Source: Planctomycetales bacterium | GTDB taxonomy: Bacteria; Planctomycetota; Planctomycetia; Isosphaerales; Isosphaeraceae | Length of the DNA: 39,048 nt | Assembly (NCBI GenBank): GCA_027449865.1 | Contig: DAIDKV010000080.1 | Location: forward strand, 1 to 39,048 | Direction: 5' to 3' | In this document: positions 1-39,048 of the stretch, piece by piece | Position numbering within the stretch: position 1 is the stretch's first letter | Layout: every line of letters starts with the position of its first letter | Position numbers and translations under genes: made by a program | The notes under the pieces: model-generated | What the model was told of the DNA's origin: nothing | The model's input: only the letters and a program-made list of their open reading frames with translations | Databases searched by the model: none

Positions 1-284
1 ACGGTCCGGTGGGCGACCCGCCAACGCATCGCATGCGTGTGAGCCAGCCACCGGAAGAAGTCGGTCACCTGACCGTCCGCCTCGGGCCAGACCACGAAGT
101 GCCAGTGGTTGGACAGGATGCAGTAGGCCAGAATGCGGATCGGGTGTCGCTGATGTGCCTCGATCATCACCCGCTGAAACGCCTCGAAGTCGTCATCCGA
201 GTCGAAGAGATGCATCTTGCCGACCGATCGGTTCAGCACGTGGTAGACCTGACCTCCAGGGGCGTTCCGAGCGACTCTTGGCAT
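1..284 (-). CDS. IS200-like / REP-associated tyrosine transposase (RAYT), 3' end outside window
   Basis: The minus strand from the ATG at 284 reads 94 residues in frame to the window edge with no stop. The sequence carries the IS200/RAYT N-terminal signature: a GGQVYHVLNRS start, a region of the ILAYCILSNHWHFVVWP type, and a DFFRWLAHTHAMRW helix. H60-W-H62 is the HUH metal-binding motif of Y1 transposases; the catalytic Tyr would lie beyond the edge. Family members nick single-stranded DNA at palindromic repeats, and many are domesticated single-copy genes tied to REP elements. The frame stays open upstream to a TAA at 432-434 and there encodes an unrelated Ig-like fragment, so the 284 start is chosen because homology begins there. 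Only a weak AGG lies upstream. Partial gene; family confident, activity unknown. Confidence 0.85.
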   Translation of the reverse strand, partial: MPRVARNAPGGQVYHVLNRSVGKMHLFDSDDDFEAFQRVMIEAHQRHPIRILAYCILSNHWHFVVWPEADGQVTDFFRWLAHTHAMRWRVAHRT

Positions 285-301
285 ATGTCCAAGGTTACCT
301 G

Positions 302-431
302 GCTGCACCCTCCCCGTCAATACTAGCTGCGTCCCTGTTTCCCCGTCCGTCAATGGGTCGCCGGCCGGGTCGCTGGCCTGGACCTGGTAGGAATCAACCT
401 GTCCGGCGGTGACGGTCTGAGCCCCGACCCC
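302..431 (-). pseudogene. fragment of an Ig/cadherin-like repeat domain of a large secreted protein
   Basis: About 43 codons on the minus strand between a TAA at 432-434 and the transposase start read as TVTAGQVDSYQVQASDPAGD followed by PLTDG. This is the conserved core of the putative-Ig/cadherin-like repeats found many times over in giant planctomycete surface and RHS-type proteins (typical form: GQ.YSYQV.ATDPDGDPLTY). There is no start codon, no complete domain and no continuation, so it is a remnant. It is in the same frame as the transposase, which suggests that the transposase segment was inserted into, or joined to, a former repeat protein gene. Confidence 0.5.
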
Positions 432-443
432 TTATCCCCTCCT

Positions 444-491
444 GAAATACCCCAGATTGCCCAGGTCGCGTCAAGATCTAGGGATGTCCCC
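444..491 (+). repeat. dispersed 48-bp intergenic repeat, copy A
   Basis: This stretch matches 38849-38896 at 42 of 48 positions in the same orientation. The last 18 bases are identical in both copies and contain AGATCTAGGGATGTCCCC. Copy A lies 160 bp upstream of the transposase start and inside no gene. It may be a REP-type element mobilised by the transposase, but I see no strong internal palindrome, so that is inference. Confidence 0.75.
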
Positions 492-602
492 TTTCTTTTC
501 CCCGAAATGCTTTGGAGAACGCGACTTAGGGAGCCCAGGACGTGCCATTCCCATCCGCCCCCTTTGCCCTGCAAACCATGTCGTGCGCCCCTTTTCCATT
601 CC

Positions 603-1115
603 TCAAAAAATATATAGATGGTAATGTTGAAATTCGCCATTCCAACGCGTATCCAGCACTGGACCGTCCCAACCACAGGGGAAGTGCCCAGCCTGATACC
701 AAGGGGCGAGAACCGGGACGTTGAAGAGCGGCGGAAAGATATCGGCGTATTCCGTCTCCATGCAGATACCGAGGAGATCCCATCGCACCTGATGATAGAA
801 GACGTTCTCGGATAGCGACAGGCGGGATCCCAACTCCCTGATGCGATCGAACAGAGGCATCATCACCTGCTTAACTTCGTCCGTCATCGGGTTCCATCTC
901 TGCGCCCGGTGCCAATCGCGCTCATTGAGAACAATGGAGATCCTATTCTTAACCTGCAACCGCAGACATTCCCAGACATAGCTCCGATGGGGTTCGATCG
1001 CCTCATCCCAGGATGCGACGGCGATGACTCTGGGATCCTTGATCGGCTCACCGATGTGCTCGAACCAGGGCCAATCCTCCATGGCTCGCAGCATCAGACG
1101 TGTCTCCTGGCGCAT
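603..1115 (-). CDS. candidate immunity protein paired with the orphan Rhs toxin (unknown family)
   Basis: This encodes a 170-residue, acidic, Trp-rich soluble protein with no signal peptide or membrane segment. It begins 32 bp after the stop of the Rhs-type toxin fragment on the same strand. The start at 1115 is favoured by a GGAG six bases upstream; an in-frame ATG at 1127 lacks a ribosome-binding site. I recognise no family. The immunity role is inferred only from position: a small cytosolic gene directly downstream of an Rhs C-terminal toxin is the usual arrangement. The neighbouring sequence is noticeably more AT-rich than the rest of the window, consistent with transferred DNA. Confidence 0.6.
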   Translation of the reverse strand: MRQETRLMLRAMEDWPWFEHIGEPIKDPRVIAVASWDEAIEPHRSYVWECLRLQVKNRISIVLNERDWHRAQRWNPMTDEVKQVMMPLFDRIRELGSRLSLSENVFYHQVRWDLLGICMETEYADIFPPLFNVPVLAPWYQAGHFPCGWDGPVLDTRWNGEFQHYHLYIF

Positions 1116-1147
1116 TCCAGTCTCCATTGTTATTACGATACAACCAA

Positions 1148-1984
1148 TCAGATTGTGGGGACCCGTCCGGGGACTACCGGCTGCTTGCCGCCAGGTCCGT
1201 CGAAGTATCCCCAATAGCGCCGGCTCTTCTGGGCCAGCACGGATAGAACATCAATCTCGTCGGGGAGTAGGCCCACTCTGTCCATCGCCTTCCGCAAGGC
1301 GGCATCATATTCGTGATTTGTCGGCCCTCGATAGTCCAGGGGTCCTCCCGGGCGGAACTGGTCGAAGAACGCCTCCATCGACTGATGGAATAGTCGATGG
1401 AGCGAGCCTGCTTCATGCACCGCCCCTTGGAAAGCGATGGCTACGCCATCGTTACTAGGGATACCGGGGAAGGCTGCCTCCTGGTTCAGGTGGTTGGCTT
1501 GTTCGCCAATTGCACCAAGGCCCTTGAAAAATCCGTAAGGCCCGATCTTGAGCCCTCGGCCCCGTAGCCGTAATGCGGCGTAGAGCCAGGTGCCGACCCC
1601 GCCTACGATTCGCTGCAGGGTCCGGCCACTCCTACCTGCAACGACCACACCGGCCACCCCCACGTAGACCGTTTCTCCCGTAATGGCTTCGAAGAGGAAA
1701 TTGGTGACCTTAGTCGCGGTCGGAGCCACTCTAAGGGTGAAACCTACGATCCTCGTGCCGATAGATATGTTGCCGATCTCCTCGCCGAGAGAAACATGGC
1801 CGTTTGGATCGACACTGTTGGCCGGATCCGCACCCGCATAGACGTAATGGTTCTCCGTGATCGGGTCGGTCGTCTGCCCGTCGTACGAATCCCGCGAGGT
1901 GAACCGCCCCGCCGAGGCGTCGTAGTACCGCGGAAAGGCGAAAAGGGGGACATAGCGCAAATCGACAACCGTAAGATATCTGAG
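1148..1984 (-). pseudogene. orphan Rhs C-terminal tip: truncated Rhs core plus putative HNH/EndoVII-like toxin domain
   Basis: The open frame starts after a TGA at 1985-1987 and encodes about 278 residues. It enters directly into the end of the Rhs-associated core (RYYDASAGRFTSRDSYDG, then NHYVYAGADPANSVDPNGH), the strongly conserved segment before variable toxin tips. None of the preceding Rhs/YD repeats are present. After a hydrophobic, glycine-rich pretoxin stretch comes a variable tail with QANHLNQEAAF, HEAGSLHRLFHQSME and TNHEYDAALRKAM. The spaced His residues resemble His-metal nuclease toxins of the HNH/Endonuclease VII superfamily (Tox-SHH-like). The toxin class is inference. There is no ATG or ribosome-binding site; the frame begins inside a 25-bp inverted repeat. 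It is either a silent displaced tip that could recombine onto a full Rhs gene, or a dead remnant. Confidence 0.75.
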
Positions 1985-2022
1985 TCAACCTTCGACAGTT
2001 GTCGATTTGCGCCATGTCCCCC
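1945..2022. repeat. 25-bp inverted repeat / long hairpin at the Rhs truncation point
   Basis: The arms 1945-1969 and 1998-2022 are inverted repeats matching at 24 of 25 positions and separated by 28 bp. The single mismatch becomes a G-U pair in a minus-strand transcript, so that RNA could form an unbroken 25-bp stem. The left arm coincides with the point where the truncated Rhs reading frame begins. It could be a miniature inverted-repeat element or a strong transcript-end hairpin; there is no T-run favouring a classical terminator. Confidence 0.8.
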
Positions 2023-2149
2023 TGGTATGCCCGCATTTCTTCCCGGTGGTGCAGCGATTATCGCAGGCCAGGGCCATCAAGAGTCGCTTCCCATCGGCAC
2101 CGGGGCTGCCGCGCCAGGACGGGCCGAGCCGGAAGCCGGCGAACGTCGA

Positions 2150-3445
2150 TTAGACCTTCGGCTCCCAGCCCGGGGCGTACTCTCGGCTCCAGAACCGCAT
2201 CGCCTCGGGATCATCGAGGATGCGGCCGTCCTTCGAGTTGCAGCGGAGGGCCCGGCCGGTTCGGTGGGCGATGTTTCCCAGGTGGCAGAGCAGAGTGCTC
2301 CGATGGCCTTCCTCGATCTCACTGTTCGGCTTCGCCTCGCCCCTCGCCGCAGCGACGAAGTTCGCCAGATGGGTTGCGTCGCCGCCCTGGCCGGTCACCT
2401 TTTTCGTCGGCTTCCCCTTCAGGTCCTTGATCGTGTAGCCGCCACCGTCGATCTCCAGGGCGCCGTTTTCGCCGTAGAAGACCACATCGGCCCGCGAGCT
2501 TCCCGGTCGGGCTCCATTGCAGCTCTTGCCCTGCCAGGTGATCGTCTTTCGGCCGTCGAAGTCAAAGCTCACGACGTGCGTGTCGGGTGTCTCCTGGTCG
2601 TCCTCGAATCGGTATCGGCCGCCCGATGAGGTGACGTGGACCGGGTAATCGACGCCCAGGCCCCAGCGCGCGACGTCGATCATGTGGACGCCGTTGTTGC
2701 CGAGTTCGCCGTTGCCCCAGTTCCAGAACCAGTGCCAGTTGTAGTGCAGGATGTTGTCGCGATACGGCTGACGCGCCGCCGGCCCCTGCCAGAGTTCGTA
2801 ATCGAGCCAGGCGGGGACGGGGCCAGGCTTGCCGTGGCCGATCGAGCCCCGGTTGTTCGTGTAGAAGCATTCGGCGAAGTAGGGACGCCCGATCGCGCCG
2901 GAGCGGATCTGTTCGATCGCTTCCATCACCTTCGGCCAGCTTCTGCGCTGGTTGCCCATCTGGACAATCCGGTTGTGCTTCCGCGCCGCCTCGACGAGCA
3001 GTTCGCCCTCGCGCGGGTTGTGGCTGCACGGCTTCTCGACGTAGACATGCTTGCCGGCCGCACAGGCGAGGATCGCCGCGGGGGCGTGCCAGTGGTTGCA
3101 GGTCGCGATCACGACCGCGTCGACGGCCCTGTCGTCGAGAACCGTTCGGAGGTCGCCCACGGCCTTCGTCTTCGGCTTGCCGTCGGCCGCACGATGGGCG
3201 GCATCGGCGGCGAGGCCGGCTCGCCGGTTATCGACGTCGCAGACATAAGCGACCTGGACGCCGTTCATCGCGGCGAAGTTGCGGGTGTGCTGGGTCCCGC
3301 GTCCGCCGACGCCGATCACTCCGACGACGAGCGTCTCGCTCGGTTGCTTCGCGCCGGCCTCGACGGCAAGGGCCGCCGGCATCGCCAGGAACGGGGCGGC
3401 CGAGGCCGTCTGGAGGAACCGACGACGTCCCGAATCGTGATTCAT
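2150..3445 (-). CDS. Gfo/Idh/MocA family oxidoreductase, Tat-exported
   Basis: A 431-residue NAD(P)-dependent sugar dehydrogenase-type protein. The N-terminus has a twin-arginine signal (RRRFLQTASAAPFLAMPAAL), so it is probably exported folded. The Rossmann nucleotide-binding loop is VIGVGGRG near residue 43. The EKPCSHNP motif supplies the conserved Lys of the family, and the C-terminal Gfo/Idh domain follows with NWHWFWNWGNGELGNNGVHM. Planctomycetes carry many such exported paralogues; the substrate (a sugar or inositol derivative) cannot be read from sequence. The ATG at 3445 is preceded by a purine-rich AAAGGG. It lies 80 bp downstream of the GT39 gene on the same strand, so co-transcription is possible. 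Confidence 0.93.
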   Translation of the reverse strand: MNHDSGRRRFLQTASAAPFLAMPAALAVEAGAKQPSETLVVGVIGVGGRGTQHTRNFAAMNGVQVAYVCDVDNRRAGLAADAAHRAADGKPKTKAVGDLRTVLDDRAVDAVVIATCNHWHAPAAILACAAGKHVYVEKPCSHNPREGELLVEAARKHNRIVQMGNQRRSWPKVMEAIEQIRSGAIGRPYFAECFYTNNRGSIGHGKPGPVPAWLDYELWQGPAARQPYRDNILHYNWHWFWNWGNGELGNNGVHMIDVARWGLGVDYPVHVTSSGGRYRFEDDQETPDTHVVSFDFDGRKTITWQGKSCNGARPGSSRADVVFYGENGALEIDGGGYTIKDLKGKPTKKVTGQGGDATHLANFVAAARGEAKPNSEIEEGHRSTLLCHLGNIAHRTGRALRCNSKDGRILDDPEAMRFWSREYAPGWEPKV

Positions 3446-3525
3446 GGCTCGCCCTTTCGCGCCGAGGAGATTGCTGGATGGTCGTCCGCTTTCTCCGTCG
3501 AGGCTATCGGGCGCCCCACCGCCTG

Positions 3526-5331
3526 TCAACGGACCGGAGTCGAGGGCGGATTCGTTGGGGTTGGCGGCTTCGGTTGTCGTCGGGCGCCCGGGCGATTTTG
3601 TTCGTAACCGGCGACCCCGCGGAAGTCGCGACCGATCGCGATGTCCCAGGCCGCCACCGTCACGCCACGCTCCTTGATCTCGAACCGTTCGATCGGCTCG
3701 ATGCTTCGGACGACCTTCTTGTCTCGAAGGATCATCGCATAGTTCGGTGGCTGGTTCGCGTCCTCAACCACCAGCACGGTCCGGCCCAGAAAGGGGCCGG
3801 GATCGTGTCGGGGGTTGGGGTGCCAGAGGTCGTGCTGGTTGACCGGCTCCCGCGACATCCCGAAGTTCCAGGCCAGGCAATACGTCTCGGGATGCCCCTT
3901 CATGTAGAAGGAGAGCGTTGAGGCCAGTTGGTAGTAGGCCGTCACCACGAACGGGTCTTCACCGGCTGCCCGAAGCGATTCGAGCCGCTTCTCCACCTCG
4001 ACGGCCAGCTCCTCGTAGCCTCGCATTCGGGCCGTGGCGTCGTACACTCGCAAAGGCGCCGCGAATCGCTGGGATGGCCCGGGAACAAACCGGGCGATCG
4101 CCGGATAGAACCACTCGGTGTGGTGGATCATCGCGATCAGCCCGACCGCGATCCCCCACGAGATCACATAGGCCCGCTTCCGACGTCCGCCTTCCGCGAA
4201 GGCGAGATCCGCCCGCCGCCCGATCAGGACCACCAGCGCGGTGTAACCGGTTGCCATCCAGTTGGCCTCGCTCTCGCCCAGGAAGCTGGCCGAGAGGCAG
4301 GCGCACCAGGTGACGCCCCAGAGGGCGAGCAGGAAGACGGTTCCCTCGCGAGTCGCACCGTCGATCGTTCGATGCCGGACGTCGCGGAGGTTCTGAGCGA
4401 TGGCCGCGACGCCGGCGACCCACCAGAAGCCGCCGAGCACGGCGAACTCGCCGCCGAGGAAGCCGAGGACGGGCCCGAGCCCGCCCCAGACCGCCCGGCT
4501 CGCCAGCCCGACACGATCGGCCAGTTGAGTGGCGCCGACCCAGCCGTGATGGGCGTTCCAGGCGACGATGGGACCCAGCCCAAGACCGACGCAAAGGAGG
4601 GACATCGTCCAGAATCCCGGCCGCAAGAGCTCGCGTCGACGCTCGGGGATAAGCAGCAGGAACAACCCGACCGAGGCCGGCATCGCCAGGACCGAGTACT
4701 TCGCCAGCACTCCGAGCGATCCGATCACGCCGGAGATCGCCCAGGCTCTTCGGTCGTCGCCTCGGATGGCCCGGAAGGCCCAGACCGCCGACCAGACCCA
4801 CGAGCCGATGAGCGGCGAGTCGGCGGTGATGATCACACCGCCCACCGCGAAGAGCGGGATCGCCGGCAGGATCAGGACCGCGAAGAACGCCGAGCGTCGC
4901 GAGCCGGTGGTTTCCTCGGCGAGCCGGAAGAGACCCCAGGCGGTGAGCCCTCCGATCAGGACCGCCATGAAGCGAGCGGCGAACATCAACGAGCCGGTCA
5001 TCGCCTCGCTGAACGAGCCGAACAGCTCGACGCCGAGTCGGACCACCAGCGCGATCACGGGTCCGCGAGCGAAATAGGCCCAGTCGAGGCGTTGCGACCA
5101 GGCCCAGTACTCGGCCTCGTCGCCGCAGAGGTCCCAGTCGCAGCCGACGAGCAGGAAGAGAGTCTGGAGCGACATGACCGCCAGGATCGCGACGGCGGCC
5201 CATCGAGAGAGATGGTCATCCACCTGAGCTGGCCTGGACAGGGCCTCGGCGGTTAAGGACCGCCGTCCGGGTCGGACTCGCGCCCGGACTCGTTCCGCGA
5301 GACTGGACATCCGTGTGCATCCTCGTGCCAT
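3526..5331 (-). CDS. glycosyltransferase family 39 (ArnT/PMT-like) integral membrane protein
   Basis: About 601 residues with a dozen or so hydrophobic segments. The first luminal loop carries GDEAEYWAWSQRLDWAYFAR, matching the acidic DE motif of the GT39/GT83 (PMT_2) fold that uses polyprenyl-phosphate sugars to glycosylate lipids or proteins at the outer face of the membrane. GVIITADSPL and KYSVLAMP are further family motifs. A soluble tail of about 170 residues ends in a Pro-rich segment. The ATG at 5331 has GGGAGG ten bases upstream; an in-frame ATG at 5310 is an alternative. The acceptor (lipid A, protein or cell-wall glycan) is unknown. The reading frame continues further upstream, but that stretch lacks family features. 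Confidence 0.88.
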   Translation of the reverse strand: MARGCTRMSSLAERVRARVRPGRRSLTAEALSRPAQVDDHLSRWAAVAILAVMSLQTLFLLVGCDWDLCGDEAEYWAWSQRLDWAYFARGPVIALVVRLGVELFGSFSEAMTGSLMFAARFMAVLIGGLTAWGLFRLAEETTGSRRSAFFAVLILPAIPLFAVGGVIITADSPLIGSWVWSAVWAFRAIRGDDRRAWAISGVIGSLGVLAKYSVLAMPASVGLFLLLIPERRRELLRPGFWTMSLLCVGLGLGPIVAWNAHHGWVGATQLADRVGLASRAVWGGLGPVLGFLGGEFAVLGGFWWVAGVAAIAQNLRDVRHRTIDGATREGTVFLLALWGVTWCACLSASFLGESEANWMATGYTALVVLIGRRADLAFAEGGRRKRAYVISWGIAVGLIAMIHHTEWFYPAIARFVPGPSQRFAAPLRVYDATARMRGYEELAVEVEKRLESLRAAGEDPFVVTAYYQLASTLSFYMKGHPETYCLAWNFGMSREPVNQHDLWHPNPRHDPGPFLGRTVLVVEDANQPPNYAMILRDKKVVRSIEPIERFEIKERGVTVAAWDIAIGRDFRGVAGYEQNRPGARRQPKPPTPTNPPSTPVR

Positions 5332-6039
5332 CGACTGGCCGCCTCCCAACATCGGGCGCGGCGATCCGTCTCTGTTTTTATCGTCGATTCCGCCAGAAGC
5401 GTCCAGAGAATCCGGACGATCGGCGAGCCTGTCCCGGAAGACGGAAGTCGGTCCGGCTTTCCCGCCAAGCCTGGACCACGATTTGCGTGGATCACTGACG
5501 CTTCTCTTGCATTTCGCGCCCGGTTCATTATGCTCAGAGTTGGTGAAAGAATCCGATGGAAGATTCCGTATTCCAGATTCCAGATTCCATAAATGGAACG
5601 CCTTGCTACTATGAGACTTATGTCTATCTGGAATCACGAATCTGTCATCTTGAATCGATACTTTCACAGCCTCTCAGAAGAGGCCATGCCTGACGCACCG
5701 ATGTCGTGCGCCAGGGGTGCGAAACACTTTCTCGACAAACTTCCGAGTTCTCCAGGGCCCCATTGAAGCCCCGTCGCGCTCCGTTCGAGAGATCCTGCCG
5801 CTTCCGAGGGCGCCCATCAAAATCGAGGCCATTCGCCTGGACGAATGACCGGCTGAAGAGGTGCGATCGAGATCGATACGCACAAATCGGAAACTTCCGG
5901 ACCCAACCGGGGCTTGTAACGTCGTCGGTGGGACAAGGTCGGGTCGGGCTGCGCCCTGTCGTGGTGCTGGCCGTGTCAGTCGGTACGGTTGGCGAAGAGC
6001 GGCCGCGGCGGTTCGCGCCCCTCATGCGGAGGCGGCACG
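5332..6039. other. 708-bp divergent intergenic region with heptamer repeats and small hairpins
   Basis: This region separates the divergent GT39 and patatin genes. It holds a tandem heptamer run at 5564-5591, a 10-bp inverted repeat (5576-5585 against 5626-5635) and a 6-bp stem with a CAGA loop at 5669-5684. Short frames here have no ribosome-binding site or protein-like composition. I see no tRNA or recognisable ncRNA. Promoters for both genes presumably lie here, but I cannot place them. Confidence 0.6.
5564..5591. repeat. heptanucleotide tandem repeat (TTCCAGA-type, 4 units)
   Basis: Four consecutive 7-bp units read TTCCGTA, TTCCAGA, TTCCAGA, TTCCATA. The sequence is intergenic. A degenerate relative is at 14708-14735, and an unrelated heptamer array is at 20750-20777. 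Confidence 0.75.
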
Positions 6040-9000
6040 ATGGCGAACGGAGCGGAGAACCGAGATTTCGCGGATGTCCTTGACCGTGAACTGAGGCGCA
6101 TCCGATTTCGGCGTCGAAAGGTCTGGGAGATGGTGACCGGTCGGTCGTCCGCGGGCACCGACCCCTCGGGCGATGGCCGTGTGCGCGGAGGCGATCCGGT
6201 CCGAGACGGCGAGGCCGATCACGCCTCGTCGACGGCCGCGGAGACCGTCGACCCGTGCAAGGTCGCGCGACTTGATGCATTGAACGACCATCTGGTCGGT
6301 CTGGCGATCTCTGGAGGGGGGATCCGCAGCGCCACGTTCGCGCTTGGGGTGCTCCAGGGCCTGGCCGATCTGAAGCTGCTGAGCCGGTTCGACTACCTGT
6401 CGACCGTCTCGGGCGGCGGCTACATAGGCGGTTGGCTGGCGGCCTGGATCAAGCGGGAGGGGGACCCGCTGAGTGTCGAGCGGCAACTGTCGCCCAACCG
6501 GATCACTCAGGCCGAGCCCTCCCCGCCCGAGGGAGACGACGAGTCCGACCGTCGGCCACCGCTGCCGCTCCGCCGGATCGTGGACGAGGAGCCCGAGCCG
6601 ATCCACCACCTGAGGTCCTACAGTAATTACCTCACCCCCCGTCCCGGGCTATTGTCCGTTGACACCTGGACGGTCTTAACGATCTATATCCGAAACGGGC
6701 TGATCAATCAGCTCCTGCTCCTGCCCCTGACCATGATCGCCGTCCTGCTGGGCCGCCTGATCGTCTGGTTCTTCGCGATCGACACGCGGCTGCCGGCGCT
6801 CCGCGCGTCAGTGTTTTGGGTCTGCTCCAGCGCGCTGCTGCTAGCGTTTTTCTCGATCGGTCGGCACATCGCCTATTTGATTTCGCCGAGGCGCCGTCCG
6901 CCGGACGACGCCTCGAGGATCGCTCCCGACGGCTGGATGGTCGCGACGATGTCCCTGACGATCCTCACCCCCTTGACGTTGGCCGCGGTGCTGGCGTGCT
7001 GGTCGTACAGCATCGCGCCGACGGGGCCTCCTGGCCCGAGACCGTCGAGGATCGGGGGCGAGGATGCGTTCACGCTGAGCCTGCCCGACTCGCCGCCGTT
7101 CGTCGCCGAGCTTCAGCCGAATGCCCCGGCCTCGGTCTTCCGCTTCCTGGAGAGGCTGCCGGGCTTCGATGAAGACGCGTTCCCGATCTGGGCGCGTGGG
7201 GAATTCCTCTGGGTCTCGGCGATCGAGTTCATGGTGTGGTTCGGGCTGCTGACGCTGAGCGTCCACTTGCTGGGCTTCCTGATCTGGGCATTCATCGGGC
7301 GGGGCTCGCCCGCGACGACCGGTGTCGGCCGGCATCGGGTCAGCCGAAAGAAGCTCGCCGTCCTGATGGCGACCGCCGCCCTGACGGCCGGGGCCACCGG
7401 AGGCTTCCTGTTCTTCGTCTTTTGCTCGACGATCCTCTGGCCGCTGCACAACCAGCCGCACGCGATCGTCACCGTCGGGCCGTCGCTGGCACTGCTCGTC
7501 GTCACCGTCGCGACCTTCGTCGAGGTCTGGATGCTGGCGCACTGGCAGTCCGACGCCGTCCGCGAGTGGTGGGCGCGGGTCTGTAGCTGGATGATCATCA
7601 TCGCCGGCGGCTGGCTGGCATTCTTCGGTATCACCCTTTACGGCCCGATGCTCGTCCAGGTCTACATGGGCTCGAGTCTCAGTTCGGGGGTCGGTATGGG
7701 CTGGCTGCTGACGGCCCTCGGGGGGGCCTACGCCGGCCGCTCGCCGGAGGCCACCCGGCCCGGGGGCGACTGGAAGATCAAGGCGCTGATCGCCGTGGCG
7801 CCGACGGTGTTCCTCGCCGGGCTGATGGTGTTGGTCTCGCTCCTGGTCGACGCGATCGTCTTTGAGGGGCCGACGGCGCGACTCGCCCCGTTCAACCTGA
7901 AGCCAGGCGACCGCGCCGCGTCGGGCTCGTGGGTCTACTGGAACGGGGTGGAGACGACGAGGATCGACAAGATTGGATGGGGGATCCTCGGCTGCGCCGT
8001 GATGGTGACGCTGGCCTCGGTCCTGTCGAACATCAACCGATTCTCGCTGAACGCGATGTACGCCACCCGGCTGACCCGATGCTACCTGGGCGCCTCGCGT
8101 CGCAAGCGCGAGTGGCTGAGGCGGGGCGCGGGCTGGGGAAGCGGCGGCGGCGGCGCCCCGACGCGGGCCGTCGGTCCGTTGCGCTGGGAAGACCCCATCA
8201 CCGGCTTCGACGCCGACGACGACATCCCGCTGCACCGGATGCGGATCGGCCTGGCCGACTCCGCATCGGGCGAGCGGGAATACCTGGGGCCGCAGATGAT
8301 CATCAACACGGCGCTGAACCTCGTCGCCGGCCGCGAGCTGGCCTGGCAGGATCGCCGCGCCGAGTCGTTCATCTTCACGCCCGATTACTGCGGCAGCAAG
8401 GGGACCGGGTACGCCCCCACCGGCCCGGCGACCGAGTCGGAACTGACGCTCGGCCGCGCGATCTCGATCTCGGGGGCCGCGGTCGACTCGAACATCGGCG
8501 TCCACCAGAGCTCCGCCCTCATCGCCCTGATGACCGCCATCAATGCGCGGCTCGGCTGGTGGATGAGGAACCCGAACCCGGCCACCTGGGTCACCGGGGC
8601 GATCTCCGTCGGCGCCTCGGTCAGCCGCTGGGACGCCGGCAGCCCGTCGCTGTCCCTGCCCTTGCTCCTGGAGCTGTTCGGCCGGACCGACGAGCGCCGC
8701 GAGTGGATCCACCTCTCCGACGGCGGCCACTTCGAGAACCTGGCGGTCTACGAGCTGATCCGGCGCCGATGTCGCTACATCGTCTGCTGCGATGCCGGGA
8801 CCGACCCGGGGGCCTCCGACGACAACCTGGCGAACATGATCCGGCTGTGCCGGACCGATTTCGGCGTGCGGATCGACCTGGACACCTCGCAGTTCGCCCG
8901 CCATGGAGATGCGAAGGTCAGCCGATCGCACTGCGCTGTCGGCCGGATCCGCTACGACGACGTCGACGGCGGCGAGCTCCCCGGTCTGTTCGTCTACCTG

Positions 9001-10452
9001 CGGACCACCTTGACCGGCGACGAGCCGCCCGACGTGCAGGAATACGCGGCGAAGAACCCCGACTTTCCCTGGCAGTCCACCCTCGACCAGTTTTTCGACG
9101 AGGCGCAGTTCGAGAGCTACAGGGCCCTGGGCTTCCACGTGGCACAGTCGGCGTTCAGGGATGCGGTCGACGACGTCGAGGAGCACGAGCCGCTGTGGTC
9201 GAGCCGCGACCCGGAGATCGAATTCAAACGGGGCAACCAGCGGCTATTCTCGGCCGTGAAGCGGAGGTGGACGATGGTTCCTCCGGGGCACGAGAACCGC
9301 TTCCTCGCGGCGTCCGACGCCTGGTCCGCGTTCCAGGAGGACTTGCTCGAGCACGAGAGCCTGGCGCCGCTGGGCCGCGACATCTACCCGGAGCCGGTCG
9401 AGAGCGCTTCAGGCCTGGGCGGCCCCGACCTGCACGCGGTCACCCGGATGGTCCAGATCATGGAGGAGGCCTGGATCGGCCTGGGGCTGCGAGATCAACG
9501 CGACCTGCCGATGAATCGCGGCTGGTTCACCGTCTTCCGCCGTTGGGCCGACACCACGGCCCTCCGCCGGCACTGGCCAATCCTCCGCGGCGAGTTCAGC
9601 GAGGACTTCGTCGCCTTCTGCGAGGAGCAGCTCAACCTCGGGGTCGACTGCGTCGTGGCCCGCCTCGATCTGATGGACCCCGCCTTCGTCGAAGGCGCCC
9701 TCCGGACCCTGGGCGACGGCTTCGTCCGCGAATGGCCGATGTTGCCACCGCTGTCGGAGTGGCTCCGCGACGCCGAGGCGTCCTGGGACGGCCTCTTCCA
9801 GGGCCCCGAGAAGCCGCTCTGGCTCCTCGTCCAGGCCCCGCGCGACACCGCGCCTTACAGTAAATCCCCCCTGAATGACGTCCTCGGCTCGCCCGACAAG
9901 GTGGCCTGCGGGATCTTCTTCGCCCGGGCCCTGAGGGACCCGGAAGGCCGGTCTCGCGATCACTTCGACGTCTTCCTCTGGCTCCGCAAGCCGTATCGCG
10001 GAACGGGGATCGTCAGCCGGCACGTCCGCGACCTCCTCATCGAGCTCCGCGACCTGCTCTGGGCCGCGGGGCCGAAGCGCCCGATTCGACTCCAATTCCG
10101 ATACCCCGACCGCAAGAGTCTCGAGTCCCGGCTCCGCTCCGAGGAAGTCCTGGAGCAGAAGAAGCGGTACACCATGGACGACGATATGGAATTCGTCCTC
10201 TGGCGGAACCTGCTCAGCCATTACGATTTCCGGATCGGGCCCGACGACCGGCCGATCGTCGATCACTTCTGGGTCATCGAGCGTGAGTTCGACATCAATT
10301 ACCTCGAGGCCGGGCTGCCGCCGGTCGGCTCGCCGGATACGGTGCGCCCGCGCCTGTACGGGACGCAAACCCCGGCGCCGGTGCCGGCCGGGCCCAACCC
10401 CCGCGGCGACGATGCCGCGCGGACGCTTCCGGGAAGACATGTCGACAACTGA
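6040..10452 (+). CDS. giant patatin-like phospholipase with multi-pass membrane insert and GNAT-like C-terminus
   Basis: 1470 residues, starting at an ATG with GGAGG seven bases upstream. The first patatin half (about residues 80-150) has the oxyanion loop SGGGIRSATFALGVLQGL near residue 90 and the nucleophile motif STVSGGGYIGG near 122. A large insert (about 207-673) carries many hydrophobic segments. The second patatin half resumes with NTALNLVAGRELAWQ and ends with the catalytic-Asp motif SDGGHFENLAVYEL near 893, so the Ser-Asp dyad is intact. Residues about 1000-1290 are unrecognised. From about 1270 on, FFARALRDPEG and WLRKPYRGTGIVSRHVRDLL resemble the acetyl-CoA loop of GNAT acetyltransferases. 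Patatins hydrolyse acyl esters of lipids. The insert implies membrane anchoring next to the substrate. The GNAT assignment is inference. Confidence 0.9.
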   Translation: MANGAENRDFADVLDRELRRIRFRRRKVWEMVTGRSSAGTDPSGDGRVRGGDPVRDGEADHASSTAAETVDPCKVARLDALNDHLVGLAISGGGIRSATFALGVLQGLADLKLLSRFDYLSTVSGGGYIGGWLAAWIKREGDPLSVERQLSPNRITQAEPSPPEGDDESDRRPPLPLRRIVDEEPEPIHHLRSYSNYLTPRPGLLSVDTWTVLTIYIRNGLINQLLLLPLTMIAVLLGRLIVWFFAIDTRLPALRASVFWVCSSALLLAFFSIGRHIAYLISPRRRPPDDASRIAPDGWMVATMSLTILTPLTLAAVLACWSYSIAPTGPPGPRPSRIGGEDAFTLSLPDSPPFVAELQPNAPASVFRFLERLPGFDEDAFPIWARGEFLWVSAIEFMVWFGLLTLSVHLLGFLIWAFIGRGSPATTGVGRHRVSRKKLAVLMATAALTAGATGGFLFFVFCSTILWPLHNQPHAIVTVGPSLALLVVTVATFVEVWMLAHWQSDAVREWWARVCSWMIIIAGGWLAFFGITLYGPMLVQVYMGSSLSSGVGMGWLLTALGGAYAGRSPEATRPGGDWKIKALIAVAPTVFLAGLMVLVSLLVDAIVFEGPTARLAPFNLKPGDRAASGSWVYWNGVETTRIDKIGWGILGCAVMVTLASVLSNINRFSLNAMYATRLTRCYLGASRRKREWLRRGAGWGSGGGGAPTRAVGPLRWEDPITGFDADDDIPLHRMRIGLADSASGEREYLGPQMIINTALNLVAGRELAWQDRRAESFIFTPDYCGSKGTGYAPTGPATESELTLGRAISISGAAVDSNIGVHQSSALIALMTAINARLGWWMRNPNPATWVTGAISVGASVSRWDAGSPSLSLPLLLELFGRTDERREWIHLSDGGHFENLAVYELIRRRCRYIVCCDAGTDPGASDDNLANMIRLCRTDFGVRIDLDTSQFARHGDAKVSRSHCAVGRIRYDDVDGGELPGLFVYLRTTLTGDEPPDVQEYAAKNPDFPWQSTLDQFFDEAQFESYRALGFHVAQSAFRDAVDDVEEHEPLWSSRDPEIEFKRGNQRLFSAVKRRWTMVPPGHENRFLAASDAWSAFQEDLLEHESLAPLGRDIYPEPVESASGLGGPDLHAVTRMVQIMEEAWIGLGLRDQRDLPMNRGWFTVFRRWADTTALRRHWPILRGEFSEDFVAFCEEQLNLGVDCVVARLDLMDPAFVEGALRTLGDGFVREWPMLPPLSEWLRDAEASWDGLFQGPEKPLWLLVQAPRDTAPYSKSPLNDVLGSPDKVACGIFFARALRDPEGRSRDHFDVFLWLRKPYRGTGIVSRHVRDLLIELRDLLWAAGPKRPIRLQFRYPDRKSLESRLRSEEVLEQKKRYTMDDDMEFVLWRNLLSHYDFRIGPDDRPIVDHFWVIEREFDINYLEAGLPPVGSPDTVRPRLYGTQTPAPVPAGPNPRGDDAARTLPGRHVDN

Positions 10453-10531
10453 CGTGTTCCTCGGTACATTGTCCCAAATTCGGTCAGGCTTTCCTGCCGA
10501 CATTCGACAACCTTTTCCGAGGTTGAAGCCG

Positions 10532-10786
10532 ATGGGGCGAACGCGAGCGATTGGGAAGTCGGGGATGATCCTTGCCGCGGTCCTTTGGCTTCTGACTCCA
10601 GCGCCGGCGAGCGCCTGTCCGAGCTGCAAGGAGGCCGTGGCGGAGGGAGCGGTCGAGGCCTCGTCGCTGGCTCGGGGCTACAACTGGAGCATTCTCTTCA
10701 TGATCGCCGTCCCGTTCACGATGATGACCACGGGCGCCCTGGCGATCCGAGAAGCCGCGAAGCGGGGCGAACTGCCCGAGCTCTAG
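10532..10786 (+). CDS. small secreted/membrane protein with CPSC motif
   Basis: 84 residues, ATG at 10532 with GAGG nine bases upstream. The N-terminal hydrophobic segment (about 12-27) ends in PASACPSCKEA, so signal peptidase cleavage would leave a CxxC-like Cys pair near the mature N-terminus. A second hydrophobic segment (NWSILFMIAVPFTMMTTGAL) forms one membrane helix, followed by a short charged tail. The CPSC pair could bind metal or be redox-active. I recognise no named family. It lies 79 bp downstream of the patatin gene on the same strand and may be co-transcribed. Confidence 0.75.
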   Translation: MGRTRAIGKSGMILAAVLWLLTPAPASACPSCKEAVAEGAVEASSLARGYNWSILFMIAVPFTMMTTGALAIREAAKRGELPEL

Positions 10787-10804
10787 AAAGCGGCCGGGCT
10801 TTTT
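10787..10804 (+). terminator. possible short intrinsic terminator after the small CPSC gene
   Basis: A hairpin of AAAGC / GCTTT with loop GGCCGG starts directly after the TAG stop and runs into a short T stretch. The stem is only 5 bp, so it is weak. Confidence 0.3.
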
Positions 10805-10932
10805 CGCCTGATCCGTTTCTGTGCGGGTCTTCGAGAAGTCCGACGATGGGATGGGGACAGGCACGTGTCGAGGACGACTGGAGCCAGGCCCCGAAGACAG
10901 GGGCAGGGTGTAGATCGAACGGCTCGCGAACC

Positions 10933-11841
10933 TCAGCGACCGGTTGGTCGCCGATCCTGGGCTCTTTGGAGGAGGGTCGATTCGACCTGGATCATCACGG
11001 GAGTGCGTTTCGAGGGAGGGGGCATCAGGGGGCGGATCTGGCGGGCGATCGCGTAGGGCCAGTGCTGCAACGCCCATCGGACCCGGAACGGCTCGGCGAG
11101 GCTCAGCAGCCGGGCGATCGTGAGCAGGCCGAGCCGGGCCGGAAGCCGGCGGCGGGGGGATCGGTCGGCAGGGGTCGCCTTAAGGTCGTGCCGGGCAATC
11201 AGGGCGAACTCGGGTCCGGCCGATCGGGCGAAGTCGGCCGCCCATCCCGGTCGAGGCTCGCCGGCCAGGGCGAGCTTCAGAAGGCCCGCATTTCGGCAGA
11301 GTCGATAGGAGTCGCGAAGCGAGAGGCTCGACATCGCCACGATCACCGGAGGGTCGTCGGGTCGTCTGGGTTCGCCGCCGACCAGGCGCTCGGTCCAGAG
11401 CGAGCCGGCCCAGGAGAGGGCCTCGGCGTTGGGTGGTCGGTCGGGGCGGATGTCGTCGTTATCGAGGAGCAGGGCCGATTGAACCTCGCTCCGGATCGGG
11501 TCGGGAGCCGAGGCGACGACCGCTCGGCGGACGGCTGGTGACTCCTCGCGCAGGGCACGCTCCCACCAGCTCGGATGGACCCGGTCGAGGTCGACCCTCG
11601 CCTCGGCGTGGTGCGCCTCGCGGAGCCGTCGGCGGGCCTCGGAACGGTCGGGCGGATCGGGGTTGTCGGCCTGCTTCAGCCTCAAGGTCCACGACGGATC
11701 GAGGCGTTCGAGCAGCCGGGCCCGTGGGTCCTCGAACGGGTCCCCGTCCATCGGAGGCGAGGAGGAGGCCCAGGCACGCATCGCCAGCAGCAGCACACGG
11801 TCGGATTCGGCGACCTCGGGATCGTCGGGGTCGGCTGTCAT
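10933..11841 (-). CDS. unknown protein, translationally coupled to a REC/HATPase-like regulator
   Basis: 302 residues, rich in Arg, Pro and Asp, with no signal peptide or membrane helix. The start at 11841 is fixed by an ATGA overlap with the stop of the upstream response-regulator gene. The middle part (HPSWWERALREESPAVRRAV, then LSLRDSYRLCRNAGLLKLAL) is helical and reminiscent of repeat-type helical scaffolds, but I recognise no family. Coupling implies that it is made in fixed ratio with the regulator, perhaps as its partner or output. It is the last gene of a four-gene operon (14487 to 10933). Confidence 0.8.
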   Translation of the reverse strand: MTADPDDPEVAESDRVLLLAMRAWASSSPPMDGDPFEDPRARLLERLDPSWTLRLKQADNPDPPDRSEARRRLREAHHAEARVDLDRVHPSWWERALREESPAVRRAVVASAPDPIRSEVQSALLLDNDDIRPDRPPNAEALSWAGSLWTERLVGGEPRRPDDPPVIVAMSSLSLRDSYRLCRNAGLLKLALAGEPRPGWAADFARSAGPEFALIARHDLKATPADRSPRRRLPARLGLLTIARLLSLAEPFRVRWALQHWPYAIARQIRPLMPPPSKRTPVMIQVESTLLQRAQDRRPTGR

Positions 11842-12605
11842 GGCAGGAACCCGGAGGGACCACATCGCTTGACCATGGTCAGCGATCGGCCCGACGCGTC
11901 GTGGATCACCTCGTCGAATGGGCCAGCGACGCGCTCCATCATTGAGGGCGAGGCGGTCGGAAGCCAACCGGCCTCGTCGTGGACCGTCAGCGTGAGCGAT
12001 TCGGGCGTCAGCGAGTAGGCCATGGTCGCGACCCGCTCCTCGTGCCGGAGGCGAGACCAGGCGTCGATACTCGCCCAGACCGACCGGATCGCCGAGCAGA
12101 TGCTGTCAATCCCCTGGGGGCCGATCGCGCATCGGGCCTGCAAGAGGCGGCGAAGGTGGGCCAGGCGGCGGAGGGCCTCGCCATCGTCGCGACCGTCGAG
12201 CGGAACCTGGCCGTCGAGTCGGGGGGAGTCGAGCCATTCCTTCCAGGCGCCTGATTGTTCGAGGGCGTCGAAGATCTGGTCGGGGGTGTAGGGCTTGGGG
12301 ATGTAGTCGTCGGCTCCGGCGGCAAAGCTTTCGATCCGGTTTTCGGAGGTGAGCCGGGCGGTGACGATCACGATCGGAACGGCGATGATGCCCTCGGGAC
12401 TTTTGAGCTCGTGGCAGACCTGGTAGCCGTCCATGTCGGGGAGCATCAGGTCGAGGAAGACGACGTCGGGGGCCTGGTTTCGGATCTTCTCGAGCGCCTC
12501 GATGCCGCGATAGGCGGACTCGGTCCTGTAGCCGCGAAGCTGAAGGAGCATGGCGAGGAGGCGGTTGGCCTCGGGCTCGTCCTCAACGATCAAAGCGGTG
12601 GGCAT
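11838..12605 (-). CDS. response regulator with N-terminal REC and C-terminal HATPase-like region
   Basis: 255 residues. REC occupies 1-122 with acidic residues E9/D10, the phospho-acceptor D52 in FLDLMLPDMDG and K104 in YIPKPY. The remaining 130 residues have the layout of small anti-sigma/RsbW-type ATPase domains: SLTPESLTLTVHDEAGWLP followed by HDASGRSLTMVKRC, resembling the N/G1 and GxGL..I..L..D boxes in degenerate form. If that reading is right, phosphorylation of REC would gate a kinase-like or partner-binding tail rather than a DNA-binding domain; this is inference. It overlaps the upstream kinase gene by 16 bp and the downstream gene by 4 bp. Confidence 0.88.
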   Translation of the reverse strand: MPTALIVEDEPEANRLLAMLLQLRGYRTESAYRGIEALEKIRNQAPDVVFLDLMLPDMDGYQVCHELKSPEGIIAVPIVIVTARLTSENRIESFAAGADDYIPKPYTPDQIFDALEQSGAWKEWLDSPRLDGQVPLDGRDDGEALRRLAHLRRLLQARCAIGPQGIDSICSAIRSVWASIDAWSRLRHEERVATMAYSLTPESLTLTVHDEAGWLPTASPSMMERVAGPFDEVIHDASGRSLTMVKRCGPSGFLP

Positions 12606-13996
12606 GGGGCGTTCTCGTCGCTCAACGGGGCGGGAGGGGCGCCGTTGGGCCGCGGCGGCTCACCGTCCTCGGGGGGCCGGTCGGCCGATCCGGGAGGCCG
12701 CCCTTCGCGTTCATCTTGGGCCGGGAGAGGCCCGCGCGGCAAGATGGCCGTGACCCGAGTGCCTCCATCGGGGACACTCTCGGCGAAGATTCGGCCGCCG
12801 TGCATCTCGACGAACTGCTTGGCGATGCTCAGGCCCAGGCCGAGTCCGCGCTTGTTAAAGCCGAAGTCGCCCGAGGAGTGACGGCTCGGGTCAAACTGGG
12901 TAAAGAAGGGCTGGAAGAGGTGCTCGATCGCCCTGGGCTCCAGCCCGATCCCGCGGTCCTCCACCTGAATGGTCGCCTCGTCGGGGGTCTGGAGCGAGGC
13001 GCGAAGCCAGATCTGGCCGCCGTCGGGCGTGAACTTGATCGCGTTGGTGAGCAGATTGACCAGCACGGCGCCCATCTTCTCGGCGTCGATCTCGAACGTT
13101 CCGATCTCGGGTTCGACCTCGACCCCCAGCCGAAGCTGTCGCGCCGAGACAAACGGACGGACCTGGTCGACCACGCTCCGGATCAGCTCGCCGAGGTCGG
13201 TCGGATGCTTCTGAAGGGTCTTGCGGAAGTCCTCCGCACGGAGGAGTGTGAGCATGTTGGTCACGAGCCGGGCAAGCTGCCGGCCGCTACCGACGATCTG
13301 GCGGAGGATTTCCTGCTCGCGGTCGGGACGGTCGGGGTTGGAGAGGCGGAGCAGTTCCGTTAGACCGAGGACCAACGTGATCGGTGTGTTGAACTCGTGG
13401 CTGGCGACCTCGATGAACGCCGTCTTGAGCTGGCCGGCGCGGGCGAGTTCGCTGTTGGCCTCGACGAGCTGGGCGTTCGCCGCCTGAAGCTCGGCGATCA
13501 ACCGGCGACGCTCGGCCAGCAGCTCGTATTGCTCGATCCCCTGCCGGATGATCCCTTCCAGCTCGATGCTGTCCCAGGGCTTGAGGATGTACCGGAAGAT
13601 GTGCCCCTCGTTGACGGCGTTGATGACCGCCTGGATGTCGGCATAGCCGGTGAAGAGCATCCGGATGGTGTCGGGCTTTCGACCCCGGGCCTCGCGGAGC
13701 AGAAGGTCGCCGGGCATCCCGGGCATCCGCTGGTCCGAAAGCAGAACCTGCACGTCGTTTCGGTCGAGAAGCTCCAGGGCCTCGGAGCCCGAGGTGCTGG
13801 TCAGGACGCGGTAGGTCCGGTGAAACTGATGGCGGAGGCTCTCCAGGACGTCGGGCTCGTCATCGACGACGAGGAGCGTCTGTCGTCTTCGTTCCGGCGC
13901 ATTGGGTCGAGTCGCCTGCAACAAGGTCGGGTCTCCCACCGCTCCGATCGCGCTGTCGACACTCCCGCGCCGAGAACGCTCGCCTGCTCGCCGCAC
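12590..13996 (-). CDS. hybrid REC-histidine kinase
   Basis: 468 residues counting from a GTG at 13996. REC spans about 38-155 (VVDDEPDV, acceptor D88 in LLSDQRMPG, ILKPW Lys). A coiled-coil linker (about 158-190) leads into HisKA with H200 in EVASHEFNTP, then HATPase_c (about 295-430) with NLLTNAIKF, VEDRGIGLEP and KRGLGLGLSIAKQ. It has no membrane segment, so it is a cytosolic kinase fed by phosphotransfer or a partner. The start is uncertain: GTG 13996 lies 5 bp after the previous stop without a clear ribosome-binding site, and the first 35 residues look unstructured. The C-terminal 50 residues are Pro/Asp-rich. Confidence 0.9.
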   Translation of the reverse strand: MRRAGERSRRGSVDSAIGAVGDPTLLQATRPNAPERRRQTLLVVDDEPDVLESLRHQFHRTYRVLTSTSGSEALELLDRNDVQVLLSDQRMPGMPGDLLLREARGRKPDTIRMLFTGYADIQAVINAVNEGHIFRYILKPWDSIELEGIIRQGIEQYELLAERRRLIAELQAANAQLVEANSELARAGQLKTAFIEVASHEFNTPITLVLGLTELLRLSNPDRPDREQEILRQIVGSGRQLARLVTNMLTLLRAEDFRKTLQKHPTDLGELIRSVVDQVRPFVSARQLRLGVEVEPEIGTFEIDAEKMGAVLVNLLTNAIKFTPDGGQIWLRASLQTPDEATIQVEDRGIGLEPRAIEHLFQPFFTQFDPSRHSSGDFGFNKRGLGLGLSIAKQFVEMHGGRIFAESVPDGGTRVTAILPRGPLPAQDEREGRPPGSADRPPEDGEPPRPNGAPPAPLSDENAPCPPL

Positions 13997-14001
13997 TCGG
14001 T

Positions 14002-14487
14002 TCAGGAGGTCCGGAGCTTCCGAACCTCTGCCTCAAGCGCCGATACCCGATCCTTCAGCTCGCTGACCTCGTCCAGCAGATGCTCGCGCTCCATCGCCAT
14101 CGTCTCGAGATTATCGTATTCGAGGGCGGCCTGCCGGACCGCCGCGAGTAACTCTTCGGGCTGCCAGGGCTTCTTCATGAACTGGAAGATGTGCCCCTGG
14201 TTGATCGCGGCGATGATCGATTCCAGATCGGCGAACCCCGTGAAGAGCATCCGGATGGCGTGCGGATGCCGGGCCTTCAGTCGGGTCAGCATCTCGATGC
14301 CGGTAATCTGCGGCATCCGCTGGTCCGACATCACGATATGCACCTCCTCCTCCTGCATGATCCGGTAACCTTCCTCGGCACTGTGCGCCTTGAGGACCCG
14401 GAACTCGCGACGGAGGAGATCTTGCACCGAATCGCAGACGTCGGGCTCGTCATCCACGATCAGCACGCAATGCCGTGTCGTAGGCAT
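14002..14487 (-). CDS. response regulator, REC plus C-terminal coiled coil
   Basis: 161 residues. REC covers about 6-125 with D12/D13, acceptor D55 in VMSDQRMPQ and a KKPW motif (Lys106). The QRMP and LFTGFADLESIIAAINQGHIF pattern is that of the HupR/RpfG-like receiver group, and a matching pattern is seen in the REC of the next gene, suggesting duplication. Residues about 128-158 form a heptad coiled coil (HLLDEVSELKDRVSALEAEV), likely for dimerisation. It has no DNA-binding domain. The ATG at 14487 has GGAG ten bases upstream. First gene of the 14487-10933 operon. Confidence 0.9.
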   Translation of the reverse strand: MPTTRHCVLIVDDEPDVCDSVQDLLRREFRVLKAHSAEEGYRIMQEEEVHIVMSDQRMPQITGIEMLTRLKARHPHAIRMLFTGFADLESIIAAINQGHIFQFMKKPWQPEELLAAVRQAALEYDNLETMAMEREHLLDEVSELKDRVSALEAEVRKLRTS

Positions 14488-14864
14488 TCTAGGGCAACTC
14501 CGCAACTTCCGTTCCTTGGCGCCGAGGAATGTCGGACACCTGGGACCGGCTCGATCAATCGATCGGGAGGGAACGGCGCCGGCCGGGCCATCCACAACAT
14601 GGGATCGGCCAGCGATCGTGCCCGCCTCGGTATTCTTTCCACTATATCGCCTGTTGGCCGTCGGGACGACCACCCAGGGGCGGGGGAGCGGATGATTGGG
14701 GATTGCGGATTCCAGATCCGGATTTCAGATTCCAGGGGGGAGAAGCGTTCGATCCGGCTGATGGCCAATCGACCAATCGAGGATTGGTTCCTTTTCGGAG
14801 GGCGATTTTGTTAGGCTGAAGGCATGCGTCGAAGTCGGGAACGTGGAGCCGCGAGTGATCGGAA
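14488..14864. other. 377-bp divergent intergenic region
   Basis: This separates the signalling operon (minus) from the ferredoxin-panC operon (plus). It contains degenerate TTCCAGA-type repeats (14708-14735) and a CCAATC/GATTGG inverted repeat at 14773-14787. I cannot place a convincing promoter or find a gene. Confidence 0.5.
14708..14735. repeat. degenerate heptamer repeat related to 5564-5591
   Basis: GATTCCAGAT at 14708-14717 is identical to 5576-5585. It is followed by imperfect ATCCGG, ATTTCAG and ATTCCAG units. Confidence 0.55.
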
Positions 14865-15245
14865 ATGCCAGCGTTTACCCACCATATTTTCGTCTGCGGG
14901 AATGTCCGGGCGCCCGGTCACAAGAGAGGGTGCTGCGACCCCGAGGGATCGCAGGCGCTTCGTCAGGCGTTTCAGCGCGAGCTGAAAGCTGCCGGTTTCG
15001 GGGCGCTGGCACGGGCCAACCATGCCGGATGCCTGGAGCAGTGCGAACACGGGCCCACCGTCGTGATCTATCCCCAGGGGATCTGGTACGGGAAGGTCCA
15101 GGTGGAAGACGTTCCGCGGATCGTTGAGCGAACAGTTCTCGCCGGTGAGGTTCTCAACGACCTTCTGATCGAGGACGATTGCCTGAACAATCCGGATTGC
15201 CCCCACCGAGGCGGCCAGGCGGCCAGGGAGCCGTCGCGTGGTTGA
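14865..15245 (+). CDS. (2Fe-2S) thioredoxin-like ferredoxin
   Basis: 126 residues. HHIFVCGNVRAPGHKRGCC near the start and HAGCLEQCEHGPTVVIYPQGIWYG in the middle give the four-cysteine pattern (C11, C23 or C24, C56, C60) of thioredoxin-fold 2Fe-2S ferredoxins. The PQGIWYGKV segment and a C-terminal DCLNNPDCPHRG tail are also usual in this family. It is a small electron carrier with unknown partner. The last 8 bp overlap the start of panC, so the genes are translationally coupled. That is odd because PanC needs no electrons; a link to another CoA- or Fe-S-related step is possible but unproven. Confidence 0.88.
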   Translation: MPAFTHHIFVCGNVRAPGHKRGCCDPEGSQALRQAFQRELKAAGFGALARANHAGCLEQCEHGPTVVIYPQGIWYGKVQVEDVPRIVERTVLAGEVLNDLLIEDDCLNNPDCPHRGGQAAREPSRG

Positions 15246-16095
15246 GGTCGCCGAGAGCGTGACGAACGTTCGGACGGCCGTCGACCGGGCCCGCGGCGAG
15301 GGTCGGGTCATCGGACTGGTCCCGACGATGGGGGCGCTTCACGAGGGCCACGTTCGTCTGATCGAGCGCTGCCGCGAGGAAGCCGGGTTCGTCGTTGTCT
15401 CGATCTTCGTCAACCCCACGCAGTTCGGGCCGAACGAGGACTATACCCGGTATCCGAGAACCTTCGACGCCGATCTCGCCCGATGTCGAGACGCCGGGGC
15501 CGCGTTGGTCTTCTCGCCGACGCCCGAGGTCATCTATCCCTCGGGCTCGATGTCGACATTCGTCGAGGTGCCGGCTCTCTCCGAGGTGCTCGAAGGCGCG
15601 AGCCGCCCGGGGCACTTCCGGGGCGTGGCGACGGTCGTGCTGAAGCTTTTTGAGATCGTCCGGCCCGACCTGGCCGTGTTTGGTCAAAAGGACTACCAGC
15701 AGCAGCTTGTGATTCGTCGGATGGTGGACGACCTGCACGTGCCGGTTCGGATCGTCACCGAGCCGACCGTGCGCGAGCCCGACGGCCTGGCGATGAGCAG
15801 CCGGAACCGATACCTCGATCCGGATCAGCGGCAGACCGCCCGGGCGCTCTTCCGGGCGCTCACGGAGGCGCGTCGAGCAGTCGCCGGTGGAGAGACATCG
15901 GCCGATCGGGTTCGACAGATCTTGAGAGAGACCCTAGAATCCACCGAAGGCGTTCGACTCGACTATGCCGAGATCGCCGACGGTGAGACCCTCGAACCGA
16001 TCGACCGGCTCGGGGACGGGATTCGGGGCGTGGCCCTGGTCGCGGCCCGGGTGGGCTCGACCCGGTTGATCGATAACCTGGCCCTCACGGAGTGA
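15238..16095 (+). CDS. panC: pantothenate synthetase (pantoate--beta-alanine ligase)
   Basis: 285 residues, normal length. It joins pantoate and beta-alanine with ATP to give pantothenate, in the cytosol. Diagnostic motifs: VPTMGALHEGH (HIGH-like ATP site), IFVNPTQFGPNEDYTRYPRT, FGQKDYQQQLVIRRMV, and EPDGLAMSSRNRYL (KMSKS-like). The GTG start at 15238 overlaps the ferredoxin stop and has GGGAG six bases upstream. panD follows after 10 bp, giving the two last steps of pantothenate supply side by side. Confidence 0.97.
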   Translation: MVEVAESVTNVRTAVDRARGEGRVIGLVPTMGALHEGHVRLIERCREEAGFVVVSIFVNPTQFGPNEDYTRYPRTFDADLARCRDAGAALVFSPTPEVIYPSGSMSTFVEVPALSEVLEGASRPGHFRGVATVVLKLFEIVRPDLAVFGQKDYQQQLVIRRMVDDLHVPVRIVTEPTVREPDGLAMSSRNRYLDPDQRQTARALFRALTEARRAVAGGETSADRVRQILRETLESTEGVRLDYAEIADGETLEPIDRLGDGIRGVALVAARVGSTRLIDNLALTE

Positions 16096-16105
16096 TCGAC
16101 TCATC

Positions 16106-16522
16106 ATGCAGCTCTCCGTTTTGAAGAGCAAGCTGCACCTCGCGGCCGTGACCCGCAGCGACCTGAACTACCACGGGAGCCTGACCGTGGATCCGATCCT
16201 GCTGGAAGCCGTCGGGCTGCTCCCCTACGAGGAGATCGTCGTGAGCAACGTGGCGACCGGTGCCCGGGCGACGACGTACACCATTCCGGGCCGTCCGGGC
16301 GAAGGGGCGATCGAGCTCAACGGCGCCATGGCTCGACTGGGGGCTGTCGGCGACCGGGTGATCGTGATGGCGTTTGCCCGGATGTCGCCCGAGGAACTGG
16401 TCGGTCATCGCCCCCGCGTTGTCGCGCTCGACGACCGCAACCGGATCGTGGAGTGGATCGATTATCCCCCGCTCTCGGCCGACGGCCCGCTCGCCGAATG
16501 GCTCGTCACGGAGACGGCCTGA
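16106..16522 (+). CDS. panD: aspartate 1-decarboxylase
   Basis: 138 residues. It makes beta-alanine from aspartate for PanC. The proenzyme self-cleaves at Gly24-Ser25 in DLNYHGSLTVD, giving the pyruvoyl cofactor on Ser25. Family motifs MQLSVLKSKLHLAAVT, GARATTYTIPG and ELNGAMARLGAVGDRVIVMAF are intact. It starts 10 bp after panC and ends 36 bp before lgt. Confidence 0.96.
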   Translation: MQLSVLKSKLHLAAVTRSDLNYHGSLTVDPILLEAVGLLPYEEIVVSNVATGARATTYTIPGRPGEGAIELNGAMARLGAVGDRVIVMAFARMSPEELVGHRPRVVALDDRNRIVEWIDYPPLSADGPLAEWLVTETA

Positions 16523-16558
16523 GCGCCGCCCCAGAGACCCCGGAGGCTCGCCCGTCGC

Positions 16559-17431
16559 ATGGCGCCCATCCTCTTCAAGATTCCGCTGACCATCCCGTAC
16601 CTCGGCCACTTCGACGTGCCGATCTATGGATTCGGGATGATGCTGGTCATGGCGTTCGTCTTCGCCCCCTGGCTCGCCTTCTGGCGAGCCCGCCGCGAGG
16701 GGCTCAATGGCGATATCATCCTCGACGTCGGCTTCTGGATCTTCGTCTGCGGCCTCATCGGCGCCCGCGCCCTTTACTGCATCGAATACTGGGGCGTCGA
16801 TATCCACAGCCTCTCCGATGCCCTTCAGTACTGGCGAGGCGGCATTGTCTATTATGGCGGTGTCGTGGGAGCCGCGGTGGGATTTCTCGCCTTCTGGTGG
16901 TTCCATCGGTTTCCGATCCGGCCGTATCTGGATGCGATCGCCCCCTCAATCGCGCTGGGGACGGCGTTCGGACGGATGGGGTGCTTTCTCAACGGATGTT
17001 GTTACGGCGACACCTGTTCGCTTCCCTGGGCGACCCGATTTCCGGCCGGCTCGCCGCCGTGGGCCGACGAGGTGAGAAATGGCCTGATCTCGCAGGGAGC
17101 GTCGACCTCTCTGTCGCTGCATCCCACCCAGCTTTATTCGGCGATCGACGGCGTGGTGTTGCTTCTCCTGCTCTCGGCGTATTATCCGCTTCGACGGCGG
17201 GACGGCGAGGTGATAGGCGGGTTGATGCTCGCCTATCCGGTGACCCGGTTCCTGATCGAACAGCTTCGGAATGACGAGCCAGGGCTCTTCCTGGGGATGA
17301 CCATTTCGCAGACGATCAGCGTCGCGGTGTTCGCTGGGGGGCTGGTGTACTGGGCCTGGCTCTCGCGGCAGCCGGCGGTTCGATATGCCGATACGGCGAA
17401 GTCGGTTGGCGAGCCGGGTGCGTCGGCCTGA
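16559..17431 (+). CDS. lgt: prolipoprotein diacylglyceryl transferase
   Basis: 290 residues with about seven membrane segments. It transfers diacylglycerol from phosphatidylglycerol to the lipobox Cys of prelipoproteins at the inner membrane. Lgt motifs seen: IYGFGMMLVMAF, GLIGARALYCIEYW, the signature around FGRMGCFLNGCCYGD, LHPTQLYSA and PVTRFLIEQLRNDEPG. A GGAGG lies 12 bp before the ATG. Same strand as panCD and probably in the same transcript. The HEAT-repeat lipoprotein at 37577-38410 is one likely client. Confidence 0.96.
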   Translation: MAPILFKIPLTIPYLGHFDVPIYGFGMMLVMAFVFAPWLAFWRARREGLNGDIILDVGFWIFVCGLIGARALYCIEYWGVDIHSLSDALQYWRGGIVYYGGVVGAAVGFLAFWWFHRFPIRPYLDAIAPSIALGTAFGRMGCFLNGCCYGDTCSLPWATRFPAGSPPWADEVRNGLISQGASTSLSLHPTQLYSAIDGVVLLLLLSAYYPLRRRDGEVIGGLMLAYPVTRFLIEQLRNDEPGLFLGMTISQTISVAVFAGGLVYWAWLSRQPAVRYADTAKSVGEPGASA

Positions 17432-17449
17432 GTGGAGATGCACCTCGGT

Positions 17450-18472
17450 TTACGGGACCGGGATGTGGTCGAGAATGCGCCGGAGCAGGTCGTCGGCGGA
17501 GAGCCCCTCGGCATCGGCCTCATAGCTGACAAGGATGCGGTGTCGCATGATGTCGCGGGCGAGGCTTTTGACGTCGTGGGGCGTGACGAAGTCTCGGCCG
17601 GCGAGGAGGGCGTGAGCCCGGGCGGCGCGGACCATCGCGATGGTGGCGCGGGGGCTGGCGCCGAGTTCCAGGAGCGGGGCGATGGCGAGGCCATGGGCGG
17701 CCGGGTCTCGGGTGGCGCGGACGAGGTCGACGATGTACTCCTTGATGGCCGGGGCGATCTGGATGGAGGCGGCCATCGCGCGGAAGCTGGCGACGTCATC
17801 GGGTCCGTAGAGCGGGGGTTGGTCGTCGGGGACGAGCACGGAGACGCTGGGGAGGTCGAGCATGGCGAGTTCGGCGTCGCGTGAGGGGTATCCGACGACG
17901 AGCTTCATCAGGAACCGGTCGAGCTGGGCCTCGGGGAGCGGGTAAGTTCCCTCGTGTTCGATCGGGTTCTGGGTGGCGAGGACCCAGAAGGTTTCGGGGA
18001 GGGTGATGGTCTCGTCGCCGACGGTGATCTGCCCCTCCTGCATCGCTTCGAGGAGGGCGCTCTGGACCTTGGCGGGGGCGCGGTTGATCTCGTCGGCGAG
18101 GAGGACGCTGGTGACGATGGGGCCGGGTCGGACGTCGAAGGTGCCGGTGGCTGGGCGGTAGATCTGGGTTCCGGTGAGGTCGGCGGGGAGCAGGTCGGGG
18201 GTGAACTGGATGCGTCGGAAGGGGAGGTCGAGGGCCTGGGCGAGCGCCCGGACGGCCCGGGTCTTGGCCAGTCCGGGGACGCCCTCGATCAGGACGTGAC
18301 CGCCGGCGACCAGAGCGATCACCAGCCGCTCGAGAAGGTCGCGCTGGCCGACGACCTGGGTCTCGATCCGGTGGAGGAGTCGGAGGAGCCTGGAGCGGGC
18401 ATCAGCGAGGGCAGGCGACGTTGGGGCTGGGGCGTCGTCGGTGAAGAGGTCGCGCAGATCGGGCTCGGTCAT
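17450..18472 (-). CDS. MoxR-family AAA+ ATPase
   Basis: 340 residues. Walker A GVPGLAKT follows the MoxR-typical QVVGQRDLLERLVIALVAGGH. Walker B is VLLADEINRAPAKVQSALLEAMQE, the sensor region LATQNPIEHEGTYPLPEAQLDRF, and the C-terminal lid ends with SPRATIAMVRAARAHALL. MoxR proteins act as chaperone-like ATPases, often with VWA-domain partners. No VWA gene is adjacent here; the neighbour is an FHA protein 136 bp upstream on the same strand. Confidence 0.94.
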   Translation of the reverse strand: MTEPDLRDLFTDDAPAPTSPALADARSRLLRLLHRIETQVVGQRDLLERLVIALVAGGHVLIEGVPGLAKTRAVRALAQALDLPFRRIQFTPDLLPADLTGTQIYRPATGTFDVRPGPIVTSVLLADEINRAPAKVQSALLEAMQEGQITVGDETITLPETFWVLATQNPIEHEGTYPLPEAQLDRFLMKLVVGYPSRDAELAMLDLPSVSVLVPDDQPPLYGPDDVASFRAMAASIQIAPAIKEYIVDLVRATRDPAAHGLAIAPLLELGASPRATIAMVRAARAHALLAGRDFVTPHDVKSLARDIMRHRILVSYEADAEGLSADDLLRRILDHIPVP

Positions 18473-18608
18473 GGAATCGGGCTCGAAGCAGGTCGGGACG
18501 GAGCGGGGTGGCAGGCGAAGGTCGACGAAAGACCGGGCGTCCGTCCCTCGGTGGCGGACAGAGGGGCGGGCGCCCGGTGGATCGATCGGGGACGGTGGTC
18601 AGGCCGCT

Positions 18609-19460
18609 TCATTCCCTCGACGCCTTCCGCCGCTCCATCAACCGGCGAAGGATGTCGTTGGCGGCCTCGCTGGAGTCTTTTGACGAGGCCGCCTTGCTGG
18701 CGGGAGTCGCCTTGGCCTGTTCCTTCTGGGCTTTCTTGGCGGCGTAGAAGGGGTTCGACTCGTCGAGGAATTCCTCCTCAAGGTTTCCGGACTCCGCTTC
18801 CTCGTCGTCGCCGGCTTCGTCTTCCTGACCCTGATCGTCGTCGTCGAGCTTATCGTAGATGTTATCCTCTTCCGTGGTTTCGGCTTCGGCGGAGAGGTCG
18901 TCGGAGGTTTCGGCGGCCTGGTCGACGGGTTCGGGTTCCTCTTCGGGCTGGCGTTCGTATTCGTCGTCGCTGGCGGAGGGGGGAGGAACGGGTTTGGACG
19001 GGGTGGACTTGGCGTCCTTGAAGGCGGTGATGGTAATGGTGTCGCCGCCGTAGACGGTAGGGTTTTCGGCCGAGGCGCCCGCGCCCTCTCCGAAGAGCCA
19101 GGAATCGATTTCATCGCCGGAGACGTCGTCGGGCGAGGCCGGTGCCGCGGGCCTGGCCGCAGGGGCTCCGGCGATCGAGACAGCAAAGGTCAAGGGGCCA
19201 ACCTGAACCAGGTCGCGGTCCTTCAATCGGCATTCGGCGGCGAGCGCCTTGCCGTTGACCAGCGTCCCGTTCCGGCTGCCCAGGTCGCGGACCATCACCG
19301 CGTCGGCCGTGATGGTGAACTCGGCGTGCTCGCGGCTAATTTGCTCGCTGATCGGTCGCAGGTGGCACGTCTCGCCCCGGCCGATCTTGAACGTGGGCCC
19401 AGACAGGGGAATCACTTTCCCCTCGGGCTTCCCCCGCACCACCACCAGTTGCACTTTCAT
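18609..19460 (-). CDS. FHA-domain protein with long acidic tail
   Basis: 283 residues. The FHA domain spans about 22-95 (FKIGRGETCHLRP, SREHAEF, DLGSRNGTLVNGK), with the conserved R, S, H and N residues of the phosphothreonine-binding loop intact. The remainder is low-complexity and strongly acidic (about 170-245), then Lys/Ala-rich, ending in a short helix NDILRRLMERRK. It probably recruits a phosphorylated Ser/Thr-kinase target. Same strand as the MoxR gene, possibly one transcript. The exact client is unknown. Confidence 0.9.
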   Translation of the reverse strand: MKVQLVVVRGKPEGKVIPLSGPTFKIGRGETCHLRPISEQISREHAEFTITADAVMVRDLGSRNGTLVNGKALAAECRLKDRDLVQVGPLTFAVSIAGAPAARPAAPASPDDVSGDEIDSWLFGEGAGASAENPTVYGGDTITITAFKDAKSTPSKPVPPPSASDDEYERQPEEEPEPVDQAAETSDDLSAEAETTEEDNIYDKLDDDDQGQEDEAGDDEEAESGNLEEEFLDESNPFYAAKKAQKEQAKATPASKAASSKDSSEAANDILRRLMERRKASRE

Positions 19461-19906
19461 GATTACCGTCCCCGACCCCGGGGGTCCTCAACGACAGAGA
19501 TCCGTTCCCAATCGACCAGGTCCTGTACCTCCGGCCCAGCCCTTCGGCCGGAATCGGGCGACCGGCGCACACCGGCGTCCCGACATCGGCCGACGCCATG
19601 GTCCTCACGGGGCTCGCCACCAGCCCAGGATGATGTCTATTCGGAAATCATGGGGACAACAAGGCCATCTCGGCGCGGCGCGACCCCTACCGTCGTTGCG
19701 ACCTTCTCCCACGACCAGTCTTCGTCGATGCGTCGGACCGATGCCGAGGAGGGGGAGCGAGACGGAAGGGCCTTGCTGACATCTCAATCAGGCGAACGTC
19801 CTCATTGTAGCCTATTGTTTCGGACTTCCAAGATCCCAGGTCGACCGGAATTCGGGTACGGCCGAAAGTGGACGCTGGAATGGGGGAGCCGACGCGGAGA
19901 ATGGGC
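19461..19906. other. 446-bp intergenic region
   Basis: This lies between the start of the FHA gene and the end of the lipoate-ligase-like gene, both on the minus strand. No frame here has a ribosome-binding site with protein-like composition. I see no RNA gene. It should hold the FHA/MoxR promoter. Confidence 0.45.
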
Positions 19907-20683
19907 CTATCGCGAGGCGGTCCAGGCGGGTTCTCGGTATCGCGACCGTTCCAACTGGTCGGCGCGGCTGCGAAGGCCGGTGGGCCAGTCGGACGGCACC
20001 GGGACGAGGCCGAGAATCTCGGCGATGGCTGGGGCGAGCGCTTCGGCCCAGTTCTCGGGCGATCGATCGGGGCCCGAAAGTTCGCGTAGCCCGGGGAGTT
20101 CGGGGACATCCGGCGACCGGCCCAGCAGGATCGAGCCGTGCTGAAGCAGCGCGCCCTCGCGACGACGCTGGGCGCTGCCGACAATCTTGTGCCCCTTCCA
20201 GACAAGGTCTTCGGGGTCGCTTCCGCGGAAGCAGAGCAGGGGCCTCGCCGAGAGGGTCGGCGCGATGGGCTCGGTCGGCTCGCCGCGACGGCGAGCCTCA
20301 ATCCCCTGGACAGCCAGGACCGAGGCGATCGCCGCGTGGATCGCGCGGTACATCGAGGTGTTGGGGCGGACGTGCGCCAGGCCCGACGGGGCGGCCATTG
20401 CATAGGTCAGCTCGTGATGGTGCCAGATCGCCCCGCCACCGGTCGGCCGGCGCACGATCGCCCGGCCCCGCCAGCGAGGATCCGACTCGACCTCGGCCAT
20501 CCGCTGGAAGTAGCCCAGGCTCAGGGTCGGCTCCGACCAACCATAGAAGCGTAGATAACACCGATCCTCGCGCGCCGAGGCTTCGAGCATCGCCTCGTCG
20601 ATCGCCATGTTCGCCGGACCGTCGCCGATCGCATGGGGGAGGACCCCGACACCCTTGTCCCGGATCGCTTGCTGGTCAGACAT
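19907..20683 (-). CDS. lipoate--protein ligase A-like (BPL/LplA/LipB) protein
   Basis: 258 residues. RAIVRRPTGGGAIWHHHELTYA is the lipoate/octanoate-binding motif of the family. The KIVGSAQRRREGALLQHGSILL segment includes the acyl-adenylate Lys. The protein lacks the C-terminal accessory domain of E. coli LplA, so it may be a ligase acting with a partner or an octanoyl transferase (LipM-like); the two cannot be separated from sequence. The start is uncertain: ATG 20683 is chosen because homology begins just after it, with ATG 20737 as alternative. Divergent from the symporter gene. Confidence 0.85.
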   Translation of the reverse strand: MSDQQAIRDKGVGVLPHAIGDGPANMAIDEAMLEASAREDRCYLRFYGWSEPTLSLGYFQRMAEVESDPRWRGRAIVRRPTGGGAIWHHHELTYAMAAPSGLAHVRPNTSMYRAIHAAIASVLAVQGIEARRRGEPTEPIAPTLSARPLLCFRGSDPEDLVWKGHKIVGSAQRRREGALLQHGSILLGRSPDVPELPGLRELSGPDRSPENWAEALAPAIAEILGLVPVPSDWPTGLRSRADQLERSRYREPAWTASR

Positions 20684-20749
20684 CCGTTGCCCGTGGCCTC
20701 TGATTTCGCCTACAGTCTTGCGGGGAGACGTCGCCATCCTGTGAGAATA

Positions 20750-20777
20750 CAACGGACAACGGACAACGGACAACGGA
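20750..20777 (+). repeat. (CAACGGA)x4 heptamer repeat in the symporter leader
   Basis: Four perfect 7-bp units end 12 bp before the symporter ATG at 20790, in the place where a ribosome-binding site and 5' leader would be. No other Shine-Dalgarno sequence is evident. Confidence 0.9.
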
Positions 20778-20789
20778 CGCGATCCAAGA

Positions 20790-22073
20790 ATGGAAACCGA
20801 CCTGCTACAGGAAGAAGAGAGCCGGCCAGGAGGGATTCCCCTCTACGTCTGGGTGATCGGGGCGGTGCTGATCGCCGTTCCGGTCGGGATGGCCTGGGGC
20901 GAGGGCGCCGACCGGCTGGAGATTCTGCCGAAGCTGATCCTCCGGGCGCTGACGGCCCTGGCCGCCCCCCTGGTTGTGCTCGCGATCCTCAGCGCGATCG
21001 TCACCAACGAGATCCGAGGGCGGCTCGGAGCCCTGATGATGGGCTTCTACCTGCTCAACACGATTGTGGCGATGGTCATCGGGCTGGCCCTGACCAACGC
21101 GATCCGTCCCGGCGTCGGGGCCTCGCTGAGCCAGGTGGCGTTGGGGCCGGCGCCGCCGTCGAAGTCGATGCAGGATCTCCTGGTCGACCTGATCCCGCGG
21201 AGCATCGGCGAGCCGTTTACCCAGAACCACCTGGCGCAGCTCGTGGTGCTGACCCTGGCGCTCGGCATCGGACTGGTGAAGATTCGAGACGCCCGCAAGA
21301 GCAAGGGCGACGCATCGTTTCACGTCGTCATCGACCTGCTGACGATCGGCTTCGAGCTGTTGATGAAGGTTTTGCTCTGGGTCGTGGCTCTCTCGCCACT
21401 GGCCGTCTTCGGGATCGTCGCGTCGAAGGTTGGGCAGGGAGAAGCGATGAAGGTGGCCGCCTCGCTGGCCTGGCTAATCGGAGTGGTCTCGGCCGGCCTG
21501 GCGCTCCAGGTCACCTGGTATCTCGTCCAGATGCTGGTGCTCGCGGGAATGAATCCGGTGCGGTTCCTGGCCGGCTCTCTCGACGTGATCGCCAACACCT
21601 TCAGCACGGCTAGCACGGCGGCGACGATCCCGATCACGCTACGGTCACTCTCGAAGCTTGGGGTTTCGAGGCGGTCGGGCCAGTTGACGGCCTGCATCGG
21701 GACAAACTTCAATAACGACGGAACCGCACTTTACCAGGCGACGGCCGTCCTCTTTCTCGCCCAGGCGATGGGCTATAACCTGGGCCTCGCCGATCAGGTC
21801 ATGATCGTGCTGACGACGTTGATAGCGAGCGTGGGGGCGGGCGGGATTCCCTCGGGAAGTTTTGTAACGCTTCCCCTGATTTTTGCGGCCGTCCACATGC
21901 CGGTGGACCGGATTCCGATCCTGTTGACCGTTGACTGGTTCCTCGACCGACTGCGGACGACCTCGAACGTGCTGGGCGACATGACGGTTGCGGTCCTGCT
22001 TGATCGGGTCTCGCCGCCCGTCGAGGAGAGTCTCGCCATCGAGGGAGCCTCGACGCCGGGGACGGTCGGCTGA
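20790..22073 (+). CDS. dicarboxylate/amino acid:cation symporter (DAACS/SDF family)
   Basis: 427 residues with about eight membrane spans and two re-entrant hairpins. Transport-core motifs are intact: the serine-rich hairpin STASTAATIPITL, the Na+/substrate motif GTNFNNDGTALYQ, the second hairpin SVGAGGIPSGSFV, and DWFLDRLRTTSNVLGD with its conserved Asp and Arg. These transporters import dicarboxylates, glutamate/aspartate or neutral amino acids with Na+ or H+. Which substrate is unclear. The leader carries the CAACGGA repeat. Confidence 0.93.
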   Translation: METDLLQEEESRPGGIPLYVWVIGAVLIAVPVGMAWGEGADRLEILPKLILRALTALAAPLVVLAILSAIVTNEIRGRLGALMMGFYLLNTIVAMVIGLALTNAIRPGVGASLSQVALGPAPPSKSMQDLLVDLIPRSIGEPFTQNHLAQLVVLTLALGIGLVKIRDARKSKGDASFHVVIDLLTIGFELLMKVLLWVVALSPLAVFGIVASKVGQGEAMKVAASLAWLIGVVSAGLALQVTWYLVQMLVLAGMNPVRFLAGSLDVIANTFSTASTAATIPITLRSLSKLGVSRRSGQLTACIGTNFNNDGTALYQATAVLFLAQAMGYNLGLADQVMIVLTTLIASVGAGGIPSGSFVTLPLIFAAVHMPVDRIPILLTVDWFLDRLRTTSNVLGDMTVAVLLDRVSPPVEESLAIEGASTPGTVG

Positions 22074-22090
22074 GCTGACCTGAGCTGGTC

Positions 22091-22121
22091 TGGACAGGAG
22101 TGTCGCGGCGCAAACTATACT
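22091..22121 (+). promoter_or_regulatory. possible sigma70-type promoter for the first WecB/TagA gene
   Basis: TGGACA (22091-22096) and TATACT (22116-22121) with a 19-bp spacer lie 85 bp before the ATG. The spacer is longer than ideal. A GC-rich direct repeat (GGCGCCGGCCC twice) follows in the leader. Confidence 0.4.
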
Positions 22122-22205
22122 GGGGCATCCTGGTCGGGGGGACGTCGGCGCCGGCCCGGCGCCGGCCCGGCCTGGGCTAAGAAGCGACGGTGAGGTGGGC
22201 CGCGG

Positions 22206-22976
22206 ATGTCGGATGTGGCGAAGGCAGTGATGGTCTGGGGGATCCCACTTGTCCCCTGGACGCTTCAGGAGACGGTGGCCGCCGTCTCGGATCGCATTCG
22301 GTCGCGGGAGCCGGGTTTTTTTATCACGGCGAATGTCCACTACGCGATGCTTTCCGAGCAGCATCCCGACCTGCGTGAGGTGAATGAGCGAGCGGCCTTT
22401 ATTCTGGCGGATGGCAAGCCGCTGGTCTGGGCCTCGCGGTTGGCAGGGTCTCCGATCCCGGAGCGAGTGGCGGGGAGCGACCTGATCTTCCGGCTTTGCG
22501 AGGAGGCGGCTCGCGAGCAGTTCGGGGTCTACCTGCTCGGCGGTGGTGAGGGAGTGGCGGAGAAGGCGGCGGAACGCCTGGTGGCGCGTTACCCGGGTCT
22601 GCGGATCGTCGGCACCGCGTGTCCGCCGTTCGGAGAGAGAACTCCCGAGCAGGAAGCCGCGATCGTCGCCGCCGTCCGCGCGGCGGCCCCGGATCTGCTG
22701 ATCACGGCCTTCACGATGCCGAGAGGCGAGCGATGGATCGCGGCGCATCTCGAAGCACTGAAAGTCCCGGTCGTGGTGAACCTCGGTGCCTCGCTCGATT
22801 TCGCCGCGGGCCGCGTCCGCCGTGCCCCGCGCTGGATGCAGAAATCCGGCCTGGAATGGGTCTTCCGAATGGCCCAGGAGCCCCGCCGACTCGCCGGCCG
22901 ATACGCCCGCAACGCCTGGTTCGTGGCGAGAAAGTTGCTTTTCTGTTTGACGTTTTCTGTGTTATGTGTTCAATAG
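22206..22976 (+). CDS. WecB/TagA/CpsF family glycosyltransferase (GT26), copy 1
   Basis: 256 residues. Motifs of the family: [62 protein letters not shown], and the C-terminal [23 protein letters not shown]. These enzymes transfer N-acetylmannosamine-type sugars onto lipid-linked GlcNAc during surface polysaccharide or teichoic-type glycan synthesis at the membrane. Where a typical member has AxGxPKGE, this copy has AFTMPRGE. The last 14 residues come from non-homologous AT-rich sequence after the duplication breakpoint, so the native tail is lost. Paralogue of 23378-24163. Confidence 0.92.
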   Translation: MSDVAKAVMVWGIPLVPWTLQETVAAVSDRIRSREPGFFITANVHYAMLSEQHPDLREVNERAAFILADGKPLVWASRLAGSPIPERVAGSDLIFRLCEEAAREQFGVYLLGGGEGVAEKAAERLVARYPGLRIVGTACPPFGERTPEQEAAIVAAVRAAAPDLLITAFTMPRGERWIAAHLEALKVPVVVNLGASLDFAAGRVRRAPRWMQKSGLEWVFRMAQEPRRLAGRYARNAWFVARKLLFCLTFSVLCVQ

Positions 22977-23030
22977 ATGTATTGTTTTCTTGCGTCGGGT
23001 TGATGGCTCGCTATCCTGAAAACGGAAGTC

Positions 23031-23230
23031 GAACGATCTGGCGCAATTCGACGCGGAGGAAGCTCGGGCGCCGAGGGTGCCGCCCTTGTCGAGCTTCACG
23101 CCGTCGCCGAGAGGACGGAAGGCGCGTGCGAACCGCCGGTTGAGGCGGCCGTTATGGCCGTCGACATCCGTCGCCGACGTGAAAGGCGATGATCTCCAGG
23201 GAGAGGTTCTGGCCGCGGCGGTAGTCCGGA
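23031..23230 (-). pseudogene. decayed remnant of a serine acetyltransferase gene (epsC copy 1)
   Basis: Two blocks match the intact epsC downstream. 23031-23110 aligns with about 24399-24478, including the shared AGCTTCACGCCGTCGCCGA. 23111-23230 aligns with about 24847-24960, including GGAAGGCGCGTGCGA and GAGGTTCTGG. The roughly 370 bp between these blocks in the intact gene, and its 3' end, are missing, and frames are broken. It occupies the same place relative to copy 1 of the glycosyltransferase gene as epsC does to copy 2, so a two-gene unit was duplicated and one epsC decayed. Confidence 0.85.
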
Positions 23231-23377
23231 GGGGAGAGCCGGTTGCGCTCCTGCGCGGCCGCGTTTCGACGCCACGGTGGTGGTAGGGCCGATCGGGTCG
23301 GCGTTTTGGACAGTCTGCCGCAAGAGACCTAGGATCCTATCGGGCGGTAAATTGAACAGCCGGTAGGGGAATGATTT
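23231..23377 (+). promoter_or_regulatory. leader of the second WecB/TagA gene, with candidate promoter
   Basis: TTGGAC (23306-23311) and TAGGAT (23330-23335) with an 18-bp spacer lie 43 bp before the ATG at 23378. A GGGGA seven bases before the ATG is the ribosome-binding site. Nothing else is recognisable in this stretch. Confidence 0.45.
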
Positions 23378-24163
23378 ATGTTACAGACCAAGGAGCCGGA
23401 ATCGTCGGTACGGTGTCGGGTCTGGATCTGGGGGGTGCCGTACGCGCCATTCACGGTTGCGGAGGCGGTCGCGGCGGTTTCCGAACTGATCCGGGCCGGG
23501 CGTCCGTCGTTCTTCATCACGGCGCCGACCCACTATGCGATGCTGACCGAGCAATGCGCTGACCTCCGAGAGATCAACGAGCGGGCGGCATTCATCGTGG
23601 CGGATGGCAAGCCGCTGGTCTGGGCCTCGCGGATGCAGGGTGAGCCGCTGCCCGAGCGTGTCGCCGGCAGCGACCTGATCTTCCACCTCTGCGAGGAGGC
23701 GGCGAACAAGGGGTATCGCGTTTTCCTGCTCGGCGGCGCCGAGGGGGTCGCCGACGAGGCGGCACGCCGGCTCGTCGAACGTTACCCCGGCCTCAAGATC
23801 GTCGGGACCGAGTGCCCGCCGTTCCGCCCGACGACTCCCGAGGAAGAAGAGGCGATGCTCGACCGGATCCGGAACGCCGAGCCGGATTTGCTGTTCGTTG
23901 CCTTTGGGCAGCCGAAGGGCGAGCGGTGGATCCTCCGCCATTACGAGGCGCTCGGCGTTCCGGTGAGCGTGCAGGTCGGTGCCTCGCTCGACTTCGCCGC
24001 GGGCCGCGTCCACCGCGCCCCGCGCTGGATGCAGAAATCGGGCCTGGAATGGGTCTTCCGGATGGCCCAGGAGCCCCGCCGGCTCGCCGGCCGATACGCC
24101 CGCAACGCCTGGTTCGTGGCGCGGCGGATGGCTTTCGGCGGGGGTCGGCCGGCTGATGATTAG
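23378..24163 (+). CDS. WecB/TagA/CpsF family glycosyltransferase (GT26), copy 2
   Basis: 261 residues with the same motif order as copy 1 ([57 protein letters not shown]). It keeps the usual FGQPKGE motif and a normal tail, so this is the better candidate for the functional enzyme. It likely adds a ManNAc-type sugar to a lipid-linked GlcNAc in exopolysaccharide or wall-glycan synthesis. 144 bp near the 3' end are almost identical to copy 1. Its TAG stop overlaps the stop of the convergent epsC gene. Confidence 0.93.
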
Positions 24164-25140
24164 ATCTGATAATTGATCCGGCGAGCATAATCGATATCGG
24201 CGAGGCTGTCGCCAGCCTCTCGGAAGCGGAGGCGTGGGTCCTCGATGGTGACCTGGGTGTAAGGGGCGACGCTTCGGGTAATCCAGGCCGAGGAGCCGAT
24301 CACTGAGTGGTGGCCGATGACGGTCTTGCCGCCGAGGATCGTGGCATTGGCATAAATGACGACCTCGTCCTCGATCGTCGGGTGGCGCTGGACGTCGCGG
24401 ACGATCTGCCCAAATTCGTCGCGGGGGAAGCTCAGGGCGCCGAGGGTGACGCCCTGGTAGAGCTTCACGCCGTCGCCGATCCGGGTAGTCTCGCCGATGA
24501 CGACGCCGGTACCGTGATCGATGAAGAAGCGTCGGCCGATCCGGGCGCCGGGGTGGATGTCGATGCCGGTTTTGCCCTTGGCGTACTCGGTCATGATTCG
24601 GGGGATGAGCGGGACGCCCAGGCGGTGCAGTTCGTGGGCGAGGCGGTAGACGGTCACGGCGGCGACGCCGGGGTAGCAGAAGACGATTTCGCCGAGGCTT
24701 TTGGCGGCCGGGTCACCGTCGTAGGCGGCCTGGACGTCCTCGGCGAGGGTATGGCGGAGGGCGGGGAGGGTTTCGAGGAAACGGAGGGTGATTCCGGCGG
24801 CACGACTCTCGTGATCGGTGGCGTCGTCGCGATCGAGGCAATCGTGGCGGAAGGCGCGTGCGATTTGCTGGGTGAGGCGGCCGTGAAGGCCGTCCACCAG
24901 GTCGCCGACGTGGAAGGCGACGTTCCCCAGGTGGAGGTTCTGGCGGCGGCCATAGCCTGGGTAGAGGATCTCGCGAAGGTCGGCGAGGATGTCGACGACC
25001 TCCCGGTAGCTGGGGAGTGGGGAATGGCCCAGGTGGTGGATCCGCCCGCATTCCTCGTAGGTCGCGACGATCCGGGCGGTGATCGCCGGGATCGCCTCCG
25101 CGTGGGAGTTCCTGGTCTGAGAGTCGGAATCCGTCGACAT
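24160..25140 (-). CDS. epsC: serine O-acetyltransferase, EpsC type
   Basis: 326 residues. It acetylates serine with acetyl-CoA, the first step of cysteine synthesis. The C-terminal left-handed beta-helix is read from the hexapeptide stretch [21 protein letters not shown] through [23 protein letters not shown] and [19 protein letters not shown]. The helical N-terminus ([20 protein letters not shown]) and REILYPGY are typical of EpsC-type enzymes rather than E. coli CysE. The ATG at 25140 has GAGG four bases upstream. kdsB ends 92 bp upstream on the same strand. It converges with copy 2 of the glycosyltransferase (4-bp overlap). Confidence 0.94.
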
Positions 25141-25232
25141 CTGGCCTCGCCTCGTCCGGCCCGGCCCGGATGGGGACGGGGATGGTGGGAACCTCGACGA
25201 CACATCATTTGACCCGGCGGCCGGGGCGGAAT

Positions 25233-26012
25233 TCAAGTCGGGGGCGTCGATGCGGGCCCGGCGTGAGCCGCCCGCCATCGCTCGACGAAGTGTCGGTAGT
25301 CTTCGGGTGTGTCGATGCCGACGCTTGCCTCCTCGACGATCCCAACGGCGATCGGGAATCCGGCGTCGAGAACGCGGAGTTGTTCGAGCTTCTCGGCGGC
25401 CTCGAGCGGGGAGGGAGGGAGTTCGGCGATGGCGAGGAGGAAGTCGCGGCGGTAGGCGTAGAGGCCGAGGTGAAGGTGGGCGACAGGAGGCGTGGCGGTC
25501 GCGGGATCGGGGAGGCCGTCGCGGTGGCAGGGGATTGGGCTCCGCGAGAAGTAGAGGGCCCGGCCGCGCGTCGAGCACACGACCTTCACGCAGGCGGGGT
25601 TTCGGTAGGTCGCCTCGTCGCGAATCGGGGTGGCGAGCGTGGCCATGGGGGCCTCGGGGTCGTTTTCGAGGAGTTCGACAACGCGGTCGAGAGCCTCGCC
25701 GGAGACCTCGGGCTCATCTCCCTGGAGGTTGACGATGATCCGGGCGGTGGGGATCGATCGGGCGACCTCGGCGACGCGGTCGGTGCCGGAAGGATGGTCG
25801 GCGCGAGTCATTGCGAACTCGCCGCCGGCCTGCGCGACCGCATCGGCGATGCGGGGATCATCGGTCGCGACGATGATCCGGCCGATGGATCGCGCGCGTC
25901 GTGCCGCATCGAGGACGTGCGCGATCAAAGGCCGCCCGGTGTCGGATAACAGGGGTTTGCCGGGGAGTCGGGTCGAAGCGAAGCGGGCCGGGATCACCCC
26001 GACGATTTCCAT
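25233..26012 (-). CDS. kdsB: 3-deoxy-manno-octulosonate cytidylyltransferase (CMP-KDO synthetase)
   Basis: 259 residues, normal length. It activates KDO with CTP for lipopolysaccharide core synthesis, in the cytosol. Motifs: [16 protein letters not shown] (nucleotide-binding), [36 protein letters not shown] and the C-terminal GIDTPEDY. The start at 26012 has GGGA four bases upstream and begins right at the conserved [11 protein letters not shown]. Its presence supports KDO-containing LPS in the organism. Confidence 0.96.
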
Positions 26013-26675
26013 GTTTCCCACGAACGTCCCCCATGGAATGGTCCGATACAAGGGGCACCGGATGGGACCGTGTCCCGACCGGCGGCGCGGACGCGCCCCA
26101 CCACTCTAGGTCGTCCCATGATGGGGCACAAGTCGGAGTGGCGAGGGCCGAAGCGCCTGGCTCCGGATCGGTCGGTCGCGGCGAGGTCGCGATCGGGCGG
26201 GCGGAGCAGCCGGCGCGAGAGGAGCGCACCGGCGCGGTAGGCCCCCCGGCCCGCCGCGAGGGATCGTCCCGGCATGAAGAAGCCGGCCGGTCCGTTACAG
26301 GAGGTCTGGTTCGAATCGCCGTCCTCGGGTGCCGGGGCCGGGTGCCGGAAGTGCGCCCTGCCCAGCCGCCCCGCACGGCCGACGATTCTCCGCGCCCGGG
26401 CGATGAGCCGGGGGCGCAGGGAGCGTTTTCGCGCAGAGATATACGAATTTCATGGGATGAGACCCGGAGCCGTCGGTGGTCCGTCTCTGAGAACTTGTTC
26501 GCGCTCTGAAAGGTCGCCACGGGCTCAATCGGCCCGAGGCGGCCCTCCGCAACCGGGGTTCGGGCCGAGACGAGCCGGCCTCCGCCCGGTCGCGCCAAGG
26601 AAGGAGAGCGCCCACAATCGCTACGCGGGGCGGCCATCGCCGATGGTTTGGCGGCTGCCCGGGGAGACTCGATTC
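26013..26675. other. 663-bp divergent intergenic region
   Basis: This lies between kdsB (minus) and the protease gene (plus). A frame in phase with the protease is open from about 26274, but it has no protein-like composition and no ribosome-binding site. A GGTTCGAATC at about 26308 resembles a tRNA T-loop but has no matching stem. I see nothing else. Confidence 0.5.
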
Positions 26676-28199
26676 ATGGGATGGACCCTCAAGCCCGGCC
26701 TTCGTCGGCATAGCCGCCTTCATCGGCCTCATCTCGAAAGCCTGGACGATCGGTGCCTCCTGTCGACCGGGCTCCACGCGGGCCAGGTCCACGCCGCGCG
26801 GATTCACCATGCCTTGCACGAGGCGCATCGGGCGGGGCCTCACCACCTCCACCCAGCGCTCCGCGTTCGACCGGCTGGAACCGAGGCCGTCGCCTCCGTC
26901 TCCGCCAGCGGCGCCTTCGATCCGGTCATCGGTGCCTCGACCGTTCAGTCGGCTTACGGCGTCAATGGCTCGGGAATGGCTGTCGCGGTCATTGACACCG
27001 GGATTGACTCGAACAACTCGTCGATCGGCTCGCGGGTGATCGCGGCCTACGACTTCTCCAATCCGAACGTCACCAACCCGCCCCAGGGTTCCAACGCCAA
27101 CTCGACCAGCTCGCCCCATGGCACCGGTGTTGCCGGGCTGATCGGCTCGAACAATCCGGCCGACCCGGGCGTCGCGCCGGGGGTGAATCTGGTTGATCTC
27201 AAGGTGACCAATGCCAACGGCGTCGCGAGCCTTCAGAGCATTGCCAACGCGCTGCAGTGGGTGGCCAACAACCACGCGCAATACAACATCACCGCGGTGA
27301 ACCTCTCGCTCTCCGACGGCCAGAACTACATGCACGACTGGTTCGCCCAGGGCGGTGGGGTTCCCGAGCAGGTGGTCAACCTGATCGGCGATCTTCGTGG
27401 AATGAGCATCCCGGTGGTGGTCGCCACCGGCAACAACTTCAACGGGACGCAGGGCGAGGGCTTCGCGGCGATCGTCGCCGGGACGATCAGCGTGACCGCG
27501 ACCGACCTTTCCGGCCACCTCCTCCCGAACGCTCAACGGCTCGGGACGGCCGACGGTGGAGCCTCGGCCACGGTGATCGCCGCGCCCGGCGATCAGATGC
27601 TCGCTCCCTACGGCAATGGCGGAACGGCGATGGTCGATGGAACGAGCTTCGCCACGCCGCTGGTGACGGGCTCGGTCGTCCTGCTCCAGCAGATTTACCA
27701 GCAGCGCTTTGGATCGCTGCCGAGTGTCGATCAGCTTCAGCAGTGGATTCAGGGCGGCGCCAACCCGATCTACGATCCGGCCACCGGGATCACGATTGGC
27801 GAGCTGAACATCCCGAAGGCCGCCGCCTTGATCCCGGGGTCCTCGACTCCGACGGCGCCCTCGCAGCCGGTCCACGTCGTTCCCGTGAGCCCGAGCCCGA
27901 TCCCGACACCGACCAATGTGGGAACGGTCGCCGCGCAGACTCTCACGCCGACCCCCGCACCCACGCCGACGCCGGCACCCACGCCGACGCCGACCCCCGC
28001 ACCGACGCCGACGCCGACTCCGGCTCAGGTCTCCACTCCGGCGCCGGTGCCCAGTGTGCCGGCCCAGGCACCGGCGCCTGTACCGACGCCGACTTACAAG
28101 GTCTTCAGCGGCTCGGATTCGTCGAGCACCTCGACGGACGTCGCGGGGATGGTCGCCCTGCTACGGAGCATGAGGATCTGGCAGGCCTCGCGGATCTGA
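26676..28199 (+). CDS. subtilisin-like (S8) serine protease with planctomycete N-terminal sorting-like motif and Pro/Thr-rich tail
   Basis: 507 residues. The N-terminus RRHSRLHRPHLESLDDRCLLS resembles the planctomycete LEPR-XLL element found at the start of exported surface proteins. The peptidase domain has an intact triad: D107 in AVAVIDTGID, H148 in SSPHGTGVAGLIG and a Ser near 322 in DGTSFATPLVTGS, plus the oxyanion Asn in VVATGNNFNG. The tail (about 420-475) is a run of TPTPAP repeats, a flexible wall- or matrix-spanning linker. Start 26676 has GGGGAG nine bases upstream; an in-frame ATG at 26643 is possible. Substrate unknown. Confidence 0.92.
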   Translation: MGWTLKPGLRRHSRLHRPHLESLDDRCLLSTGLHAGQVHAARIHHALHEAHRAGPHHLHPALRVRPAGTEAVASVSASGAFDPVIGASTVQSAYGVNGSGMAVAVIDTGIDSNNSSIGSRVIAAYDFSNPNVTNPPQGSNANSTSSPHGTGVAGLIGSNNPADPGVAPGVNLVDLKVTNANGVASLQSIANALQWVANNHAQYNITAVNLSLSDGQNYMHDWFAQGGGVPEQVVNLIGDLRGMSIPVVVATGNNFNGTQGEGFAAIVAGTISVTATDLSGHLLPNAQRLGTADGGASATVIAAPGDQMLAPYGNGGTAMVDGTSFATPLVTGSVVLLQQIYQQRFGSLPSVDQLQQWIQGGANPIYDPATGITIGELNIPKAAALIPGSSTPTAPSQPVHVVPVSPSPIPTPTNVGTVAAQTLTPTPAPTPTPAPTPTPTPAPTPTPTPAQVSTPAPVPSVPAQAPAPVPTPTYKVFSGSDSSSTSTDVAGMVALLRSMRIWQASRI

Positions 28200-28231
28200 G
28201 AGCGATCTCGAAGAAGAGTGAGAGGACCGAG

Positions 28232-28261
28232 GGCCGACGGGGGATCACTTCCCCGTCGGCC
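28232..28261. terminator. strong bidirectional hairpin between convergent genes
   Basis: An 11-bp perfect GC-rich stem, GGCCGACGGGG / CCCCGTCGGCC with an 8-nt loop, lies between the protease stop (28199) and the end of the response regulator. The regulator's TGA (28245-28247) lies in the loop, so one arm encodes its last residues. No long T-run follows in either direction. Confidence 0.65.
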
Positions 28262-28739
28262 TTCCGTCGTTTTCCAGGTGGATGCGTTGCAGGGGATTGG
28301 AAACCCGAAGCGCGGTGTCGAGCCAGTAGGTTTGGAGTACGGTGACGACCTCGGTGTATCGGGCGTACTCGGCCGGTTTGGGGATGAACGTACTGGCGCC
28401 GGCCCAGTAGGTCTGGATCACATCCTCCTCGCGGCAAGACGTTGTCAGAACGACCACGGGAAGAACGCGCAGGATTGGGTCGGACTTGAGCCGGCTCAGA
28501 ACCTGGTGGCCGTCGAGGCCGGGGAGGTTCAGGTCGAGGAGGATGAGGTCGGGCGTGTGCGAGGCGGCGTCCGGATGGTGGACAAGACCGGCGAGGAAGT
28601 CGAGCGCCTGCTGGCCGTCGGGAAGGACGGTGAGGCGATGGGGAACGTTCGCCTCGCGGAGGGCCCGTTCGATGATCTTGGCGTCGGCGCGGCTATCCTC
28701 GACCAGGAGGATGTGGAGCAGGGACGGGTTCGCGCTCAT
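28245..28739 (-). CDS. single-domain response regulator, Rcp1-like
   Basis: 164 residues. REC only: E14/D15, acceptor D69 in LILLDLNLPGLDG, T99/T100, K121 in FIPKP. The insert with QQALDFLAGLVHHPDAASHTPD and the YWAGASTFIPKP pattern are those of Rcp1-type receivers that partner phytochrome-like histidine kinases. It has no output domain, so it acts by protein contact or phosphorelay. The gene overlaps the 3' end of the upstream membrane kinase by 47 bp and is the last of the 31598-28245 operon. The C-terminal codons form part of a terminator-like hairpin. Confidence 0.93.
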   Translation of the reverse strand: MSANPSLLHILLVEDSRADAKIIERALREANVPHRLTVLPDGQQALDFLAGLVHHPDAASHTPDLILLDLNLPGLDGHQVLSRLKSDPILRVLPVVVLTTSCREEDVIQTYWAGASTFIPKPAEYARYTEVVTVLQTYWLDTALRVSNPLQRIHLENDGRPTGK

Positions 28740-30474
28740 CCGGGACCGTCTCCGGGATGCGAGGCTCTTGGGTGAGTGGGACGTCGGGCGGAACAGGAGC
28801 CCGGTCGCGGATCGTTGGCCGGCGGAACTGGATGTAGAAGGTCGAGCCGCGGCCGGGCTCGCTCTCGACCCGGATCCGCCCGCCGTGGGCCTGAACGATC
28901 TTGTTACAGATTGCGAGGCCGGCGCCTGTGCCCTCGTACTCCTCACGGGTATGGAGCCTGCGGAAGAGCTGAAAGATCGCCGCGTGGAACTGTGGATCGA
29001 TTCCGATTCCGTTGTCCGCGACCGCGATGGTCGCCGTCTCGTTGGAATCTCCGTCCGCCGACGGGGCGGTCGAGATCGTGACGCGAGGGCGGTCGCTCCG
29101 ATTATATTTTAGTCCGTTGGTGACGAGGTTCGCCAGCAGTTGCCCGAGTCGGACCCGGTCGCCCCAGACGGTTGGGAGTGGCTCAACGACCTCAACCTCG
29201 GCGCCCCGGCTTCGGATCAGCTCACCGAGGTCCGTCCGAATGACCGAGGCCAGATCGGTGAGGTCCACCGGCTGGAACTCGCCGATGACCTGACCGGCCC
29301 GCGAGAGGTTCAGCATTCCCAGGATCATCGCCCGCATGCGCCGAGAGGCGTCGACCAGGTGCCGGACGAATTCCTGTCCCTCTCCCTCGAGCCGGTCGCC
29401 GTAGTCTTTCAGGAGGAAGTCGGAGAACGCCACGAGCGTGCGCAGGGGTTCCTGCAAATCGTGGGAGACGACGTGTGCGAACTCGTCAAGCTGCTGGTTC
29501 TTGCGCGAGAGTTCCTCGATGGCCCCGGCGAGGGTGCGATTCTTTTCGCGCAGCTCCGATTGTAAACGCTCGAGCTCGTCGTTGATTCGACGAAGTTCCT
29601 GGTTGGCGCGGGTGAGCTCCTGGGTTCGGCTGCGGAGGGCCCGCTCGGCGCGGACCTTCTCGGTGATATCGGCGACGTGGCAGCGGAGGTGCATGGCCCG
29701 GTGGTTGGTCCCGTATCGAGCGCCGGCGTTGATCTCGATCGATCGCGATTCGCCGCGGGCGGTCTGGATGCGGAGGATGAGGCCGAGCGCCTCGCCGCGT
29801 TCGATGGCCTGGAGGAAGGTTTCGCGGGCGAGTTCGCGATCGTCGGGGTCGACGATTTCGAGGAACGACTTCGTCCGGAGGTCGGTGAGGTTCCAGCCGA
29901 GGAACTCCTGCTCGGCGAGGCTCGACTCGATCCAGTACCAGGAGGTTGGCTCGAGGCGGTTGACCATGTCGGTCGTGGAATAGTCGCCGGAGAGCTGGGT
30001 GCCGGTCGCGGTCGGCGGGGCGTCGAAGAGACCGCTGCGTGTGAGGAAAGCTCCGGGGGCGATGGGCTGGGGATCGGCGTCGGCAATTTCGGTGGCGGCG
30101 GTTCTCGCCTCGGTGGCGCGGCGGACGGCCTTCAGGAGCGCGCCGACCTCGGCCGAGAGCGATTCGAGCGCCCGGGGGAACTCGGCCGAGGATCGCGAGA
30201 CGCCCGACTTGCGGACATCTCGCAGGTAGAGGGTTAGTTCTCGGAGCGGGTCGATCCATCGGGCGCGCTCGGCCCGGATCCAGGTGTAGAAGGTGAGTGT
30301 GAGGGCCGCGAGCGCGGCGAGCGCTGTCGGAACGAGGTCACCTGGCGTTGACCGGGCGGCCGCGAACCCGACGACCGCGACCCAGGCCAGTCCAGCGATC
30401 GCGGGAGCGAGGAATCGGTTCGGCCGGCGGTGGCGAGACCGGCGACGGACCGTGGACGGACGGGAGACGCTCAC
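28693..30474 (-). CDS. membrane PAS-domain histidine kinase (phytochrome-kinase-like)
   Basis: 593 residues. Two N-terminal membrane helices (about 21-41 and 46-67) are followed by a HAMP-like linker, a PAS domain (about 180-290: SWYWIESSLAEQEFLGWNLTDL, FLEIVDPDDRELARE, HVADITEKVRAERAL), a long coiled coil (about 290-330), HisKA with the phospho-His near 338 in VSHDLQEPLRTLVAFSDFL, and HATPase_c (NLVTNGLKYN, VADNGIGID, GTGAGLAICNKIV). The HDLQEPLR box is that of kinases partnered with Rcp1-like receivers, which fits the next gene. The GTG start overlaps the preceding stop as GTGA. Confidence 0.93.
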   Translation of the reverse strand: MSVSRPSTVRRRSRHRRPNRFLAPAIAGLAWVAVVGFAAARSTPGDLVPTALAALAALTLTFYTWIRAERARWIDPLRELTLYLRDVRKSGVSRSSAEFPRALESLSAEVGALLKAVRRATEARTAATEIADADPQPIAPGAFLTRSGLFDAPPTATGTQLSGDYSTTDMVNRLEPTSWYWIESSLAEQEFLGWNLTDLRTKSFLEIVDPDDRELARETFLQAIERGEALGLILRIQTARGESRSIEINAGARYGTNHRAMHLRCHVADITEKVRAERALRSRTQELTRANQELRRINDELERLQSELREKNRTLAGAIEELSRKNQQLDEFAHVVSHDLQEPLRTLVAFSDFLLKDYGDRLEGEGQEFVRHLVDASRRMRAMILGMLNLSRAGQVIGEFQPVDLTDLASVIRTDLGELIRSRGAEVEVVEPLPTVWGDRVRLGQLLANLVTNGLKYNRSDRPRVTISTAPSADGDSNETATIAVADNGIGIDPQFHAAIFQLFRRLHTREEYEGTGAGLAICNKIVQAHGGRIRVESEPGRGSTFYIQFRRPTIRDRAPVPPDVPLTQEPRIPETVPDEREPVPAPHPPGRG

Positions 30475-31598
30475 TCGGAATCACCTGAAGAAGGGGAGGT
30501 CTCCGTGCCGGCCGCCTGGCGGTCGACCTCGGGCAGCCGGAGGGTGAAGGTCGCGCCCCGGTCTCGGTTGTTCCGGGCGACGAGGCCTCCGGATTGCTCC
30601 TGAAGAATCTGGGCGGCGAGATAAAGGCCGTAGCCGGTCCCCTCGCGTCGGGTTGTGAAGAACGGCTCGAAGATGCGGTTGAGGAACTCCTCGGGGATGC
30701 CGGGTCCGCTGTCGATGACCTCGATGGTCGCCCACGATCGACCGTCGGCGTGGGTCCGGCCGATCCGGACGAGGATCTGTCCCTCGCCGGAATCGCGGTG
30801 GATCGCCTCTCGGGCGTTGCTCAGGAGGTTGAGCAGCACCTGCATCAGCCGGCCCGGGTCGCACCGGATTCGGGGAGCCGGCTCGATCGACTCGATCTCG
30901 ACCTGGGACGACCGATCCCCAGGCGGGAGCCCCTTGAGAAACAGGTCCACCGACTCGTGGACGATCGCCGAGGCGTCGATCACCTGGGGCTCGCCCGAGG
31001 TGTCGCGGACCGCCGCCATCAGGTGGTCGAGCCGGACCTGGAGCAGCCGGGTGCTCCGGATGATCGATTCGATCCACTGGACGTGTTCGACGCCGCTGGC
31101 CTCCATTCGGAGCAGTTCCGCATTCCCCCGGATCACCGAGAGCGGTCCACGGATCTCGTGGACGATTCCGGTCAGGAGCCGGCCGACCTGCGCGAGTTGC
31201 TGGTTGAGCATCGCGAGGCCCGACATCTGGCGGAACTCGATCAGCCGGCGAACCCGGCCGACGATGACCTCGCCGGGAGCATCCTTCACCACGTAATCAT
31301 CGGCGCCTGCCTCGAGGCCCGCGACCACATCGGTGTCGTCGTGCCGGACGGTCAGGATCAGGACCGGGATGGTGGAGATCTCGCGGTCGGCCCGGATCTT
31401 TCGGCAGACCTCCAGGCCGCTCATCTCGGGCAGGTTCACGTCGAGGATGATGATGTGCGGCCTGATCCGGCGGGCCTGCGTGATGGCGTCCTCCCCCTTG
31501 GCGACCTCGTGGATGGCGAATCCGGCCCGCCCGAGGATCGTTCGGAGCAGCACGCGGTCGGCCGCGCTATCATCGACGATCAGGATGCTACCACTCAT
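30471..31598 (-). CDS. hybrid REC-histidine kinase
   Basis: 375 residues. REC 1-120 has D9/D10, acceptor D53 in IILDVNLPEMSG and K105. HisKA has H147 in GIVHEIRGPLSVIRGNAELL. HATPase_c carries NLLSNAREAIHRD, DSGPGIPEEF and GTGYGLYLAAQI. There is no membrane segment. It is the first gene of a three-gene operon with the PAS kinase and the Rcp1-like receiver; the GTGA overlap with the next gene indicates coupled translation. Order of phosphate flow cannot be read from sequence. Confidence 0.93.
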   Translation of the reverse strand: MSGSILIVDDSAADRVLLRTILGRAGFAIHEVAKGEDAITQARRIRPHIIILDVNLPEMSGLEVCRKIRADREISTIPVLILTVRHDDTDVVAGLEAGADDYVVKDAPGEVIVGRVRRLIEFRQMSGLAMLNQQLAQVGRLLTGIVHEIRGPLSVIRGNAELLRMEASGVEHVQWIESIIRSTRLLQVRLDHLMAAVRDTSGEPQVIDASAIVHESVDLFLKGLPPGDRSSQVEIESIEPAPRIRCDPGRLMQVLLNLLSNAREAIHRDSGEGQILVRIGRTHADGRSWATIEVIDSGPGIPEEFLNRIFEPFFTTRREGTGYGLYLAAQILQEQSGGLVARNNRDRGATFTLRLPEVDRQAAGTETSPSSGDSE

Positions 31599-31772
31599 CA
31601 GATCCTCAGTAACGATTCAGGGACGAGGAGCCGGGCTCGGTCGAGCAAGGCGTACGGACCAGCGCCGGAGGAACGCAAGAGCGAGAATTCCGGCAAGGCT
31701 CCAGGGCCGATCCCTGGCCCCTAATCCCCGACCCGTCATGTTTAGCCCCTAACCCCCGTTCCGGACCAAGGC

Positions 31773-31778
31773 TATAAT
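31773..31778 (+). promoter_or_regulatory. TATAAT -10 element upstream of nadA
   Basis: A perfect TATAAT lies 155 bp before the chosen nadA ATG. I find no convincing -35 at 16-18 bp. It is rare in this GC-rich sequence and correctly oriented. Confidence 0.45.
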
Positions 31779-31785
31779 ACGTCGG

Positions 31786-31803
31786 TGTCCCCAATTTGGG
31801 ACA
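31786..31803 (+). promoter_or_regulatory. TGTCCC-N6-GGGACA palindrome, possible nadA operator
   Basis: Perfect 6-bp arms with a CAATTT centre start 8 bp after the TATAAT, over the expected transcription start. Placement suits a repressor site. I do not recognise a known NAD-regulator consensus. Confidence 0.35.
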
Positions 31804-31927
31804 GACCTTGATGGCCGCCCGTTCGCCGCCGCCCGGTGAGCCGGCCGCGGCCCTCGTGCGGGCCCTTGTGTCGAGTCGGGGCCGGGTCCGCACCCATGCT
31901 GCCGACCCGCGTAGAGCCTCTACCCCG

Positions 31928-33049
31928 ATGAATCAGACCGCGACGATCGAGCCCCAGGCGGGCACCCGTGCACTCCCCTTCGAACCGTATCGCGACCTTG
32001 CCGACGCCGAACTCGACGAACGGATCGAGGCGGTCCGTCACGCGATGGGCGATTCGCTTCTGATCCTCGGCCATCACTACCAGCAGGATCAGGTCATCCG
32101 GCACGCGGATCTTCGGGGCGACAGCTACAAGCTCAGCCAGCTGGCCGCCGAGAGCGCCTCGTGCCGCGCGATCGTCTTCTGCGGCGTGCATTTCATGGCC
32201 GAGACCGCCGACATCCTGGCGCGCGACGAGGTTGCCGTCTACCTGCCCGACCTCTCCGCCGGGTGCAGCATGGCCGACATGGCCGACCTCGACGCCGTCG
32301 AGGCCGCCTGGTCGGACCTCGGCGAGATCGTCGACACCGGCGAAATCACGCCGGTCACTTATATCAACTCGTCGGCCGACTTGAAAGCGTTTTGCGGCCG
32401 GCATGGTGGAATTGTCTGCACAAGCTCGAATGCCCGGGCCGTCCTGGAATGGGCGTTTGCCCGCCGACGCCGCGTCCTCTTCTTCCCCGACCAGCACCTC
32501 GGCCGAAACACCGCGCGAACGATGGGCATCCCGGTCGACGAGATGCCGGTCTGGGACCCCCGCCAGCCGCTCGGCGGCCAGACCCCCGAGAAGATTCAGG
32601 CCGCACGCGTGCTCCTCTGGCGCGGCCATTGCTCGGTCCACCAGATGTTCAAGCCCGAGCACGTCGCGATGTTCCGCCAGCGGTTCCCCGATGGTCGAAT
32701 CCTCGTTCACCCCGAATGCATGATGAAGGTCGTCGATGCGGCCGACCTCGTCGGCTCGACCGAGTTCATCATCCAGACCATCGAAAAAGCCCCCGCCGGC
32801 TCCACCTGGGGCGTCGGGACCGAACTGCACCTGGTCAACCGCCTCGCTCAAGAGCATCCCGATCAGACCATCCATTTTCTTTCACCGATGGTTTGCATGT
32901 GTGCGACCATGTATCGCATTGATCTTCCGCACCTGGCGTGGTGTTTGGAGAACCTGGCACGAAACACGCCGGTGAACCGGATTCAGGTCGATCTGGAGAC
33001 GGCCGCCTGGGCGCGGACGGCGCTGGAGCGAATGCTCGAGGTGCGTTGA
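31928..33049 (+). CDS. nadA: quinolinate synthase A
   Basis: 373 residues. It condenses iminoaspartate with dihydroxyacetone phosphate to quinolinate in NAD synthesis, using a 4Fe-4S cluster. Motifs: LLILGHHYQQDQVIRHAD, IVFCGVHFMAETADIL (C85), AGCSMADMAD, TYINSSADLKAFCG, FFPDQHLGRNTA, GHCSVHQMF, HPECMMKVVD and MCMCATMYRI. C85 and the Cys in GHCSVH and MCMCATM are the likely cluster ligands (inference from family). The ATG at 31928 gives normal length; an in-frame ATG at 31811 would add 39 residues with no family match. No nadB or nadC is nearby. Confidence 0.96.
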   Translation: MNQTATIEPQAGTRALPFEPYRDLADAELDERIEAVRHAMGDSLLILGHHYQQDQVIRHADLRGDSYKLSQLAAESASCRAIVFCGVHFMAETADILARDEVAVYLPDLSAGCSMADMADLDAVEAAWSDLGEIVDTGEITPVTYINSSADLKAFCGRHGGIVCTSSNARAVLEWAFARRRRVLFFPDQHLGRNTARTMGIPVDEMPVWDPRQPLGGQTPEKIQAARVLLWRGHCSVHQMFKPEHVAMFRQRFPDGRILVHPECMMKVVDAADLVGSTEFIIQTIEKAPAGSTWGVGTELHLVNRLAQEHPDQTIHFLSPMVCMCATMYRIDLPHLAWCLENLARNTPVNRIQVDLETAAWARTALERMLEVR

Positions 33050-33101
33050 GAGTGTCCGGGGTTGATTGCTCACCCGAGGCCAGAATCGAGAGCCGAAGAA
33101 C

Positions 33102-35351
33102 ATGGCAGTGAAGACCGAGCCGGCCGCGATGACGTCGACGCAGGACATCGACCTGATCGTCCAGGCGAACCACTGGGATCCGTTCTCGATTTTGGGGCCG
33201 AACGCGGTCCCGGGCGGCAACGGTGCGGCGGGAGCGTGGGTGATCCGGGCTTTCCTCCCGGAGGCCCGTTCGGCCTGGGTGGTTGACCTGGCTCGGGGCC
33301 AGTCGGGCCAGGCGATCGCGATGGAGCGGGGGCATTCCGATGGATTCTTCGCCGCCGAGCTGGCCGGGCGCTCGGAGGCGCCCCGGTATCGGCTCCGGGT
33401 CGAGAACCATGAGGGGCATTCGTGGGAGTTTGTCGACCCGTACGCCTTCGGACCGGTCCTGACCGACTTCGATCTGCATCTGCTCGGCGAGGGGACGCAC
33501 TATCGGAATTACGAGCGGCTGGGCGCCCATCTGAGGGAGCACGAGGGCGTTCGCGGAGTCCATTTCGCGGTCTGGGCCCCGAATGCGCAGCGGGTCAGCG
33601 TGGTTGGGAACTTTAACCACTGGGACGGCCGGCGACACCCGATGCGGAGTCGAGGATCGTCCGGGATCTGGGAAATTTTTATTCCCGAGCTGGTGCAGGG
33701 CGAGGTTTACAAGTTCGAGATCAAGAGCCAGCAGAACGGCTACCTGGTCGAGAAGTCCGACCCGTATGGATTTGCCGCCGAGCTCCGGCCGCAAACGGCC
33801 TCCATCGTCTGGGATATCAACGGCTTCGAATGGCACGACGACGAATGGATGGCACATCGAGCCGAGCGCCAGGCGCTCGATCGTCCGATGGCGATCTACG
33901 AGGTACATCTGGGGTCGTGGAAACGGAAGGTGGAGGACGGCGGCGGCTTCCTTGGCTATCGCGAGCTGGCCGAGCAACTGGCCGCGCACCTGGAGCATAC
34001 CCACTTCACGCATATCGAGCTGCTGCCGATCACCGAGCATCCGTTTGACGGGAGCTGGGGCTATCAGCCGGTCGGCTATTACGCGCCAACGTCCCGGCAC
34101 GGGACGCCCGAAGACTTTGTCTACTTCGTGGATTACCTGCATCAAAAGGGCATCGGGGTGATTCTTGACTGGGTCCCCGCGCACTTTCCGAACGATGTTC
34201 ACGGCCTTGGTTTCTTCGACGGGACGCACCTTTACGAGCACTCGGATCCCCGGCTGGGCGAGCATCGCGACTGGGGGACGAAGATCTTCAACTACGGTCG
34301 GCCGGAGGTCCGGAACTTCCTGCTGGGCAATGCGCTCTTCTGGCTGGACCGCTACCACCTCGACGGGCTCCGGGTCGACGCGGTCGCGTCGATGCTCTAC
34401 CTCGACTACTCGCGCAAGGCGGGCGAGTGGGTGCCGAACGTTTTCGGCGGGAACGAGAACCTGGAGGCGATCGACTTCCTCAAGAAGCTCAACGAGCTCT
34501 GCCACAAGGAGCATCCGGGCATCCTGACGATCGCCGAGGAATCGACGAGCTGGTCGGGCGTTTCTCGGCCGACGTACCTGGGCGGTCTGGGGTTCAGCCT
34601 CAAGTGGAACATGGGCTGGATGAACGACACTCTCCGCTACATCGCGAAGGATCCAGTCTTTCGGAAGTACGAGCACGGCGGGCTGACCTTCAGCCTGATT
34701 TATGCGTTCAGCGAAAACTTCATCCTGCCGCTTTCGCACGATGAGGTTGTTCACGGCAAGCGAGCGCTTCTGGACAAGATGCCGGGGGACCTCTGGCAGA
34801 AGATGGCGAACCTCCGGCTGCTCTACGGCTACATGTACGGGCACCCGGGAAAAAAGCTGCTCTTCATGGGGAGTGAGATCGCGCAGTGGCGTGAGTGGAG
34901 CCACGATGCGAGCCTCGACTGGCACCTGCTTCAGTGGCCCGACCACCAGGGAATCTTGCAGTTGATCCGCGACCTGAACACGCTCTACCGCGAGCAGCCG
35001 GCCCTGCACCAGGTCGACTTCGACTGGCAGGGGTACGAATGGCTGGAGCTGCACGACTGGGAGAACAGTGTGATCGCGTTTCTGAGGCGGGCCCGCGACC
35101 CGAACGACGCGATTGTGGTGGCCTGCAACTTCACGCCGATCCCACGCGAGGATTACCGGGTTGGGGTGCCCTCGGGAGGCTTTTACCGGGAGATCCTCAA
35201 CACCGACTCCGAGGTCTACGGCGGCTCGAACTTCGGCAATCACGGAGGCGCCTGGGGAATCCCCGGCGACCACGGCGGACGGCCGTTCCACCTCTCCTTG
35301 AGAATTCCGCCGCTGGGCGTCGTCTTCCTCAAGGTGCCGACGAACGGCTGA
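33102..35351 (+). CDS. glgB: 1,4-alpha-glucan branching enzyme (GH13)
   Basis: 749 residues. It forms alpha-1,6 branches in glycogen. Domain order: an N-terminal CBM48-like module (about 20-120, [11 protein letters not shown]), a second CBM48 ([21 protein letters not shown]), then the GH13 barrel with [17 protein letters not shown], the nucleophile Asp near 425 in [14 protein letters not shown], the acid Glu near 478 in LTIAEES, and [12 protein letters not shown] near 546, followed by the C-terminal beta domain. The start at 33102 follows nadA by 52 bp. No other glycogen gene is in the window. Confidence 0.97.
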
Positions 35352-35373
35352 GGGCCGGTGATGTTCGACGGGA

Positions 35374-37419
35374 TCATTCCGCGTCGAACTCGTCCAGCGG
35401 GACGGTCGGCCGAGGGGCTCTCATTGAGCCGGCGGGAACGGGCGTTCGGATTGTTTGGGGGATGATCTCGTCGACGGAGACGTCCCAGGTGACGTGCCCG
35501 ATGGCAACGACGGCCGTCTTCTTCCGCGGGTCAATCTTCACCAGGCGGCCGGGGCGGTCGTATCCGAGCCGAGGGACGACCACCCGATCGCCCGGCTGGA
35601 GTCGCGCTCGGGCCTCGGTGATCGACTCGGCCTGGCGGGTTTCGTCCTGGAGATCAGCGAGTCGACGGTTGAGCGCCTCCCGGGTACGCTCGGCCTCGGC
35701 CTGCGCCCGGAGCGCCTGCTCGCGGGCCGACTCGGCCTCTTTCCGCATCCGCTGGAGAACCTCCAGCTCGGGAATCTCGCCGCTGCTCCGCTGGGCGCGG
35801 TAAGCTTCCGCCCGCACGATCACATGCTCGGCAAGCTTCAGGTGCCGCGCGATTTTCAGGGCGTTCGACTGTCCGATGTCTCCGATCTGGATTCGGTAGC
35901 GGGGCTGCAGGGTCTCATCGTCGAACTCCACCGCGGCGTTCTCGGCGCCCGGGGTCGAGAGGGCGTAGGTCTTCAAATCGCCGATGTGCGTGGTCACGAT
36001 GGCCCGGCTGCCGATCGCCGAGAGTTCGTCGAGGATCGCTCGACCGAGCGCGGCGCCGTCGGCGGGGTCGGTCCCCGCGCCCATTTCGTCGAGTAGGACC
36101 AGCGATCGTTCGGTCGCCTTGCCGAGTATCTCACTGATCCTCCGGACATGCGACGAGAACGTTGAGAGCGATTGTTCCAGGCTCTGCTCGTCGCCGATGT
36201 CGGCGAGGACATCGTCGAAGACCGGGAAATCGGAGCCCTCGGCGGTCGGGACGTGCAGGCCCGACTGTGCCATGATCGCGAGCAGGCCGACTGTCTTGAT
36301 CGCGACCGTCTTGCCGCCGGTGTTCGGGCCGGTAATGACCAGCAGGTGGAACCGCAGGCCGAGGTTCACGTCGATCGGGACGACGGTCCGGGGCTCGCCG
36401 GCCGGGGCAGGGGGACTGATCGGTGGCGGTGATTCCGGCTCGACTCCCTCCGAAGGCCGGACGATCGCCGGGTCGTTCCGGAAGAGGGCTTCGAGCAGCG
36501 GATGACGGGCCGATCGGAGGACCAGTCGCCCCTCGGTGTTGAACCGGGGGGGCGACATCCGGTAGTCGATCGCGAGCCGGGCCCGGGCGTGGATCAGGTC
36601 GAGCTCGGCCATGGTTTCCAGGGTGGTGAGCAGACTCTCGGCGACCAGCCCGACCTGCGCGCTGAGCCATCGCAGGATGCGACGGATCTCCTTCGTCTCG
36701 CGGGCCCGGAGGAACGAGAGCTGCGCCGATTTCTCGCCGATGGCCCGTGGCTCGATGTAGACCGTCTCATTACTGGCGCTGGTGCGGAGAACCGAGCCTT
36801 CGACCTCGCCCCGATGATCCTTCGAGACGGGTAGGACGTAATGGTGGCCGACCATCGTGAAGTTGGGATAGCGGAGCGCCCGGCGGACCTCGGACGATCG
36901 AAGCAGGTGGCGGAGCGTCTCCTGGATTCGCTCCTCGACCTGGCCGATCTCTCGGCGAATGGCGGAGAGCCGTCGGCTGGCGGTGTCGATGACCCGGGCG
37001 CGGGTATCGAGGCAGCCGTCGATCGCGGAGACCAGGCCGGAGAACTCGCCGACTCCCTGGCGGAGACCGCCCAGCCTGGGGAACTGGTCGCCGATCCGGT
37101 TGAGCCATCGGTCAAGTTCGCCGATGGCGCGCAGGGTCTCGCCGGTTTCGGCCAGTTCCTCGGCCTCGAGCGAGGCACCGACCTGGGCGCGCCGGACGAG
37201 CGTCCGGATGTCGCGAAGGCCGCCGAAAGCGGGCTTCAATCCGGCGCGGATGGCTTCCACCATCTCGGTCGTCAGCGACTGCCGATCGTGAATCTCACCC
37301 GGGTCGGTGCTGGGCTCGAGGCGCATCGCCTCGGATTTCCCCAGCGAGCAGGCCGCCCGCGCGGCGACCAGCGCGCGAACCCTGTCGAACTCGAGCAACT
37401 CCAGCGTATGGATGTCCAT
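35374..37419 (-). CDS. mutS2: MutS2-family ATPase lacking the Smr domain
   Basis: 681 residues. It starts with the MutS2 signature LELLEFDRVRALVAARAACSLG. The ATPase has Walker A TGPNTGGKTVAIKTVGLLA near 362 and Walker B LVLLDEMGAGTDPADGAALG, then TTHIGDLKTYAL. A coiled coil (about 560-620) and a KOW-like segment (LQPGDRVVVPRLGYDRPGRLV) follow. It ends about 40 residues later, without the C-terminal Smr nuclease domain of typical MutS2 (about 780 residues). Typical MutS2 acts on branched DNA or on collided ribosomes. The Smr-less form should bind and hydrolyse ATP but lack that nuclease. Convergent with glgB, 22 bp apart. Confidence 0.93.
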   Translation of the reverse strand: MDIHTLELLEFDRVRALVAARAACSLGKSEAMRLEPSTDPGEIHDRQSLTTEMVEAIRAGLKPAFGGLRDIRTLVRRAQVGASLEAEELAETGETLRAIGELDRWLNRIGDQFPRLGGLRQGVGEFSGLVSAIDGCLDTRARVIDTASRRLSAIRREIGQVEERIQETLRHLLRSSEVRRALRYPNFTMVGHHYVLPVSKDHRGEVEGSVLRTSASNETVYIEPRAIGEKSAQLSFLRARETKEIRRILRWLSAQVGLVAESLLTTLETMAELDLIHARARLAIDYRMSPPRFNTEGRLVLRSARHPLLEALFRNDPAIVRPSEGVEPESPPPISPPAPAGEPRTVVPIDVNLGLRFHLLVITGPNTGGKTVAIKTVGLLAIMAQSGLHVPTAEGSDFPVFDDVLADIGDEQSLEQSLSTFSSHVRRISEILGKATERSLVLLDEMGAGTDPADGAALGRAILDELSAIGSRAIVTTHIGDLKTYALSTPGAENAAVEFDDETLQPRYRIQIGDIGQSNALKIARHLKLAEHVIVRAEAYRAQRSSGEIPELEVLQRMRKEAESAREQALRAQAEAERTREALNRRLADLQDETRQAESITEARARLQPGDRVVVPRLGYDRPGRLVKIDPRKKTAVVAIGHVTWDVSVDEIIPQTIRTPVPAGSMRAPRPTVPLDEFDAE

Positions 37420-37576
37420 GAGGATTCACGACTCGACCCGACGCGGCTCGGCGCACGCGGGGCGAGCCGCTCCGCCCCCTGATCGCGTCCCTCACCGACA
37501 CGAGGGACGCCGGGCCGGTTCACGGCCGTCCTCATTATATATCGCAAGCGAGAGGCCGACCGGAAGCCACCCCGAT

Positions 37577-38410
37577 TCACCTCTGAAGAGCAGGGGGGCT
37601 ATCGGCGGCGGGGGACGCGGCCGTTCCGGTTGTCGTTGCTGTTCCGGTTGTCGTCGCTGTTTTGGTTGTGGTTGCCGTTCCGGTTGTCGAGGCCGTGGGA
37701 CGGGCTCCCGCCGTGGCTTCAGCGCTCGGCGGACCCTCCTTGCCCGATTTCGACTCGTACGCCTGCTTCCACGCCTTCGGATCGCTCCCGTAATCCTTCC
37801 CGGAGATCTTCTTGAGGGCGCGATACGATTCGAGCCGGATGGCTGGGTCCTCGTGTTCCATCCCCTCGAAGAGGACGTGGTAGATCCGGGGATCCTCGAC
37901 CTTCAGCGCCCCGATTCCCTCGATGGCGGCGACCCGGCAGTCTTCGAGTGGGTCGGTATGCATGATCCTGGCGAGGGTCATGGCGTCTTCGGCGGTGCCG
38001 ACTTTCCCCAGGGCCCGGTAGGCTTCGACCTTGAGCATCGGCTCGGCATTGGGATTGGTGGCGATCCGGGCGATCGCGTTGCGGGCGCGTTGGTCGCCCA
38101 GCTCGCCGAGCGACCGGATGATCACGGCGCGGATGGCGACGGGCTCTCGACCCTCGTCCAGCTTCTTGACGAGTGTTTGGACCGCGTCGTCGAGATCCTG
38201 GCCGTTGTCGTACTTCTCGCGATTGCCCAACTGATTATACGCGAGATAGCGGATGTTGGGATCGGGGTCGGTGCGGACGTGTTTCAGATAGCTCTTAACG
38301 GTTGTCCCGATGTAGGTCGAGCAGCCGGGACCGGCCGCCAGCGCGATGGCCGAGACCAGCGGCGCGGCGAGGCGCAAGGCTCGATTTTTCCGGGCCGGCG
38401 AGACATCCAT
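37577..38410 (-). CDS. HEAT-repeat lipoprotein
   Basis: 277 residues. The signal sequence ends in the lipobox LAAGPGC, so Lgt would anchor it through a lipidated Cys near residue 30. About four to five HEAT-type helical repeats (PNIRYLAYNQLGN, VAIRAVIIRSLGELGD, PMLKVEAYRALGKVGT, CRVAAIEGIGAL, PAIRLESYRALKKISG) form a protein-interaction scaffold. The C-terminal tail is low-complexity Thr/Ala, coded by four 18-bp repeats. Role unknown; such exported HEAT lipoproteins often act as assembly or sensing scaffolds. Confidence 0.88.
   Translation of the reverse strand: MDVSPARKNRALRLAAPLVSAIALAAGPGCSTYIGTTVKSYLKHVRTDPDPNIRYLAYNQLGNREKYDNGQDLDDAVQTLVKKLDEGREPVAIRAVIIRSLGELGDQRARNAIARIATNPNAEPMLKVEAYRALGKVGTAEDAMTLARIMHTDPLEDCRVAAIEGIGALKVEDPRIYHVLFEGMEHEDPAIRLESYRALKKISGKDYGSDPKAWKQAYESKSGKEGPPSAEATAGARPTASTTGTATTTKTATTTGTATTTGTAASPAADSPPALQR
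37623..37694 (-). repeat. four 18-bp tandem repeats inside the lipoprotein gene
   Basis: Units of the type GTTCCGGTTGTCGTTGCT (plus-strand reading) occur at 37623, 37641, 37659 and 37677 with few changes. They are in frame and encode the Thr/Ala tail (ATTTGT units), so copy number can change without breaking the frame. Confidence 0.85.
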
Positions 38411-38848
38411 GTCCGTCAGACCTGCGTGAGAAGGGAAAACAGGCGTCGCGGCCCGCGATCGATCCGGATCACGGCCGACGGGGGATCATAGCGAGGGCCC
38501 CGACCTCCGCCAAGGCCATCTCGCCGTAATCCGGCCCCGCGGCCCTGGTACAGCCATCCCGTGGACGAGAGGCGGGATCACGGGCCATGTGTCCCCTCAT
38601 GCGGTTGTCTTCCGGAACGGCGATGGGCTGGGCCTGAGTCACGACCGAGGGGCCGAGGGGCCAGGAAACTCAAAAGACCGCCGGAACCGCCGATTCTGGT
38701 TCCGGACACGTTCTCCCGGCTGATAAGCGGACGCATAAATCGATGGCGAGGACAGAGAAGGGAATTGAGATCGGCATTGCGGGAATTTCCACAAGATTTG
38801 CGGAATCATTGCATGGAAGAGATCTGTGTGCCATATTCCTACCACGGA
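38411..38848. other. 438-bp intergenic region
   Basis: Between the lipoprotein gene start and repeat copy B. No frame is protein-like. An A+T-richer stretch from about 38690 to 38850 precedes the repeat. No RNA gene recognised. Confidence 0.45.
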
Positions 38849-38896
38849 GAGATACCCTGGATTGCCCAGAGCGCGTCGAGATCTAGGGATGTCCCC
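38849..38896 (+). repeat. dispersed 48-bp repeat, copy B
   Basis: This matches 444-491 at 42 of 48 positions in the same orientation, 38.4 kb away. It ends about 30 bp before the first recognisable codons of a 5'-truncated hydrolase, so it marks the truncation point. Confidence 0.75.
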
Positions 38897-39048
38897 GTTT
38901 GCCCCCGCGGGCAAGGCGCCCCGCCGTGCTTTGCCTGCATCAGACGGTTGCGATCGGCAAGGACGAGCCGGTTGGACTCGGTGGGAAGCCCGACCTCGCC
39001 TATGCGCTGGAGCTTGCCCGACGCGGATACGTCGCCCTCTCGCCCGAT
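38887..39048 (+). pseudogene. 5'-truncated alpha/beta hydrolase (acetyl xylan esterase / dienelactone hydrolase-like), runs off window
   Basis: After an in-frame TAG at 38884-38886 the frame reads RRPAVLCLHQT, then GKDEPVGLGGKPDLAYALE and LARRGYVALSPD up to the edge. That is the core strand and oxyanion region of AXE1/dienelactone-type hydrolases (LCLHQT then RGYV.L.PDYP), normally preceded by about 100 or more residues including a signal peptide. Those are absent, replaced by the 48-bp repeat. GTG at 38926 could start translation only inside the fold. It is either a dead 5' deletion or a rearranged gene. The rest lies outside. Confidence 0.7.

Follow-up and report, generated by a model that had tools for sequence, protein, structure and literature searches.

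A dead epsC fragment between two GT26 glycosyltransferase genes of a planctomycete, and the mosaic appearance of the glycosyltransferase beside it

Two related glycosyltransferase genes stand in tandem in the analyzed DNA, and the sequence between them resembles pieces of the serine acetyltransferase gene that follows the second of them. This arrangement raises the question of whether a second epsC gene once stood there and, if so, which segment was copied together with it. The window, i.e., the whole analyzed stretch of 39,048 nt (contig DAIDKV010000080.1), in which all coordinates are given here, belongs to a draft assembly of 8.48 Mb in 278 contigs, herein referred to as G000. Together with four further genomes (G001-G004) it forms the genus sample of five, every one a draft assembly in many contigs. 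Family searches covered 45 genomes, and the order-level search was made in the same 45.

The genes of this locus are arranged as follows: an SDF-type symporter (20790-22073, plus strand), the first glycosyltransferase, GT1 (22206-22976, plus strand), the epsC remnant, the second glycosyltransferase, GT2 (23378-24163, plus strand), the intact epsC (conserved part 24160-25101, minus strand), and a KdsB-type cytidylyltransferase beyond epsC, also on the minus strand. Both glycosyltransferases belong to the WecG/TagA/CpsF family (GT26; listed as WecB/TagA/CpsF), with scores of 209.2 bits for GT1 and 221.6 bits for GT2 (Pfam: PF03808, cut-off 27.4) and of 136 and 152.8, respectively, for TIGR00696 (cut-off 69). 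Arg228 of GT1 aligns with position 221 of the TagA chain, the catalytic Arg221, and GT2 carries the same EPRRLAGRY stretch. The intact epsC, a gene of the epsC/cysE type, is assigned by profile search to the EpsC-type serine O-acetyltransferases (NCBIfam equivalog NF041874, 152.1 bits, cut-off 150), its score for TIGR01172 cysE (161.8) being under the cut-off of 210.65. The epsC reading frame stays open further upstream than 25101, and the gene is possibly longer. A match to epsC is present in 44 of the 45 family genomes.

The remnant consists of two blocks on the minus strand, antisense to GT1. Block A (23030-23110, epsC codons ~208-235) matches epsC at 24398-24479 with 88% identity (BLAST, 100 bits, E 1e-23). 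Block B (23116-23229, epsC codons ~48-85) was matched by BLAST from 23116 to 23219, corresponding to epsC 24848-24950, with 82% identity (99.6 bits, E 4e-23), and the match can be extended without gaps to 23229/24960. The blocks are collinear with epsC, and their strand relative to the glycosyltransferase is the same as that of the intact gene, so the two ordered and oriented epsC blocks of the original prediction were confirmed. The middle and the 3' end had also been described as deleted. Both losses were found, although the description is incomplete, as the first ~47 codons are missing too. The internal deletion (junction at 23111-23115) has removed epsC 24481-24843, about 363 nt or codons ~87-207, and the C-terminal end is missing after codon ~235 in G000 and ~246 in G002. 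The remnant is thus a clear homologue of a functional gene of the same genome that, with these deletions and its core gone, is unable to encode a protein. The region 22937-23377, compared with the whole G000 genome, matched only itself and the two epsC blocks, and no further copies of the remnant or of the adjoining spacer were found.

The order SDF-GT1-remnant-GT2 was found in three of the five genus genomes (G000, G002, and G003). The other two, G001 and G004, have the order SDF-GT-epsC-kdsB, in which only one glycosyltransferase is present and the remnant is absent. Thus, the comparison of relatives for one or two units gave two of the four other genomes with the remnant and two glycosyltransferases and two without. 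GT2 corresponds in position to the single glycosyltransferase that G001 and G004 carry at their SDF-epsC locus. The remnants of G002 and G003 are longer on the block A side, reaching epsC 24364-24366 with 92-93% identity, and their block B is about 70 nt shorter, with the loss at GGCGGCC repeats. In all three genomes the two blocks are spaced identically where the internal deletion occurred, and by our reading of the alignment G000 and G003 have different bases at four of the five junction positions. The joint of the remnant with the GT2 upstream region (23230-23377, with a promoter-like site at 23307-23335; 82-85% conserved in G002 and G003) is shared among the genomes. The 45 family genomes yielded neither a donor nor an unstacked parent, and none was found to retain an intact second copy of epsC or to have the GT1 type alone at this locus, so that the intermediate is missing.

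On the other side of the remnant lies an AT-rich spacer amid a GC-rich region (22936-23029), at the place where the 3' end of epsC and the glycosyltransferase tail would be expected; G002 and G003 have a divergent counterpart. The stop codon of GT1 lies within this spacer, and the last residues of GT1, where the reading frame enters it, differ from those of G002 and G003.

Intact epsC genes of G000 and G003 differ at 4, 1, and 40 sites in codon positions 1, 2, and 3, respectively (264 sites each). Between the G000 remnant and the epsC of the same genome, the corresponding differences are 8/60, 10/61, and 5/61. For positions 1 and 2 taken together vs. position 3, the counts are 18/121 vs. 5/61 in the remnant-epsC comparison and 5/528 vs. 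40/264 between the two intact genes (Fisher p 5e-8). The differences of the remnant do not fall mainly at third codon positions; therefore, the gene is dead and has evolved free of coding constraint. What remains is a fragment of a second epsC copy whose origin lies in the epsC of this sublineage; of its 182 compared nucleotides, 23 differ from epsC of G000, and 51, 49, and 40 differ from epsC of G001, G004, and G018, respectively. Both glycosyltransferases are under purifying selection, with dN/dS of 0.06-0.14 for GT1 and 0.18-0.28 for GT2, GT1 being the slower one today. The view that the extra epsC was lost and both glycosyltransferases were kept is therefore upheld. The two were probably retained since their divergent catalytic parts would do different jobs.

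Traces of more recent contact between the remnant and the live gene may also be present. Three block B states of the G000 remnant (24874, 24925, and 24934) are shared with G000 epsC, in which they look derived; the state at a further position, 24895, depends on gap placement. Two other G000-specific epsC states, at 24409 and 24412, are absent from the remnant. Third-position differences of each remnant from its own epsC are few (5/61, 7/48, and 3/52 for the set G000, G002, and G003). In a tree of remnants and epsC genes, made from a short alignment, the remnants group together with support of 56/97, and the AU test retained both the G000 remnant with G000 epsC (p 0.42) and the three epsC genes held together (p 0.23). 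These data hint that sequence passed between the remnant and epsC once the species had separated, or that the decay started at about the time of the split. The differing junction bases and shared derived states could likewise stem from a later exchange involving epsC or from independent decay in the two lineages.

The relation between GT1 and GT2 is not uniform along the gene. In the first 193-196 codons, the two genes have 67-68% DNA identity and dS of 0.77-1.0, vs. 89-95% identity and dS of 0.22-0.40 in the next 49 codons (22785-22931 in GT1, 95% nucleotide identity in G000 and 89-90% in G002 and G003). The latter dS values are in the range found when orthologues of G000 are compared with those of G002 and G003 (0.23-0.40). 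Fourfold-degenerate sites differ more often in the first part than in the last one in all three genomes: 42/81 vs. 4/31 in G000 (Fisher p 2e-4), 35/82 vs. 6/30 in G002 (p 0.03), and 39/82 vs. 5/29 in G003 (p 0.004). Codons 1-193 of GT1 are of an older paralogue type (FTMPxGERW), and codons 194-242 are GT2-like. In trees of the N part, GT1 groups with a paralogue from G001 (G001b, contig C504) and one from G018, with support of 87/92 for protein and 98/99 for DNA. GT2 groups with the single locus glycosyltransferase of G001 and G004 in the protein tree (81/85); the DNA tree does not show this grouping and does not place the locus genes of G001 and G004. In the order-level search with the 5' part of GT1, the best non-orthologous match was the same G001 C504 gene (68%). 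The G018 paralogue sits in a locus of exopolysaccharide type, according to our reading of its ORFs. Fully partitioned DNA sites agree with a mosaic: in the N part, 13 sites join GT1 to G001b/G018 vs. 4 joining it to GT2, and the corresponding C-part counts are 0 and 5 (N vs. C, Fisher p 0.005); the protein patterns of the N part are 4 vs. 0. For the C part, AU rejection of the alternative was marginal (p 0.043). Judged by these comparisons, GT1 looks like a mosaic, with a 5' part from an older paralogue line and a tail copied from GT2.

Just upstream of the G001 C504 paralogue (3274-4072), repeated CCCCTCGGCGTTCC-like units and an ORF that by eye is transposase-like were seen; these elements are a possible route of movement.

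Only the last 49 codons of GT1 and the epsC remnant fall in the young age class, and hence the copied piece would be the GT2 tail with epsC. Recombination in the ancestor of the three species would have placed this piece behind a divergent glycosyltransferase 5' part, and the second epsC, perhaps truncated from the start, would then have decayed through deletions. We favor this explanation with some reserve. The event was most likely a one-sided recombination, with one homologous flank and the other end joined without homology, that stacked two variants of an SDF-GT-epsC arrangement. The next possibility would be a tandem duplication in which the upstream glycosyltransferase was later overwritten in its 5' part by the older paralogue, and the sequence alone gives no decision between these two. 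More tentatively, the glycosyltransferase between SDF and epsC may be an exchangeable core, in which promoter and catalytic part are swapped and the homology arm is provided by the membrane-binding tail together with epsC. A one-sided exchange would then have stacked two variants, and the remnant would be a fossil homology arm that may still exchange with the live epsC.

The original prediction held that glycosyltransferase and epsC were duplicated as a unit. The part of this claim that stands is the second epsC copy once located downstream of GT1; the close match of GT1 to GT2 covers only the 49-codon tract, with the divergent part upstream of it grouping elsewhere. A duplication of the whole unit implies equal divergence of both genes, and the dS of the N part (0.77-1.0) was found next to a young tail and a young remnant. 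The claim could be kept by assuming a tandem duplication of the complete pair, loss of the upstream epsC, fast divergence of the GT1 5' part, and gene conversion that kept the tails alike, a combination we regard as rather unlikely. The tandem layout is consistent with it, AU tests of the N part did not reject GT1 and GT2 as one clade (p 0.0905 for protein and 0.067 for DNA), and in nucleotides the GT1 N part is about equally near GT2 (68.5-70.5%) and G001b (69.9-70.3%). Against it stand the site patterns of the N part and the proportion of third-position differences there, 0.43-0.49, compared with the few between remnants and epsC (Fisher p 1e-9 to 2e-4). Fast divergence also fits poorly with GT1 being the slower of the two genes now, and the upstream regions of GT1 and GT2 show no similarity at E 0.01, so a shared promoter is not supported. 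Duplication of the whole glycosyltransferase with epsC is thus disfavored by these sequence comparisons and is probably wrong.

Two further explanations concern the remnant itself. A GT1-side transcript could be antisense to the epsC mRNA over about 80 + 110 nt and regulate epsC; the orientation fits, and so does the recurrence of three G000-specific epsC states in the G000 remnant. Such a function is nevertheless highly improbable, given the free drift at first and second codon positions (18/121), the epsC-specific states at 24409 and 24412 that the remnant has not followed, the loss of about 70 nt of block B in G002 and G003, and the Rfam search of 22900-23400, which gave no structured-RNA match. 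The probability is negligible that the assembly is faulty here or that the similarity is a chance effect of GC-rich DNA. All five genus genomes are drafts in many contigs, which would allow for faulty assembly, but the identical layout occurs on contigs of two further genomes (G002 and G003). As a control for chance, up to 300 random window segments of the same size, those starting in 22,001-25,599 being skipped, were compared with epsC and gave local scores with a mean of 25.6, a standard deviation of 3.3, and a maximum of 37. The best remnant block scored 113, and together with E values of about 1e-23 per block this control rules out chance similarity; the chance-level match that would have undone the original prediction was not seen.

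Remnants of bacterial pseudogenes after duplication ordinarily decay via successive deletions and lose their codon-position bias, and the epsC remnant is like them in both respects. It is unlike them in its mosaic-looking neighbor GT1, which suggests that the copied segment was not a whole unit. General literature searches on pseudogenes, gene conversion, and duplication showed no close precedent among the papers listed, and a search joining planctomycetes, Isosphaeraceae, exopolysaccharide, and glycosyltransferase found no papers. The case illustrates how a short decayed piece of a gene can delimit a past recombination event and expose an intact neighbor as a mosaic. The case otherwise represents ordinary genome decay, of low general interest.

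A partial parallel is offered by the type VI secretion (T6SS) clusters of Vibrio cholerae, for which orphan immunity genes, module stacking, and a putative process akin to homology-facilitated illegitimate recombination are described (PMC5361080). As in those arrays, a new variant would have been anchored here through flank homology, with left-over pieces adjoining. The left-over piece here is a dead gene of housekeeping type, unlike the kept immunity gene; only one event is seen, and its mechanism is inferred, as it is putative in the V. cholerae account too. For TagA, the last 49 residues, after Gly195, are described as an appendage that the enzyme requires to bind the membrane and to be active and that supplies Arg221 (PMC6493773). 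GT1 and GT2 are members of the same family by sequence, and their common tail, which maps to TagA residues ~187-235 (PDB 7mpk, 5wb4), covers this C-terminal catalytic and membrane appendage. Their host, a planctomycete, is not a maker of wall teichoic acid, and the likeness is one of sequence. The arrangement suggests that in the polysaccharide genes of these planctomycetes the catalytic part of a GT26 enzyme can be replaced and the membrane-binding tail retained.

Two of the related loci show peculiarities of their own. In G003, an Acyl_transf_3 gene (Pfam: PF01757; contig C278, 6259-7131, minus strand) that runs off the contig occupies the place after GT2 where epsC would be expected, and epsC was found at the edge of another contig, cut at codon 264; the arrangement after GT2 is either an insertion or a mis-join. 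In the single locus glycosyltransferase of G001 (contig C119, about 5320-6060, minus strand), an in-frame TGA takes the place of the Trp codon in the GLEW motif, and the gene may be inactive there.
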